A DNA stretch of 64,000 nucleotides from a bacterium. Its GTDB lineage: Bacteria; Electryoneota; RPQS01. The position numbers were made by a program, and so were the translations under genes. The notes under the pieces are model-generated. The model did not search any database and was not told where the DNA came from. It saw only the letters and a list, made by a program, of their open reading frames with translations. Within the stretch, counting starts at the first letter, position 1. Every line of letters starts with the position of its first letter. Shown one piece after another: positions 1-64,000 of this stretch. The DNA is taken from assembly GCA_023382385.1 (NCBI GenBank), contig JAHDVH010000006.1, positions 1 to 64,000 on the forward strand, read 5' to 3'.

Positions 1-61
<61 letters not shown>

Positions 62-269
62 TCCAATCTGCTCGCCGAACGCGTTTTCGAACCCGTTCGC
101 AGTTGTGGCAGACGGATATGGTCGAAGGCCTTTTAGACTCCGTGGCGGAACCTCTCAGATCGCACATTTCCTATTAGAATTTTGAAGACGGACAAAGCAG
201 CTTTAGTATAGCTGCACCTTGATCGGCAATTGGCCGGTCAAGGTCGTTCTCCGTCGTTCACTTTTGTTC

Positions 270-343
<74 letters not shown>

Positions 344-373
344 CTCATGCGCGGGCTTGACTGAGTCGGACTT

Positions 374-446
374 GGGGCGTTAGCTCAGCTGGGAGAGCGC
401 CGGCTTTGCAAGCCGGAGGTCATCGGTTCGATCCCGATACGCTCCA
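374..446 (+). tRNA. tRNA-Ala (TGC)
   Basis: A 73-nt cloverleaf 30 bases after tRNA-Ile. The acceptor stem GGGGCGT pairs with ACGCTCC (one G-U pair), the anticodon TGC is at 407-409, and the T-loop is GTTCGATCC. CCA is not encoded. Confidence 0.97.
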
Positions 447-765
447 CAATGCTGTGGGGCGGCATCAATTTTTTGTTCTTTGCTTAAGTCTCCGTCGCGA
501 CAACCACTCCTGCCGAGTAGCGCGTCGTTAGAATGGAGAGCCGGAAGTGATTCCGGTCAACATCCTCCGGTGGATAATGAAGCCGGTGAGTTCCTACCCT
601 GCGCAAGGGTAGTCATTCGATCTTTGACAATTGGAAGGAAAAATGTAACTTCGTTGAGAAGTACGTTTTCTCGAGCATAATCTAAACCGAGGATAGCGAT
701 TCAAATCCGGAAGTTTTGGGTAGCGGTTGGCATTCAACGGCAATACAAAGCTCTAAAAGGATTTT
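447..765 (+). other. tRNA-Ala to 23S spacer with boxA-like site and 5' half of 23S processing stem
   Basis: No gene lies in these ~320 bases. GATCTTTGACAA at 619-630 resembles the rrn antitermination boxA (TGCTCTTTAACAA in E. coli). From 626 to 731 the spacer is complementary in order to 3697-3788 downstream of 23S: GACAATTGGAAGGA (626-639) with 3775-3788, AACTTCGT (647-654) with 3764-3771, TTCTCGAGCA (668-677) with 3743-3752, CCGAGG (687-692) with 3735-3740, GCGATTC (696-702) with 3725-3731, and GCGGTTGGC (723-731) with 3697-3705. This is the expected form of an RNase III processing stalk. Confidence 0.8.
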
Positions 766-3677
<2,912 letters not shown>

Positions 3678-3696
3678 AATTAAATTGTCTTCGGAA

Positions 3697-3788
3697 GCCA
3701 ACCGCTTCCCGAAGCTTCCACTGAGAATCGCAGACCTCGGAATGCTTGAGAAATCGGCTTCCGACGAAGTTGCATCCTTCCAATTGTC
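3697..3788 (+). other. 3' half of 23S processing stem
   Basis: The 23S-5S spacer is an ordered complement of 626-731 upstream of 23S; the paired blocks are listed in the 447-765 entry. Its last block TCCTTCCAATTGTC (3775-3788) ends 11 bases before 5S, so nearly the whole spacer serves as the 3' arm of the stalk. Confidence 0.8.
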
Positions 3789-3799
3789 AACGTTTTTTT

Positions 3800-3913
3800 C
3801 CGCTGGTCATAGAGAAAGGGCCACACCTCTTCCCATTCCGAACAGAGTCGTTAAGCCTTTCTTCGCCGATGGTACTTGCTGGGCAACTGGCTGGGAGAGT
3901 AGGGCATCAGCGG
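3800..3913 (+). rRNA. rrf: 5S rRNA
   Basis: A ~114-nt 5S gene. The terminal helix CCGCTGGT (3800-3807) pairs with ATCAGCGG (3906-3913), with one G-U pair. The internal conserved segment CCCATTCCGAACAG is present. It lies ~120 bases after 23S in the usual 16S-23S-5S order. The ends are accurate to a few bases. Confidence 0.95.
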
Positions 3914-3924
3914 GAATTTTCTTG

Positions 3925-3955
3925 AAGCCTCGCAGCACTTGCTGCGAGGCTTTTT
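3925..3955 (+). terminator. rRNA operon terminator
   Basis: GCCTCGCAGC (3927-3936), loop ACTT, GCTGCGAGGC (3941-3950), then TTTTT. A textbook intrinsic terminator 11 bases after 5S that closes the rRNA operon. Confidence 0.95.
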
Positions 3956-4014
3956 GTTTGCTGCCGTAAACCCATGTAAATTAAATGTCCAATTCTGCCC
4001 TGTAGCAATATCGC

Positions 4015-4043
4015 TTGACAAAAACTATAGAAATCAGTAAATT
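4015..4043 (+). promoter_or_regulatory. Housekeeping promoter for 4124
   Basis: TTGACA (4015-4020), 17 bases, TAAATT (4038-4043). It is the first of ten sites in this window with 17-base spacing and a TAnnTT -10. The predicted start is near 4050, leaving a leader of about 75 bases. Confidence 0.7.
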
Positions 4044-4123
4044 ACGGCGGTTCTGGAACATCCCTAAAGCAAATGAGGTATTTAGAGAGGTTGCCAGAGC
4101 AGAATAAACGTAGAGAGGGTATG

Positions 4124-4687
4124 ATGAAGAAGCTTTTGATTCTGATGCTTGCGCTGACCGTTGTTGCACTTCCCGCGCTGGCAGGTGAAGGTCACGACCA
4201 TGCGATAGTTAAGCCTGCAGCCGACGATGTCCAATTGGGCACTCTGCATGTGGCTAATAACGTCGTGTCGCTGCATGACGGCCAGAAGACCGCTTTGTGC
4301 GCCTGTGGATCGAACTTTGACGTTACTGAGAAGTCACCGTCTTTTAGCTTTAACGGTGGGACATACTATCTTTGTGGCGAAGGCTGCAAGGCGAAAATTG
4401 AAGCGATGGACGAGGAGACAAAAGCGGGGGAAATGCCGGGACTCCAGAAGGCAGTGCTGACTTCGGAGCATCTGATGTCCAACGAGATGATCAAGGACGG
4501 AAAGAAAATGGCGACCTGCGCATGCGGTCAGACGTTTGAAGTCAAGGCCGAGACTCCCAGGGTGATTGCCGACGGGATGTGCATGGGCGCCTGCTGTGGC
4601 GGCTGTGCCCAACATGTCCTGAAAGCAAGCGCAGAAGAGCGTGCGGCCATGATGAAGAAAGTCATGCACACAGATCATTCCCATTGA
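4124..4687 (+). CDS. Secreted Cys/His-rich putative metal-binding protein
   Basis: A 187-residue protein I cannot assign to a named family. An N-terminal signal peptide (MKKLLILMLALTVVALPALA) is followed by a His-rich start (GEGHDHA). Two similar halves then carry cysteines: ALCACG...YYLCGEGCKAKI and ATCACG...CMGACCGGCAQH. The tail ends HTDHSH. The CxCG plus CxxxC pattern resembles the small TRASH/YHS-type heavy-metal domains, so a periplasmic copper- or zinc-handling role is an inference. I chose ATG 4124 because GAGAGGG at 4113-4119 is well placed for it; ATG 4121 is immediately before it. It is monocistronic, with its own promoter at 4015 and terminator at 4707. Confidence 0.75.
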   Translation: MKKLLILMLALTVVALPALAGEGHDHAIVKPAADDVQLGTLHVANNVVSLHDGQKTALCACGSNFDVTEKSPSFSFNGGTYYLCGEGCKAKIEAMDEETKAGEMPGLQKAVLTSEHLMSNEMIKDGKKMATCACGQTFEVKAETPRVIADGMCMGACCGGCAQHVLKASAEERAAMMKKVMHTDHSH

Positions 4688-4706
4688 AACTTGCTTCAAA
4701 AGTAGT

Positions 4707-4733
4707 AAGAGCCTCCCAGCGGGAGGCTCTTTT
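4707..4733 (+). terminator. Terminator after 4124 gene
   Basis: AAGAGCCTCCC, loop AGC, GGGAGGCTCTT followed by TT. An 11-bp stem 20 bases after the stop codon. Confidence 0.9.
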
Positions 4734-4780
4734 GTTAGATGGTGGTTGAAATTGGAGCACGGAATGGGTAGATTCGGGAT

Positions 4781-6469
4781 ATGAGACAGCTAATTCTGGT
4801 GTTTGCCCTGTGCTCGATTGTCATCTCGGCCGAGGCGAGTGGCCCTCTGGCTGGATTTCCATTGTCAAGCCACCCTTGGTACGAATTCATGGAGAGAAGG
4901 GAGACTTCGGGAAAGATTCGAATCCAATCGTCGACGCGACCCTATTCCGTCCTCGGGTCTTCAGGGTCTGACTTGATTGGCTTCGTCAGTGACAGTGGTT
5001 CCTATGACGACGAAGAGAAACTGACAAGGGAAGTCGGGCGCTTTGCGTGGGAGTTGAATTCGCACCTGCGGATCGCGCGTGGTGGCTATGCCCTGCCGGA
5101 ATTCACAGATACGACGAGTCACCAATATCCCAAGTGGCCGCGCGTTCTGGGAGTGTTATTCGAAGATGGCACCCACACATACACCTATGTAGCTCCCGAG
5201 GATTCCGTCGCCTTCAGCTTTCAGCCCGTCTATGGCCTTGAGATCATTGAAACTGACGATGAGCGAGGCAAAGTTTCACGATTCACCGGCGGCTTTCGTG
5301 TGACGGCCGGATATGGCCGACGGCTTTACGGCTTCGTGGATTTTCGCGATCACACGGAATCGGGGAATGGTCCGTATGATTCGCGGGAACGACTCTACGA
5401 GGATCGTTGGGCCGCCGCAGATCTGAAGGGTAACAGCAGTACGTCGTACGACGTCTCGGAATCGATGCTACAGTACTATGGCAGGCATCTCTCTGTTTCT
5501 GCGGGTCGGGGGCGACATAGATGGGGGCCAAGTTACTTCGGAGGATTGCTGCTGAATGACTTCGCTCCTCCATTCGATTACGCACGATTCGACTTGAATG
5601 TCTCACGAGTAAGCTACACATTCCTGCACGGCTTCCTACACTCCATGCAGACCGGAGACAGTTTATACGTGAATCCGGACGGTCGGCCGCGCACGTTGGG
5701 TGCAGAGAAGTATCTGTCCGCACAGCGAATCGAAGTTACGCCTCGTGACAATGTCCTGCTGGGATTTTCGCAGTCGGTCGTATACGGCGATCGTGGTCTG
5801 CAGTTGGGATATCTGACTCCGCTGAACTTTCTCTACAGCGTACAGCACTCGAATGACGACAAGGACAATCTGTTGCTGGCACTGGATGGCAAGTGGCGGC
5901 CGATTCCAGGGCTTAAGCTCTATGGTGAGCTGCTGCTCGACGACGTTTTGGTTGGAGATCTCTTCTCCGGCACGGGGAACAGCAAGAATGCCTATACTCT
6001 TGGAGTGCATGGAATGATCCCGAGCAACTTCTGGAATCACTTTGACGCTCGGTTCGAGTATACCAAGATTCGCCCGTTTGTATATTCGCACTTCTTCGAC
6101 GTGAACACATATTCGCACTGGACTTCTCCACTTGGCTTCACGCGCGAACCGAATAGTGAGTTTATGACTGCGCGGCTTGGTGGAAGCTTTTATCCGTTTT
6201 TCTGTTCGTTGACATACTCGCGTCAGAATCACGGCGCAAACACTGAAACAGAAAACGTCGGCGGATCGATTGACGCACCCAATTACGCCGGCAATGACAA
6301 GGAATTCCCGTTTCTCGCGGGCCTCTTTGAGCGAAGCGAGGAGTTGATCTTGAGTGCCCGCTACGAGATTCTGCCGAACCTGAATGTGATCGCACAAATC
6401 GCGGAAGTCAAGAAAAGCCGCGCGCAGGACCGCACAGAGTGGCGGGCGGGATTTAGTTGGAATCTCTAA
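4781..6469 (+). CDS. Outer-membrane beta-barrel, capsule assembly Wzi-like family
   Basis: 562 residues with an N-terminal signal peptide (cleavage near SAEASG). The body is rich in alternating aromatic/polar strands typical of an outer-membrane barrel and ends in an aromatic-rich final strand (FSWNL). The motif GRGRHRWGPSYFGGLLLND near residue 243 is typical of Wzi-like/capsule-assembly barrels, which help anchor surface polysaccharide. A polysaccharide-related role is inferred from family resemblance only, as no capsule genes lie nearby. The next gene starts 13 bases inside its 3' end, so the two are translationally coupled. Confidence 0.7.
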   Translation: MRQLILVFALCSIVISAEASGPLAGFPLSSHPWYEFMERRETSGKIRIQSSTRPYSVLGSSGSDLIGFVSDSGSYDDEEKLTREVGRFAWELNSHLRIARGGYALPEFTDTTSHQYPKWPRVLGVLFEDGTHTYTYVAPEDSVAFSFQPVYGLEIIETDDERGKVSRFTGGFRVTAGYGRRLYGFVDFRDHTESGNGPYDSRERLYEDRWAAADLKGNSSTSYDVSESMLQYYGRHLSVSAGRGRHRWGPSYFGGLLLNDFAPPFDYARFDLNVSRVSYTFLHGFLHSMQTGDSLYVNPDGRPRTLGAEKYLSAQRIEVTPRDNVLLGFSQSVVYGDRGLQLGYLTPLNFLYSVQHSNDDKDNLLLALDGKWRPIPGLKLYGELLLDDVLVGDLFSGTGNSKNAYTLGVHGMIPSNFWNHFDARFEYTKIRPFVYSHFFDVNTYSHWTSPLGFTREPNSEFMTARLGGSFYPFFCSLTYSRQNHGANTETENVGGSIDAPNYAGNDKEFPFLAGLFERSEELILSARYEILPNLNVIAQIAEVKKSRAQDRTEWRAGFSWNL

Positions 6470-7131
6470 CGGACTATCCGGCAACAACGCTAATCGTTGG
6501 CGCGTCAGGCGATTTAGTCGAAGTTGGCCGGGAACTTGGTGCCCGTGGCGAAAGAATTGCCTTGTTGTCCCGTGATGCTGCGATGCTCAATGGCTTCAGA
6601 GAGCGACTGGAGCATCGCGGGGTGGAGTGCGCTGTGATTGAAGCGGACGTGACAGAGTCGGAATCCGTTTTGACCGCTTTTATGCGTTTAGGCAAGTGGT
6701 CTGTGCGTTTGGATCGCATGATTTACAACGTAGGAGCAGTTTCCAATGAGCGTGCGGTGGAAGTCAGTGAGTCAGAATTGGCTCGTGTGATGGGAGTGAA
6801 TTTCTTCGGGTTCGTGAATTGTTTTCAGCTCGCATTGCCCATGTTTCAGCGACTGGGCCGTGGCCACGTTGTGACGATATCGAGAGTAACAGAGAGTGAC
6901 GAGAGTGCAGTGTCTGTTGCGTATGCGGCAAGCAGGGCATCACTCCAAATCTATGTCAACGCCTTGCGCAATGAGCTTGCCGAGAGACACATCGATTTCA
7001 CAGATGTTCTGCTTGGTCGAGGTCTTGTTGCAGGCGAGACTCAAGAATTGAGGTGCGAAGAAATTGTCGCTGGGTTGATGCGCGTAACGGAAGAGCGACC
7101 TGCGCGATTTATCATTGGCAAGATTGGTTAG
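6457..7131 (+). CDS. Short-chain dehydrogenase/reductase family protein with altered active site
   Basis: 224 residues with a Rossmann start TLIVGASGDL, NVGAVS (the NAG-type motif, residues 91-96), Ser142 and Tyr156 in the SDR positions. The catalytic YxxxK reads Y156-A-A-S-R160, so the lysine is arginine. The glycine-rich loop is also reduced (GASGDLVEVG). The enzyme may be divergent or may bind nucleotide without classical catalysis. It starts at TTG 6457, overlapping the preceding barrel gene by 13 bases; no better start is visible downstream before the Rossmann strand. It is followed 28 bases later by the selenoprotein gene. Confidence 0.8.
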   Translation: MESLTDYPATTLIVGASGDLVEVGRELGARGERIALLSRDAAMLNGFRERLEHRGVECAVIEADVTESESVLTAFMRLGKWSVRLDRMIYNVGAVSNERAVEVSESELARVMGVNFFGFVNCFQLALPMFQRLGRGHVVTISRVTESDESAVSVAYAASRASLQIYVNALRNELAERHIDFTDVLLGRGLVAGETQELRCEEIVAGLMRVTEERPARFIIGKIG

Positions 7132-7159
7132 GAAATATTGAATTAACAGAGTATTAGAG

Positions 7160-7381
7160 ATGAATTGGTCAATTGAGTACTGTGTAGTTTGAAACTACGG
7201 TCCCAAGGCGGTCAGTTTGGCCGAATTTGTTCAGAAACAAGGATTTCCTGCCCCAGAACTTATCAAGTCAGGAGGCGGTGCGTTCGAGATAAGAAGAGAC
7301 GGACGCCTCCTTTTCTCCAAGTTCAAAGAGCACCGTTTCCCAGATCCAGAGGAAGTGCTTAAATTACTTGCAAGTAAGTGA
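7160..7381 (+). CDS. SelW/Rdx-family selenoprotein (in-frame TGA = selenocysteine)
   Basis: A 73-residue protein whose codon 11, TGA at 7190-7192, is read here as selenocysteine. Before it the frame reads MNWSIEYCVV; after it NYGPKAVSLAEFVQKQGF. Later come the family-defining segments SGGGAFEIRRDGRLLFSK and HRFPDPEEVLKLLASK, ending at TGA 7379-7381. This gives the thioredoxin-like CxxU motif (Cys8, Sec11) of the SelW/SelT/SelH (Rdx) family. The frame stays open for 62 codons after the TGA with clear family pattern. Just downstream, CGGTC (7209-7213), loop AGTTT, GGCCG (7219-7223) forms a hairpin 21 bases past the TGA with G in the second loop position, as expected for a bacterial SECIS. ATG 7160 is the only start after an in-frame stop at 7139. 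The Shine-Dalgarno is weak. Likely a small redox protein. Confidence 0.85.
7209..7223 (+). promoter_or_regulatory. Candidate bacterial SECIS hairpin
   Basis: A stem of five pairs, CGGTC/GGCCG (one G-U), around loop AGTTT. The loop starts 21 bases after the TGA at 7190-7192. Known bacterial SECIS elements have the apical loop roughly 16-37 bases downstream, with G among the first two loop bases. Both conditions hold. SelB binding is inferred. Confidence 0.6.
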
Positions 7382-7424
7382 AACCATCGGCACCTGTGAT
7401 TCTCAAGAAATGTGTCAGGAGCAA

Positions 7425-7453
7425 TTGACAAGTCCTCTCTTGAGCAATATATT
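7425..7453 (+). promoter_or_regulatory. Housekeeping promoter for 7573
   Basis: TTGACA (7425-7430), 17 bases, TATATT (7448-7453). The predicted start is near 7460, with a leader of about 110 bases. It begins just after the selenoprotein gene, so 7573 is a separate unit. Confidence 0.8.
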
Positions 7454-7572
7454 GTGTTTGATGGCGTGTGAAGCACACATTACGAAGTTTTATAACCTTT
7501 CGCGGGTCGTTGTAGATCGATTAGGAACAGAAGGTTAACCCCAAATCACTCCGTTCTTCAAGTAGGATGACC

Positions 7573-9210
7573 ATGCAGTTGGTAACCACTTTTCGGGTGC
7601 TGGTGTTTGTTGCCTTAGCCTCCGTGGCTTCGGCAGGGGTGATGTATGTTCCTGCAGGCCCAGTAAGCGGTAAATGGAGTGGCGGTGACTCAGTCGTCGT
7701 TGCATCCGGAGCATATGTCCCTCAAGGCGAAGAGCTTGCAATTGAACCCGGTGTTCGAGCGTTCTTTGAAGGGTTGGGACGCTTTGAGGTTCAGGGACGC
7801 CTCGTCATTCGCGGGGTCGCCGATGACCCTGTGATCATCTACTGCGTGAATGGTTGGCGCGGGATGCGCTTCTCCGGCAGTCCGGTCAACAACGTATTGC
7901 AATACGTGCATTTCTCGCCACAGGCCGGGTTGGCACGACAGGCAATTGAAGTGAACGGCATGGCCGGCTCGAAATTGACGATTGAGAATTGCGATGTCAG
8001 CGCGAATAACGGCTGTCTGCGGGTAAACGGCGGCGAGCTGTCTGCACTTGACAATCATTTCACGACGCACGGACTGGCCTCTAAAGTTGTCGAGCTGTCA
8101 GCGCTGCATGGACAGATCTCGCCGGACTGTGAATATGCGCCAGGCAACATTTTTCGCGGAAACTTCATCAAGGCAAGTGTGGCTGGAGCAAATCCGGGTG
8201 AACCACACGATCCGTTGTCTATGACCACCGGGTTGTTAGTGGATCAGTCCACAAACATCTGCTTGTCGGAAAACGACATCGTGGTAATCGCTCCGTTTAT
8301 CGTTGTGGGCGCGCGATTCCTGAATCGCCCGACCGCAGGAGCGCAGATTTGGAGAATGCATCAGTTTGTGATTTATTCCGAAAGCACGACAGAGACGGCG
8401 CTCGGAATCGTCAATGAAGTAGACGGGGACCTCGAAGTCACCAAGTCAACGCTTGCTGTAAGGGGAAGCGGCGGCTATATCTCGACGTGCTATTTTGTGT
8501 CACGTACTGCTCACATACTTGTGAATTCCAGCACTGCAGTTTTGGGTAGCGAGCGCGATGTGTATTTTAACACCAGCGGCGTGGGCCAGATAGATGCGGA
8601 CTATGTGATCAAGTGGGCGATCGATGAACCGAGTTTGGACGACATCACTGGCGATACTGTGCCCGGCGCAGCGGACGAATTCTACCATCTCAATAACAAT
8701 CCCAATATTCGGGAAGGGGATTCGGTCTGGACTGTTAATCCGTTGTTTGCAATGATCGGAGACTGGCGGAACTGGAACAGCAGCGATGATATTCGCAGGT
8801 TCTTTGGTTTGACGCAGGCTTCTCCGTGTATCGATCGCGGGGACCCGCAACGCGGTCAGGACCCTGATCTTACGCGTTGGGATATCGGGCACGGCTATTA
8901 TGACCAGAGTACGTCATCCGCTGATCCACTGCCCGGAATAGTCGAAAGTTCACGTTTGCTGGCGGCCTATCCGAATCCGTTCAATCCAGCAACGGTTTTG
9001 CCAATCGAGGTTGCAAGGCCGGGGATTCTTCGTGTCATCGTATGGGACATCTTGGGTCGTGTGGTCCAGCAGCGCGAGATAGCTGTCTACCAGCCCGGCT
9101 TGCAAAACGTGCATTTTAACGGTGAATCCCTGGCATCAGGGATGTATCTGGCTCAAGCGGAGTTTGATGGGAGAGTCTTGGGGAGCCAGCGATTAGTCCT
9201 TATTAAGTAG
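7573..9210 (+). CDS. Secreted right-handed beta-helix protein with C-terminal sorting domain
   Basis: 545 residues. The signal peptide (MQLVTTFRVLVFVALASVASA) is followed by a segment typical of secreted beta-helix proteins of FCB bacteria: a 'produce/allow a long-lived value' start (YVPAGPVSGKWSGGDSVVVA), EPGVRAFF, then repeats (FEVQGRLVIRG, LTIENCDVSANN). The last ~85 residues hold YPNPFNPATVLPIEV...VWDILGRVV...LASGMYLA, a FlgD-like/type IX secretion sorting domain. Export through the outer membrane by a type IX-like route is inferred. ATG 7573 is preferred over ATG 7567 because AGGA at 7564-7567 is five bases upstream of it. Own promoter at 7425 and terminator at 9230. Confidence 0.8.
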   Translation: MQLVTTFRVLVFVALASVASAGVMYVPAGPVSGKWSGGDSVVVASGAYVPQGEELAIEPGVRAFFEGLGRFEVQGRLVIRGVADDPVIIYCVNGWRGMRFSGSPVNNVLQYVHFSPQAGLARQAIEVNGMAGSKLTIENCDVSANNGCLRVNGGELSALDNHFTTHGLASKVVELSALHGQISPDCEYAPGNIFRGNFIKASVAGANPGEPHDPLSMTTGLLVDQSTNICLSENDIVVIAPFIVVGARFLNRPTAGAQIWRMHQFVIYSESTTETALGIVNEVDGDLEVTKSTLAVRGSGGYISTCYFVSRTAHILVNSSTAVLGSERDVYFNTSGVGQIDADYVIKWAIDEPSLDDITGDTVPGAADEFYHLNNNPNIREGDSVWTVNPLFAMIGDWRNWNSSDDIRRFFGLTQASPCIDRGDPQRGQDPDLTRWDIGHGYYDQSTSSADPLPGIVESSRLLAAYPNPFNPATVLPIEVARPGILRVIVWDILGRVVQQREIAVYQPGLQNVHFNGESLASGMYLAQAEFDGRVLGSQRLVLIK

Positions 9211-9229
9211 CTGTTCCGATAGTGTTTAT

Positions 9230-9265
9230 GCGGATCGTTGGGTTTCCTGACGATCCGCTTTTTTT
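9230..9265 (+). terminator. Terminator after 7573 gene
   Basis: GCGGATCGT (9230-9238) and ACGATCCGC (9250-9258) flank an 11-base loop and are followed by seven T. Confidence 0.93.
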
Positions 9266-9299
9266 GCTCGGCCATCGTGCAAATCATGTGCACAGATAG

Positions 9300-9328
9300 T
9301 TGACTTGCACGCAAATTGTTGATACCTT
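9300..9328 (+). promoter_or_regulatory. Promoter for 9335, very close to start codon
   Basis: TTGACT (9300-9305), 17 bases, TACCTT (9323-9328). The expected transcription start (about 9334-9336) coincides with the ATG at 9335, and no Shine-Dalgarno precedes that ATG. A leaderless mRNA is possible. Confidence 0.55.
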
Positions 9329-9334
9329 CAAAGT

Positions 9335-10123
9335 ATGAAAACGTTGTTCGCAATAGCGATAATCACAGGATTGATTTCGAGCTGCGGCTGGACGCCGGAA
9401 CGTTCAAATCCCTATGACCCGCAGTCAGACCGTTATGTGGAACCGCCGATGGCAAACCGTCAGCCGAAAATTGACACTTTGATCGTGAATACGGAGTGCA
9501 TCAATCTGCCGATTGACGATGACTGCGGAGTGATTATCAAGGCTGCCATCAGTGATGCGGATGGAAACCTCAATATTGACTCAGTCATTGCTTCCATCAA
9601 TGGCCGGCGATTCGGCAAACTTGCCTATGATGCCACTGGACAATTCTGGCAATTGAAGCGGCGCGAAACGGAACTTGATTCAGCGGCGGAAACATACGTG
9701 GGAAGCAATGTTCTTGTCACCGCGATAGACGACTCCGGTGCGGTCGCGCAACGTTCCTTGACCTTCCCGAACCTCTTCGTGGACTATCCCACCACAAATT
9801 GGCCGCGTGATCTTGAATGCGTCTGTCCTGACTATCTCGATTTCTCGTGGATTCGCTGGAACGGTCAGGGTCAGCCGCGCAACTACGAGTTGAGATTTTA
9901 TTACGCGAATATCGTCGAGATTCCGCAGATTACGATTAGCAACATCGCAATTGCCGATACGTTCAGGCACGTGGATCCACGCTTTGAACCCGCAGACAAT
10001 AACCCGCTCGTATTCTACGGATGGCGACTTTTCATTTACGACCAGCTCGGTAACAGCGCAGGCTCGGAACCCAAGACATTCAAGTACTTCAACATTTGCA
10101 CAGACAGTTGTACCGGCCCATAA
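9335..10123 (+). CDS. Lipoprotein of unknown function
   Basis: 262 residues with a lipobox LISSC (Cys17) after a short hydrophobic stretch, then GWTPERSNPYDPQSDRY, a start common in FCB-group surface lipoproteins. The rest looks like one or two immunoglobulin/fibronectin-type beta domains (VIIKAAISDADGN, YLDFSWIRWNGQG). It contains cysteines in small clusters near the C terminus (CTDSC). No enzymatic motif is seen. It lies 28 bases before the sigma54 activator gene and may be co-transcribed with it. Confidence 0.7.
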   Translation: MKTLFAIAIITGLISSCGWTPERSNPYDPQSDRYVEPPMANRQPKIDTLIVNTECINLPIDDDCGVIIKAAISDADGNLNIDSVIASINGRRFGKLAYDATGQFWQLKRRETELDSAAETYVGSNVLVTAIDDSGAVAQRSLTFPNLFVDYPTTNWPRDLECVCPDYLDFSWIRWNGQGQPRNYELRFYYANIVEIPQITISNIAIADTFRHVDPRFEPADNNPLVFYGWRLFIYDQLGNSAGSEPKTFKYFNICTDSCTGP

Positions 10124-10151
10124 GCGGCAGGTAACCTTACTAACTACTCTC

Positions 10152-11675
10152 ATGGAAAGTTCAGCACGACTTCCCGGTCCCGCGGGATTGGCGTCACATC
10201 CGGCGCTGCAGCGCGAACAGCTGCAGGCGCTCTACGATATCTCACAGGTGCTAAACACGATATGGGATATCGATTCCCTGCTCGAGCGGATCATGGATAT
10301 TGCTTTGCAAACGGTCGCCGCGGAGCGCGGTTTTCTTGTGCTGCGCGAAGAGGGTGAAGGCAATAAGTTGTCGGTCAGAACGGCAAGAAATATTGCGCCG
10401 GAGGCAGCTTTGTCCGTGACCGAGATCAGCAGCTCGATCGTAACCGGTGCAATTGAATCGCAGCAGGGTGTGTTGACAGTTGACGCGCAAACCGATCCTC
10501 GATTTGCAGGAGCGGAGTCGGTGATCTTCCACCAAATCCGTGCGGTGATGGCCGTACCTTTTGTGCTGCGCGGCAAGATCGTCGGGGCAATTTATCTCGA
10601 CAGCCGGAAGAACCGCGAAGGTTTTACGGATGAGTCCCTTGCTTTTCTGAAGGCGTTTTCCAATCTGTGCGCGATCGCAATTGAGAATGCGCGTTTGATG
10701 GGCAGTCTGCGGGATGAGAATTACCAACTCCGCAGTGAAGTTCAGCGGACCTATCAGTTTAAGGAAATCATCGGCAACAGCCCAAAGATGCAGGAAGTCT
10801 TTGAGTTGTTGAATAAGATCATTCACGCGGACATATCGGTCTTGCTCGAAGGAGAGTCGGGGACCGGCAAAGAACTTGTTGCCCGCGCCCTGCACTACAA
10901 TGGCCCGCGCCGAGATCGAGCTTTCATGGCCCAGTTTTGCGGGAACTTGTCAGAGACTTTGCTCGAAAGCGAGTTGTTCGGCCACAAGCGGGGAGCATTT
11001 ACAGGTGCGGTGTCTGACAAAAAGGGTTTGCTCGAAATTGCTGACGGCGGGACGTTCTTTCTCGACGAGATTGCCGATATTCCGGCTTCGATTCAGTCAA
11101 AGCTTCTGCGATTCCTGCAGGACGGCGAGTTTCGCAGAGTGGGGGATACGGAAACACGCAGAGTGAATGTGCGCGTGATTTCCGCCACAAATAAGCCGTT
11201 GGCGAAAGAAGTGGAGAAGGGGAATTTCCGTGAAGATCTGTTTTATCGCCTAAATGTCATTACGATTAACATGCCTCCTCTCCGCGATAGGGATGGCGAT
11301 TTGCCTGTATTGGTGAGGCATTTCCTTCACAAATATGCGGTGAAGACCGGTACGCAAGAGAAGAAAATTATGCACGAAGCGATGCGAATGCTTGCCAGCT
11401 ACCATTGGCCCGGCAATGTCCGTGAACTTGAGAATGCGGTGGAACGCGCGATCGTGCTGGCGGGTGATCGAGACATTTCTCCTGAAGAGTTGATCATTCC
11501 GCGGGTGATTAAGGCGCCTGGCGGCTCCCGCTCGCTCCGCGAACACGAACGCGAATACGTGTTGCGCACACTTGAAGAAATGGGCGGGAACAAGACGAAA
11601 ACCGCGGCGGCACTTGGCGTCTCCTTGAGATGGCTGCACTATAAGCTTGCAGAATGGAAAGATGGGGGCAACTAA
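10152..11675 (+). CDS. GAF-domain sigma54-dependent transcriptional activator
   Basis: 507 residues. A GAF sensor domain (about 30-175) precedes the AAA+ domain. The AAA+ domain has Walker A GESGTGKE (234-241), the sigma54-contact loop GAFTGA (281-286), Walker B GGTFFLDEI and the R-finger region. A Fis-type helix-turn-helix ends the protein (NKTKTAAALGVSLRWLHYKL). The GAF domain lacks a receiver, so the signal is a small ligand or a protein partner. I start at ATG 10152, where the sequence MESSARLP leads into the GAF domain; earlier in-frame ATGs lie inside the lipoprotein gene. It is followed 31 bases later by a Ser/Thr kinase gene, an arrangement that suggests a shared signalling unit. Direct phosphorylation of the GAF protein is conjecture. 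Confidence 0.92.
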   Translation: MESSARLPGPAGLASHPALQREQLQALYDISQVLNTIWDIDSLLERIMDIALQTVAAERGFLVLREEGEGNKLSVRTARNIAPEAALSVTEISSSIVTGAIESQQGVLTVDAQTDPRFAGAESVIFHQIRAVMAVPFVLRGKIVGAIYLDSRKNREGFTDESLAFLKAFSNLCAIAIENARLMGSLRDENYQLRSEVQRTYQFKEIIGNSPKMQEVFELLNKIIHADISVLLEGESGTGKELVARALHYNGPRRDRAFMAQFCGNLSETLLESELFGHKRGAFTGAVSDKKGLLEIADGGTFFLDEIADIPASIQSKLLRFLQDGEFRRVGDTETRRVNVRVISATNKPLAKEVEKGNFREDLFYRLNVITINMPPLRDRDGDLPVLVRHFLHKYAVKTGTQEKKIMHEAMRMLASYHWPGNVRELENAVERAIVLAGDRDISPEELIIPRVIKAPGGSRSLREHEREYVLRTLEEMGGNKTKTAAALGVSLRWLHYKLAEWKDGGN

Positions 11676-11706
11676 GGGTTGGCTCGTTACCCGATAGCCC
11701 GGTAAG

Positions 11707-13311
11707 ATGTTAGAAGAGCGTCTGAAGCTTGTCCGAGAACTCTCCCGAAGCGGTGTCGCCACGGTTTGGGAGGCATGGGACAACAGCCTCGACCGTAAAG
11801 TCCTGGTTAAGTCAATTCATCCGCAGTTTGCGCGAGATGCCGATCTGCGGATTCGTTTTGAGCGAGAAGCACGGGCGATTGCGCGGCTTTCCCACCCGAA
11901 CGTAGTGCAGATCTATGATATTCAGTCGGATGAGGATGCGCTCTCGCTGTTGCTGGAGTTTGTGGAAGGTGAAACTCTTGGCAGTCTGCTCAAGCGTCGT
12001 GGCGCCCTTCCGTTCTCGATCGCTCTGCGAATAACTACGGACGTTCTCGCGGGTCTTGAACAGGCGCATGCACAAGGGATCATTCACCGCGACCTGAAAC
12101 CGGACAATATCCTCATTGCGCGCACCGGAGTCGTAAAGATCACAGATTTCGGCTTAGCGAGTCTACAGGATTTGCCCGGTGTAACGATGGAAGGCGCGGT
12201 TGTGGGTACTCCCTCGTACATGGCGCCGGAACAGGCGCTGGGAGGGGAAACCAGCGCTCAGACAGACTTGTTTACGTGCGGTGCGGTGTTCTTTGAGATG
12301 TTGACAGGCCAACGGTTGATTCCCGGTGAGAGTCTTGGAGAAGCGTTTCAAAGTGTCATGAAGTATCGCTCCCCGGACTTGACAGTTCTCGGTTCAGTGA
12401 TACCTCCGGCAGTTCGACCACTGATGGATGCGTTGCTGGAGCGCGACCCGACGCGCAGGCCAGAAAGTGCCGGTGAAGCGCGGAGGCGGCTCTTCGTGCA
12501 GTCCCCTGAGCCTCCGGCCGATCAGAGCGCACTGATTAGTTTTATGGCCGGCACAGATTGGACGCGCCCGGCCAATGAGATTCTTTTGAAAGCAGGCCGT
12601 CATTCGCGCTATTGGGCCTTCATTGGAGCTGGAGCGCTGGTGCTCATCCTCGCAGGAATCTGGGCACTAACATTTCGAAGTAGTCAGATGATTACTGAGA
12701 GGCCGCCGATAAGTGTTTCTCAGGATACAGCCGTAGCGGGGAAGGTTTCCACGCCGGACTCAATATCCTCTCCACCGCAGGATCCAACGCGTGAAGAGCC
12801 TCGTCCTGAGTTTCGTGCGATCCCAGTGGAAACGACGATTGCCAAGCCCCCCAAACCGGTCGTGACGGAAGCTGCAAGGCCTGCCTTTGCCACTATCACC
12901 AGCAATCCTTGGGCGCGGGTGTTCTATGGCGACTCTTTGCTTGGTACGACGCCGCTTGCCGCACCGATCGAGCTTCCATCGGGTCGCGGAACGTTCCTTT
13001 TCTTGAATGACGAAATAGGGCTACCTGTCTCTCAGCAGTTGGAACTGAAAGCTGGAGACACTCTGCACATCTCAGTCAGGTTGCATGATTACTTGGGACG
13101 CGTGCGAGTGGTTTCTGTTCAGCCGTGGGCAGATGTGTATGTCGACGGGCAATTCATCTTCAAGACACCGTCCTCCAGAGTGCTCTTTCTTCCATTGGGT
13201 AAACACTCTCTCGAACTCCGCCATCCAACTCTGCCGACATATCAGACGGATATTGTCTTTGAACCTCGCGACCCCGTGTTCGAGGTTCGCGTGGACCTCA
13301 CTCAACTGTAA
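11707..13311 (+). CDS. Transmembrane Ser/Thr protein kinase with PEGA domains
   Basis: 534 residues. The Hanks-type kinase domain (1 to about 265) shows Lys35 in VLVKSIHP, HRDLKPDN with catalytic Asp129, DFG at 147-149 and APE in YMAPEQA. The glycine-rich loop is degenerate (LSRSGVATVW in place of GxGxxG). A single membrane segment (about 302-323) is followed by a Pro/Thr-rich linker and two PEGA-like beta domains (SNPWARVFYGDSLLGTTPL and VQPWADVYVDGQFIFKTPSS). PEGA domains usually sit outside the membrane and may bind cell-wall or surface ligands. It follows the GAF-sigma54 activator directly. Confidence 0.92.
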   Translation: MLEERLKLVRELSRSGVATVWEAWDNSLDRKVLVKSIHPQFARDADLRIRFEREARAIARLSHPNVVQIYDIQSDEDALSLLLEFVEGETLGSLLKRRGALPFSIALRITTDVLAGLEQAHAQGIIHRDLKPDNILIARTGVVKITDFGLASLQDLPGVTMEGAVVGTPSYMAPEQALGGETSAQTDLFTCGAVFFEMLTGQRLIPGESLGEAFQSVMKYRSPDLTVLGSVIPPAVRPLMDALLERDPTRRPESAGEARRRLFVQSPEPPADQSALISFMAGTDWTRPANEILLKAGRHSRYWAFIGAGALVLILAGIWALTFRSSQMITERPPISVSQDTAVAGKVSTPDSISSPPQDPTREEPRPEFRAIPVETTIAKPPKPVVTEAARPAFATITSNPWARVFYGDSLLGTTPLAAPIELPSGRGTFLFLNDEIGLPVSQQLELKAGDTLHISVRLHDYLGRVRVVSVQPWADVYVDGQFIFKTPSSRVLFLPLGKHSLELRHPTLPTYQTDIVFEPRDPVFEVRVDLTQL

Positions 13312-13337
13312 ATTTTCCTCCTAAGAAACCTACCTTG

Positions 13338-13366
13338 TTGCATAAGAAATTATAAATTAATATCTT
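13338..13366 (+). promoter_or_regulatory. Promoter with overlapping inverted repeat, ABC operon
   Basis: TTGCAT (13338-13343), 17 bases, TATCTT (13361-13366). The inverted repeat CATAAGA (13341-13347) / TCTTATG (13363-13369) with a 15-base AT-rich centre covers the end of the -35, the spacer and the -10. A repressor bound there would block the polymerase, so this is a candidate operator. Confidence 0.55.
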
Positions 13367-13463
13367 ATGTTATCTGCAAACTGGGAACCTTGCTTGCCTC
13401 GATTGCGTATATTGGGGCGTAACTGCTATATAATTCACCTCTAAGCAACTGTTTTCGTAATCC

Positions 13464-14396
13464 ATGATTGAACTTCAGGATGTGACGAAATCCTACAGCG
13501 GCGTCAAGGCTGTGGACGGCGTATCGCTGCAGGTCCCTAAGGGCCAAATACTTGGGTTCTTGGGGCCAAATGGCGCGGGCAAGACCACGACGATGCGCAT
13601 GATTACCGGATTCATGCCTCCGACATCCGGCGCCATAACCGTGGATGGGCAATCCATGGAGGACCATTCTCTCGCGATTCGGGAGAAGATTGGGTATTTG
13701 CCGGAAATGGCGCCTGTCTATCAGGACATGAACGTATTGGACTATCTTCAGTACGTATGTGCCCTTCGACGAATTCCGCCCGAGCGTCGGCGCGATCGCA
13801 TCAAGGGTGTCATCGCGCGTTGCGGATTGGACAGTGTTCTAAGTAAAGACGTCGGACAGCTGTCCAAAGGATATCGCCAGCGTGTTGGATTGGCACAGGC
13901 GATTATTCACGATCCGCAATACCTGATTCTTGATGAGCCTACTGCAGGACTCGATCCCAATCAGATCGTGGAGATCAGAGCGCTCATCAAAGAATTGGGA
14001 CGGGAAAAGACCATCATCCTGTCCACGCACATACTCTCTGAGGTGCAAGCGACCTGCTCCCGAGTGATTATCATCAGCGGGGGCAGGCTTGTTGCAGACA
14101 ACACGCCGGACGGTTTGCAGGCTGGATTGTCCGGCAGGACAGTATTGATGCTGACGCTGAAAGGTAGCGCGGACGGCGCTGCAAATAAACTGAAGTCGCT
14201 TCCCGTCGTCGAAGAGGTTCGTCCTGTGCCGACCGGAAAGTCCGGCGAGACCCGACTTCGGGTGGAGAGTGCTCCGAACGCGGACATTCGTGAAGAGGTC
14301 TTCAAGCTCGCTGTCCGTGAACAATGGGTTGTGCTCGAGATGATTCCGGAAACCCAGAGCCTCGAAGAAGTCTTCCACAAGCTGACGGCAGCCTAA
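13464..14396 (+). CDS. ABC transporter ATP-binding protein (GldA-like)
   Basis: 310 residues, a single ABC ATPase of the ABC-2/GldA type. Visible motifs are Walker A GPNGAGKTT (about 36-44), the Q-loop region, signature LSKGYRQRVGLAQAI, Walker B LILDEPTAGLD and switch His in STH. A C-terminal ~90-residue extension is typical of this group. It is first in a four-gene operon with an ABC-2 permease, a GldG-like protein and a DUF4340 protein. The same set (GldA-GldF-GldG) is needed for gliding in some Bacteroidetes, but it also occurs widely in non-gliding bacteria, so the exported substrate is unknown. Confidence 0.93.
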   Translation: MIELQDVTKSYSGVKAVDGVSLQVPKGQILGFLGPNGAGKTTTMRMITGFMPPTSGAITVDGQSMEDHSLAIREKIGYLPEMAPVYQDMNVLDYLQYVCALRRIPPERRRDRIKGVIARCGLDSVLSKDVGQLSKGYRQRVGLAQAIIHDPQYLILDEPTAGLDPNQIVEIRALIKELGREKTIILSTHILSEVQATCSRVIIISGGRLVADNTPDGLQAGLSGRTVLMLTLKGSADGAANKLKSLPVVEEVRPVPTGKSGETRLRVESAPNADIREEVFKLAVREQWVVLEMIPETQSLEEVFHKLTAA

Positions 14397-14425
14397 GCAA
14401 TCGAAAACTAAACCGCACCTTGATC

Positions 14426-15136
14426 ATGCACAACATTATGGTCATCGCCCGCAGGGAATTCAAGTCATACTTCGATTCGCCGGTCGCGTATATCGTGCTG
14501 ATGTTCTTTCTGACCATCACGGGCTATTTCTTTACGAGCAATTTGTTTTTGGCCAATCAGGCCGATTTAAGAACGCTGTGGGGCATTATTCCCCTGCTAT
14601 TCGTGTTCTTTATTCCCGCGATTTCCATGAAGCTCCTGGCCGATGAAAAGAAGACCGGGACGATCGAATTGCTCTATACCTACCCGATTCGCGATTCGGA
14701 GATTGTACTGGGCAAGTACTTTGCCGCGCTCGCGCTGCTGGGTGTGCTGTTGCTGTTTACGATAATCTATGCGATTACCGTGAATAGCTTGGGGAACATG
14801 GATGTCGGTCAGGCATTTGCTGGCTATGTAGGGCTGATTCTAATGGCTGCCGCCTACCTCGCAATCGGGGTATTTGCCTCGTCGGTCACTGACAATCAGA
14901 TCATCGCCTTCATTCTCGCACTCTTCATCTCCTTTTTCTTCTTCATTGCCGACAAGATTCTCTTCTTTTTGCCGAGCGGCATTGCCGGAATCTTTGAATA
15001 TCTCGGCATAGAGTACCACTTTCAGAATATCGCCCGTGGCGTTATAGACAGCCGCAACGTACTGTATTTTCTGTCGGTGATCTTCTTTGGCCTGTTAATG
15101 GCAAGCCACTCTCTCTCTCGCCGTCGCGGGGATTAG
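14426..15136 (+). CDS. ABC-2 type permease (GldF-like)
   Basis: 236 residues with about six transmembrane helices (for example YIVLMFFLTITGYFF and IIAFILALFISFFFFIADKI) and a short N-terminal cytoplasmic start MHNIMVIARREFKSYF that is typical of ABC-2 permeases. ATG 14426 is 29 bases after the ATPase gene; further in-frame starts upstream lie within that gene. It should form the membrane channel partner of 13464. Confidence 0.9.
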   Translation: MHNIMVIARREFKSYFDSPVAYIVLMFFLTITGYFFTSNLFLANQADLRTLWGIIPLLFVFFIPAISMKLLADEKKTGTIELLYTYPIRDSEIVLGKYFAALALLGVLLLFTIIYAITVNSLGNMDVGQAFAGYVGLILMAAAYLAIGVFASSVTDNQIIAFILALFISFFFFIADKILFFLPSGIAGIFEYLGIEYHFQNIARGVIDSRNVLYFLSVIFFGLLMASHSLSRRRGD

Positions 15137-15197
15137 CTACAAGTATTGATTTGCAACTCTTCAACCACAAACCGCAAGCCGTCGGAACTGCGTTGAA

Positions 15198-16787
15198 ATG
15201 AAAAAAACCTGGTCAATCGGAAATGTATCCACTTTGCTGGTCATCGCTGCAATTCTTGTTGTGGTGAACTTGATCGGTATGAGGCTGTTTGCCCGTGCCG
15301 ACCTGACCGAGCAATCCATCTACACATTGAGCGACGCGTCGCGTCGCGTGGTCGGCGGCCTTCAGGACCGACTGACCGTGAAGGCGTACTTTACCAAGGA
15401 TCTGCCGCCGCCGTACAATGCAAACTCACGGTACGTGCGCGATATTCTGGAAGACTATCGCACCTATGGTCGCGGCAATTTCCATTACGAGTTTGTTGAT
15501 CCGGCGGATGAAGCTGAGCTTGAAAAGGAAGCTCAGCAGTATCGAGTGCAGCCGGCGCAGGTGAACGTCATGGAGAAAGACGCGCTGCAGTTGAAGCGCG
15601 TTTATATGGGCCTTGTGCTGATCTACGGGGACAAGCACGAAACTATCCCGCTCGTGCAATCCGTCGAGAATTTCGAATACGAAATGACTTCGACAATTAA
15701 GCGGCTGGTAGCAGAGAAATTGCCGAAGGTTGGTTTCTTGACGGGCTTCGGGTCACCGGAGCTAAGTGATGCGTTGCGCACGATCTCGACTGGTCTGTCC
15801 AAACATTTTGAAGTTGTTCCGATCAGCACAAAGTCGGGAGCCGAGTTGATCCCGGAGGATGTCAACGTCCTGTGCGTCGTTCAACCAAAGGAGCCGTTTG
15901 ACGACTGGACAAAGTTTGTCATCGATCAGTTTATCATGCGCGGCGGCAGCGTTGGATGGTTTATCAACAAAGTGAATGGCGATGCCTCCGCCTCGCAAGC
16001 GTCCGACATTCCACTTGATATTGACGATTGGACACGCCGCTACGGGTTCACCATTGCAAACAATCTCGTTTTGGATGCCAATGGCGCGATGATCAACATC
16101 CAGCGTCAGCAGGGCATGTTTATCATGACAAATCTGGTGCGCTATCCCGCGTTCCCTGAAGTTGTCAACTTCAATGACAAGAGTCCGATCACGAAAGGCT
16201 TGAGCACAGCTACCCTGTTCTTCCCGAGTTCCGTAGATACCGTCGCGCCTTCTGAAGGTTCGGTCGAAACCGTGCCGCTGATGTGGTCTTCAGAGTTCAC
16301 GATGCTTCAGGTCGGGCAGTTCGACATTTCGCCGGACACGAGGCGCGAACGAGCGCAGTTCTCCGGCGGTAAGAAGATGCTGAGCGTCGCGTTGCAGGGA
16401 ACGTTCCCCTCTTATTTCAGAGGCAGAAGTGTTCCCGCGCCGGCAGATGGAGTCTCGATGGCTCCTGCACTAAACATTTTAACGGAAAGCTCCAATGCCC
16501 GCATGGTTGTTGTCGGGGATGGCAATTTCCTTCAGGGACAATATATGCAGCAGGGCGGACCGAATCTCGTATTGTTCCTCAATATGATCGACTGGCTTTC
16601 TCAGGATACAGACTTGCTTGCAATTCGGTCTCGTGAAGCCGCCGTTCGTCCGCTGGATCCGAACATCACGGATGAGACAAAACAGCGGGTGAAGCTGGCG
16701 AATCTGATCGGTCCGCCGGCACTTGTGCTATTGATCGGCGTTTGGCGATGGAATCGCCGCCGTAATCGGAAAGAGGTGACGCTATGA
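15198..16787 (+). CDS. GldG-like ABC auxiliary membrane protein
   Basis: 529 residues. An N-terminal membrane helix (about 12-31, VSTLLVIAAILVVVNLIGM) precedes a large extracytoplasmic domain starting with the typical LTEQSIYTLSDASRRVV, and a second helix sits near the C terminus (ALVLLIGVWRW) before a basic tail. This is the ABC_transp_aux/GldG arrangement. Its stop overlaps the start of the next gene (ATGA at 16784-16787). Confidence 0.9.
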   Translation: MKKTWSIGNVSTLLVIAAILVVVNLIGMRLFARADLTEQSIYTLSDASRRVVGGLQDRLTVKAYFTKDLPPPYNANSRYVRDILEDYRTYGRGNFHYEFVDPADEAELEKEAQQYRVQPAQVNVMEKDALQLKRVYMGLVLIYGDKHETIPLVQSVENFEYEMTSTIKRLVAEKLPKVGFLTGFGSPELSDALRTISTGLSKHFEVVPISTKSGAELIPEDVNVLCVVQPKEPFDDWTKFVIDQFIMRGGSVGWFINKVNGDASASQASDIPLDIDDWTRRYGFTIANNLVLDANGAMINIQRQQGMFIMTNLVRYPAFPEVVNFNDKSPITKGLSTATLFFPSSVDTVAPSEGSVETVPLMWSSEFTMLQVGQFDISPDTRRERAQFSGGKKMLSVALQGTFPSYFRGRSVPAPADGVSMAPALNILTESSNARMVVVGDGNFLQGQYMQQGGPNLVLFLNMIDWLSQDTDLLAIRSREAAVRPLDPNITDETKQRVKLANLIGPPALVLLIGVWRWNRRRNRKEVTL

Positions 16788-17698
16788 ACCGAGGTCTCCT
16801 TCTGATTGTGGTGCTGGCCGGATTGCTGGGCATCTACTGGTTTGTAAGCTCGAAGGAGCCAATTGCGAAAACGAATGTCCCGATCATTCAGGCGGATAGC
16901 GCGGCAGTGACGTACCTTAAGATCATCTCCGCACAAGATACCGTCGAGTTGCGAAAGGAGGGGGATGGGTGGAAAGTCTGGGGCGCGAATCCCTATCCGG
17001 CGAACGAGCAGAATGTGGGGCGAGCGCTGGCCCGCTTCGCCCAAATGAGCAAGAAAGCAATGATCACGGACAAGCCCGACCGTTACGAAGAGTTTGAGGT
17101 TGCCGGAGACAACGCAGTCCACTTGACGGTAACGAGTAACGGTAAGGAACAAGTGCTTCACCTTGGCAAACCCGGCCCGACGTTTCAGACCAGTTATGCT
17201 CGAGTCGAGGGCGACAAGTCCGTATGGGAGATAGGCGGCAATCACACTTCCTCATTCCGGCGACCTGCTGCCGATTGGCGAGACAAGACGATCACTACGT
17301 TTGCGATGGACAGTGTGAGCAAAGTCACCATCACCTATCCTACTACACAACTTGTGCTCGTGAAGAGTGATACCGCGTGGACGGCAACGGAGAACGGCAG
17401 CGCGTTTGAAGCGTCAAAACCTCAAATTGAGCGAATAACGCGGTTGCTTTCTCGGATGAGCACGGTTGAGTTTGCCGATACCCTGAGCGAGGCGACGTTT
17501 GCAAATCCCGAATGTAGCTTGAATGTGGAATTGCAGGATGGCAGCAGGATTGAACTGAAGTTGGTCAAGCGCGATGACAAGCAGTATTACATCCGCAAGA
17601 CAGGCGCAAAGTCCGACTTTGTCATATATAACAGCACGGCTGAAGTCTTGATGAAGAAGAAAGACGACTTGATTGAGAAACCTAAAGCAACGAGCTAA
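16784..17698 (+). CDS. DUF4340 domain protein
   Basis: 304 residues with one N-terminal membrane anchor (LLLIVVLAGLLGIYWFV) and repeated beta-rich units (TYLKIISAQDTVELRKEGDGW; KVTITYPTTQLVLVKSDTAW) characteristic of DUF4340. It is regularly found after GldG-like genes and probably acts with the ABC complex outside the membrane. It overlaps the previous gene by four bases. Confidence 0.85.
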   Translation: MNRGLLLIVVLAGLLGIYWFVSSKEPIAKTNVPIIQADSAAVTYLKIISAQDTVELRKEGDGWKVWGANPYPANEQNVGRALARFAQMSKKAMITDKPDRYEEFEVAGDNAVHLTVTSNGKEQVLHLGKPGPTFQTSYARVEGDKSVWEIGGNHTSSFRRPAADWRDKTITTFAMDSVSKVTITYPTTQLVLVKSDTAWTATENGSAFEASKPQIERITRLLSRMSTVEFADTLSEATFANPECSLNVELQDGSRIELKLVKRDDKQYYIRKTGAKSDFVIYNSTAEVLMKKKDDLIEKPKATS

Positions 17699-17734
17699 GC
17701 TCCGATTTCGACAGAGCGAGCAGAAAGTTGCGAC

Positions 17735-17766
17735 GCCTCCGGTTTGCGCCGGAGGCTTTGTCTTTT
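17735..17766 (+). terminator. Terminator after the GldA-like operon
   Basis: GCCTCCGG (17735-17742) and CCGGAGGC (17749-17756) are followed by TTTGTCTTTT. It separates the operon from the exporter genes 22 bases downstream. Confidence 0.85.
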
Positions 17767-17788
17767 CTGGTGAGGAGAGGTTCCGGAA

Positions 17789-19531
17789 GTGAAATCTCTG
17801 CTTGGTCTCCTGCCGTACTTGCGCGTCTACCGGACACAGATTGCGTGGGGCTGTGCCGCTGCGCTTCTCTCGACCGGTATCGGTGCCCTCGCTCCCTGGA
17901 TTCTGAAACTCGCAGTTGACGATTTAAAAGTCGGAATCACCTCCGGCAAGCTTGCTTTGTACGCAGGTCTATTCGTGGGGACAGCTTTGGTTGGCGGCGT
18001 GTTTCGCTATTATATGCGCATGCTACTGATTGGCATGTCTCGTCGCGTAGAGCAGGATTTGCGGGACAAGGTCTTCGCACACTTGCAGTCCCAATCGATG
18101 CTGTTTTATACACGCCATAGGACCGGCGACTTGATGGCGCGCATGACGAATGATCTGGACAGCGTTAGGAATGTATTGGGGCCGGGATTCATGTATCCTA
18201 TCGACACGACGCTGACTGCAGTTTTCTCCTTGATTCTGATGATCATGATTTCACCGAAATTGACTCTGTTGACCCTTCTGATCATGCCGCTGGTCAGTTG
18301 GTCGGTGTTCAAACTCGGCAAAGTGACACATCGCCTGACGACTGCTATTCAGGAACAGTACTCCAGACTTTCTGATCAGGCTCAAGAAAATCTTTCCGGC
18401 GCACGTGTAGTTCGCGCTTTTTCGCAGGAAGATCAGGAGATTCGAAAGTTCGACGAATTGAATCGGGAATACGTGCAGCGAAATCTTGCGATGACACGTG
18501 TTCAGGCGCTGTTCTTTCCGCTGATGGGATTCCTCTTCGAACTGGGAGCGGCGGCAATACTGCTCGTCGGTGGCTACGGAATCATCCGCGGCGAAATGAC
18601 TCTTGGTGATTTTGTCGCCTTCGTGGGGTATTTGGGTATGCTGGCGTGGCCGATGATCGCAGTCGGCTGGGTTGCCAACCTGCTTCAGAGGGGAGCGGCG
18701 TCCATGAAGCGAATTCAGGAGTTGCTGGATACGAAACCAGATATTGCTTCACCATCGATTGTCAAAGTTCCGAAGTTGCGTCGCGGTGCAATTCAATTTG
18801 ATCATGTAAGTCTCTCTTACGGTTCAAGCGAGTCCGTGCTGAAGGACATCAATTTCACAATTGAGTCAGGGCAGACGGTGGCGTTTGTCGGGGCGACAGG
18901 GGCAGGAAAGACCACACTGATCAACTTGATCCCGCGTCTTATTGATCCATCGGAAGGTCGCGTGCTGATTGATGGAATCCCGACGACAGAGTGGGACTTG
19001 GCCGATTTGAGGAAAATGGTTGCCATGGTGCCTCAAGACGCGTTCCTGTTTTCGGAGACCGTTTTCAACAATCTCGTTTTTGGAAATCCGTCGGCAACAT
19101 TCGAGCAAGCCATGGCTTCCGCGCGAGTGTCACGGATTGACAAGGACGTCGAAACTTTCGTCAAAGGCTACGAAACAATGGTCGGTGAGCGCGGAGTAAC
19201 CTTGTCAGGTGGACAAAAAGGCCGCTTGGCGTTAGCGCGAGCGCTGGTGCGTGATCCATTGATTCTCATCCTCGATGACGCCTTGTCTGCCGTCGATACC
19301 CACACCGAGGAAGAGATTCTCTCGGGGTTGCGCGAGTTCATGAGGAACCGCACATCGCTCTTGATATCGCATCGCATCTCAACTGTTCGGGACGCCGACC
19401 AGATCTACGTCCTTGATGGCGGTGTCATTGTGGAAAGAGGGACGCACGCGGAACTACTATCCTCAAACGGTTATTATGCAGACATGGAACGCCGTCAGCG
19501 GTTGGAAGAGGAATTGGAGTTGACGACGTGA
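17789..19531 (+). CDS. ABC exporter half-transporter, degenerate-site subunit
   Basis: 580 residues: a six-helix exporter membrane domain (1 to about 320) fused to an ATPase domain. Walker A is GATGAGKTT and the signature is LSGGQKGRLALARAL. Walker B is LILDDALSAVD, so the catalytic glutamate is aspartate. That substitution marks the degenerate-site half of heterodimeric exporters of the TM287/288 or BmrCD kind. GTG start with GAGGAGAGG upstream. The stop overlaps the next gene's start (GTGA at 19528-19531), so the two halves are made together. The substrate is not evident. Confidence 0.93.
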   Translation: MKSLLGLLPYLRVYRTQIAWGCAAALLSTGIGALAPWILKLAVDDLKVGITSGKLALYAGLFVGTALVGGVFRYYMRMLLIGMSRRVEQDLRDKVFAHLQSQSMLFYTRHRTGDLMARMTNDLDSVRNVLGPGFMYPIDTTLTAVFSLILMIMISPKLTLLTLLIMPLVSWSVFKLGKVTHRLTTAIQEQYSRLSDQAQENLSGARVVRAFSQEDQEIRKFDELNREYVQRNLAMTRVQALFFPLMGFLFELGAAAILLVGGYGIIRGEMTLGDFVAFVGYLGMLAWPMIAVGWVANLLQRGAASMKRIQELLDTKPDIASPSIVKVPKLRRGAIQFDHVSLSYGSSESVLKDINFTIESGQTVAFVGATGAGKTTLINLIPRLIDPSEGRVLIDGIPTTEWDLADLRKMVAMVPQDAFLFSETVFNNLVFGNPSATFEQAMASARVSRIDKDVETFVKGYETMVGERGVTLSGGQKGRLALARALVRDPLILILDDALSAVDTHTEEEILSGLREFMRNRTSLLISHRISTVRDADQIYVLDGGVIVERGTHAELLSSNGYYADMERRQRLEEELELTT

Positions 19532-21339
19532 GTGAGCCGAGGAAGTCAATGGCGGAAGATCGCGATGTTATGGGGAAGGCCTACGACTCGGTGCTTGTGC
19601 GCAGACTCTGGGGTTACGTCGGCGATCAGAAGGGAAAACTGTTTCTTGCAGTCTTGTTGCTGTTATTGGGAGCCGCAGCCGAACTTGCAGGTCCCTGGCT
19701 GTCCAAAATTGCGATTGACAAGTATATCGCGAATGCCGATGTCCCCGGGCTGCTGAAGATCGTCATCCTGTTTGTCTTTGTGGCTGCCGTGGCAGGCGCC
19801 CTGCGCTGGAGTCAGGTTTACCTGACGGGCGAGGCCGGGCAGCTGATCATGTATCGTATGCGTCGCGATGTCTTCGATAAACTGCAGCGGTTGTCGGTGC
19901 CATACTTTGACCGGAATCCGGTGGGTCGTTTGATGACCAGGCTTACCTCTGATGTCCAAGCGCTCTACGAACTCTTTGGCTCCGGCATGGTGGCGATTTT
20001 TGGAGATGTGTTCACACTCATCGGTATCACAGTCGTGATGTTTGTGATCAACTGGAAACTCGCTCTGATCACCCTTGCTGTAGTTCCGCTCTTGCTGATT
20101 GTGACGTTTGCTTTCCGCAAAGTTGTCCGCGACCTCTACCGGCAAACTCGGTCTCAGATCTCATCTCTGAACAGCTATCTGCAAGAGAACATCACAGGCA
20201 TGCGCGTTGTTCAACTTTTTGGACGGGAGCAGCACAATTTTAACCGTTTTCAGGAGCAAAACGTTGCTCTCAAAGAGACATACCTGAAGACGATCTTCTT
20301 CTACGCGCTGTTTTTCCCCGGTGTCGAACTAATCTCGGCGCTTGCTGTGGGAGTGATCATTTGGGGTGGGGGGACTATGATGATTTCGGGAACTGTTACA
20401 GTCGGCACACTTGTGGCGTTCCTGCAGTATGTTGAGCGGTTCTACCGCCCCGTACGGGACCTTGCCGAAAAGTACAACATTCTTCAGGCGGCAATGGCGG
20501 CGTCCGAGCGGGTCTTTCAAGTGCTTGATGAGCCGATCGAAGTGTCGGACAGCAGCTCCTTGCCGATAGCATCCGAGCTTTCAAGGCAATCTCATTTTAT
20601 TGAGTTTCGCAATGTGTGGTTTGCCTATAAGGACGAGGAGTGGGTGCTGCAGGATCTAAGTTTCGTCGTGAAAGAAAGTGAATCTATTGCGGTGGTCGGG
20701 GCGACTGGCGCGGGCAAGACGACCATCATCTCGCTTTTGCAGCGCTTCTACGACGTGCAGCGAGGGGTGATACTGATTCACGGACGGGACATCAGGGACT
20801 ATCCTCTGGCAGAGCTTCGGGCTAAGCTTGGCATTGTCCTTCAGGACGTGTTCATATTTGCAGGAACTGTTGCAGACAATATCAGATACGGCAAACCTGA
20901 TGCCACAGACGAAGACGTTGTTGAGTCCGCTCGTTTGGCATACGCCAATCGCTTCATTGAGAAGCTCCCGAATGCTTATCAAGAGCCGATGGTTGAGCGC
21001 GGTGCCACACTTTCAACGGGACAGAGACAACTATTGGCATTTGCTCGAGCGTTGCTCCGGAGACCGGAGCTCCTGATCCTCGACGAAGCGACCGCTTCTA
21101 TCGATACGGAAACTGAGCAGCTCATCCAACAGGCTATCCGTCGCGTGCTGGAGGGCCGCACGTCGATCATCATCGCACATAGATTGTCCACGATTCAAAG
21201 CTGCAACCGTATTCTTGTAATGCATCATGGCCGTCTGCGGGAACAGGGGACGCATGAAGAGCTGCTGGGAATCGGCGGCATTTATCATCGACTTTATCGC
21301 CTTCAATTTGGCCACATTGCAGAGGCACCTGCTGCATAG
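19528..21339 (+). CDS. ABC exporter half-transporter, catalytic subunit
   Basis: 603 residues, membrane domain plus ATPase. Walker A is GATGAGKTT, signature LSTGQRQLLAFARAL and Walker B LILDEATASID with the catalytic Glu retained. It pairs with 17789 as a heterodimeric exporter. Some FCB genomes have such pairs near LPS genes, and here kdsB and kdsA follow, but lipid export would be a guess. GTG start at 19528. Confidence 0.93.
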   Translation: MSEPRKSMAEDRDVMGKAYDSVLVRRLWGYVGDQKGKLFLAVLLLLLGAAAELAGPWLSKIAIDKYIANADVPGLLKIVILFVFVAAVAGALRWSQVYLTGEAGQLIMYRMRRDVFDKLQRLSVPYFDRNPVGRLMTRLTSDVQALYELFGSGMVAIFGDVFTLIGITVVMFVINWKLALITLAVVPLLLIVTFAFRKVVRDLYRQTRSQISSLNSYLQENITGMRVVQLFGREQHNFNRFQEQNVALKETYLKTIFFYALFFPGVELISALAVGVIIWGGGTMMISGTVTVGTLVAFLQYVERFYRPVRDLAEKYNILQAAMAASERVFQVLDEPIEVSDSSSLPIASELSRQSHFIEFRNVWFAYKDEEWVLQDLSFVVKESESIAVVGATGAGKTTIISLLQRFYDVQRGVILIHGRDIRDYPLAELRAKLGIVLQDVFIFAGTVADNIRYGKPDATDEDVVESARLAYANRFIEKLPNAYQEPMVERGATLSTGQRQLLAFARALLRRPELLILDEATASIDTETEQLIQQAIRRVLEGRTSIIIAHRLSTIQSCNRILVMHHGRLREQGTHEELLGIGGIYHRLYRLQFGHIAEAPAA

Positions 21340-21347
21340 CGGCTCCC

Positions 21348-21376
21348 TTGACTTTTGGGTGATTTTGCGCTAACTT
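21348..21376 (+). promoter_or_regulatory. Promoter for the gatC-kdsB-pyrG operon
   Basis: TTGACT (21348-21353), 17 bases, TAACTT (21371-21376). The expected start is near 21383, with a leader of about 46 bases before gatC. Confidence 0.65.
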
Positions 21377-21428
21377 GATAAGATTGCACCAGCCTTATCA
21401 ATCTCTTTGTTTTTTCTGAATTAGCGCA

Positions 21429-21715
21429 ATGTCTATTACCCACTCTCAGCTCGAGCATTTGGCAAAACTGGCACGCCTTCGGTTGTCCGAAGAGGAGCTT
21501 CTTGGGTTAGAAAAAGACCTGAATGCGATGCTGGCATACTTTGACCAGCTTCAGGAGGTTGATACGTCTGAGGTTGAGCCGATGGACCATGCCGGCGAGG
21601 GGGGGCATTTGTTAGAGGATGATACTCCTCACGAGTGCTTGCCTCGTGAGCTTGCGTTACGGGATGCCCCTGACCGCACCGAGGAGTTCTTTCGCCTCCC
21701 CCGCGTGCTCGGCAA

Positions 21716-21719
<4 letters not shown>
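21429..21719 (+). CDS. gatC: Asp/Glu-tRNA amidotransferase subunit C
   Basis: 96 residues, the usual GatC length, with the typical start HSQLEHLAKLARLRLSEEEL and the central DVEP-type segment (SEVEPMDHA). GatC stabilises the GatAB complex that converts misacylated Glu-tRNA(Gln) or Asp-tRNA(Asn). gatA and gatB are not in the window. First gene of a long operon; its stop overlaps the kdsB start (ATGA at 21716-21719). Confidence 0.95.
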
Positions 21720-24144
<2,425 letters not shown>

Positions 24145-24146
24145 GA

Positions 24147-25166
24147 GTGCAGCGCACTCATCGAGCAACATTAATACCCGGCGACGGAATCGGGCCTTCC
24201 ATTTCCGAGGCGGCAGTTGCCATCATAGAGGCAACTGGCGTGATCATTCAGTGGGAAGTGTGTCATGCTGGTCTTGCTGCCATTGCTGCTGGCAAGGACC
24301 CGTTGCCAAAGGAAACGAGTGATTCAATAGATCGAACCGGAGTTGTGCTCAAGGGACCGATTACCACGCCCGTTGGCGGAGGGTACAGAAGCGTAAATGT
24401 GGCGCTTCGACAGCAGTACAACCTGTTTGCGAATGTTAGACCTTGTGTATCCTTCGAAGGCATCAACACGCCGTTCCCGAACACAGATATCGTAGTGGTC
24501 AGAGAGAATACAGAAGGCCTTTACACCGGTCAGGAGATGTACGTTGACCCCGATAAACGGGCCGCAATCGTTGTGGCATGCAACACGCGGTCTGCGATGG
24601 AGAAAGTCTGTCGATACACGTTTGAGTGGGCTCGCAAGCATGATCGAAAGAAGGTAACCTGTGTACACAAGGCAAACATCCTGAAGGTGTTCTCCGGGAT
24701 TTTCCTTGAGTCGTTTCGGGAAGTTGCTGCGGACTATCCCGCGATTAATGCCGAAGAGAGAATCATCGATGCGGCGTGCATGGAGCTGGTGCGTAAGCCG
24801 CACAATTATGACATGATTGTGACGACGAATTTGTTTGGCGACATTGTCTCCGATTTGACAGCCGGACTGATCGGTGGGCTGGGGCTTGCGCCGGGAGCAA
24901 ACTACGGCGATAAAGCTGCAATCTTCGAAGCGATCCATGGTAGCGCTCCGGACATTGCGGGCAAAGGGATAGCCAATCCGATCTCGCTTGTCCTTGCTGG
25001 AGTAATGATGCTCCAGCACATTGGTGAGCATGAAGCAGCCGCGAAAGTGGACAAAGCAGTGCGCGCAGTCTTGAAAGAAGGCAAGTATCTAACGCCGGAT
25101 CTTCTTCCAGGATCCTCCCACGGTACTGCTGACATAACCAAAGCGATCATTGACAAACTTAGCTGA
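24147..25166 (+). CDS. NAD-type isocitrate/isopropylmalate dehydrogenase family
   Basis: 339 residues, beta-decarboxylating dehydrogenase. Motifs: LIPGDGIGPSISEA, KGPITTPVGGGYRSVNVALRQ, VRENTEGLY, the NLFGDIVSDLTAGLIGGLGL metal/substrate signature and IHGSAPDIAGKGIANP. The S-x-N-VALRQ segment and ENTEG fit isocitrate (NAD) rather than 3-isopropylmalate dehydrogenase, so a TCA-cycle role is most likely; homoisocitrate remains possible. GTG start 2 bases after the pyrG stop. It overlaps kdsA by 17 bases. Confidence 0.88.
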   Translation: MQRTHRATLIPGDGIGPSISEAAVAIIEATGVIIQWEVCHAGLAAIAAGKDPLPKETSDSIDRTGVVLKGPITTPVGGGYRSVNVALRQQYNLFANVRPCVSFEGINTPFPNTDIVVVRENTEGLYTGQEMYVDPDKRAAIVVACNTRSAMEKVCRYTFEWARKHDRKKVTCVHKANILKVFSGIFLESFREVAADYPAINAEERIIDAACMELVRKPHNYDMIVTTNLFGDIVSDLTAGLIGGLGLAPGANYGDKAAIFEAIHGSAPDIAGKGIANPISLVLAGVMMLQHIGEHEAAAKVDKAVRAVLKEGKYLTPDLLPGSSHGTADITKAIIDKLS

Positions 25167-25992
25167 CATTGGCAACGGGTTTTATCCCTTGGCGATAATC
25201 GCAGGCCCTTGCGTTATTGAGTCAGAGGACTTGTGTCTGAACATCGCAGAGGAATTTGCGGGAATAGCCACGAAGACTGGGGTACTTCCGATCTTCAAGG
25301 CAAGTTTCGACAAGGCAAACCGAACATCAGTAACGAGCTTTCGCGGACCCGGCTTGGAAGAGGGCCTGCGTATTTTGGAGAAGGTCCGCAGCAAATCAGG
25401 ATTGCCCGTCACAACGGACATTCACTTGCCCGAGCAGGCTGCACCAGTCGGCGAGGTAGTCGACATCCTTCAGATTCCGGCGTTCTTGTGTCGCCAAACG
25501 GACTTGCTGGTCGCGGCCGGAAAGACGGGCAAAGCCGTGAACGTGAAGAAGGGACAGTTTGTAGCACCGCAGGACATGCGGTTTGCAGCCGACAAAATTG
25601 CCTCAACCGGCAACAGCCGGATCATGTTTACCGAGCGAGGTTCAAGTTTTGGATACCGTGACTTGGTAGTGGACATGAGATCGTTGGTGATGTTGGCCGA
25701 CCTCGGCTATCCTGTGGTCTTTGACGCGACGCACAGCGTGCAACGAATGGGCGGAGATAGCGGCGTTTCGGGGGGAGCCCCTCGTTTTATCGCTCCTCTT
25801 GCCCGCGCAGCCGTCGCGACTGGTGCTGTTTCGGCTGTGTTCATCGAAACTCATCCTGATCCTGAACACGCGCTGTCGGACGGCTCCAATATGCTACCAC
25901 TGAAGGAGCTTGAGCAAATGATAAGGCAGTTGGTCTCAATAGTTGAATCGATTGCCAGCGGACAGAAGTTTCAAGCCGGGAATCTGGCATGA
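25150..25992 (+). CDS. kdsA: 3-deoxy-8-phosphooctulonate synthase
   Basis: 280 residues. It condenses phosphoenolpyruvate with arabinose 5-phosphate to Kdo 8-phosphate. Motifs: IIAGPCVIES, FKASFDKANRTS, VTDIHLPEQ, QIPAFLCRQTDLL, FTERGSSFGYRDLVVDMR, FDATHSVQ and IETHPDPEHALSDGSNMLPL. TTG start at 25150, inside the previous gene. The Cys in AFLCRQ is universal and does not by itself show metal dependence. Confidence 0.96.
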   Translation: MTNLADIGNGFYPLAIIAGPCVIESEDLCLNIAEEFAGIATKTGVLPIFKASFDKANRTSVTSFRGPGLEEGLRILEKVRSKSGLPVTTDIHLPEQAAPVGEVVDILQIPAFLCRQTDLLVAAGKTGKAVNVKKGQFVAPQDMRFAADKIASTGNSRIMFTERGSSFGYRDLVVDMRSLVMLADLGYPVVFDATHSVQRMGGDSGVSGGAPRFIAPLARAAVATGAVSAVFIETHPDPEHALSDGSNMLPLKELEQMIRQLVSIVESIASGQKFQAGNLA

Positions 25993-26372
25993 ACGCTCAT
26001 CTGGACCGCATCCGTTTGCTTGGCATCCAGATGTACGCACATCACGGTGCGCTCGAAGAAGAGCGGACTCTTGGGCAACTCTTTGAAATCGACTGTGAAG
26101 TTGCTGGAGATTTTGGCAGAGGTGGACGGGGTGGCGGCGACGACTTGCATTGGACGGTCGACTATACGCTGCTGTATCGCGAAGTTGAACGGGCATTCCT
26201 TGCGCAGTCGTACCAACTTTTGGAAACGTGTGCCTCCGAATTGGCACAGGCGCTCTTGTTGAAGTTCAAGGCGATAGAAGAAGTTGTGCTTCGTGTTCGC
26301 AAGCCGCACGTACCGATGGGGGGGGTCCTGCGCGGAGTAGAAGTGGAGATCGTGCGCCGCCGAGGTGATTGA
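25989..26372 (+). CDS. folB: Dihydroneopterin aldolase
   Basis: 127 residues. It converts dihydroneopterin to 6-hydroxymethyl-dihydropterin in folate synthesis. The family start IRLLGIQMYAHHGALEEERTLGQ is clear, with the catalytic Tyr and Glu region, and ETCASELAQALL follows. ATGA overlap with kdsA at 25989-25992; folK overlaps its 3' end by eight bases. Confidence 0.93.
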   Translation: MNAHLDRIRLLGIQMYAHHGALEEERTLGQLFEIDCEVAGDFGRGGRGGGDDLHWTVDYTLLYREVERAFLAQSYQLLETCASELAQALLLKFKAIEEVVLRVRKPHVPMGGVLRGVEVEIVRRRGD

Positions 26373-26859
26373 ACACGCGTACATAGGCTTCGGAAGTAAT
26401 CTTGGCGATCGCACGGAGAGTTTCGAACACACATATGCCGAACTTGAGCAGCGTGTAGGAATCCTTCGAGTCTCTTCTGTCGTTGAGTCGCGTCCGGCTG
26501 AGAATGTCGAGGGCGGGAGCTTTCTAAACGCGGTGTTTGAATGCCCGCGCATGGGCGGCGCACCCGAATTTCTGCGTACGCTTCAATCGATTGAACAGCG
26601 ACTTGGCGGAGTCACGGACAAGCAGGGAGCGGCTCGCGCGTGCGATCTCGATTTGTTGCTTTGGGGTGAAACAGTGCTGGATAGTGAAGAGCTTACTTTG
26701 CCTCACCCCCGGTTGCATCTCCGCGATTTCTACCTCGGTCCGCTCTGTGAACTGATTCCTTCAGAAACACACCCGCGATTGCGAGTCAGGTTCATTGATT
26801 TGCTAAAAAGTCTGGAACACACCAACATTATCAGAAGCTTGGACTCCAACGTACCTTAA
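26365..26859 (+). CDS. folK: Hydroxymethyldihydropterin pyrophosphokinase
   Basis: 164 residues, the next enzyme after FolB. It shows YIGFGSNLGDR at the start, and the ARACDLDLLLWGE and LPHPRLHLRDFYLGPLCEL signatures that bind magnesium and pterin. GTG start at 26365 overlapping folB; its stop overlaps the kinase start (TAATG). Confidence 0.95.
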   Translation: MIEHAYIGFGSNLGDRTESFEHTYAELEQRVGILRVSSVVESRPAENVEGGSFLNAVFECPRMGGAPEFLRTLQSIEQRLGGVTDKQGAARACDLDLLLWGETVLDSEELTLPHPRLHLRDFYLGPLCELIPSETHPRLRVRFIDLLKSLEHTNIIRSLDSNVP

Positions 26860-27500
26860 TGTATACCAAGCATCGCTATATTGCAATTGAGGGTGTAATC
26901 GGTGTCGGCAAGACATCGCTGGCAAGAATACTCTCTGAGAAATTGAACGCCCGGCTGGTGCTTGAGAATCACGAAGAGAATCCGTTCCTCGCTCAGTTCT
27001 ACAAGGATCCTCGACGATACGCATTTCAAGCTCAGATTTTCTTCCTGCTGTCTCGGTTCAGGCAGCAGCAGGAGCTGCCGGAACCGGATTTCTTTCACTC
27101 CGCACTGATTTCGGACTACATTTTCCCGAAGGATCGCATTTTCGCATATATTAACTTGAGCGAGAATGAGATTGCGCTTTATGAGAAAATTATGGGCCTG
27201 CTGGAAGTTCGCGTCAGAAAACCGGATATCGTTCTCTATTTGCAGAGTTCTACGGAACGGTTGCTGAAGAATATACGGACACGAAGCCGGCCCTATGAAC
27301 GGGACATTTCGGAAGAATATTTGCGTACTTTGAATGAAGCGTACAATCACTTCTTCTTCAGTTACGACGAGACACCGCTGCTGATCATTAACACGACGCA
27401 GCTTGATTTTGTGAACAATTCAGCACACCTTGCCGCCATAACTGCAGAGATTGAACGTGAACAGGTCGGAACCCGCTACTTCAACCCGGTGGATATCTAA
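26859..27500 (+). CDS. Deoxynucleoside kinase family protein
   Basis: 213 residues. The P-loop is IEGVIGVGKTSLA (near residues 9-21). LENHEENPFLAQFYKDPRRYAFQAQIFFL and SDYIFPKDRIFA follow, and RPYERDISEEYL near the C-terminal third supplies the ERxI lid. It salvages deoxynucleosides. In several FCB genomes folK and this kinase are adjacent or fused; here they share a one-base overlap (TAATG at 26857-26861). Confidence 0.9.
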   Translation: MYTKHRYIAIEGVIGVGKTSLARILSEKLNARLVLENHEENPFLAQFYKDPRRYAFQAQIFFLLSRFRQQQELPEPDFFHSALISDYIFPKDRIFAYINLSENEIALYEKIMGLLEVRVRKPDIVLYLQSSTERLLKNIRTRSRPYERDISEEYLRTLNEAYNHFFFSYDETPLLIINTTQLDFVNNSAHLAAITAEIEREQVGTRYFNPVDI

Positions 27501-27501
27501 G

Positions 27502-27672
27502 ATGTTGAGAATGCTCTTGATAGTCATTGCTGCTGTGTTGGCGGTACGGCTTTTGCTGAACTTGTTTCGACCACGGGGTCCTAACACGAGAGTGGGCGGC
27601 AAGCCTCACGATCAAGCAGGTGGCCGCAAGTATGATGACATTGAAGATGCAGATTTCAGGGAGATCAAATAG
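27502..27672 (+). CDS. Small single-span membrane protein
   Basis: 56 residues. One helix (MLRMLLIVIAAVLAVRLLLN) is followed by a charged cytoplasmic tail ending YDDIEDADFREIK. It resembles the small DUF4834-type proteins seen in FCB operons, but that match is uncertain. The start at ATG 27502, two bases after the kinase stop, is preferred to an upstream frame inside that gene. The stop abuts the ridA ATG. Confidence 0.65.
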   Translation: MLRMLLIVIAAVLAVRLLLNLFRPRGPNTRVGGKPHDQAGGRKYDDIEDADFREIK

Positions 27673-28059
27673 ATGAAGCGCGAGATCGTCAGTACCAGGT
27701 CAGCCCCTGCGGCAATTGGACCATACAGTCAAGGGGTCAAGGCAAGCGGTAACTTCGTGTTTTGTGCCGGTCAGATTCCGCTCGATCCTTCGACGATGGA
27801 GATTGTCGGAAGCAATGCTGCAGAGCAATGCGCACAAGTTATGCGGAACATCGGTGGATTACTGGCCGCCGCAGGCACGACATTTGAAAGTGTTGTCAAG
27901 ACCACGATCTTTCTCAAGTCAATGAGCGACTTTTCTGCCGTGAATGAAGTCTACGCAGCGCATTTCAAGAGCGATCCACCTGCACGGAGCACGGTCGCAG
28001 TAGCTGGCCTGCCGAAAGACGTGTTAGTGGAAATTGAATGCATCGCCCTTCTGCCGTAG
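27673..28059 (+). CDS. ridA: RidA family 2-iminobutanoate/2-iminopropanoate deaminase
   Basis: 128 residues, the standard RidA length. Motifs: APAAIGPYSQGVKASGNFVFCAGQIPLDP, the VKTTIFLKSMSDF segment, and PARSTVAVAGLPKDVLVEIECIAL, including the substrate-binding Arg. It hydrolyses reactive enamine/imine intermediates of PLP enzymes. Its ATG directly follows the previous stop codon. Confidence 0.95.
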   Translation: MKREIVSTRSAPAAIGPYSQGVKASGNFVFCAGQIPLDPSTMEIVGSNAAEQCAQVMRNIGGLLAAAGTTFESVVKTTIFLKSMSDFSAVNEVYAAHFKSDPPARSTVAVAGLPKDVLVEIECIALLP

Positions 28060-28484
28060 TTGCCTTGCTCGCCTGCCTCGCTCTCTCTGATTTGGCAGTT
28101 GCGCAATTAGGCACCGATCCCGGTAAGCCAAAGAAGAGCACAACAGGTGCGGTGTTTCGCTCTCTGGCAGTTCCCGGGTGGGGTCAATTGTACAACGAAG
28201 CCTATTTAAAGTCGGCTGCGTTCTTGATTACGGAAGCTTCATTCATGATTGGCATTTCGCGCTATAATGACCGTATGATGGCCGCGAAGAAGGCTGACAT
28301 GTTCGAGAATGAACGGTTCTATCGTAGCAGCCGAAATAAGATGATTTGGTGGTTTGCTGCCGTCAAACTGCTGTCACTTGGCGATGCTTATGTTGACGCT
28401 CAATTATTCAAGATCGATATCTCACCGTCGCTGACGCCGGAGGAAAGTCCGGGGATGATGCTCAGCGCAATGGTTCGCTTCTAA
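28038..28484 (+). CDS. DUF5683-type membrane protein
   Basis: 148 residues. It has a signal peptide or N-terminal helix, then SLAVPGWGQLYNEAYLKSA, which is the hallmark of DUF5683 proteins in Bacteroidetes/Chlorobi relatives, and a second hydrophobic segment (MIWWFAAVKLLSLGDAYVDA). The function of the family is unknown. It overlaps ridA by 22 bases in another frame. Confidence 0.8.
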   Translation: MHRPSAVVALLACLALSDLAVAQLGTDPGKPKKSTTGAVFRSLAVPGWGQLYNEAYLKSAAFLITEASFMIGISRYNDRMMAAKKADMFENERFYRSSRNKMIWWFAAVKLLSLGDAYVDAQLFKIDISPSLTPEESPGMMLSAMVRF

Positions 28485-28495
28485 CTTCTTTATTT

Positions 28496-29395
28496 ATGCC
28501 GTTTCTGGATAGGTTTGTTGTTGCGACGCTTCCACTGGTTCCGAAACGCGTCGTACGCATTATTGCATCGCGATACATCGCAGGCGAAAAACTTGAAGAC
28601 GCGGTCCGCGTGGTGAAAGATCTGAACTCCCGTGGACTGAAAGCTACTGTTGACGTCTTGGGCGAGTTTGTCTCGGACCCTGCACAAGCTTCGCAGGACA
28701 TTGACGCCTACCTGAAGCTACTCGATGCGGTAGTAGAGCATAAGCTCGACACAGGCGTTTCCGTGAAGCTGACTGCGGTAGGTTTGTCCATCAGCCCCGC
28801 CCTCGCTCGCAAGAACTTGCGGGTTCTCTTGGATGCTGCCGCGCAGCACAATACCTTCGTGCGCATTGATATGGAAGATTCGCCGTATACCACTGAGACT
28901 CTGGCTATCTACAACGAGTTCAGATCACAGTACAAGCTCGGGATCGTGATCCAGGCGTATCTCAAGCGTTCGATGGATGATGTGAAGCGATTGATGGACG
29001 GTGGTCCGACTAACATCCGCCTGTGCAAAGGTATCTATGTTGAGCCGGAGTCTATTGCCTACAAAGGCAGACGGGAAATTCAAGATAACTTCCTGAGACT
29101 TCTTGAAGTCATGTTTGCCGGCGGTGCGCAGGTTGGAATCGCAACCCACGACCGTTTTCTTGTAGATGAATCAGAGAAGATCGTGAAGTCGTGCGACGTA
29201 CAGCGAAAGAACTACGAGTATCAAATGCTCTTGGGAGTCTTGCCGGACTTGCGCGATGAGATTGTCTCCCGTGGACATCGCATGCGAATCTACGTCCCGT
29301 ATGGCGATGCATGGTACGGATACTCGACCCGCCGTCTCAAAGAGAATCCTGCGCTTGCGGGACACGTATTCAAAAGCATGTTGGGTTTTAAATAG
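28496..29395 (+). CDS. Proline dehydrogenase family protein
   Basis: 299 residues, the length of the short monofunctional bacterial PRODH. It oxidises proline to pyrroline-5-carboxylate using FAD in a TIM barrel. Visible family segments are VSVKLTAVG, VRIDMEDSPYT, VIQAYLKRS, IRLCKGIYVEPE, IATHDRFL and YEYQMLLGVLPDLRD, then YVPYGDAWYGYSTRRLKENP with the substrate-binding YxxRR. The P5C dehydrogenase gene is not nearby. Confidence 0.94.
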   Translation: MPFLDRFVVATLPLVPKRVVRIIASRYIAGEKLEDAVRVVKDLNSRGLKATVDVLGEFVSDPAQASQDIDAYLKLLDAVVEHKLDTGVSVKLTAVGLSISPALARKNLRVLLDAAAQHNTFVRIDMEDSPYTTETLAIYNEFRSQYKLGIVIQAYLKRSMDDVKRLMDGGPTNIRLCKGIYVEPESIAYKGRREIQDNFLRLLEVMFAGGAQVGIATHDRFLVDESEKIVKSCDVQRKNYEYQMLLGVLPDLRDEIVSRGHRMRIYVPYGDAWYGYSTRRLKENPALAGHVFKSMLGFK

Positions 29396-29427
29396 AGTTA
29401 GAATTCCTGCAAACTGAGGCAGAATCT

Positions 29428-29457
29428 GGGTCACCGCGGTATTTCGTGAGGTGACCC
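29428..29457 (+). terminator. Terminator-like hairpin before methyltransferase
   Basis: GGGTCACC (29428-29435) and GGTGACCC (29450-29457) form an 8-bp stem followed by TCTCTCT, a weak U tract. It probably ends the proline dehydrogenase mRNA. Confidence 0.5.
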
Positions 29458-29472
29458 TCTCTCTGAGGAGCT

Positions 29473-30297
29473 ATGACGATTCGCGAAGACTGGCTGAATA
29501 CCATCACCTGCGGCGACTGCTTTGAGCTGTTGCGGCAATTACCGGACGAGTCCGTCGATTTAGTTGTGACGGATCCGCCGTATGGCATCGACTATCAGTC
29601 GAATCGCCGTGTCGCGCGTGAGAAGCTCCCGAAGTTTGCGAATGATGTATCACTCGAATGGGTCGCCGAATGGGTGGACGAGATTCATCGTGTGTTAAAG
29701 CAAGACACGCATTTCTACTGTTTCATCCGTTTTGACACATATCCCGTCTTTTACACCGAGATTGCCCGTCGCTTTGACGTGAAGAACTGTCTGATCTGGG
29801 TGAAGAACAACCACGGAAGCGGAGATTTAAACGGGTCATACGCGCCACAGTATGAAATGATCGTGTTCGCCGCAAAAGGTAAGAGGCATTTGAACGGCAA
29901 GCGCGATTCTGATGTGATGGAATGCGACAACGTACCTTCGGCGCAACGTTTTCACTCGACACAGAAGCCAGTGGAACTGCTGCGTGTCTTAATTGAGAAG
30001 AGTAGCGACCCGGGCGACATTGTGCTCGATCCTTTTGCCGGAACTGGCAGCACAGGACTTGCATGTCAGGCCGCCAGTCACCATGAAGGCGATGGACACG
30101 AACGGAACTACCTGCTCTTCGAACTGAACGCGGAGTTTGTCAGGAAGGCGCGACAGGGGGGGCTTGGAAAGCAGCAGACGTTGCTTGATGTCAAGCGTGA
30201 TAAGTCGAAACTGCCGGATCGCAAGCTGCGTTCTACCGCCAGACCGCGCCGACATAATGCACGGAAAGATCAGACGCTCTGGCTTCCACTCGACTAA
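29473..30297 (+). CDS. Beta-class DNA methyltransferase, solitary
   Basis: 274 residues. The catalytic motif IV DPPY (34-37, TDPPYGIDY) comes before the AdoMet motif DPFAGTG (186-192), the order of beta-class N6-adenine/N4-cytosine methyltransferases. No endonuclease or specificity gene is adjacent, so this is an orphan enzyme, perhaps epigenetic. The target sequence cannot be read from the protein. Start ATG 29473 with GAGGAGC upstream; strong terminator at 30313. Confidence 0.9.
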   Translation: MTIREDWLNTITCGDCFELLRQLPDESVDLVVTDPPYGIDYQSNRRVAREKLPKFANDVSLEWVAEWVDEIHRVLKQDTHFYCFIRFDTYPVFYTEIARRFDVKNCLIWVKNNHGSGDLNGSYAPQYEMIVFAAKGKRHLNGKRDSDVMECDNVPSAQRFHSTQKPVELLRVLIEKSSDPGDIVLDPFAGTGSTGLACQAASHHEGDGHERNYLLFELNAEFVRKARQGGLGKQQTLLDVKRDKSKLPDRKLRSTARPRRHNARKDQTLWLPLD

Positions 30298-30312
30298 GCT
30301 AAGTGTTTTGTG

Positions 30313-30348
30313 CAGAAGGGCCCGTCTAGTGACGGGCCCTTCTGTTTT
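30313..30348 (+). terminator. Terminator after methyltransferase
   Basis: CAGAAGGGCCCGTC (30313-30326), loop TAGT, GACGGGCCCTTCTG (30331-30344), then TTTT. It lies between convergent genes; the T tract serves the + strand. Confidence 0.93.
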
Positions 30349-30375
30349 CAGCAAAGTCAACGCTTGCCAATGCGG

Positions 30376-31563
30376 TCAACGAATAACTCCCAGCGATTTC
30401 CCAACCTTTTTGAAAGCTGCGATCGCTGTATCGAGATGATCACCGTCATGCGCCGCGGAAATCTGCACGCGAATTCGTGCTTGGCCTTTGGGAACGACAG
30501 GGAATGAAAAGCCGATGACGTACACGCCTTCCTCAAGCATCGCTGCGGCCATTTCCTGTGCTTTGTGCGCGTCGTAAAGCATGATTGGCACGATAGGGTG
30601 CTCACCGGGTTTGATGTCAAAACCAGACTTTGTCATAGCCTCTCGGAAATACTTCGTGTTCGAGTGGAGCTTGTCACGAAGCGCGGTCGTTTCGCTTAGC
30701 ATATCAATGGCAACCGACGCACCGGCGATGATTGGCGGAGGTACGGTGTTCGAGAACAAGTATGGACGCGAACGTTGCCTGAGTAATTCTACGATTTCCT
30801 GTCTTGCCGCCGTGAATCCTCCTGACGCACCGCCCAGCGCCTTCCCTAAAGTAGACGTGATGATGTCCACTCTCTGCATGACTCCATGATGCTCGTGAGT
30901 GCCGCGGCCATGCTTGCCCATGAATCCTGTGGCATGCGAGTCATCCACCATGACCAGCGCGTTGTATTTCTCCGCAAGGTCGCAAATTTCGGGAAGCGGA
31001 GCCAACGACCCGTCCATCGAGAACACGCCGTCAGTCGCTACAAGTCGAAAGCGTGCATCCTGTGCTTCCTTCAGACGCGCTTCCAGATCCTGCATATCGC
31101 AGTTCTTGTAAATGTATCGCTTCGCCTTGGAAAGACGGATTCCGTCAATGATCGAAGCGTGATTGAGAGCATCTGTGATGATAGCGTCTTCTTCCTTCAT
31201 CAGGGTTTCGAACAATCCGCCATTGGCGTCGAAACAGGAAGAATAGAGAATCGCATCATCCATGCCTACGAATTTCGCAAGCTTGTTCTCAAGTCGCTTA
31301 TGAATGTCTTGTGTCCCGCAGATAAAGCGGACGGAAGACATGCCGTATCCGCGCTCATTGAGCGCGCTTTTTGCGGCCTCGATGAGTGCGGGGTGATCGC
31401 CCAGACCGAGGTAGTTGTTGGCACAGAAATTCAGTACGTCCCGTTGTTTCACGCGTATTTCCGCGCCCTGCGGGGACTCAATGATCCGTTCGGATTTGAA
31501 AAGACCCGACTCTTGAATACTGGAGAGCTCTGTAGCTAAGTAGTCCTTAATGGTATTGTACAT
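30376..31563 (-). CDS. kbl: Glycine C-acetyltransferase (2-amino-3-ketobutyrate CoA ligase)
   Basis: 395 residues, fold-type I PLP enzyme. Motifs: [51 protein letters not shown] and [16 protein letters not shown] with the PLP-binding lysine. It cleaves 2-amino-3-ketobutyrate with CoA to glycine and acetyl-CoA. Third gene of the tdh operon, 12 bases after the permease, with AGGTAAAG upstream of its ATG. Confidence 0.96.
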
Positions 31564-31575
31564 AATTCACTTTAC

Positions 31576-33594
31576 CTATTGCAATCTTACAGGGAGAACG
31601 ACGAACTGCAGGCCGTGAAACATCAATCGGCGCTGTAAGGTCATCGGAGTTTCGTTGTGAAGGATCCGCGTCCAGAAAGTATCTTTCCAGAAAAGGAGCC
31701 GTGCTGCGAAGAAGACTGAATTCGAATAGTCCTCATGAACTTCAAGACAAAGACGCTCGATCTCAGCCATATAATCGATCGCGCAACTTGTTCTGGCTTC
31801 AGCTTTTAGGCCGTACGAACGGGCAAGCGTGACGTACTTCTCTGTTTCTTTCTGCACTTGAGCGTTCAAGGCTTCGAGCTCTTGTGCACCCTTGAAGCGT
31901 CCGGTGTCAATGGCGCCGACGGAGACGAACACGAACTGCTTGAATCGTCCTCCAAACAAACGCTGAGTTGAAAGCAGCAAGTGTATTCCCTGTCCGCTGA
32001 ATCTCTGCACCAGCACCACGGCAGTCGGCTCACTCGGTTTGAGCGGCTCGGCCCTTACGGTGGAATCGCCAAGGTCAAGCGTGCCGAGAATGTCGTCCAG
32101 CTCTTTCACCTTCGCTTCAACTTGCCGATAGTGGTTTCGAATTTTCAAACAGAGCGCCAACAGAAGAATCGTGATCAGAATGACCAGCCAGCCGCCTTTG
32201 GTGAACTTGATGCCGACCATCATGACCAGCAGTAGAGCACTGACCAGCAGACCAATGAAACAGACGATAAAATGTCTGAACCATGTAGAGTCTTCCTTGC
32301 GCTTGCTCCACCACATCCGCGACATTCCTGCTTGGGCAAGCGTGAAGTCCATGAACACGTTGATCGCGTAGAGCGACACCAGCACCGTAATATTGCCCCG
32401 CGCGTAGAGAATGAACCCTGTGGCGGCGGCACCCATCAGCAGGATGCCATTCTGGGTGACAAGTCGTTCGGATAGATGCCCAAAACGGTGCGGCAGCCAC
32501 GAGTCTTCAGCCATATTCGCGAGTACGCGCGGCCCGCCGATGAACCCCGTCTGTGCCGCAACGAACAGCAGGAGCGCCGCTGAAAACAACATTGTGGTCA
32601 CGAAGATTGAGCCGATATTGAGGCCGGCGACGCTCCAACCTTCCGTGATCTGGCCGAACAGCATCGCATTCAACGTGCGATCTTCGTGCTCCGGAGTCTG
32701 CCACAGAAAGTAGTTCAAGAGCAGAAATGCGGCAAGAAAGGACAGAGATGTGGCCATGTAGATCATGGTCCGCTTGCCCGTCTTGACGCGTGGCTCCTTC
32801 AATGTCAGCATTCCGTTGGCCACAGCCTCGATACCGGTCAAGGTGCCCGCTCCCATCGAGAAGGCATGCATCAACGCGGCAATAATGAAGAACAAGCCCT
32901 CTTGACGATAAACATCCTGCCCATGTGCGATGCTCTCCGCAGCACGCGCCGGAAACTCCGGCAAATGGCTGAAGAAACCGTAGGTAACCAGACCAACGTG
33001 CGTCACCACAAAGATGAGAAAGATCGGAAGCAGAATCAGTATTGACTCTTTCAGTCCCCTCAGGTTCATGGTCACGAGCAGCAGGACTGCGCAGATCGCG
33101 ACGATCATCCGATAACCGCCGTATTCAACCGGCAGAGTGGAGAAGATCGCGTCAACGCCTGCCACGACTGACACCGCTATCGTCAATACATAGTCGATAA
33201 CCAGACCCGATCCTGCCAACGCGCCCGCTTGCGGCGAGAGCAGTTTCGAGGCAACGAGATAGCCTCCGCCGCCGGAAGGGAAAAACTCAATGACCTGCAT
33301 GTAGGCCGCCGAGATGATCCACACCGTTCCCGCAATCATAACTGCCAACAGGGGAGCGAGAAAGTCTACGCCGCGAAGCGCGAGGAATGCCTCTTCCGGG
33401 CCGTAGTTAGCGGATGAAATTCCGTCGGCTCCCAGCCCCACCCACGCGAAAAACGCGATCAGCGACATGCTGTGAAACACCGCAGGGTCAAACGGATTCC
33501 GGCGTTTGCCCAAAACGGCACGCCTGATTCGTGTGCCCAGCGAGAGCTTCTCGTCAGTCACGGGAGGTGGGGAAGGAGTTCCTGGTCGGACCAC
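31576..33594 (-). CDS. APC-superfamily amino acid permease
   Basis: 672 residues. About 12 transmembrane helices (for example FFAWVGLGADGISSANYGPEEAFLAL, the first substrate-site segment, and MIYMATSLSFLAAFLLLNYFL) are followed by a ~150-residue soluble C-terminal domain (from about 520). It lies between tdh and kbl, so threonine or a related amino acid is the likely substrate, by context. Its GTG start follows the tdh stop directly (TAAGTG). Confidence 0.88.
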   Translation of the reverse strand: MVRPGTPSPPPVTDEKLSLGTRIRRAVLGKRRNPFDPAVFHSMSLIAFFAWVGLGADGISSANYGPEEAFLALRGVDFLAPLLAVMIAGTVWIISAAYMQVIEFFPSGGGGYLVASKLLSPQAGALAGSGLVIDYVLTIAVSVVAGVDAIFSTLPVEYGGYRMIVAICAVLLLVTMNLRGLKESILILLPIFLIFVVTHVGLVTYGFFSHLPEFPARAAESIAHGQDVYRQEGLFFIIAALMHAFSMGAGTLTGIEAVANGMLTLKEPRVKTGKRTMIYMATSLSFLAAFLLLNYFLWQTPEHEDRTLNAMLFGQITEGWSVAGLNIGSIFVTTMLFSAALLLFVAAQTGFIGGPRVLANMAEDSWLPHRFGHLSERLVTQNGILLMGAAATGFILYARGNITVLVSLYAINVFMDFTLAQAGMSRMWWSKRKEDSTWFRHFIVCFIGLLVSALLLVMMVGIKFTKGGWLVILITILLLALCLKIRNHYRQVEAKVKELDDILGTLDLGDSTVRAEPLKPSEPTAVVLVQRFSGQGIHLLLSTQRLFGGRFKQFVFVSVGAIDTGRFKGAQELEALNAQVQKETEKYVTLARSYGLKAEARTSCAIDYMAEIERLCLEVHEDYSNSVFFAARLLFWKDTFWTRILHNETPMTLQRRLMFHGLQFVVLPVRLQ

Positions 33595-34671
33595 TTAGGC
33601 AGCCTTGGGAAGTCCACCGGGATAGAGCACGACCTTCAAGCCCTCACCCGCAAGCTTCGTCTGAAAACCACGCTCGAAATCGGCTAAGGCGAAGTGGTGC
33701 GTGACGACTCGCTTAGCAGTCTTGAGGAACTCTCCCTGCAACAGGGCCAGCATATCCATCCAGGTATTGAAGATGCGCCTCCCGAAGATACCGTGAATCG
33801 TGATCCCTTTCAGGACGACGTCTGACGAGAAGTTAATGGACATGTCTCCCGACGGAAGCCCGAGTAGCACGAAGTGGCCCCCCATCCGCAGCACTTGCAA
33901 AGCGTCTGCATAAGCGGAAGGAGCACCGGACATCTCCAACACGGCATCCACGCCGCGCTTACCCTGATCCGCTGTGCAAATCTTCAAGAATTCTTGGTGT
34001 TGTCTCTCGTCACTCACGTTGAACACGGCGTCTGCGCCTTCATCTTTAGCGACTCTGAGAACGTAATCGGATATGTCGGTCACATAGATCTTCTTTGCAC
34101 CCATGATTCGGCACAACGCCACAGCCAGAATTCCGAGTGGTCCGGCGCCGGTGATCGCCACGTCCTTACCGACTACATCCACGCTGCGAACGGTATAGAC
34201 AGAATTGCCGATCGCATCAAGATAGGCCGCGACTTCCAATGGCAGGTCAGGGGGGAGGGGAACTATTGCGGATGCGGGGATGTTTACAAAGTCCGCGAAG
34301 GCCCCGGGTTGATCTATTCCACCGACTGTTTGCGAAAGACACCAATTGCCGTTGCCGGTGCGGCAGTTATAACATTGTCCGCAAGTCCAGTGCATTTCAG
34401 CGGAAACAAACTGGCCGACCTCCAAGCCCTCCACTCCTCGACCCATTGCTTCGATCTGGCCGCAAAACTCGTGGCCAATCGTCAACGGCAGACGGGAACG
34501 CATTCTGTTCATGAGAGATGGCTTGGCGGCATAAATGTGCACGTCAGTTCCGCAGATCCCGGTTGCGCGGACTTTGATAATGACGTCGTGGGGCGTTGTG
34601 GCTTCGGGGACTTTTGCGTTACTAAGATAAGTAAGGCCGGGATCGATAGAACTCTTCTGAATGGCTTGCAT
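33595..34671 (-). CDS. tdh: L-threonine 3-dehydrogenase
   Basis: 358 residues, zinc medium-chain dehydrogenase. GICGTDVHIY carries the catalytic Cys, GHEFCGQIEAMG the His/Glu, and CGQCYNCRTGNGNWC the structural zinc tetrad. NAD binding is in GAGPLGILAVAL. With Kbl it converts threonine to glycine and acetyl-CoA. The ADH-like family is broad, but the kbl neighbour fixes the assignment. First gene of the operon; promoter at 34721-34749. Confidence 0.95.
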   Translation of the reverse strand: MQAIQKSSIDPGLTYLSNAKVPEATTPHDVIIKVRATGICGTDVHIYAAKPSLMNRMRSRLPLTIGHEFCGQIEAMGRGVEGLEVGQFVSAEMHWTCGQCYNCRTGNGNWCLSQTVGGIDQPGAFADFVNIPASAIVPLPPDLPLEVAAYLDAIGNSVYTVRSVDVVGKDVAITGAGPLGILAVALCRIMGAKKIYVTDISDYVLRVAKDEGADAVFNVSDERQHQEFLKICTADQGKRGVDAVLEMSGAPSAYADALQVLRMGGHFVLLGLPSGDMSINFSSDVVLKGITIHGIFGRRIFNTWMDMLALLQGEFLKTAKRVVTHHFALADFERGFQTKLAGEGLKVVLYPGGLPKAA

Positions 34672-34720
34672 AGCAGGAACTTATGAGGTTGTAAAATGGG
34701 AGGCAATAGTGTAAGTATTG

Positions 34721-34749
34721 AAAATACCTAATCGCGCCGAATAAAGCAA
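34721..34749 (-). promoter_or_regulatory. Promoter for the tdh operon
   Basis: On the minus strand TTGCTT (34749-34744), 17 bases, TATTTT (34726-34721). The start would be near 34714, about 43 bases before the tdh ATG. Confidence 0.65.
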
Positions 34750-34917
34750 TGAGGATGCTCTGGGTCATCATTATCATAATTTAATATTTAATATATATTT
34801 ACAATTGAAGCACTCGAGATAAGTGGACTCAAGTGGTGCAGTCGTATTAAAGACTTGGCGCCGAATTGCCGATACTTCAATCGGTAATAAGCCTTTAACG
34901 AACCGGGTGAGTCAATC

Positions 34918-35355
34918 ATGAACCTGGACACATTTCCCTGTCAGAATCCAAGCTGCCCGGACTTCAACAAGACCGGCGCTGGTAATATCAATCTCTACAC
35001 GCGTTACGGTCGCAAACAAGTTCGTCTGCTGATCTGCAAGACGTGCGGCCGGACCTTCAGTGAGCTCAAAGGCACGCCTTTCTGGGACAGCCGGCTCGAT
35101 TGGGACACCATCGAGAAGATCTATCGCAGTCTGCTGAAGGGCAGTGGCATCCGTGCAACGGCGCGTGAATTCAATCTCTCCAAAAACACCGTCAAGCGCT
35201 ATCTTCGCCTTGCCAATAAAGACTATCAGACTGTATTGAACTTCCTGCAGGAGCGGGGGGTGGTTTCCAACGGCGATTCACAGCTCCGTGAACTGTTGAA
35301 TCAATTCACAAGCCGCCGCCAAGCCTCCGACCGCGCCTCGATGGCAGCCGTGTAA
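34918..35355 (+). CDS. Zinc-ribbon plus helix-turn-helix protein, IS1-type transposase N-terminal domain
   Basis: 145 residues. A zinc ribbon (CQNPSCPDFNKTGAGN...ICKTCGRTFSELKGTPF) and a helix-turn-helix (GIRATAREFNLSKNTVKRYLRLA) match the DNA-binding half of IS1-like transposases. The catalytic domain is absent, and the C-terminal 40 residues are unrelated and charged. It may be a remnant or a domesticated regulator. The ~250 bases before it are AT-rich (34770-34805), with no clear promoter on this strand. Confidence 0.7.
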   Translation: MNLDTFPCQNPSCPDFNKTGAGNINLYTRYGRKQVRLLICKTCGRTFSELKGTPFWDSRLDWDTIEKIYRSLLKGSGIRATAREFNLSKNTVKRYLRLANKDYQTVLNFLQERGVVSNGDSQLRELLNQFTSRRQASDRASMAAV

Positions 35356-35384
35356 CGGGTTCGGGCAGAATGTATTGAGGGCAA

Positions 35385-35414
35385 AGCGGCCCGCCACATG
35401 AGTGGCGGGCCGCT
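35385..35414. terminator. Hairpin between convergent genes
   Basis: AGCGGCCCGCCAC (35385-35397), loop ATGA, GTGGCGGGCCGCT (35402-35414). A perfect 13-bp stem between converging genes with only a short U tract on either strand, so it probably serves both. Confidence 0.7.
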
Positions 35415-35440
35415 TCAATACTCACGGTTCTACTAATGCA

Positions 35441-36271
35441 TTATCCATTTCCGCCCGGCCTTAGATGCGAGCACCAGCCGTTCTCCAAGTCAATCCAATA
35501 CGATCCCCCGCCCGCGAAGACGAGCTGAGCGTAGCGGGTGCCATCGAAGTAGATGACGAACGAAAAGTGCACGGATCTCTCGACATCTCGACCAGGATTT
35601 GTGTGCGTGTTGATCCAGACTCCGTTGACGGCCAATTCACCGTCGAGCGGATACGGATACGCAAGCCGGTTGGTGTGCCATTCCAGGTCCGTCACGGTCC
35701 AAACATAGTGTGATTCGAACGTGCGCACGTTCTGACGGAAACGCGAGCGGAATTCACCCTCGGTGTTTCGCTCTCCCTGGCCGTTGACGGTCCAGACATC
35801 GAAGATTGGAAGCAATCCGTCAACTGCGATGGTGTCATAGTGGGCAACCGTCACCGAGCGGTTTCCGCTGTTACTCTCGCGCGTTCCTTCGACCGATAGC
35901 GTCTGCTCCATGCGCGCCGTGACACCCGGAATATAAAACTCCGACCACACGTCATTCACATCGTAGAAATTCCGGATCTTTACAAACGTGAAACCGTTAC
36001 GCTGAACCACCAGCGTGTCGTCTAAGGCGCGTTCTCCTTCACGTTCGCTGACATTGAACCCGCCGCCCTCGCCGCGCCACATCCTGAGCATGCCTTCTTC
36101 ATCACTTGCCAATGCGGTTCCAAAGTCCTCGGCAATGTCGTCTCTGTCTTCACTCGTAGGTTGAACGGACGGGGCACGATCATCGTTTTCACCCGAGCAG
36201 CCTGCTCCAAGCAGTATGGTCATTCCTGCTGCGATCAGAACTGCCATCATGCGGTTGCGTAGCTTGTTCAT
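35441..36271 (-). CDS. Lipoprotein of unknown function
   Basis: 276 residues with signal MNKLRNRMMAVLIAAGMTIL and lipobox LLGAGC. An acidic linker (ENDDRAPSV...SEDRDD) is followed by a beta-rich body with no known motif. It was started at Met-11 of a longer frame because AGGAGAAC lies seven bases before that ATG; an extra in-frame ATG pair sits ten codons upstream. It is convergent with 34918 and has no partner genes. Confidence 0.65.
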   Translation of the reverse strand: MNKLRNRMMAVLIAAGMTILLGAGCSGENDDRAPSVQPTSEDRDDIAEDFGTALASDEEGMLRMWRGEGGGFNVSEREGERALDDTLVVQRNGFTFVKIRNFYDVNDVWSEFYIPGVTARMEQTLSVEGTRESNSGNRSVTVAHYDTIAVDGLLPIFDVWTVNGQGERNTEGEFRSRFRQNVRTFESHYVWTVTDLEWHTNRLAYPYPLDGELAVNGVWINTHTNPGRDVERSVHFSFVIYFDGTRYAQLVFAGGGSYWIDLENGWCSHLRPGGNG

Positions 36272-36507
36272 GTTTGTTCTCCTGCCTTTGTTCATGTTCA
36301 TCGTTCCTTGTGAAAAGAGCTTTCAGTCGGACTTGCCCAGCAATACGTTGTCATAGCAGTCACTATGTTGAACTTTCTGGATCTTTGCGAGGTTCCAACG
36401 GGGATCATAATAATTTAATAAAAATAGACTTATGACGACTTGCGAGCACACATTTCAGGGAATCTGCGGCAGGATCTCCTTCAGGCCTTGACTCTCTGCT
36501 ACCCCGC

Positions 36508-36536
36508 TTGCTTCTCACCCGAAACTCCGCTAAATT
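36508..36536 (+). promoter_or_regulatory. Promoter for tRNA-Pro
   Basis: TTGCTT (36508-36513), 17 bases, TAAATT (36531-36536), 18 bases upstream of the tRNA. Confidence 0.7.
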
Positions 36537-36554
36537 CAAAGTTCGCATTGATAT

Positions 36555-36628
36555 CGGGGCGTAGCGCAGTCCGGTAGCGCATCTGCTTTGGGAGCAGAGG
36601 GTCGCTGGTTCGAATCCAGTCGCCCCGA
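36555..36628 (+). tRNA. tRNA-Pro (TGG)
   Basis: A 74-nt cloverleaf. The acceptor CGGGGCG pairs with CGCCCCG (36621-36627), the anticodon TGG is at 36589-36591, and the T-loop is GTTCGAATCC. CCA is not encoded. It has its own promoter and terminator. Confidence 0.97.
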
Positions 36629-36637
36629 CATGATAAA

Positions 36638-36662
36638 ACAGGCACTTACGTGCCTGTTTTTC
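36638..36662 (+). terminator. Terminator after tRNA-Pro
   Basis: ACAGGCAC (36638-36645), loop TTAC, GTGCCTGT (36650-36657), then a run of T. Confidence 0.92.
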
Positions 36663-36729
36663 TGTGTAACACTACACATCCCGTCGTCCTCGCCTCTTTT
36701 CCCCCAACTTTCTCCTTAATATCAATCAG

Positions 36730-36743
36730 AACAAATATTTGTT
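36730..36743. promoter_or_regulatory. 14-bp perfect palindrome
   Basis: AACAAATATTTGTT is an exact palindrome ending 25 bases before the -35 at 36769. It is a plausible dimeric regulator site, but the regulator is unknown. Confidence 0.4.
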
Positions 36744-36768
36744 AAGTCCAATAAAATGAAAATTTACC

Positions 36769-36797
36769 TTGACCATCCGTTCAAATTATCGTATATT
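36769..36797 (+). promoter_or_regulatory. Strong promoter with no gene behind it
   Basis: TTGACC (36769-36774), 17 bases, TATATT (36792-36797). Transcription would start near 36804. No convincing coding sequence follows for 300 bases. Confidence 0.65.
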
Positions 36798-36999
36798 GAT
36801 CCCAGCTAACCATCCAGGATACCGAACCGGAGGAACCGGGCAGACTGGCCAACTGTGGCCCGCCCACGCTTCAGTGTCTTGGCGACTCAGCAACCACCTA
36901 TCGTCTTGAACCAACTTAAGTAACTCCGATCGCGGGGCGAACACAAGCCAGCGCAATACAGACGACCACAGAAAACGGGGACCTGCCCCGTCTACCCGC

Positions 37000-37028
37000 T
37001 TGACTTTGCTCTTTTGATATTGTATCTT
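37000..37028 (+). promoter_or_regulatory. Promoter for the DUF6504-dinB operon
   Basis: TTGACT (37000-37005), 17 bases, TATCTT (37023-37028). The expected start (near 37035) falls at the edge of LexA-type box 1. Confidence 0.65.
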
Positions 37029-37035
37029 GTCCCTT

Positions 37036-37047
37036 GAACAGTTGTTC
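37036..37047. promoter_or_regulatory. lexA box: LexA-type SOS box 1
   Basis: GAACAGTTGTTC is an inverted GAAC-N4-GTTC, the core of the B. subtilis-type LexA box (CGAACRNRYGTTYC). It differs from the consensus only within the centre and sits 7 bases after the -10 of the dinB promoter. Confidence 0.65.
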
Positions 37048-37049
37048 AT

Positions 37050-37072
37050 GCCGGCCTTCGCCGGTTTCTTTT
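37050..37072 (+). terminator. Weak terminator/attenuator before 37105
   Basis: CCGGC (37051-37055), loop CTTC, GCCGG (37060-37064), then TTTCTTTT. A short stem between the dinB promoter and the first gene, possibly an attenuator. Confidence 0.45.
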
Positions 37073-37084
37073 GACAGGTAATTT

Positions 37085-37096
37085 GAACATATGTTT
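37085..37096. promoter_or_regulatory. lexA box: LexA-type SOS box 2
   Basis: GAACATATGTTT fits the core GAACRNRYGTTY at every position. It lies 8 bases before the start codon of 37105. Confidence 0.6.
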
Positions 37097-37104
37097 AGAC
37101 TCTT

Positions 37105-37359
37105 ATGGATGGCACTGAATTGTTTGATCCCATAGAAGTTATCGCCCTCTTCCAGCACGGTAAGTTAACCCCGCTGAAGTTCCGTTGGCGCGAACGTGTC
37201 TACAAAGTGTTCCGCATCAACGGGACATGGAAACAGAAGGATGGTTCCTCTATGTATCACTTCTTTTCAGTCAACTGTGACGGTCCTGAGGTCTATGAGC
37301 TGTCCTTCAACAACGAATCCCAAGCCTGGCGGATGGAACGCCTGAGACACGAAACATAA
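37105..37359 (+). CDS. DUF6504-like protein, dinB partner
   Basis: 84 residues resembling DUF6504: PIEVIALFQHGKLTPLKFRWRERVYKVFRINGTWKQKDG followed by YHFFSVNCDGPEVYELSFNNESQAWRMERL. Such small proteins are commonly encoded beside Y-family polymerases or ImuB. The precise role is unknown; a function in damage-induced synthesis is inferred from context and the LexA boxes upstream. It is followed 46 bases later by dinB. Confidence 0.75.
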   Translation: MDGTELFDPIEVIALFQHGKLTPLKFRWRERVYKVFRINGTWKQKDGSSMYHFFSVNCDGPEVYELSFNNESQAWRMERLRHET

Positions 37360-37405
37360 CAGATGCGTAGCGGCGGCACACCTGCCGTCCGAAGTGAGCA
37401 GAACT

Positions 37406-38656
37406 ATGAGCAAAGTCATCTTCCACGTCGATCTCGATCAATTTTTCGCCGCCGTCGAGATGCGTGACAATCCAAACCTGCGCGGCAAGCCGATTCTGGT
37501 CGGCGGATCTCCCGGCGGACGCGGCATCGTCACGACGGCGTCTTACGAAGCCCGCAAGTACGGTGTGCGCTCAGGAATGCCCATGCACGAAGCTCTGCAG
37601 AAGTGCCCGCAGGCCATCTGTGTGCGCTCCGATACGAGCCGTTACGTGGATGCGTCGCGGCGGGTGCGGGACGTGCTGATTGATTACACCGACCGCGTGG
37701 AGTTCATCTCGATTGATGAAGCCGCCATGGACGTGACCGACGTCGTCTGGCATTGGCCGGGTGTCGGAGCATTGGCCCATGAAATTCAGGAGCGCATCGA
37801 ACGCGAAGTGGGAGTCACGGCATCCGTCGGCGCGGCGGCTTCGCGCTGCGTGGCGAAACTTGCCTCAGGTATGAACAAACCGCGCGGCTTCACGCATATT
37901 CCGCCGTCGAAGATTGGCGAAATCATGGGACCGCTTCCGATTGAAGAGATGAACGGCATCGGCCCGGCCACCAGTCACGTCCTGCACGGCTTGGGGATTC
38001 GCACGCTGCACGAACTGGCCATCTATCCGACGGAGATTCTGCGCAGGAAGCTCGGCGTGCGCGGCCCCGAGCTGCAGCTGCTCGCGCGGGGCGGAGGCAA
38101 CAGCACCGTTATGCGCAGTGACGAGCTGCCTCCGGAAAAATCCATGAGCCACGAGACGACGTTCCACGAAGATCAAACGTCTGCCGATGCAATTCTCGGG
38201 CGAATGATGTTATTGGCTGAGAAAGTTGCCCGCCGGATGCGCACAGCCCGTTTGACGGGTCGCGTGGTGACGGTGAAAATTCGCTACAAGGGCTTCGAAA
38301 CGGTGCATCAGCAGAGAAAGCTCGCGCGCTTCGTCTACATGGAGTCGGATATCTTCATGGCGGCGAAAAAGATATTCGAAGAGATCTATGATCCTTCGCG
38401 GCCCGTGCGGCTGGTCGGAGTGGATGTTTCACAGTTGGTGCCGATGGCGCGTGTGCTGCAGCAGGAGCTGTTTGCTCCGCGTCAGGATCGCGACGCGCTG
38501 ACCCATGCCTGTGACGACATCAAGGAGAAATTCGGTGCAAATCTGATTGGCTATGCGGGGAATATGTTGGGCCCCAAGGATCGCTTTCACTCGGCTCGGC
38601 GGGGCCGCGAATTCGGTGCAATTTCCTTTCGCTTTAACGGGATGAACGGCAGATGA
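37406..38656 (+). CDS. dinB: DNA polymerase IV (Y family)
   Basis: 416 residues, translesion polymerase. Catalytic motifs: FHVDLDQFFAAVE (Asp in DLD) and EFISIDEAAMDV (Asp-Glu pair in SIDE). The helix-hairpin-helix GIGPATSHVLHGLGI and little-finger domain follow. The C terminus lacks an obvious QLxLF clamp peptide; ELFAPRQ at ~359 is a weak candidate. ATG 37406 gives the canonical start MSKVIFHVDLD; GTG 37394 is an alternative. SOS control is predicted from two LexA-type boxes at 37036 and 37085. Confidence 0.95.
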   Translation: MSKVIFHVDLDQFFAAVEMRDNPNLRGKPILVGGSPGGRGIVTTASYEARKYGVRSGMPMHEALQKCPQAICVRSDTSRYVDASRRVRDVLIDYTDRVEFISIDEAAMDVTDVVWHWPGVGALAHEIQERIEREVGVTASVGAAASRCVAKLASGMNKPRGFTHIPPSKIGEIMGPLPIEEMNGIGPATSHVLHGLGIRTLHELAIYPTEILRRKLGVRGPELQLLARGGGNSTVMRSDELPPEKSMSHETTFHEDQTSADAILGRMMLLAEKVARRMRTARLTGRVVTVKIRYKGFETVHQQRKLARFVYMESDIFMAAKKIFEEIYDPSRPVRLVGVDVSQLVPMARVLQQELFAPRQDRDALTHACDDIKEKFGANLIGYAGNMLGPKDRFHSARRGREFGAISFRFNGMNGR

Positions 38657-38690
38657 CAAGCATGTGACGGAGTCGAGAACAGGATGCAAT

Positions 38691-38729
38691 GCGGCCCGGG
38701 TGCATCACCCGGGGATCTGCCCGGGCCGC
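38691..38729. repeat. Large GC-rich hairpin after dinB
   Basis: GCGGCCCGGG (38691-38700) and CCCGGGCCGC (38720-38729) form a 10-bp stem around 19 bases. It lies between dinB and its terminator and may protect the mRNA 3' end. Confidence 0.6.
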
Positions 38730-38741
38730 GACCAAAAACTC

Positions 38742-38776
38742 AAAACTCCCGGTGTGCGGCACCGGGAGTTTTATTT
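38742..38776 (+). terminator. dinB operon terminator
   Basis: AAACTCCCGGTG (38743-38754) and CACCGGGAGTTT (38760-38771) are followed by TATTT. The rest of the gap to 39145 holds no gene I can support. Confidence 0.85.
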
Positions 38777-39145
38777 GACCACAACATGACTTCAGCCCCT
38801 TTGGCACAAAATGCGTTGTGGTATGAAAGCTCAGCGAGGTATCCAAGGGGCGGATCCGGCAGCGTGAAAGGAGGTGTGCTGTTCTATGCCTCTAATCTGA
38901 GGCAAGCGCATGCCAACGCAGACAATCACGACCCAAAAGCAAAGAAAGCTGCTAATCTCAGTTATCAGGAATCCGAATATTCACTTGACTTTCGTTGCGT
39001 CGTGATGCATTATTAGGCAATAACTTCCAGAATTGGGGCGGATTCATGCCTCACATCGACACGCGACTCCCTAAACACGATTGAGCAGGGCAGCCGCGTT
39101 TTTTTGTGGTTTATTCTTGGGAAGCACAGTGCGAGGAGCGGAGCC

Positions 39146-42100
39146 ATGAAGCAAATAGTCATAACAGTATGTATTGTCTTGGCCGGAGTGACATCACTTG
39201 CTGTTGCTCAGAAGATGAAGACAGTTTCCAAGACGGACAACAATCAGCAGGAAGCAACAGTGAAGGCAACCGCTCGAGCTGTTGACAATAATGCCGGCAC
39301 GGTAAGCTCCAAGGGGACATTGCCCGATTCGATTCAAGTTATACAGCTCGATAGACCAGCGACTTCCGGCAGTTCTGTGTCGGTATCTCAAACGTCGCCG
39401 ATAAACTCGGTCGCCTCTGATCTAATTCTACGCGATGTGCAACGTCAACCAGGAGACCCGCATCTTGATCAAGGGGCGGACAATTGTCCGACGACGGTAA
39501 TCACCTACACGGATTTCTTTGACACCGGTACTACGGTTGGCAGGGCAAACAACCATACACCGAGCTGTTCCTACAGCAATGCTCCAGACGTCGTGTACGT
39601 CTACATGCCACCTGTGACAGGTTGGACAACAGTGTCGCTTTGCGGGTATCAGTTGACGTTTGATACAATTCTGGAAATTTACGAGGGGCCGTGTCCCGGG
39701 ACCACTTGGCTGGCTTGCAACGACGACTACTCCGGATGCGGGTTGCAATCGCGACTTGACATTTACATGTATGCCGGCACACAGTATACAATCTGGATTG
39801 ACGGCTACAGCACAAATGCGGGTGAGTATTGGATTAGCATTGACGGCCCGAGACCTCCGGGCGAGCGCGGCGAATATGCCATTCCCCTGAACGTCCCCGG
39901 TGTGGCGACGGGCAATACTTGCATTTACAAGGATGACTACGGATTCAACTGCGCTGGACAGGATACGGCAGGAGATGTCATCTACCAAGTAGTGCCTAAC
40001 CGCAACATGAACGTAACATTCAGCTTATGTCATTCCTCCTTCGATACCAAGCTCTACATAGCAGATACCGACTCCTCTTTCTATTCGATCATTGCCTGCA
40101 ACGATGACGCGGCAAATTGCCCTTGCGCGTGGGGACCCTATCGCTCTCTGCTTGAGTGTGTTCCGTTACAGGCGGGGCATCACTATCTAATTGCAGTAGA
40201 TGGCTACAGCTCAAACTGTGGAGACTACGTGCTGACTGCGAGCGAGTGCCCCGCCTGCAACGTCATTTCCATGCCCGGCGACATCCCTGAAGTGGCTGAG
40301 AACTGCGCAGATTTGAATTTTCACCAGAACGATCCGAATGGCGGATGGAACAGCACGCCTCACCAATTCAGTACTCTGCAAAACGGCAATATGATCTTCG
40401 GTCGTGTATTCACATACTTGCACAACGGGTCGCCCGCTCGGGATACGGATCACTATCTCTTTACATTGACAGAACGTGATACGCTCGAGATGTTCCTTTG
40501 GAATCAAGAATACCCGTTGCAGATCATGATCTGGGACACAACCACAGGTCAGTACATCGTGAACTACTCATCAGGCGGCTGTTTCAGTCCGTACTTTTTG
40601 CGGACTTCATATTGTGTGAATCCCGGGACATATGTTCTGTTCGTCGCTCCTGATGACTTTGCGGGTGCGCCGATTCCCGTGGACTATCGGATTCAAGTGA
40701 ATTGGCGTCCGTGCGGACTCGTAAATGATGCGTGTGCGAACGCCCTGCCAGTCACGCTCGATTCACCTGTCTTTACTGAGGGTACAACGGTAGGAGCAAC
40801 ACTCGACTGTGCCACAAATATCTATCCTGAGGTGTGGTATTGGTTCTTCTTGAATGAGTGCGCGAACGTAACGGTGGAGTATTGCGGCACACCTCCGGTT
40901 GTCCCCAGTATGACCTACCTGTTCCGCGACGGGTGCTGCACGACGCCGATTCCTCGGCATGAGTTGAGCTTTCTTGTCTGTGAAGATGGTGAGCCGAGTA
41001 CGACGTTTCGCGGCCTGGAACCCGGTCAATACTTTTTGCCAATCTCGCTCACATCGCCTTCAACTTTCTCGTTCCGGGTTACCACAGAGGACTACGTCCC
41101 GCCGAACGACCAATGCGAATACGCCGGATCAAATTGGATCGGCAACATTCCCGGCTATTATGACAGCCGAACAACATGCGCGACCTTGGACGTGCTTCCC
41201 GCCTGCGCCACTCCGGCGACAGCACCGGGCGTTTGGTTTGGCACGACAGGGAATGGCAGAAGGTTGACGGCCTCTACATGCAGTTCCCCTGACTATACCA
41301 ATTTCGATACGCGTATGACGGTGTTTACTTGCGGGTGTGACGGCATGGTCTGCGTAGGCGAAAACGATGATACTCCAAGTTGCTCGTGGAGCCCATTGGC
41401 TTCAGAGGTGAGCTGGTGCTCGCGCATGGGAGAACAGTATCTTATTCTGGTACATGGATACGGTGCGTCCACGGGACGCTTCAGAATCACCGTTACTGAC
41501 AATGGAACACCATGCTCGCAACCGGTGGCATGCTATGATCACGTTTTGACGGCTCCCGGCCAGGTCACAGGAACAACTGTCGGGCTGGGCAACGACTGCA
41601 ATCTGGAGCCGACAGAGGATGCGCAAGTCAGAGTCGTCTTGCCACAGGCGGGTTGGTGGATGTTCTCGCTGTGCGGCTCGAACTTCGATACACGGATGTA
41701 CATTGACACGATGCGCTGCGGTGGCACGCTGTTCTTCAACGACAACTATTGCGGACTTCAGTCGCAAATGTGTCTGTCACTTGTGCCCGACACTTTTTTC
41801 GTGACAATTGAGGGCAATAATGCTGCTGGCAGCTACGTGTTCTCTGTCTTCCAAAGCGGGCAGCCCGCGCCTGTGCAGGGGGTAATGGCGAGCGACAACC
41901 TTTGCACGGGCGTGCGAATAACGTGGATCGATTCGGAAGAAGATCAGCTCGGCTACAGAGTCCTGCGGGACGGGCTATATGCAGGGTCGACGGACCCCGA
42001 TGAACTCGAGTACATGGATGTATTGTCTGACAACGCTTGGCACTTGTACAGTTTGCAGGCCATTAATGAATGTCTGGTAGGCGTCGCTTCGCAGCCGGAT

Positions 42101-42664
42101 TCCGGAAGGAAACTTGTGCCAATCACAGCTGCAGTGTCGTTGACGAGTCCAACCAATGGCACAGCGGTGCTGAGCGGCGAATTGGTCGAATACTGTTGCA
42201 CGACGCTGCCCGGAGCGACATTCTACTATTTCTTGTGGGACGATGATCCAGCCTTCACTTCCCCCTACGGATACGGAGAAAGTGACCCGTGTGTCACGAA
42301 TTCCTTTTACATGCCGCTGGGAACATGGTACTGGAAGGCACGCGCGGAGAATGCTTGTGGACCGGGGCCGTGGTCGGCCGTCGGGACATTTCAGTTAGGT
42401 GAACTGGCTGCGCCGCAACTGACCATTGTCGTTGAAGGAAATCAGCTTCGCTTAAACTGGAACAGCAATCCTTTCGCGACGAGCTATGAGGTGCAGAGTT
42501 CAACGAACTCCGAAGGTGGTTATTCGTTCCTTGCCTCGACTGCCTCGAACACGATTACAACGAGCTACAGCTTGGACGAGAAGCGTTTCTATCGGGTTAT
42601 CGCCCGCCGGACTGTTGTGGCAAGCAGAAGCGATTCGCAATCAAGCCTTGGAGGTAGTCAGTAG
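39146..42664 (+). CDS. Large secreted repeat protein with FN3-like C terminus
   Basis: 1172 residues with a signal peptide (MKQIVITVCIVLAGVTSLAVA). From about residue 110 to 900 there are roughly six copies of a Cys-rich beta domain. Examples are LCGYQLTFDTILEIYEG...CNDDYSGC...AGTQYTIWIDGYS and FSLCHSSFDTKLYIADTD...CNDDAANC...AGHHYLIAVDGYS. They resemble pre-peptidase C-terminal (PPC) domains. Two or three fibronectin-type domains follow (CTGVRITWIDSEEDQLGYRVLRDG; LRLNWNSNPFATSYEVQSS). No FlgD-like sorting tail is seen, unlike 7573. Cysteines are abundant and probably form disulfides outside the cell. ATG 39146 has AGGAG upstream. Surface structure or secreted adhesin is the likeliest role. 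Confidence 0.75.
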   Translation: MKQIVITVCIVLAGVTSLAVAQKMKTVSKTDNNQQEATVKATARAVDNNAGTVSSKGTLPDSIQVIQLDRPATSGSSVSVSQTSPINSVASDLILRDVQRQPGDPHLDQGADNCPTTVITYTDFFDTGTTVGRANNHTPSCSYSNAPDVVYVYMPPVTGWTTVSLCGYQLTFDTILEIYEGPCPGTTWLACNDDYSGCGLQSRLDIYMYAGTQYTIWIDGYSTNAGEYWISIDGPRPPGERGEYAIPLNVPGVATGNTCIYKDDYGFNCAGQDTAGDVIYQVVPNRNMNVTFSLCHSSFDTKLYIADTDSSFYSIIACNDDAANCPCAWGPYRSLLECVPLQAGHHYLIAVDGYSSNCGDYVLTASECPACNVISMPGDIPEVAENCADLNFHQNDPNGGWNSTPHQFSTLQNGNMIFGRVFTYLHNGSPARDTDHYLFTLTERDTLEMFLWNQEYPLQIMIWDTTTGQYIVNYSSGGCFSPYFLRTSYCVNPGTYVLFVAPDDFAGAPIPVDYRIQVNWRPCGLVNDACANALPVTLDSPVFTEGTTVGATLDCATNIYPEVWYWFFLNECANVTVEYCGTPPVVPSMTYLFRDGCCTTPIPRHELSFLVCEDGEPSTTFRGLEPGQYFLPISLTSPSTFSFRVTTEDYVPPNDQCEYAGSNWIGNIPGYYDSRTTCATLDVLPACATPATAPGVWFGTTGNGRRLTASTCSSPDYTNFDTRMTVFTCGCDGMVCVGENDDTPSCSWSPLASEVSWCSRMGEQYLILVHGYGASTGRFRITVTDNGTPCSQPVACYDHVLTAPGQVTGTTVGLGNDCNLEPTEDAQVRVVLPQAGWWMFSLCGSNFDTRMYIDTMRCGGTLFFNDNYCGLQSQMCLSLVPDTFFVTIEGNNAAGSYVFSVFQSGQPAPVQGVMASDNLCTGVRITWIDSEEDQLGYRVLRDGLYAGSTDPDELEYMDVLSDNAWHLYSLQAINECLVGVASQPDSGRKLVPITAAVSLTSPTNGTAVLSGELVEYCCTTLPGATFYYFLWDDDPAFTSPYGYGESDPCVTNSFYMPLGTWYWKARAENACGPGPWSAVGTFQLGELAAPQLTIVVEGNQLRLNWNSNPFATSYEVQSSTNSEGGYSFLASTASNTITTSYSLDEKRFYRVIARRTVVASRSDSQSSLGGSQ

Positions 42665-42968
42665 TCCAGATTCGATGAATCTTGGGCACGTTAACATAGG
42701 CGTTTGAGCTGCATCACTCGCAATCGCAACCAAGACTTGTGGACCGCGAGGCCATGACAGTACGTAAGCAGCTCTGATTGATAAACACTAATAATACAAT
42801 GCTTTAAGTTAGAATAGTAGTGCAATTGCTGGTCTATGTTACCTTTGCTGTGCGGAAAAACGCACAACTAAACGGACCAGGGCGGATCGCGAGTCGGCAA
42901 CACGCGAGGCAGTTGACAAAGCCGGTATTTATGTGTATATTCCGCGTTCAAATTCGAGGAAACTGGAT
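42665..42968 (+). other. Intergenic region before rpmE
   Basis: About 300 bases with no supported gene; a promoter at 42913-42941 is the only clear element. Confidence 0.7.
42913..42941 (+). promoter_or_regulatory. Promoter for rpmE
   Basis: TTGACA (42913-42918), 17 bases, TATATT (42936-42941). The predicted start is near 42948, about 21 bases before the ATG. Confidence 0.8.
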
Positions 42969-43184
42969 ATGAAACCCGATATTCATCCGACATACAGACT
43001 GGTTACGGTGGAGTGCGCCTGCGGAAACAGCTTCCAGACGCGCGCTAACCGTAATGAAGACATCATGAAAGTGGAAATCTGCAATGCCTGCCACCCATTT
43101 TTCACGGGTCAGCAGAAATTGGTAGATACGGCAGGCCGCGTGGATAAGTTTCTTAAGAAATATCAGAAATTTGCACAGAAATAG
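42969..43184 (+). CDS. rpmE: 50S ribosomal protein bL31
   Basis: 71 residues, starting [10 protein letters not shown]. The zinc-binding form is shown by ECACGN and [10 protein letters not shown] (CxC and CxxC). The common tail [11 protein letters not shown] is present. GAGGA lies eight bases before the ATG. It precedes the DUF1385 gene, a common neighbourhood. Confidence 0.96.
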
Positions 43185-43270
43185 CCTGTTCCTAAGCTAA
43201 GTAGCTGGGCGGTGTCTCGCGGGAGATGCCGCCTTTTGCACATTTTAGGGGTCGCTCACAAGGCATTAAA

Positions 43271-44296
43271 ATGAATCAAAATAGCACGAATCGGCGGGAA
43301 ATGTCCGCCGAATTGGCCATGGGCGGACAGGCCCTGATCGAAGGTGTGATGATGCGCAGTCCGCACAGAGTGGCGATGGCGGCACGCAAGCCGGACGGGG
43401 GGATAGCCTTGAGGGCATACCCGTATCATCCCATCACACGGCGGAATAAGTTCTATGGACTTCCTGTTGTTCGAGGTGCGATTGGAATGGTGGAGGCACT
43501 GAAGATCGGGATTGACGCGCTGAACTGGTCGGCCGAGCAATCCGATCCGGATCAATCTGTGGCACAGAAGCAGCCCTCGCTTTGGGAGCGGCTGTTGGGA
43601 CTGCTGTCGACCGTAACGGCCATCGCGGTAGGGTTGGGCATGTTCATGTACTTGCCTTATCTCCTTGCGAAGCTGCTGGTCGGCGGCGAAGAAAACCAAG
43701 TTCCATTTCACTTGGTGGCGGGTGCGGGGCGAATCGCGGCGCTGGTCGGCTACATGTGGGTGATCTCGAAGTTCAAGGACATTTACCGCGTTTTCCAATA
43801 CCATGGTTCGGAGCACAAGACGATTTTCGCCTACGAGCAGGGTCAAACGCTCGAGGCGTCGCAGGTTTTGAAGCAGACCCGCTTTCATCCGCGCTGTGGG
43901 ACGAGTTTTCTGCTGATTGTGGCCATTTCCGCGATTATCTTCTTTGTGGCCGTAGACAGCCTTGTGGTGACGTTCTGGGGGCCTTACAGGAACACGCTGA
44001 CCCGATTGCTGGCGCACCTCCCGCTGATTCCGCTGGTCGCCGGCCTGTCCTATGAGTTTCTGCGGTTTTCGGCCAAGCACGTGCGGAATCCGATTGTCAA
44101 TGCACTAATACAACCCGGACTTTGGCTGCAGAAGATCACAACCAAGGAGCCGGAGGGTGCCATGTGCGAGGTTGCTATCTGCGCGCTGGAAGAAGCACTC
44201 AGAGACCCTGTAGAGACAATTGAAGTGGACACGGTCTTCCCGCCGGGTTCCCATCCGCGGGCGAAGTCTCCGGCGGCCGTCGCAGCCATGTTCTGA
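43271..44296 (+). CDS. DUF1385 membrane protein
   Basis: 341 residues. The family start MGGQALIEGVMMRSPHRVAMAARKPDG is followed by membrane segments (TAIAVGLGMFMYLPYLL, FLLIVAISAIIFFVAV) and the conserved FQYHGSEHKTIFAYE and TRFHPRCGTSFLLIV. The function is unknown; it often sits between rpmE and prfA, though prfA is not here. ATG 43271 is preferred to an upstream frame. Confidence 0.9.
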   Translation: MNQNSTNRREMSAELAMGGQALIEGVMMRSPHRVAMAARKPDGGIALRAYPYHPITRRNKFYGLPVVRGAIGMVEALKIGIDALNWSAEQSDPDQSVAQKQPSLWERLLGLLSTVTAIAVGLGMFMYLPYLLAKLLVGGEENQVPFHLVAGAGRIAALVGYMWVISKFKDIYRVFQYHGSEHKTIFAYEQGQTLEASQVLKQTRFHPRCGTSFLLIVAISAIIFFVAVDSLVVTFWGPYRNTLTRLLAHLPLIPLVAGLSYEFLRFSAKHVRNPIVNALIQPGLWLQKITTKEPEGAMCEVAICALEEALRDPVETIEVDTVFPPGSHPRAKSPAAVAAMF

Positions 44297-44300
44297 GGTT

Positions 44301-44316
44301 TGGCCCGAGCCTTGCG
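44301..44316 (+). promoter_or_regulatory. Possible sigma54 promoter for 44434
   Basis: TGGCCCGAGCCTTGCG matches TGGCACGNNNNTTGCW at 14 of the 16 positions (counting N), including the key GG and GC with correct spacing; mismatches are C for A at position 5 and G at the last. It lies just after the previous stop. Confidence 0.4.
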
Positions 44317-44433
44317 AATTCGCCGGAGTGGGGCAGTGCGACAAGATAGCCGGGAGGCTTGCATTGTTCGCAAGAGGTTTGTATCTTCAGAGGTTAGCCG
44401 AGTGGAACCGCGAGTCATCGGTAAGGAATTAGA

Positions 44434-44868
44434 ATGAAGACTATCAGTCAATTACTACTCTGTGTGACCCTGCTGACCTGTGCAGCGTGGGCCAACGAAG
44501 ACCCCTACGCTTCGCCGGACTGGGGATACAGTTTTAACAATGCGCACTATCTGCCTCATGCGGCTCCGCCTGCACTGGAAGCGTTCTGGCACAAACTGAT
44601 TCCGATGGTTGAAGCGCGCCACACGGCAGAGTCGGCTTATCTTCGTGAATATTCGGCCGAATTGCTGGATTACGCGCGTGAAGTGAAAGGCTCGCTTGAT
44701 GGTGGCTCGAAGTATCAGCGGCACTTCTACAACAAGGCGGCGAGTGATCTCGTGCGCAGTTGCAGGGAGCTGCACAAGCTGAGCTACGGCGGTCCGTCAC
44801 ATGCGCTGTATGCCGAAATGCGCTCGGTGGAAGAAGCCTATATCCGGCTGGCAAATTTGTGTGAATAA
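44434..44868 (+). CDS. Small secreted protein of unknown function
   Basis: 144 residues, unrecognised. Signal peptide MKTISQLLLCVTLLTCAAWA, then a mostly helical, His/Tyr-rich domain (YASPDWGYSFNNAHYLPHAAPPALEAF; RHTAESAYLREYSAELLDYAREV). No metal motif is evident. AAGGAAT precedes the ATG. A possible sigma54 promoter lies at 44301 and a terminator at 44898. Confidence 0.65.
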   Translation: MKTISQLLLCVTLLTCAAWANEDPYASPDWGYSFNNAHYLPHAAPPALEAFWHKLIPMVEARHTAESAYLREYSAELLDYAREVKGSLDGGSKYQRHFYNKAASDLVRSCRELHKLSYGGPSHALYAEMRSVEEAYIRLANLCE

Positions 44869-44897
44869 ATCTCCCTCCGGGAGACTGGGAAGCGGGT

Positions 44898-44930
44898 CAG
44901 CCCGCCCGATTTGGGCGGGCTGATTTGCTT
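44898..44930 (+). terminator. Terminator after 44434
   Basis: CAGCCCGCCC (44898-44907) and GGGCGGGCTG (44913-44922) are followed by ATTTGCTT. The remaining ~220 bases up to ychF hold nothing I can name. Confidence 0.7.
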
Positions 44931-45154
44931 CAGCCGCAGCGGTGCCGCCGATCAGTCGTCCATTCATTCACCAAGCTACTCAATGCTCATCCCATGCCCC
45001 ATGCAGTCGCAATAGGGTGCCGTATTGGCCTTGGCAGCTCCGAGTTCGAATCACTGAAGACTCTTATGCCAGCAGTTGTCTACCAGTAGTTGGCTGAGAA
45101 GCGCAGCTAAGGGCACAGGCAAAGCTGACAAACACACTTTCCAAACACACGTTT

Positions 45155-46234
45155 ATGAATATTGGCATCATCGGTGCCCCGCAATCGGGGAAGACCACCG
45201 TTTTCCATCTTTTGACCGGCACAGAGCCTGATCCAAACGCGCTACATAAGCGCGAGACGCTGCGCGCGGTGACACAAGTTCCGGATGCGCGCGTTGACAA
45301 GCTTGCGGAGATGAGCGAGTCGCGCAAGGTTATCTACACGACAGTAGAGTATCTCGACACGCCCGGACTCGAGGAGGGCGCGTCGAAGCAGAGCTGGTTT
45401 GAGGGAGTGTTCTCGGGCGAACTCAAGAACGCTGACGCGCTGGCGCTGGTCGTGCGCGGGTTTGAGCTGGCTGGAGCGCTGGAATCGGCGGATCCGCCGC
45501 GCGACATCCGCCGAATACAAGACGAACTTATCTTCAGCGATCTGATCGTGATTGAAAAGCGGCACGAAAAGCTGCAGAAACAGGTGCGGGTGAAGTCTCC
45601 TACCGCTCAGGAGACTATGGAGCTTGAGGTGCTCGAACGTGCCAAGGCGCAGCTTGAAGCGGGACGTCCGTTGCGCGTGCTCGAGCTTGGTGTCCACGAA
45701 AAGAAAGCACTACGGGGATTTCAGCTATTGAGTGAGAAGCCAATGCTCGTCGTGTTGAATCTGTCAGAAGGGGATTTGAGTAATGCCGATGCATTGGCCG
45801 CTAAACTCTCGGGGACGTTTGCCCACGACGGAATGGCTGTGATCGGACTTTCGGCGAGTATCGAAGGAGAAATCGCACGCCTCGACGCCGAAGAGCGGGC
45901 AGTTTTCATGAGCGATTTGGGAATCACCACTTCGGCGCGCGATCGAATCATCCAAGCCAGCTACAAACTGCTCGGTTTACAGAGTTTCTTGACAACAGGC
46001 GACAAGGAAACACGGGCGTGGCCGATTCACATTGGAGAGACGGCGGTGGAGGCGGCAGGTGTGATTCACAGCGACCTTGCCAAGGGATTCATTCGGGCGG
46101 AGGTGGTTCATTACGACGATTTTGTGCGTGAAAGCGGTTACGCAGGCTGCCGGACGAAAGGATTGATCAGACTCGAGGGGAAAGAATACGTCGTGAAGGA
46201 CGGGGACATTCTGGTCATCCGGCACAGCGGATAG
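45155..46234 (+). CDS. ychF: YchF-family ATPase
   Basis: 359 residues. A P-loop GAPQSGKTTVFH is at the N terminus, DTPGLEEG is the switch region, and NLSEGD replaces the usual NKxD, as expected for the ATP-preferring YchF branch. The C-terminal TGS domain ends with KGFIRAEVVHYDDF...RLEGKEYVVKDGDI. It binds ribosomes and is involved in stress. The YchF start here is slightly divergent from canonical ones (MNIGIIGAPQ), giving some uncertainty about subtype. Confidence 0.9.
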   Translation: MNIGIIGAPQSGKTTVFHLLTGTEPDPNALHKRETLRAVTQVPDARVDKLAEMSESRKVIYTTVEYLDTPGLEEGASKQSWFEGVFSGELKNADALALVVRGFELAGALESADPPRDIRRIQDELIFSDLIVIEKRHEKLQKQVRVKSPTAQETMELEVLERAKAQLEAGRPLRVLELGVHEKKALRGFQLLSEKPMLVVLNLSEGDLSNADALAAKLSGTFAHDGMAVIGLSASIEGEIARLDAEERAVFMSDLGITTSARDRIIQASYKLLGLQSFLTTGDKETRAWPIHIGETAVEAAGVIHSDLAKGFIRAEVVHYDDFVRESGYAGCRTKGLIRLEGKEYVVKDGDILVIRHSG

Positions 46235-46260
46235 CAGGAGAACTTCAACCACTACTTGAA

Positions 46261-46291
46261 GACCCGATGCGCAAGCATCGGGTCTCTTTTT
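46261..46291 (+). terminator. ychF terminator
   Basis: GACCCGATGC (46261-46270), loop GCAA, GCATCGGGTC (46275-46284), then TCTTTTT. Confidence 0.93.
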
Positions 46292-46414
46292 GCAATATAG
46301 CTGAGTCAGTTGCCGAACTCAAACACATTCAGCGCGGAAACCGCACAAAACGCGCTGAAATACGTGTGGCGGGGGACTTAGCGTCATCGCGAGTCCGCAA
46401 GCTCCGCAAAAGCG

Positions 46415-46430
46415 TGGCATGCACTTTGCG
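46415..46430 (+). promoter_or_regulatory. Sigma54 promoter for pilB
   Basis: TGGCATGCACTTTGCG. The GG (46416-46417) and GC (46428-46429) are correctly spaced, and TGGCA and TTGC are intact. The transcript would start near 46441, about 60 bases before pilB. Confidence 0.65.
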
Positions 46431-46499
46431 AATTCTCGGCGTGATGCAAAAGGCACCGCACAGCATGTTGACAACAGAAAACAGCAGGCAACGGCACAT

Positions 46500-48197
46500 A
46501 TGAGTTCGCGGCTTCCCAACTTGCTAATCAGCAACGAGCTGATCACGCAGGAACAATTTCTGATCTTCAAGTCGCGTCAGAAGGACTCGGGCAATTCGGT
46601 TGTCACCGAACTGACAAAATTGGGTGTTGTCAGTGAAGACCAGATTGCGCAGTTCATTAGCACCTATTACAGCCTTGAGCTTGTGGATCTTGAGAAAATT
46701 CAAGTTCCAGATTCTGTGCTCAAGCTGCTATCGAAGGATTTCATCCAGAAGTACCAGGTTCTGCCGCTCAGTCGTTCGGGGAAGACCTTGCGAGTCGCCC
46801 TTGTTGATCCGAGTATTGATTTCGTTCTTGAGGACATCAAGTTTATCACCGGCTTCAACGTGCAGCCGGTGGTATGCACGGAGACTCAATTTCTGCGTGC
46901 GATTGAGCGCTACTACCAGATGGGTGGGACGCTCAACAAGATTCTGGCGGACATGGGAGACGACACCGGCGTTGAAGTGGTCGCTCAGTCCAACGATCCG
47001 GAACTTGACAGGCTTAAGGAAGAAGTCGAGACCGCGCCGGTTGTCAAGCTGGTGGACGGCATTCTAACCGACGCGATCAACAAGCAGGCATCGGATATTC
47101 ATCTCGAACCCTATGAAACGCAATTTCGCGTACGATTCCGTATTGACGGAGTACTGGTCGAGGTGATGTCTCCGCCGAACCACTTGAAGGCGGCAATTTC
47201 ATCGCGCATCAAGATTATGGCCAAGCTTAACATTGCAGAGCGGCGCGTGCCGCAGGACGGCCATATCAAGATGAAGCTTGGCGAACGAACAGTCGACTTG
47301 CGAGTATCGACACTCCCAACACTGTTTGGCGAGAAGATCGTGATGCGTATTCTGGACAAGTCCAATCTTACGCTCGATCTGACTGCGTTCGGCTTTTCAG
47401 AAAAAGCGTACGCAGACTTTGAAAAGGCAATTCGAAGTCCGCACGGGCTGATCCTCGTCACAGGTCCGACAGGATCAGGAAAGACGACGACGCTTTACAG
47501 CGTATTGTCCAAGATCAATACTCCAACAGTAAACACGATGACCGCGGAAGATCCCGTAGAGTACAATTTTGCGGGACTGAATCAGGTTCAAGTGAAGGAA
47601 GAAGTGAATCTCACCTTCGCTACGGCATTGAAGGCATTCCTGCGACAAGACCCGGATATCATCATGATTGGTGAGATTCGTGATCAGGAGACGGGTTCAA
47701 TCGCGGTGCGAGCCGCACTGACGGGCCACTTGGTGTTGTCCACTCTGCACACGAATTCCGCAGCGGCCACCATTACACGTATGGTGGATATGGGATTGGA
47801 GAGATTTCTTGTGTCCTCATCGGTCAATCTCGTGGTTGCACAGCGTCTGCTTCGCAAGATCTGCAAGAAGTGCAAGATTCCGGTCGAAGTTCATCCCGAA
47901 GCTCTGCGCGAAGTCGGGATGGATCCCGAACACTACAAAGGCCACACGTTCTATCATGGCGCCGGCTGCCTGGAATGCAACAGCACAGGGTATCGGGGAC
48001 GTACGGGAATCTATGAGGTCATGCCGATGACGCCAAGGCTCCGGGAAATGGTACTTGAAGGGAAGAACACGCACGAAATTGAAGAACTTGCGGTAAAAGA
48101 GGGCATGCTGACCTTGCGGATGGATGCGGTCGAGAAGTTCAAGAACGGCGTGACAACAATTGAAGAAGTTTTGAGAATAACGGGAGAGGGCCATTAA
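46500..48197 (+). CDS. pilB: Type IV pilus extension ATPase PilB
   Basis: 565 residues, GspE/PilB family. The N-terminal domain starts at MSSRLPNLLISNELIT. Walker A is GPTGSGKTTT (322-331), followed by an Asp box (TAEDPVEY), Walker B-like IIMIGEIRDQET and His box LVLSTLHTNSAA. A tetracysteine zinc site (CKKCKIPVEV...CLECNSTG) is characteristic of PilB rather than PilT. It powers pilus extension at the inner membrane. ATG 46500 has a poor Shine-Dalgarno. Confidence 0.95.
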   Translation: MSSRLPNLLISNELITQEQFLIFKSRQKDSGNSVVTELTKLGVVSEDQIAQFISTYYSLELVDLEKIQVPDSVLKLLSKDFIQKYQVLPLSRSGKTLRVALVDPSIDFVLEDIKFITGFNVQPVVCTETQFLRAIERYYQMGGTLNKILADMGDDTGVEVVAQSNDPELDRLKEEVETAPVVKLVDGILTDAINKQASDIHLEPYETQFRVRFRIDGVLVEVMSPPNHLKAAISSRIKIMAKLNIAERRVPQDGHIKMKLGERTVDLRVSTLPTLFGEKIVMRILDKSNLTLDLTAFGFSEKAYADFEKAIRSPHGLILVTGPTGSGKTTTLYSVLSKINTPTVNTMTAEDPVEYNFAGLNQVQVKEEVNLTFATALKAFLRQDPDIIMIGEIRDQETGSIAVRAALTGHLVLSTLHTNSAAATITRMVDMGLERFLVSSSVNLVVAQRLLRKICKKCKIPVEVHPEALREVGMDPEHYKGHTFYHGAGCLECNSTGYRGRTGIYEVMPMTPRLREMVLEGKNTHEIEELAVKEGMLTLRMDAVEKFKNGVTTIEEVLRITGEGH

Positions 48198-48199
48198 CG

Positions 48200-49114
48200 A
48201 TGGGCAGACGGCTACAACTGTACCTCGAGCGACTGTCTCTCGATGAACTCCTTTTCCTTGAGACGGAGATTGAGCGTCGAAAGGCGAAGTTCAAGCGAGA
48301 GTATTCAGTTCTTGCTATCCAGACAGAGCAAAAGCTTCTGACTGTCATGCAGCGGCAGACGCTGGGTCCGATCGTTCGAGAGCTCCGCCGCCACTATAAT
48401 GAGAGTGCTGCGGCCGGCGGCGGGCTGTTGCTGGCGTTCACCCCGGAGGTCACGGTACTATTGCATCGCGACGTGAGCGGAGCTTCCGTTGCCGCAACGC
48501 AGTTACTTACCGGTCTGGCAGAAATCAATGGGAAGATCAGCAACGAGTCGCATCGAATCTCTCTCAAGCTCGGATTAGCGACAGGCGTGGATGTGCTGGC
48601 TGCCGGCTCTTCACGTTGTGTCCGCGGCTCGTCGCTCGTTCGGAGAGCGAGTCAGTGCGCCTGGAAGAGTCCGGCGGGATCGATGCTCATTGACGAGCGA
48701 TCCTCTCAACTGTGGGAACCTCGAAGCGCACCTGTTCGAATTCCGATCGAGATTGAAGGAACTCCTCTTTACAGGGTGTTGCCGTCAGAGGTCCGGACGT
48801 CATCTGTGGAGGTTAGTGACGAGAGGCTACAGGAGTTTCTAAACCAAGCTATCAGCTTGGGAATAACAACACTAAAGTACGGCTTGCTTCGCGAGGATGC
48901 CGGTGATTCAAGCAACGGAGCATGGTCCAAACCAGTAGCCCGCGCCGTTATTACAGTAGAAGCTTACGACGCGAACTCTGAAAAGAACCTTACTTTTCAA
49001 ACGCGTTGTGCGCTCACGGAGTACGCCAACAAAGTCGACCATATTCGACGCATGATTAGCAACAAGGGACTAGGATTAGTCAAGCATGAAGAAGCATCGC
49101 AGATTACCGCATAA
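48200..49114 (+). CDS. Unknown protein with degenerate nucleotide-cyclase-like region, in pilus operon
   Basis: 304 residues, not recognised with confidence. The N-terminal ~65 residues are charged and helical. Residues ~75-185 carry RISLKLGLATGVDVLAAGSS...SLVRRASQCAWKSPAGSMLIDE, which follows the second half of class III cyclase domains (LxxGIxTG...GxxVNxAxR...PGxIxxS). The first metal-binding Asp and the usual residues after the loop appear lost, so it is probably catalytically inactive. It begins two bases after pilB and ends 15 bases before pilT, which points to a pilus regulatory role by inference. Confidence 0.5.
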   Translation: MGRRLQLYLERLSLDELLFLETEIERRKAKFKREYSVLAIQTEQKLLTVMQRQTLGPIVRELRRHYNESAAAGGGLLLAFTPEVTVLLHRDVSGASVAATQLLTGLAEINGKISNESHRISLKLGLATGVDVLAAGSSRCVRGSSLVRRASQCAWKSPAGSMLIDERSSQLWEPRSAPVRIPIEIEGTPLYRVLPSEVRTSSVEVSDERLQEFLNQAISLGITTLKYGLLREDAGDSSNGAWSKPVARAVITVEAYDANSEKNLTFQTRCALTEYANKVDHIRRMISNKGLGLVKHEEASQITA

Positions 49115-49129
49115 ACTTGGGAGCATCAG

Positions 49130-50248
49130 ATGACCGGCAAACTTGATGTTCGGAAACTGCTTGAGGAGCTGATTCACTCAAAGGGAAGCGACCTGCATCT
49201 CACGGTGAATAGTCCACCGCGCGTAAGAGTGGATCAACAATTGGTCCCGCTAAAATACGATCCCTTGACTCCGGAAGACTGCCGGGCATTGTCATACAGC
49301 ATTCTGACGGACAAGCAGCAGAAGCGACTGGAGCTTGAATTTGAGGTTGACTTTGCTTTCGGCATCGAAGGTCTCTCGCGGTTCCGCGGAAATGTTTTCT
49401 TTCAGCGCGGCTCCCTGACGACAGTTGTGCGTGCGATTCCGTATCAGATTCCGCCGATCGAACAACTGCGTCTGCCGAGGATCTGCCAAACATTCTCGAA
49501 CAAACCAAAGGGATTGATCCTTGTAACTGGGCCGACCGGGTCAGGAAAGTCAACGAGCCTGGCGGCGATCATTGATCGCATAAACACCGAAAGACCAGTC
49601 CACATCATAACTGTAGAGGACCCGGTCGAATACGTTCACTCTCACAAACGAGCACTCATCAATCAACGGGAAGTCGGCGCCGATACTAAAAGCTTTGCAA
49701 CAGCACTGAAGTATGTGCTCCGCCAGGATCCTGACGTCATTCTCGTCGGTGAAATGCGCGATCAAGAAACGATTCAGGCTGCACTGACGGCTGCAGAGAC
49801 CGGTCACCTTGTCTTTGCAACGCTTCACACGAATTCTGCAACGGAGTCGGTGAATAGAATCATCGACGTGTTTCCTCCTCATCAGCAGGGTCAGGTCAGA
49901 GCACAGCTCTCGATGTCCTTGGAAGCAGTGATGACACAGAAGCTCATACCTCGAAAGTCGGGACAAGGCGTGGTGCTATCTGCGGAGGTAATGATTCTGA
50001 CACCTGCAATTCGTGCACTTATTCGAGAAAGCAAGGTGCATGAGATGTACGGAATCATACAGGTGTCTCAGAAGTACGGCATGCAGACGCTTAATATGTC
50101 ACTTTACGATCTTGTCATGACGAAGCAAATCAGTCCTGAACGCGCGCTTATGGTAGCTAACAATCCTGAGGAACTTCAAAGGATGATTGGCGGAACCGGG
50201 CAACAATCAGTGAACGTTCCGGGCCGGCCAACTCCACAAACACGTTAA
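49130..50248 (+). CDS. pilT: Type IV pilus retraction ATPase PilT
   Basis: 372 residues. The start KLLEELIHSKGSDLHLTV, Walker A GPTGSGKST (134-142), VEDPVEY, LVGEMRDQET and the His box HLVFATLHTNSATESVNRIIDVFPP are all PilT-type. AIRALIRESKVHEM near the C terminus matches the AIRNLIRE retraction motif. GGGAG lies upstream of the ATG. It powers retraction and twitching. Confidence 0.96.
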   Translation: MTGKLDVRKLLEELIHSKGSDLHLTVNSPPRVRVDQQLVPLKYDPLTPEDCRALSYSILTDKQQKRLELEFEVDFAFGIEGLSRFRGNVFFQRGSLTTVVRAIPYQIPPIEQLRLPRICQTFSNKPKGLILVTGPTGSGKSTSLAAIIDRINTERPVHIITVEDPVEYVHSHKRALINQREVGADTKSFATALKYVLRQDPDVILVGEMRDQETIQAALTAAETGHLVFATLHTNSATESVNRIIDVFPPHQQGQVRAQLSMSLEAVMTQKLIPRKSGQGVVLSAEVMILTPAIRALIRESKVHEMYGIIQVSQKYGMQTLNMSLYDLVMTKQISPERALMVANNPEELQRMIGGTGQQSVNVPGRPTPQTR

Positions 50249-50261
50249 GCGCGGAAGACTT

Positions 50262-51464
50262 ATGCCAGTATACCTCTACACAGGCCGCGGCGCCGGATCG
50301 AAACAGATTAATGGCGAGATCGAGGCTCAAGACAAGCAGGAAGCGATATCCAAACTTCGCCAGCGGCGAATCGTAGTACAGGAACTTCGCTCAAAGCCCA
50401 AGGATATCAAGGTCGGCGGTATTGGCGGCGGAGTTGGCGTAAAGGACCTGAAGATATTCGCGCGCCTATTCGGAACGATGATCAACGCAGGTCTTCCGAT
50501 CGACCAGTGTCTGCAGATTCTTGTTGATCAAATGCAGAACAAAAGATTTCGTAGGACAATTGCGGAAGTTCACAACCAAGTGGCAGGCGGAGAATCCTTG
50601 TCCGAAGCGATGAGCAAACACAAGGATGTGTTTGACAATCTGTTTGTGCACATGGTGAATGCGGGCGAAACCGGTGGTGCTTTAGCCATGGTCTTCAATC
50701 GACTCGCTGTCTACCTCGAGAAGGCCGATGCCCTGCGCCGGAAGGTAAAAGGTGCGATGATCTATCCATCGGTGATTGCCTGCGTAGCAATAGGAGCAAC
50801 GATCTTCCTGCTCATGAAGGTCATTCCAGTGTTTGCAAACATGTTCAAGGATTTGGGTGCGGATCTGCCAAAACCGACGCAGTTTGTGCTCACGCTCTCG
50901 AACATTGTTCAGCAGACGTTCTTTCCTGCGCTCGGTGTTGCAGTCGTAGGCTTCTTCATATTTCGTCGATGGCACAAGACGCAGAACGGTCGCGCCACGG
51001 TGGATAAGTTCCTGTTAAAGACACCCGTCATTGGGGGAGTGATCAGGAAGTCCGCCGTAGCGAGGTTTACGCGGACGCTTGGGGTATTGATCTCGTCCGG
51101 TGTTCCAATTCTGCATGGACTCGAGATAACTGCGCGGACTGCGGGCAACGTCGTCATTCAGCGCGCAGTCGAAAAGGTCAGGAAGGAAGTCAGCGAAGGA
51201 CGCAATATCACGCAACCGTTGCTCGAGACAGCCGTGTTTCCGGCCATGGTGTGTCAGCTCATTGCGGTCGGTGAACAAACCGGGCGGTTGGCAGAGATGT
51301 TAGAGAAGATTGCGGACTTCTACGATGAGGAAGTCGATGCGGCTGTAGCGGCAATGACGTCATTGATTGAACCGATTGTCATCGTGTTGATGGGTATTGT
51401 AATTGGTGGTCTGCTTGTATCGATGTATCTGCCGATGTTCGACATGATCGGTGCCATTAAGTAA
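50262..51464 (+). CDS. pilC: Type IV pilus inner-membrane platform protein PilC
   Basis: 400 residues, two GspF domains. Motifs: VKDLKIFARLFGTMINAGLPI, the GGESLSEAM turn, and membrane helices near 170-190 (YPSVIACVAIGATIFLLMKV), 215-235 and 372-392 (PIVIVLMGIVIGGLLVSMYL). VARFTRTLGVLISSGVPILHGLE opens the second repeat. Assembles with PilB and PilT. Confidence 0.96.
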   Translation: MPVYLYTGRGAGSKQINGEIEAQDKQEAISKLRQRRIVVQELRSKPKDIKVGGIGGGVGVKDLKIFARLFGTMINAGLPIDQCLQILVDQMQNKRFRRTIAEVHNQVAGGESLSEAMSKHKDVFDNLFVHMVNAGETGGALAMVFNRLAVYLEKADALRRKVKGAMIYPSVIACVAIGATIFLLMKVIPVFANMFKDLGADLPKPTQFVLTLSNIVQQTFFPALGVAVVGFFIFRRWHKTQNGRATVDKFLLKTPVIGGVIRKSAVARFTRTLGVLISSGVPILHGLEITARTAGNVVIQRAVEKVRKEVSEGRNITQPLLETAVFPAMVCQLIAVGEQTGRLAEMLEKIADFYDEEVDAAVAAMTSLIEPIVIVLMGIVIGGLLVSMYLPMFDMIGAIK

Positions 51465-51487
51465 CAACTTGCAGGTCTACGGAGTAA

Positions 51488-52861
51488 ATGAACATGTTAC
51501 GTGAAAAGATCCTGCTGGTAGATGACGAGCCAGCGCTGCTGTCGTACTTGGAAGAAGTAGTTCGAGAAGAAGGCTTCCGAGTTACGAAAGTCAACTCAGC
51601 GCAAGAAGCTCTCGCGGCACTGGAAGAGGAAGTGTATCTGCTGGTCATCACAGATTTGAGGATGCCGGAACTTGACGGTCTGGAGCTTCTGCGCAGGATC
51701 AAGGAGCGCGATCCGCAGCTGGGAGTGATTGTGATGACGGCGTTCGCTTCGTTAGAGACAGCAGTTGACGCACTCCGGCTTGGGGCGATGGACTACATAA
51801 CGAAGCCGCTGCACGTGCAAGAGATCCAAGTCGTATTGCGCAAGGCGGTGGACAGCATTCACCTCAAGCGCGAGAACAGGCGCCTCAAAGCACAGCTTGC
51901 CGTCGAGTCAGGCGAACCGAAGATCATCGGGAGCTCTTCAGAGACGCAAAGTATGCTTGAACTGGTCAGGCGAGTCGCACCATCGGACTCGACAATTCTG
52001 ATCACCGGCGAGTCTGGAACAGGCAAGGAGCTTATCGCGCAGGTTCTTCACTACTACTCGGAACGCTCGCGAGGTGAGTTCGTCACAGTCAATTGTGCTG
52101 CTCTGCCTGACACTTTGCTTGAGAGCGAGCTGTTCGGGCACCGACGCGGCAGCTTTACAGGAGCCGTGCGAGACAAGGACGGCCTGTTCAAGGTAGCCAA
52201 CGGAGGCACGCTGTTTCTGGACGAAATCGGCGACATGTCGCCTTCCCTGCAAGTGAAGCTCTTGCGCGCCCTGCAGGAGCGGGAGATTCTGCCGATTGGT
52301 GCGACGAAACCGATCAAGATAGACGTACGGGTAATTGCTGCAACAAACGCGGACTTGGATCAGAAGCAGCATACCGGTGAGTTTCGGCCAGACCTGTACT
52401 ACAGACTCTCGGTGATTCCGATACACATAAAGCCGCTAAGAGAACGTCCGGACGACATAGCGGATCTTGCTGAGTATTTTCTCGAGCGATCGTGCCGCAA
52501 GATCTCAGTGCCCAAGCGTCGGTTTTCGCCGGAAGCGCAGCGAAAGCTGTTGCATTACTCGTGGCCCGGGAATGTTCGTGAGCTTGAGAATACCATTGAG
52601 AGGCTTGTGATTTTGAGTGATCACGAGCTGATAGATGTTGCCAGTCTACCCGCACGAATCGTGGGTGCAGAACAGCGAGTGGCGGCAGCACAGGCGCGTT
52701 CATTGGCAAACCAGACATTGGACGAAATGGAGAAGTCTTACTTGCTGCAGGTCCTCGAAGAAACTGGCTGGCAGAAGAAACGAGCCTCAGAGATTCTTGG
52801 AATTGATCCGTCGACTATATATAGGAGGCTTCAGAGGTATGGTATCAGGCCACCGCAATAG
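51488..52861 (+). CDS. PilR-like sigma54 response regulator
   Basis: 457 residues. The receiver domain has Asp12/Asp13 and phospho-acceptor Asp56 (ITDLRMP), with Lys in YITKP. The AAA+ domain has Walker A GESGTGKE and loop GSFTGA (not GAFTGA). The Fis-type HTH ends RASEILGIDPSTIYRRLQRYG. It sits immediately before the pilA sigma54 promoter, as PilR would. No partner sensor kinase is in the window. The start at ATG 51488 follows GGAG by four bases; ATG 51494 is possible. Confidence 0.92.
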   Translation: MNMLREKILLVDDEPALLSYLEEVVREEGFRVTKVNSAQEALAALEEEVYLLVITDLRMPELDGLELLRRIKERDPQLGVIVMTAFASLETAVDALRLGAMDYITKPLHVQEIQVVLRKAVDSIHLKRENRRLKAQLAVESGEPKIIGSSSETQSMLELVRRVAPSDSTILITGESGTGKELIAQVLHYYSERSRGEFVTVNCAALPDTLLESELFGHRRGSFTGAVRDKDGLFKVANGGTLFLDEIGDMSPSLQVKLLRALQEREILPIGATKPIKIDVRVIAATNADLDQKQHTGEFRPDLYYRLSVIPIHIKPLRERPDDIADLAEYFLERSCRKISVPKRRFSPEAQRKLLHYSWPGNVRELENTIERLVILSDHELIDVASLPARIVGAEQRVAAAQARSLANQTLDEMEKSYLLQVLEETGWQKKRASEILGIDPSTIYRRLQRYGIRPPQ

Positions 52862-52989
52862 GGAAGAAGTGGCGGTTGGCAAACCGATGTTGCGGATGAC
52901 AGTTCCAAAGTCCAACGTCTCGCAATTTGCAAGGAGTCAGTAATAGTGCAAGTCATTGAAAAGTATAGTTGCAGTCAAAGCGCTTGGTG

Positions 52990-53005
52990 TGGCATACACG
53001 TTGCT
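52990..53005 (+). promoter_or_regulatory. Sigma54 promoter for pilA
   Basis: TGGCATACACGTTGCT matches TGGCACGNNNNTTGCW at -24 (GG 52991-52992) and -12 (GC 53003-53004). The transcript would start near 53016, about 50 bases before pilA. Confidence 0.8.
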
Positions 53006-53068
53006 TGAATCAGTGCTGAACGTGGAAGTATCACCAAGTGTCCGTTTAAGCCAAGTTAGGAGAAAATC

Positions 53069-53485
53069 ATGCTGAAAGCAATCCGTAACAAGAAGAACCA
53101 GAAGGGATTCACGCTCATTGAACTCTTGGTCGTGATCGTGATTATCGGTATTCTGGCTGCCGTTGCCGTACCGCGCTTTATGGGTGCGCAGGATCGCGCG
53201 CGTGTCGGTGCCGCTCGCGCTGACCTTGACCTGTTCCGTCAGGCCCTGGGAATGTTCGAAATTGACAACGCCGACTATCCGGGCGCGCTGACGTTAGCGA
53301 CTGCACCGACCGTGTTGGTCGATCCGCAAGGGAACCCGTATATGTCGCTGCCGACGGGCGACAATTTCGCGAGCTTCACCTATACTTACGACGGTGCGGC
53401 AAGCCCGACGTCCTATTCGATTGATGTCGTTTGTCACGACAACGGTGGAACGACGCTTACTGCGACTCCCGAAGGTATCCAGTAA
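53069..53485 (+). CDS. pilA: Type IV pilin / GspG-like major prepilin
   Basis: 138 residues. A short basic leader [13 protein letters not shown] is cleaved after Gly13, giving [20 protein letters not shown] with Glu at +5. [23 protein letters not shown] after the helix resembles GspG, and no C-terminal disulfide pair is seen (one Cys in VVCHDNG). The pilB/T/C neighbours and its isolated promoter suggest it is the major pilin. TTAGGAGA precedes the ATG. Terminator at 53501. Confidence 0.88.
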
Positions 53486-53500
53486 AGCGCAAAGCGTTGA

Positions 53501-53538
53501 AACGAAAACCCGCGACCAAAGTCGCGGGTTTTCGTTTT
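53501..53538 (+). terminator. pilA terminator
   Basis: AACGAAAACCCGCGAC (53501-53516), loop CAAA, GTCGCGGGTTTTCGTT (53521-53536), then TT. A 16-bp stem that isolates the pilA message. Confidence 0.92.
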
Positions 53539-53675
53539 GCAACATGCAAGTTCGATCGTCGGCCTTGCGTATGGTGGGCAAGAAACTGCGAAACAAGTTG
53601 CAGGGCCGCTGGTTCTATGAGACAACAGGCAACAGAAAAATCAAAAAAACAAATAGATACCGACATTACGCGGCA

Positions 53676-53691
53676 TGGCACATGCCTTGCA
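53676..53691 (+). promoter_or_regulatory. Sigma54 promoter for the minor-pilin operon
   Basis: TGGCACATGCCTTGCA has the exact TGGCAC and TTGCA blocks with correct spacing (GG 53677-53678, GC 53689-53690). Transcription would start near 53702. Confidence 0.82.
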
Positions 53692-53743
53692 AACAGTTTC
53701 ATGGGCATAAAGATAACAAGGGAAAAGTTCCCGGAGCACTTGA

Positions 53744-54721
53744 TTGAACGCGGGCAAGGTATCTGAACTGGAAAGGGCGTTCGTTGTAGCGGAATCTGCA
53801 GCGATGCGAGAGCTTTTGAGAAAAGCTGAACGCATAGCACCCTATCGAACAACAGTATTAATCAGCGGCGAGTCGGGTACGGGGAAAAACGTTGTTGCCA
53901 AAGCGATTCACCTAAATGGAGGCATGCGCAACCACTCTTTCGTTTCTGTGAACTGCGCGGCCTTGCCGGAGACGCTCTTTGAGTCAGAGCTGTTCGGTCA
54001 CGTAAGAGGAGCATTCAGCGGAGCGGTCAGAGACAAGCCGGGATACTTCGATGAGGCACGGGGCGGGACGCTTGTCCTTGATGAGATTGGCGAATTACCG
54101 ATGGGAGCCCAAGCCAAACTGCTACGAGTGCTGCAAGAGGGAACGTTTCGTCGGGTTGGGGCAGTCGATGAATGCCAGACGGACGCTCGAATCATCGCGA
54201 CCACTTCAAGAGATATCGAGCACGACGTCTCCTCTGGCCGTTTCCGAGAGGACTTATTCTATCGACTAAATGTAGTCCCGCTGCATGTGCCACCTCTCCG
54301 AGATCGTAGGGAAGACATTCTTCCGCTTGTCAATCACTTTCTGCTCGAGGCAGGAATTGATCGGGGCATTGACGGCCTGTCCCAAGATTCCGTTGAACGG
54401 CTCCTGACCTACATGTGGCCTGGAAACGTCAGGGAGCTGGAGAACGCTGTAGAACGATCTGTGATCCTCTACGGCGGAGCACAAATAGAACTTCCCCGTT
54501 CAACCTCGTCTCGTGTTGAAGCAGACGAATTGTCTGTTACGCTTCCGGACGACGCACTTAGCATAAAGCAAGCCCTCGCTCAATTAGTGCCGGAAATTGA
54601 AAGCGCATTGATAAAGCGAGCATTGAAGTTAGCAGGAAACAATCGAACGCGTGCGGCAAAACTGCTGGAAATTTCCCACCGCTCGCTGCTGTATAAGTTG
54701 AAGAATTATAACTGTGGATAA
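53744..54721 (+). CDS. Receiver-less sigma54 activator
   Basis: 325 residues, beginning almost directly with the AAA+ domain (RELLRKAERIAPYRTTVLIS). Walker A GESGTGKN, loop GAFSGA (Ser for Thr in GAFTGA), GGTLVLDEIGELP, then a Fis-type HTH (NRTRAAKLLEISHRSLLYKLKNY). No sensor domain is present, as in PspF, so activity must be set by another protein or by abundance. TTG start with GGAG eight bases upstream. It has its own sigma54 promoter and is followed by the giant adhesin gene. Confidence 0.9.
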   Translation: MNAGKVSELERAFVVAESAAMRELLRKAERIAPYRTTVLISGESGTGKNVVAKAIHLNGGMRNHSFVSVNCAALPETLFESELFGHVRGAFSGAVRDKPGYFDEARGGTLVLDEIGELPMGAQAKLLRVLQEGTFRRVGAVDECQTDARIIATTSRDIEHDVSSGRFREDLFYRLNVVPLHVPPLRDRREDILPLVNHFLLEAGIDRGIDGLSQDSVERLLTYMWPGNVRELENAVERSVILYGGAQIELPRSTSSRVEADELSVTLPDDALSIKQALAQLVPEIESALIKRALKLAGNNRTRAAKLLEISHRSLLYKLKNYNCG

Positions 54722-54740
54722 AGCGCAAGGAGTGCATGTG

Positions 54741-57700
54741 ATGCAGCGCCGTTTGCCAGTACAGTTTTGGTTACCGATGGGTACGTTGCTCAGCGTAGCC
54801 CTGTGGTACGGATGCGAACAGAAGGGCGATTTCAGCCCGGTTTCATCTGCGAGAGACAATCTCGCGTTCATCGAGGCTATCATCATTGATCCGCCTGTGA
54901 TCATGCCGCAGGCTACTGCTACAATCGAGGCGCGGATCGTGAATGAACAGCAAGAGCCGGCTCCCGGCGAGAACGTTCGGTTCACCGCCACCCGCGGCAG
55001 TTTCGGTGCCGCAGGACCGGATACGACAGTCGTTACCGATAACTACGGCAAGGCAAGGACAAGTTACACGGCGCCGGCGGACACCGGCAATGTGTCTTTG
55101 CACGTCGAGTTGTTAAGTATGCAAGCAACGCAGACCCGAACCATTTCGGTGACCACCACAGGTTCTGATCCGAACGGACTTGTTTCCGCGATTGCTGACG
55201 ACGACACTCTGTTTGCCGACAATGGAGCATCCAGCACTCGCATACGCGCGCGTGTTCGGACGGCATCGAACAATCCGGTCGGCGGCGCAGAGGTGAATTT
55301 CTCGACGTCGCTCGGCGTAATAACCTCACCAGCAGTAACAGACGCGCAAAGTGGAACCGCAATCGCGACATTGACTTCGACTGAAGCTATTGGACGGGCC
55401 ATGGTTGTCGCGAGATACAATGAGAACTCCGACACTGTGTACGTCGACTTCCTGCAGCCGTATGCTGCTCAGTCCATTCAGGTAAATACCTCGCTTGCAA
55501 ATTTGACAGCAGGTGTCGACTCGACTGTGGTCAGCGCACGTGTGATTGGAGAGGACGGGCAAACCCTTCGCAGTAACGTTATGGTGACGTTCAGTGCGAA
55601 TTCAGGAAGTTTCTCGGCACAAGCCGTGACAACACAAGAAGGTATCGCCACAACTGTCTATCGTGCGCCGGTGACGGCAGGACCGGTGACCATCGTCGCT
55701 TCAACTGGCGGCGTAACCGGAAATGCCATGCTCAGCATTCAGCCAGGCCCCCTCGCGTCACTGACGCTGTCGACAACGGCGGACACGCTCTGGGCCGACA
55801 ACTCCAGCGAAACGGTCGTACGCGCCCTCGCCCGTGATACATACGGTAACACTGCTTTGGCAGGTACAATTGTCGCGTTTAGTGCATCTGGAGGAAGCAT
55901 CTCCGAGTCAGCATCAACTGACGCAAACGGCTACGCGATTGCCACTTTTCGTGCTGGGCTGAATCCGGGTAATGCTACAGTATCGGCACTAAATGGCACT
56001 GTAAATGGGAGCACAAGTGTCTATCTGAGATCCACGACAGCAGAGCAGATATCCTTGACGGTGAATCCACGTCAACTTGTGGCAAATGGCTCGAGCACCT
56101 CAGTTCTTCGCGCTTTAGTCCTTGATTCGCAGAACCGTCCCGTTTCAAATGGAACAACCGTGGTATTCACGTCTGAACAAGGGCAGTTGGGTGGCGCAGC
56201 AGCCGCGACCAGCAAGGGAAACGCAGCGATAAGCGGCAGTGGGTCGAGTAACCAGTTTGCACAGCCATGGGAGCGTGTGCGAGGATCAGTATCTGAGAAG
56301 GCGCTTCGTGGTCCGGACCGCAGAAATCCGATTTTCAGCGTCTACAGCGCTGTGACTGACGGTGGATATGCGATTGCAACGCTTACAAGCTCGACCGTCA
56401 CGGGAACCGATCTTGTCACGGCAAGCACAAACGGGCTGTCTGCTGAAGAGACAGTAACATATGTAGCGGGTACGGCCGCGACTGTGACAGTCACGCCGGG
56501 TGTGACACAGATTCCCGCTGACGGAATCAGCAGCACGCCGATCTCCTGTCGAGTGTATGATGCATACGGGAATGCTCTTGCAGGCGGAATTCCCATTTCT
56601 GTCACATCAACGCTGGGGACGCTTCAACCAACATCCGGCTTCACAAATTCGTCGGGAATCTTCACAACAAACTTGACGAGTTCACGGCAGGTTGGACACT
56701 GTGCAATCGTTGCAACCTCAAGTCAAGCAAGCGGGTACGGCGAGGTTGAGTTCACTGCGGCAGAAGTAGCAGGCGTAACACTATCCAGCGGTAGTTCTTC
56801 AATTCTAGCAGACGGCACCTCATCAACCGTTGTCACGTGCGTAGTAAGAGACGACTTCAATCAGCCCATCAGTGGGCGTGCCGTCAACTGGAGTACCACT
56901 GCCGGAATCGGATCACTACAGGTCATCACTTCCGTCACGAACAACGACGGTCTCGCAACTGCGCGATTTACGAGCGGTGCATCAAATTCGGATGCCTCAC
57001 AAATAGTGACTGCCGAAGTTGACGGCGAGTCAGGATCGTACGCGCTGACCATGCGCGGAGTAACCGTTCTCATCCAGTCAAGTCATGCAACCCTTCCTGC
57101 GGACGGCATAACAACCACCGATGTGCGGGCGACGGTTCGCGAAACATCGAGCGGTGTTGCAGTTGCTAATGTCACAGTAAGATTTGCTGCGACACGGGGA
57201 GCGATTGAACAGTTTTCGCTGACGAACGAAAGCGGCATCGCAACTGCAGTCTACCAGACTTCGAATGAAGCCGGTGATGTGCAGATCAGCGCGACCTACG
57301 GAAGTGCGCTTCGTGCCGAAACGAGTATCACTCTAACGAGCACGGAAGCCCAAGATGTAATCGTGAGCATTACAAGCCGTCAGTTGCTTGCAAACGGGGT
57401 CGCAAGCACTCAAGTTCAGGGGCTAGTGCGGGATGCAGGTGGATATCCAGTGCCGAATACTCTGGTGACCTTTACAGCGTACTCCGGCGGCACTTTCACG
57501 CCGCAAACATCGCTTACAAACGCCAGCGGCATCGCTTTGTCAACGTTCACTTCAGTCGCCTCGGAGACAGACTTAAACGCATCAATTGAGGCAGCAATTG
57601 AGCGAAGCGCAACCGTCGACTCGATCGCGCTCTTAGGAGTCAACCTGTCGGCAAGTGGAAACGCGCAGATGCTGCCAGCGAACGGCGCTGCAACCGCAAC

Positions 57701-60700
57701 CATTACAGTAAGTCTAAGAGAGGCAAGCAGCACGATTGCAATTCCCAATGCGACGATACTCTGCGGAGCTTCGCTGGGTTCGATTCCTTCATCGGTGACG
57801 ACAAACTCCGCCGGCATCGCGACATTGACCTATACCGCCGGCACTGAAGTAGGAGAAGCGTACATCATCGTGCGATACGGCAACCAACTCCGTGACACTG
57901 TGGCAATAACGTTGTTCTCTCCTTCACCATCAGCAATTGAGCTGAACGCATCAACGAACTCCATACTTGCTGACGGTCAAAGCACGAGCAACCTAAGCTG
58001 CCGCCTGATTGATCAAAGCGGGAATCCGATTTCAAATGTCGCAGTTTCGTGGAGCATGGTCGGATCAGGAAGTCTCACGTCTGGCACTTCGATCACAAAC
58101 GCGGATGGTTACGCGACTAACACGTTCCGCAGTGCCGGGAGCATGAATGACTTGCAAAGCACGATTCGAGTAAACTCTCAGTCCGCATCAGATTCAGTAG
58201 TGGTATTCAGCCGCGGCGTCACGGTGCAGGCAAGCGCGCAGTATTCAGCGATGCCTGCCAATGGGGTTTCTCAAAATGCAATCCAAGTGCATGTACGAGA
58301 GACTACGAGTATGGTCGCTGTCTCCAATATGCCTGTCAACTTTGGAACGAGCCTGGGCTACATTGTAAACAGCGCGATGACGAACGCATCAGGTATTGCG
58401 AGTGCGAATCTGACCGCCGCGTCGAGCAGCGGCACGGCAATGATTGCATGCTACCTTGGGCCGCAGCTCGGTGATACAGTATCGGTAAACATGTACGCGC
58501 CGATCGCACAGACGATAAACGTGACCGCGCAGAATCAGTCGGTACGTGCAGACGGCATCAGTTCAATGCAGATATCGGCGAACGTATTTGATGCTATGGG
58601 AGTTCCCGTAGCAGGAACACCTGTTACGTGGAGTGCGAGCGGAATAAGCTATACGCCTACAGTTACTGTGACCAACGCGCAAGGCACAGCAACCCTGACG
58701 TTCACTCCCCCGGCCTATGCAATAGACCAAACGACGACCATCACCGCTGCGTCCGGCACTGCACAGGGATTCTCGAGTGTGACACTTCGCGGAGTAACCG
58801 TTAATGCTTCCGCTGTTCCCAATCTGGTAGTTGCTGACGGCATTTCGACTTCGCAAATTCGCGTTCATGTCCTGGAAACCACATCGCAAATCGCTATTCC
58901 GCAAGCGACGGTATACTTCGGAACCAACTTTGGGTCCGTGCCGAATTCGTCCACGACAGATGCGAGCGGAATCGCAACTGTATCATTGCAAGCTTCTACG
59001 CAAACAGGTACGGCCGTTGTCACGGCAAGTTACGGTCAGACCTTAACAGCACAGGCCGCCGTAACCTTTGCACCTTCCACGCCGACTACACTATCGTTGA
59101 CGGCGAACCCGACCATCCTGTTTGCGGACAACAGTAGCACATCAACCCTTGTGGCCAATGTAACGGATCAAAATGGAAATCCTGTTCCAAATGGCACGCA
59201 GGTACGATTCAGCATACCGCCACAATCCGGCACACTTGAGAATCTTCGCACCACAACTGGTGGAGTCGCGACGAATATGCTCGTCTCGAGTTCAACACCG
59301 GATACGTTCTTTGTATCTGCGTGGGCTGAGAGCCACCCGCTGGTACGGGACAGTGTGCAGATAATCTATCGCGTTGGAGAGCCGGCCGTGGTTACTCTAT
59401 CGGCCTCCGCTGATAGCTTGCGGGCAGACGGAATATCAACAGATAGTATTACGGCAAGAGTGACCGATGCTGTGGGACATCTGCTGCCAAATGTTGAGGT
59501 CCAGTTTAGCACAACGATCGGCAACATTACGGCAAGTCGTACAACTAACTCACAAGGTGTCGCAGTTGTTCCGTTCAGCTCCTCTCAAACAGGAACCGCA
59601 ATCATTACTGCGAGCGCGGGAACCGCGTCCAGCAGCTACACTGTATACTTGCTGCCTGGAAATCCGAACAGCATTCAGCTGAGCTTCACACCAAACTCCG
59701 TAGGCGTTCGAGGAAGTGGACGAAATGAAACGCTTTTGATTACCGCCTTAGTGCGGGACGCAAACAACAACCCGGTCCTTGACGGTACGAACGTTTTCTT
59801 CAATATCAACAACTCGCCGGGTGGCGGTGACTTCCTGTCAAGCACAGGTGCAATTCCGACAATAAATGGCCTTGCAACAGTGGCGTACAACAGCGGAACC
59901 GTTTCAGGAACAGCCAGGATACGAGCTGTGTGCCAAGGAGTTAGCGGTGTTTCGACCGAAATCCTGATCTATGCCGGTCCGCCGTACATCGAAAACGTTC
60001 TCGACGGTTGTTTGTCAAGCCACATGGCGATAGGGGCGACGCCCTGCAATATGTTTGGTATGGACAGAGTTGGCGAGAGTGTCGAATTGGTTTGTCTTGT
60101 GGGTGACCGGTACAACAACCCGGTAACGCCGGGAACAGCTGTCTACTTTACGACGTCCGGCGGCGTTGTGACCACCGCGACAGGATACACCGACTCAGCT
60201 GGCTTTGCGCGTGTGACTTTATACAGCGGAAACCCGTTGCCGACCGTGAGTCGCTGGCTCAACTCACTAACAGATCCGAATCTCGGGACGGCAATTCTAT
60301 GTTCAGACGTGCCGGACCGTGATGGTGTTGCGAAGATCCTTGTTAAGACAGCCGGCGTTGACGCCACAGGAGACAGCGTCTGGGTGTGGTCGACTACGAA
60401 CGTGACTTTTGACTACAGCCAGCCGATTCTGAACCTTCGCGAAGTCACCGTAAACGGTAATCCGAACGAACGTACCCTCTTCATTGGGGAGAACGCCTTG
60501 ATTCGATTTGCTCTGCACGATTTCAACTTCTGGCCGATGGTGTCAGGAACAGTTGTTACATTCAGCGCAAGTTCTGGCAATGTCTATCCGTCCCAGATCG
60601 TGCTTGGTTGTCCGGGCGACACATCGTATACCGTGAGCTTCTTCAACAACCTGACAATCACTGATGACGACGTCGCGACACCGGTGCTTATCAATGTCGA

Positions 60701-60806
60701 CGCAGCCTATGGAGCAGCCTACGCTTTCACGCAAACATTCACGCTGAGAGCAGCATTCAATTCGCTTGCAATGCCTGAAGAGCGCGGCGAAGAAATCATT
60801 CAATAA
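54741..60806 (+). CDS. Giant Ig-repeat (invasin-like Big_1) lipoprotein adhesin
   Basis: 2021 residues. A hydrophobic start with LSVALWYGCEQK suggests a lipoprotein (non-canonical lipobox LWYGC) or a signal peptide. The rest is a chain of about 19 Big_1-type Ig domains (for example LPADGITTTDVRATVRETSSGVAV and LADGTSSTVVTCVVRDDFNQPI), each ~95 residues. A ~50-residue Gly/Ser/Asn insertion (about 492-545) breaks domain 5. Repeats 7-14 alternate in two types. The last domains lack the repeat consensus. AAGGAG lies nine bases before ATG 54741; GTG 54714 and GTG 54738 are in frame too. It follows the sigma54 activator in an operon of minor pilins, so it may be displayed by or with the pilus, in place of PilY1. 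Cell-surface adhesion is inferred. Confidence 0.8.
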   Translation: MQRRLPVQFWLPMGTLLSVALWYGCEQKGDFSPVSSARDNLAFIEAIIIDPPVIMPQATATIEARIVNEQQEPAPGENVRFTATRGSFGAAGPDTTVVTDNYGKARTSYTAPADTGNVSLHVELLSMQATQTRTISVTTTGSDPNGLVSAIADDDTLFADNGASSTRIRARVRTASNNPVGGAEVNFSTSLGVITSPAVTDAQSGTAIATLTSTEAIGRAMVVARYNENSDTVYVDFLQPYAAQSIQVNTSLANLTAGVDSTVVSARVIGEDGQTLRSNVMVTFSANSGSFSAQAVTTQEGIATTVYRAPVTAGPVTIVASTGGVTGNAMLSIQPGPLASLTLSTTADTLWADNSSETVVRALARDTYGNTALAGTIVAFSASGGSISESASTDANGYAIATFRAGLNPGNATVSALNGTVNGSTSVYLRSTTAEQISLTVNPRQLVANGSSTSVLRALVLDSQNRPVSNGTTVVFTSEQGQLGGAAAATSKGNAAISGSGSSNQFAQPWERVRGSVSEKALRGPDRRNPIFSVYSAVTDGGYAIATLTSSTVTGTDLVTASTNGLSAEETVTYVAGTAATVTVTPGVTQIPADGISSTPISCRVYDAYGNALAGGIPISVTSTLGTLQPTSGFTNSSGIFTTNLTSSRQVGHCAIVATSSQASGYGEVEFTAAEVAGVTLSSGSSSILADGTSSTVVTCVVRDDFNQPISGRAVNWSTTAGIGSLQVITSVTNNDGLATARFTSGASNSDASQIVTAEVDGESGSYALTMRGVTVLIQSSHATLPADGITTTDVRATVRETSSGVAVANVTVRFAATRGAIEQFSLTNESGIATAVYQTSNEAGDVQISATYGSALRAETSITLTSTEAQDVIVSITSRQLLANGVASTQVQGLVRDAGGYPVPNTLVTFTAYSGGTFTPQTSLTNASGIALSTFTSVASETDLNASIEAAIERSATVDSIALLGVNLSASGNAQMLPANGAATATITVSLREASSTIAIPNATILCGASLGSIPSSVTTNSAGIATLTYTAGTEVGEAYIIVRYGNQLRDTVAITLFSPSPSAIELNASTNSILADGQSTSNLSCRLIDQSGNPISNVAVSWSMVGSGSLTSGTSITNADGYATNTFRSAGSMNDLQSTIRVNSQSASDSVVVFSRGVTVQASAQYSAMPANGVSQNAIQVHVRETTSMVAVSNMPVNFGTSLGYIVNSAMTNASGIASANLTAASSSGTAMIACYLGPQLGDTVSVNMYAPIAQTINVTAQNQSVRADGISSMQISANVFDAMGVPVAGTPVTWSASGISYTPTVTVTNAQGTATLTFTPPAYAIDQTTTITAASGTAQGFSSVTLRGVTVNASAVPNLVVADGISTSQIRVHVLETTSQIAIPQATVYFGTNFGSVPNSSTTDASGIATVSLQASTQTGTAVVTASYGQTLTAQAAVTFAPSTPTTLSLTANPTILFADNSSTSTLVANVTDQNGNPVPNGTQVRFSIPPQSGTLENLRTTTGGVATNMLVSSSTPDTFFVSAWAESHPLVRDSVQIIYRVGEPAVVTLSASADSLRADGISTDSITARVTDAVGHLLPNVEVQFSTTIGNITASRTTNSQGVAVVPFSSSQTGTAIITASAGTASSSYTVYLLPGNPNSIQLSFTPNSVGVRGSGRNETLLITALVRDANNNPVLDGTNVFFNINNSPGGGDFLSSTGAIPTINGLATVAYNSGTVSGTARIRAVCQGVSGVSTEILIYAGPPYIENVLDGCLSSHMAIGATPCNMFGMDRVGESVELVCLVGDRYNNPVTPGTAVYFTTSGGVVTTATGYTDSAGFARVTLYSGNPLPTVSRWLNSLTDPNLGTAILCSDVPDRDGVAKILVKTAGVDATGDSVWVWSTTNVTFDYSQPILNLREVTVNGNPNERTLFIGENALIRFALHDFNFWPMVSGTVVTFSASSGNVYPSQIVLGCPGDTSYTVSFFNNLTITDDDVATPVLINVDAAYGAAYAFTQTFTLRAAFNSLAMPEERGEEIIQ
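56770..59070 (+). repeat. Two-domain higher-order repeat in giant adhesin
   Basis: Domain types A (preceded by LSSG/SITSRQ-like strands) and B (RGVTV/LGVNL starts followed by PADG/PANG) alternate A-B four times. The B starts GG(A/C)GT are at 57057, 57636, 58215 and 58791, spaced 579, 579 and 576 bases (193, 193 and 192 codons). This is the signature of tandem duplication of a two-domain block. Confidence 0.75.
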
Positions 60807-60817
60807 ACGAGGCAACA

Positions 60818-61567
60818 ATGCGAATAAAAAACTTAGCAGTAGTTATGGTCGCACTACTTGTTGCGGCCGAAGCACCTGCCATGGTAGGCGGTCCGCTGTT
60901 CTGCGTTGGCAATCGTGTAACAAGTATGACTGTAGAGGCAGAGCAGGCGAAGCTGCGCGTTCCCATGGGTGAGCAGCTGGATGTTCGGGGCGGTACGAGT
61001 AGCAAGCGGCTATTTCTCACGGGTCGCTATGGGTTGCAGGACTTCATGGATGGGTTCGTCAGGATTGGAGCCGCGAACTTGAAGTTCGACGATTTCGGAA
61101 ATGGATATAGCGCGTTTTCGAGCAATCCCACACTCGCCTGGGGCGCAGGCTTGAGAATAGGATTCGCATTCACTGAGCAACTCGAGCTCAATGCAAACCT
61201 TGCGTATACGGGATTCAATGCCGAAGGTGATGTCACGCGAAATGGTCGAACTATTTCTAATAAGTATCTTTGGCAGGAGATTAGCCCTGCGCTGACCTTA
61301 GGGTATAGAGTATCGGAGATTACACCCTATGTCGGCGTTGGACAGACTTTTCTTATGGGTCGTCGTGAGTACAATGTGTCATACAACGGGACGGCCCTTG
61401 CCTTGGCATCTGGCTCCGAAAAGATCTCTGACAGCGATCAGCCAATCAGCCCAATTGTTGGGCTGGAGTGGCACCTTCCCGACGGCTACTCTTTAACTGG
61501 GGAAGCGGCAAGCGGAAGCGACGGGGATTGGAGCCTGTCGATTGGACTCTCACAAGCGTTGAGGTAG
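60818..61567 (+). CDS. Outer-membrane beta-barrel protein
   Basis: 249 residues. Signal MRIKNLAVVMVALLVAAEAPAMVG, then an eight-strand-type barrel (GRYGLQDFMDGFVRIGAANL, LAWGAGLRIGFAFTEQLELNANLAYTGF, ITPYVGVGQTFL, and final strand WSLSIGLSQALR). It resembles small OmpA/Opa-type barrels. Located between the adhesin and the minor pilins, 11 bases after the former. It might help the adhesin or pilus cross the outer membrane, but that is inference. Confidence 0.75.
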   Translation: MRIKNLAVVMVALLVAAEAPAMVGGPLFCVGNRVTSMTVEAEQAKLRVPMGEQLDVRGGTSSKRLFLTGRYGLQDFMDGFVRIGAANLKFDDFGNGYSAFSSNPTLAWGAGLRIGFAFTEQLELNANLAYTGFNAEGDVTRNGRTISNKYLWQEISPALTLGYRVSEITPYVGVGQTFLMGRREYNVSYNGTALALASGSEKISDSDQPISPIVGLEWHLPDGYSLTGEAASGSDGDWSLSIGLSQALR

Positions 61568-61589
61568 AACTCGACTGGAAGGAGTCAGG

Positions 61590-61970
61590 ATGAATAAGCA
61601 CAGACGAATACGAAAGTTAGAGCGCGGGGTATCATTGCTCGAAGTGATGGTGACGGTTCTGATCGTTACCGGTGGACTAGTTGTCGTGATGTCCTCCTTT
61701 GTTGGCATGCAGAAGTCAAGTCGTTATGTCGAGAAGATGGAGACCGCAAACAGCCTCTTGCGCCTCGAAATGGAGATGCTCAGAAACATCCCTTATTCGA
61801 GTATTCGATCAAGCGAGGCGAACTACGGTACTGCCTGGAGCGACCAGCAAGACTTTCGACGACAGCTGATTGTCACGGATCTTGGAAATCTGAAGCGCGT
61901 TCGAGTGTTAGTTTATTTTGACGGTGACAAGCACGTTGCTGAAGCGACTACAATCATTGCAAGGCTATAA
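61590..61970 (+). CDS. PilV-like minor pilin
   Basis: 126 residues. The prepilin leader ends at Gly13 (RIRKLERG), then VSLLEVMVTVLIVTGGLVVVMSSF with Glu at +5. The remainder is short, as expected for the PilV/PilI type. AAGGAG sits seven bases before the ATG. It overlaps no other gene. Confidence 0.8.
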   Translation: MNKHRRIRKLERGVSLLEVMVTVLIVTGGLVVVMSSFVGMQKSSRYVEKMETANSLLRLEMEMLRNIPYSSIRSSEANYGTAWSDQQDFRRQLIVTDLGNLKRVRVLVYFDGDKHVAEATTIIARL

Positions 61971-61983
61971 AGGACAGAACTAC

Positions 61984-62751
61984 ATGGAACCGCATACAAC
62001 AAAAAGCGGCATGTGGGCAATCTTGAGGGCTCGGGGCGGATCTCTCCTAGAACTGACAATTGCGATGACCCTAGGAGCAGTCATTCTTGTTTCGCTTTTC
62101 TCTCTTTACTATGTCGCCGCAGCTTCTGCCTCAAAGGAAGAGAGCAGACAGGCATCTGTTAAAGAGGGACGACTGATCGCAATGCGCATGGTTCGCGACT
62201 TGCGAATGATCGGATTGTTTGCCACCCAGGATATCGACGGAGACAGCAACGACATCAATCGCGACATTCCTCTATTGTCGTGGAGCAACAATCTGCATGA
62301 GGCAATTGAGTTCGCTTCAACTTACTCAATAGCATTTACCTGTGATATTGACAACGACTCTCTGACGGAAACAATCGAGCTCTATCGTAACGCAGGCGGC
62401 ATACAGCAGAATGTATGGGAGTGGTCGCGGGATTCCGTAGCTTGGGGACAGCGATCAGCGCGGATAATCGGGTCGAACGTTGACGGTTTGCTCTTTCGCT
62501 ATTTCGACAGAGAAGGGAACGAAATACCGAGTTCCGGGCCAATTCCAGTCGGTGGATACACATTGACGACCGGACAACGAATGCGGATTGCGGCAGTCGA
62601 GATGTCACTTGTAGTGCGTTCAAACGAAGAGGCGCAGCAACACAACCAGGAGTACCTCTCGCTTCCCGATGGAACATACTGGCGCGATAACTTTCACCGA
62701 GAAAAGTATCGATTTCTCGTGTGCGGCAGAAATCTTGGCTTAGGTGCATAG
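61984..62751 (+). CDS. PilW-like minor pilin
   Basis: 255 residues. Leader of about 18 residues, ARG cut before GSLLELTIAMTLGAVILVSLF with Glu23 at +5. The tail is PilW-like (SKEESRQASVKEGRLIAMRMVRDLRMIGLF). ATG 61984 lies nine bases after AAGGA; an upstream frame begins inside pilV. Confidence 0.75.
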   Translation: MEPHTTKSGMWAILRARGGSLLELTIAMTLGAVILVSLFSLYYVAAASASKEESRQASVKEGRLIAMRMVRDLRMIGLFATQDIDGDSNDINRDIPLLSWSNNLHEAIEFASTYSIAFTCDIDNDSLTETIELYRNAGGIQQNVWEWSRDSVAWGQRSARIIGSNVDGLLFRYFDREGNEIPSSGPIPVGGYTLTTGQRMRIAAVEMSLVVRSNEEAQQHNQEYLSLPDGTYWRDNFHREKYRFLVCGRNLGLGA

Positions 62752-62767
62752 CTCTTTAAGGATGACC

Positions 62768-64000
62768 ATGAAAACGTGTAATGGACAACCAGATAAGGGC
62801 AAGATCAAGGGCGTTGGTCGGCAGAGGGGCATGATCATGATCGCGGCGGTTGTGATGCTCGCCGGCCTGATGTTCGTGGCAACAACTGCGTCAATCAATT
62901 CAATTGGTACGGCCAAAGTGGAGACCACGGCATTAGATGAGACTCGTACTTTCTACGCTGCGGAGGCGGGAATTGAGTGGGGTACTGATCAGGTTCGGGA
63001 CTTGCTCATGGTTAACCTTGATCCTACTGATGCTCAACTGGACTCCCTGCCGAGTCCAAATATGGACGGATACTCGTACGATCTCTATCAGATTGGCCGA
63101 GTAGGCACAACGACTCAGGAGGTACTTACCGCCGGCGACTACCGAGGGTTAATCGGCTTTGTCACAAGATATCAGGTTGATGCGCGGGCCACATCTAATC
63201 GAACGTCAACTCAGATTAGCCGTGAGTTGCAACATCAATTCATTCCGCTCTTTCAGTTTGGTGTGTTCTACGATGAAGATCTTGAGATCTTTCCCGGCCC
63301 TGCAATGACCTTCGAGGGTCGCGTCCACACTAACGCTGACCTGTATATTGGTGCTGAAACCGGCATTACGTGTAATTCGTATGTCACGGCGGGCGGTCGC
63401 ATATGGCATCATCGTAAAGACGGTGCTCACATCGATCCTCCCGGGCCTGTGAATATTCGTGACCTGATTGGTGCATATCAAAACATGTGGCGGGGAGCAT
63501 ACTGGTTAGACAATCGACGAGTAGATTGGGCCGCGGCGGCTCTAACGCTGTGGCAGGGTCAAGTGCGTGACCAATCTCACGGAATGTCAACACTTCGTCT
63601 GCCGTTACCACCTGCCGCAGACCAGCACGAAATTGTCGAGCGGGCCGACACGTTGAACGATGGGCCGCAGCAAATCGAGACCAAGTATTGGTATAAGGCC
63701 GGAATGCGCTACGTCGACGGTGTTTTACGAGACAGCGCAGGTACTGTGCTGGTAAACAATAGCTACTTTGTGTACACTGTCAACAAATTCTATGACGATC
63801 GCGAGAATCGCTACATGGACGTTATTGACGTGAATATTGGCGCAATGCTAGCCGACAGCGCGTTGCCGGCCAACGGAATCATCTACATCAGTGATTACCG
63901 AGGCGCCGATCCTGCTGTTCGAATTCGTAACGCCTCACGGCTGCCGTCAGTTGGGCTTTCAATCGCTACAGATTTGCCGCTGTACGTATGGGGCAACTAC
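62768..64000 (+). CDS. PilX/DUF4900-like pilus protein, partial
   Basis: 411 residues visible; the frame is still open at the window end. A basic leader (GVGRQRG) and membrane helix MIMIAAVVMLAGLMFVATTAS are followed by DETRTFYAAEAGIEWG, the typical PilX start, and a long extracellular domain (FEGRVHTNADLYIGAETGI, as in DUF4900). The role is assembly or tip of the pilus. AAGGA is five bases before ATG 62768; ATG 62762 is in frame. Confidence 0.75.
   Translation, partial: MKTCNGQPDKGKIKGVGRQRGMIMIAAVVMLAGLMFVATTASINSIGTAKVETTALDETRTFYAAEAGIEWGTDQVRDLLMVNLDPTDAQLDSLPSPNMDGYSYDLYQIGRVGTTTQEVLTAGDYRGLIGFVTRYQVDARATSNRTSTQISRELQHQFIPLFQFGVFYDEDLEIFPGPAMTFEGRVHTNADLYIGAETGITCNSYVTAGGRIWHHRKDGAHIDPPGPVNIRDLIGAYQNMWRGAYWLDNRRVDWAAAALTLWQGQVRDQSHGMSTLRLPLPPAADQHEIVERADTLNDGPQQIETKYWYKAGMRYVDGVLRDSAGTVLVNNSYFVYTVNKFYDDRENRYMDVIDVNIGAMLADSALPANGIIYISDYRGADPAVRIRNASRLPSVGLSIATDLPLYVWGNY

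Follow-up and report, generated by a model that had tools for sequence, protein, structure and literature searches.

Does the short plus-strand frame at 7160-7381 encode a protein across the TGA codon that interrupts it, and is this TGA read as selenocysteine (Sec)? We addressed this question in the 64,000-nucleotide stretch of DNA shown above (hereafter the window) and in its source genome, an assembly of 2.9 Mb that is 98% complete. Our analysis indicated that 7160-7381 is almost certainly the gene of a SelW-like selenoprotein of the Rdx family, in which UGA is read as Sec by means of SelB and a downstream hairpin. A preliminary description of this DNA had proposed a SelW/Rdx selenoprotein at this place. 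The proposal was supported overall, and only the distance of the hairpin needed correction.

The interrupted frame and its protein family

Reading from ATG 7160, we found TGA as codon 11 (7190-7192), followed by 62 more sense codons up to the stop codon TGA 7379-7381. Both the frame and the residues quoted for it were present as the preliminary description had claimed. With the TGA read as Sec, the product of the selW-like gene has 73 residues (MNWSIEYCVVUNYGPKAVSLAEFVQKQGFPAPELIKSGGGAFEIRRDGRLLFSKFKEHRFPDPEEVLKLLASK). When the in-frame stretch upstream of ATG 7160 was inspected, no further ATG, GTG or TTG start was found in it. The ribosome-binding site in front of this ATG seems weaker than those of the relatives, which counts against the gene.

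The redox site of the protein is CVVU. Its first residue, Cys8, is encoded by TGT at 7181-7183 (+), two valines follow, and its second redox residue, U11, is encoded by the TGA at 7190-7192 (+). Among 39 genomes sampled from the phylum, 17 contain an Rdx gene, and in the alignment of these 17 genes the TGT codon of Cys8 and the U11 column are both invariant. This agrees with the earlier reading of Cys8-x-x-TGA as a CxxU motif.

With Cys replacing Sec, the protein scored 53.8 bits against Pfam Rdx (PF10262; cut-off 22.6; E = 2.3e-14) and 53.7 against TIGR02174 (cut-off 34.2), and the Cys-x-x-Sec/Cys motif is present near its N-terminus (C8-V-V-U11). The Rdx homology expected downstream of the TGA, which had been set as a point of possible refutation, was borne out by these scores. 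A six-frame search of the source genome with Pfam Rdx gave a single match, and this match is the SelW-like gene with the TGA inside it (E = 2.6e-11). The best-scoring NCBIfam model was NF041051 (SelTWH_Campy); because the score of 76.3 bits is below the equivalog cut-off of 88 bits, the protein is not a Campylobacter SelTWH equivalog by NCBI's rule. All 17 members of the alignment matched the same two NCBIfam models. By sequence, the protein also matches the Rdx structures 2fa8 (Atu0228), 3dex (SAV_2001) and 2ljk (human C17orf37), which places it in the same family. We take these three proteins to be Cys forms, whereas the second redox residue is here encoded by TGA.

The hairpin and the conservation of the TGA

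A bacterial SECIS-type hairpin lies at 7209-7223 on the plus strand. Its six pairs (CGGUCA with UGGCCG) join 7209-7214 to 7218-7223 around the loop GUU (7215-7217), and the loop begins 22 nt past the TGA. The preliminary description had placed a hairpin with a loop G at 21 nt after the TGA. The hairpin and its loop G were confirmed, but the distance was not: the stem starts at 16 nt, and 21 nt is the position of the five-base loop (AGUUU) in a five-pair version of the structure. Published rules for bSECIS elements call for a loop of 3-9 nt with G in one of its first two positions, a stem of 4-16 pairs, a UGA-to-loop distance of 16-37 nt and an MFE of at most -7.5 (PMC13188914). Our hairpin agrees with all of them (loop of 3 nt, G first, 6 pairs, 22 nt, -8.6 kcal/mol).

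The folding energy of the single sequence was ordinary in relation to shuffles (z = 0.33), so the claim for the hairpin rests on the comparison between relatives. Over the 17 sequences, 99.0% of the cells were paired (shuffle mean 88.3), nine cells had compensatory changes on both sides (shuffle mean 2.2), and the covariation score was 0.346 (shuffle mean 0.130). Each of the three values was reached by none of 500 shuffles. In slid versions of the hairpin, pairing never exceeded about 43%. At the second pair, GC, CG, AU and UA are all represented, and the A-U pair that closes the six-pair stem is A-U or G-U in all 17 sequences. The first loop base is an invariant G, although its codon encodes Ser, Gly or Arg; where it encodes Ser, the codon is always AGT and never TCN. 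When the protein was held fixed and synonymous codons were drawn at random, an equally good hairpin appeared in 5-14% of the draws for each of the 17, and these values cannot be freely multiplied because the sequences are related. The relatives with Cys at residue 11 form 3 or 4 of the six pairs.

This structure could be explained in another way, namely that translation usually stops at the TGA, that a regulatory role falls to the 10-residue peptide or the stem-loop, and that the Rdx part is made conditionally (for example, under a good selenium supply). Insertion of Sec competes with termination in general, and the hairpin also fits a loose terminator pattern. However, its tail AATTTGTTCA is no clean U run, and its loop G and its pairing obey the SECIS rules. 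The protein after the TGA also behaves as a selected one. Its dN/dS was 0.07, 0.17 and 0.24 against three relatives, with the reservation that Nei-Gojobori estimates are rough where dS exceeds 1 and that a fourth pair had saturated dS. These ratios indicate purifying selection on the part of the gene that follows the TGA. We therefore rejected the regulatory stop as a highly improbable explanation.

The TGA could also be a Cys codon (TGC or TGT) changed by mutation or sequencing error, and the gene would then be dead. Such a change needs one base only, and draft assemblies have errors. However, the same TGA was found throughout the lineage. In the order, Rdx genes occur in 11 of 13 genomes, with one TGA in each of the 11 genes; in the phylum sample, exactly one TGA was found in each of the 17. 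The 17 genes belong to separate genomes of three families, and their TGA falls in one alignment column, residue 11, even where a protein shares as little as 42% identity with the one encoded at 7160-7381. Together with the selection on the frame and residues past the TGA, this conservation across separate genomes led us to reject a pseudogene or sequencing error, to which we give even less credence than to the regulatory stop. The Cys homologs that had been anticipated at residue 11 do exist. The codon at this position is TGC or TGT in five relatives (from Nitrospira, Nitrospirales, Verrucomicrobiales and an uncultured bacterium), in a comparison made up of five loci from another collection, for which the scan of named genomes omits near relatives.

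Decoding of UGA in the source genome

The preliminary description had held that the organism must carry selA, selB, selC and selD, and that their absence would speak against a selenoprotein; all four were found in the genome. Three of them are clustered within about 16 kb: selA (C1:236547-237638, E = 1.1e-124), selB (C1:230132-231958, E = 3.7e-100) and the tRNA-Sec gene selC (C1:221551-221645, 57.8 bits), which ARAGORN reports as SeC with anticodon tca (UCA). SelB has a GTPase domain, a SelB beta-barrel and a C-terminal SelB winged helix; in characterised SelB proteins, the C-terminal winged helix binds SECIS hairpins. The fourth gene, selD (G000:C3:99826-100740, equal to L010:1501-2415, minus strand), has an in-frame TGA of its own at SCAGU, and a strong hairpin with the loop GGU follows it (z = -2.21). 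selD is itself read through this TGA, which is a separate line of evidence for Sec decoding of UGA in this organism. A genome-wide reassignment of TGA (e.g., to Trp), with no part for selenocysteine, would also leave the frame open whichever residue TGA encodes, but it is the least probable of all the explanations and was rejected, since TGA is an ordinary stop in this genome, ending the selW-like gene itself and other genes of the window such as 15198-16787, which would otherwise run into the next gene, and since homologs carry Cys at the TGA site and the genome has the full Sec machinery, including a tRNA-Sec with the UCA anticodon.

By analogy with known bacterial systems, the ribosome would initiate at ATG 7160 and arrive at UGA 7190. 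SelB, bound to the hairpin with its GUU loop downstream, would then bring Sec-tRNA(Sec), and the UGA would be decoded as selenocysteine. The outcome would be a thioredoxin-like protein with CVVU as its active site, and the same analogy suggests that such a protein probably carries out thiol/selenol redox chemistry.

In the phylum sample, selA was above the cut-off in 34 of 39 genomes. Because SelA occurs almost throughout the phylum, finding it alongside Rdx says little when taken alone. Among the 17 Rdx-bearing genomes, selA was absent solely in G012 (88% complete), which is most simply explained by an assembly gap. Two selA matches were observed in G022-G027, G037 and G038, and in most of them both are full length.

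The selenoproteins identified in the source genome were SelD and SelW only. No formate dehydrogenase alpha subunit (FdhA) was above the family cut-off in this genome, so the sel system seems to serve other proteins. The HesB-like gene of the genome, which was searched for a Sec form, has no TGA.

Known SelW proteins and the gene neighbourhood

SelW-like selenoproteins of bacteria have been described since 2005. Among the selenoproteins of the Sargasso Sea, the SelW-like CxxU family outnumbered all others (PMC1088965). Very few or no Cys versions have been found in Sec-containing bacteria (PMC1794560), and the Sec-only Rdx genes of the present phylum follow this pattern. The protein encoded at 7160-7381 resembles those described in the two studies in being a small Rdx protein with CxxU, Sec at the second position and a bSECIS just past the UGA; it differs from them in its host lineage and in the dehydrogenase gene that often lies directly upstream. 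It is also similar to Campylobacter SelW in length (73 residues here, 80 aa in C. jejuni) and in a UGA that would be read by tRNA-Sec. For C. jejuni SelW (CJnc60), Ribo-seq and proteomics have confirmed translation beyond the UGA (PMC11955535).

In view of these precedents, the gene joins a known kind and is well supported within it. It is real but ordinary, a solid new case of a bacterial selenoprotein type that is well known. The preliminary description had called it hidden; it is so only in the way of bacterial selenoproteins at large, which annotation often overlooks. The same happened in Campylobacter and other epsilonproteobacteria, where standard annotation missed the SelW genes completely (PMC4607533). 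SelW-type genes are easily lost in annotation. Two features are new: the host lineage, whose Rdx proteins, as far as found, are all Sec forms, and a conserved neighbourhood that often includes a dehydrogenase gene just upstream.

This dehydrogenase gene (6457-7131, plus strand; Pfam adh_short) is of the short-chain type. It is separated from selW by a gap of 28 bp, and the two genes are probably on the same transcript. Of ten relatives from the order, six have a homolog as the gene immediately preceding selW, and in L024, L025, L026 and L027 no homolog was found beside selW. In nine of the ten, the Wzi-like outer-membrane gene (4781-6469) is likewise conserved on the upstream side, and the downstream 547-residue protein (7567-9210) has a homolog in all ten, in one of them only over the C-terminal 81 residues. 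The arrangement of Wzi-like gene, short-chain dehydrogenase, selW and large secreted-type protein (window 4781-9210) is kept across the order. In f5, the other family with SelW, none of these neighbours (Wzi-like, dehydrogenase or 547-residue protein) was found in the flanks examined.

The conserved dehydrogenase neighbourhood is a lead on the function of bacterial SelW. SelW could be an obligate selenoprotein in this lineage and the dedicated redox partner of the upstream short-chain dehydrogenase. We consider this proposal unlikely; if true, the partnership would give a bacterial SelW a role at the level of a pathway.

Two other proteins of this region deserve mention. The protein encoded at 7567-9210 has a C-terminal region of the sorting-signal type (YPNPFNPAT), which is no more than a hint that the organism belongs to the FCB group. 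At 4073-4687 of the window lies a gene for a 204-residue secreted-type protein without a Pfam match, which is rich in Cys and His, has repeated CACG motifs and may bind metal.
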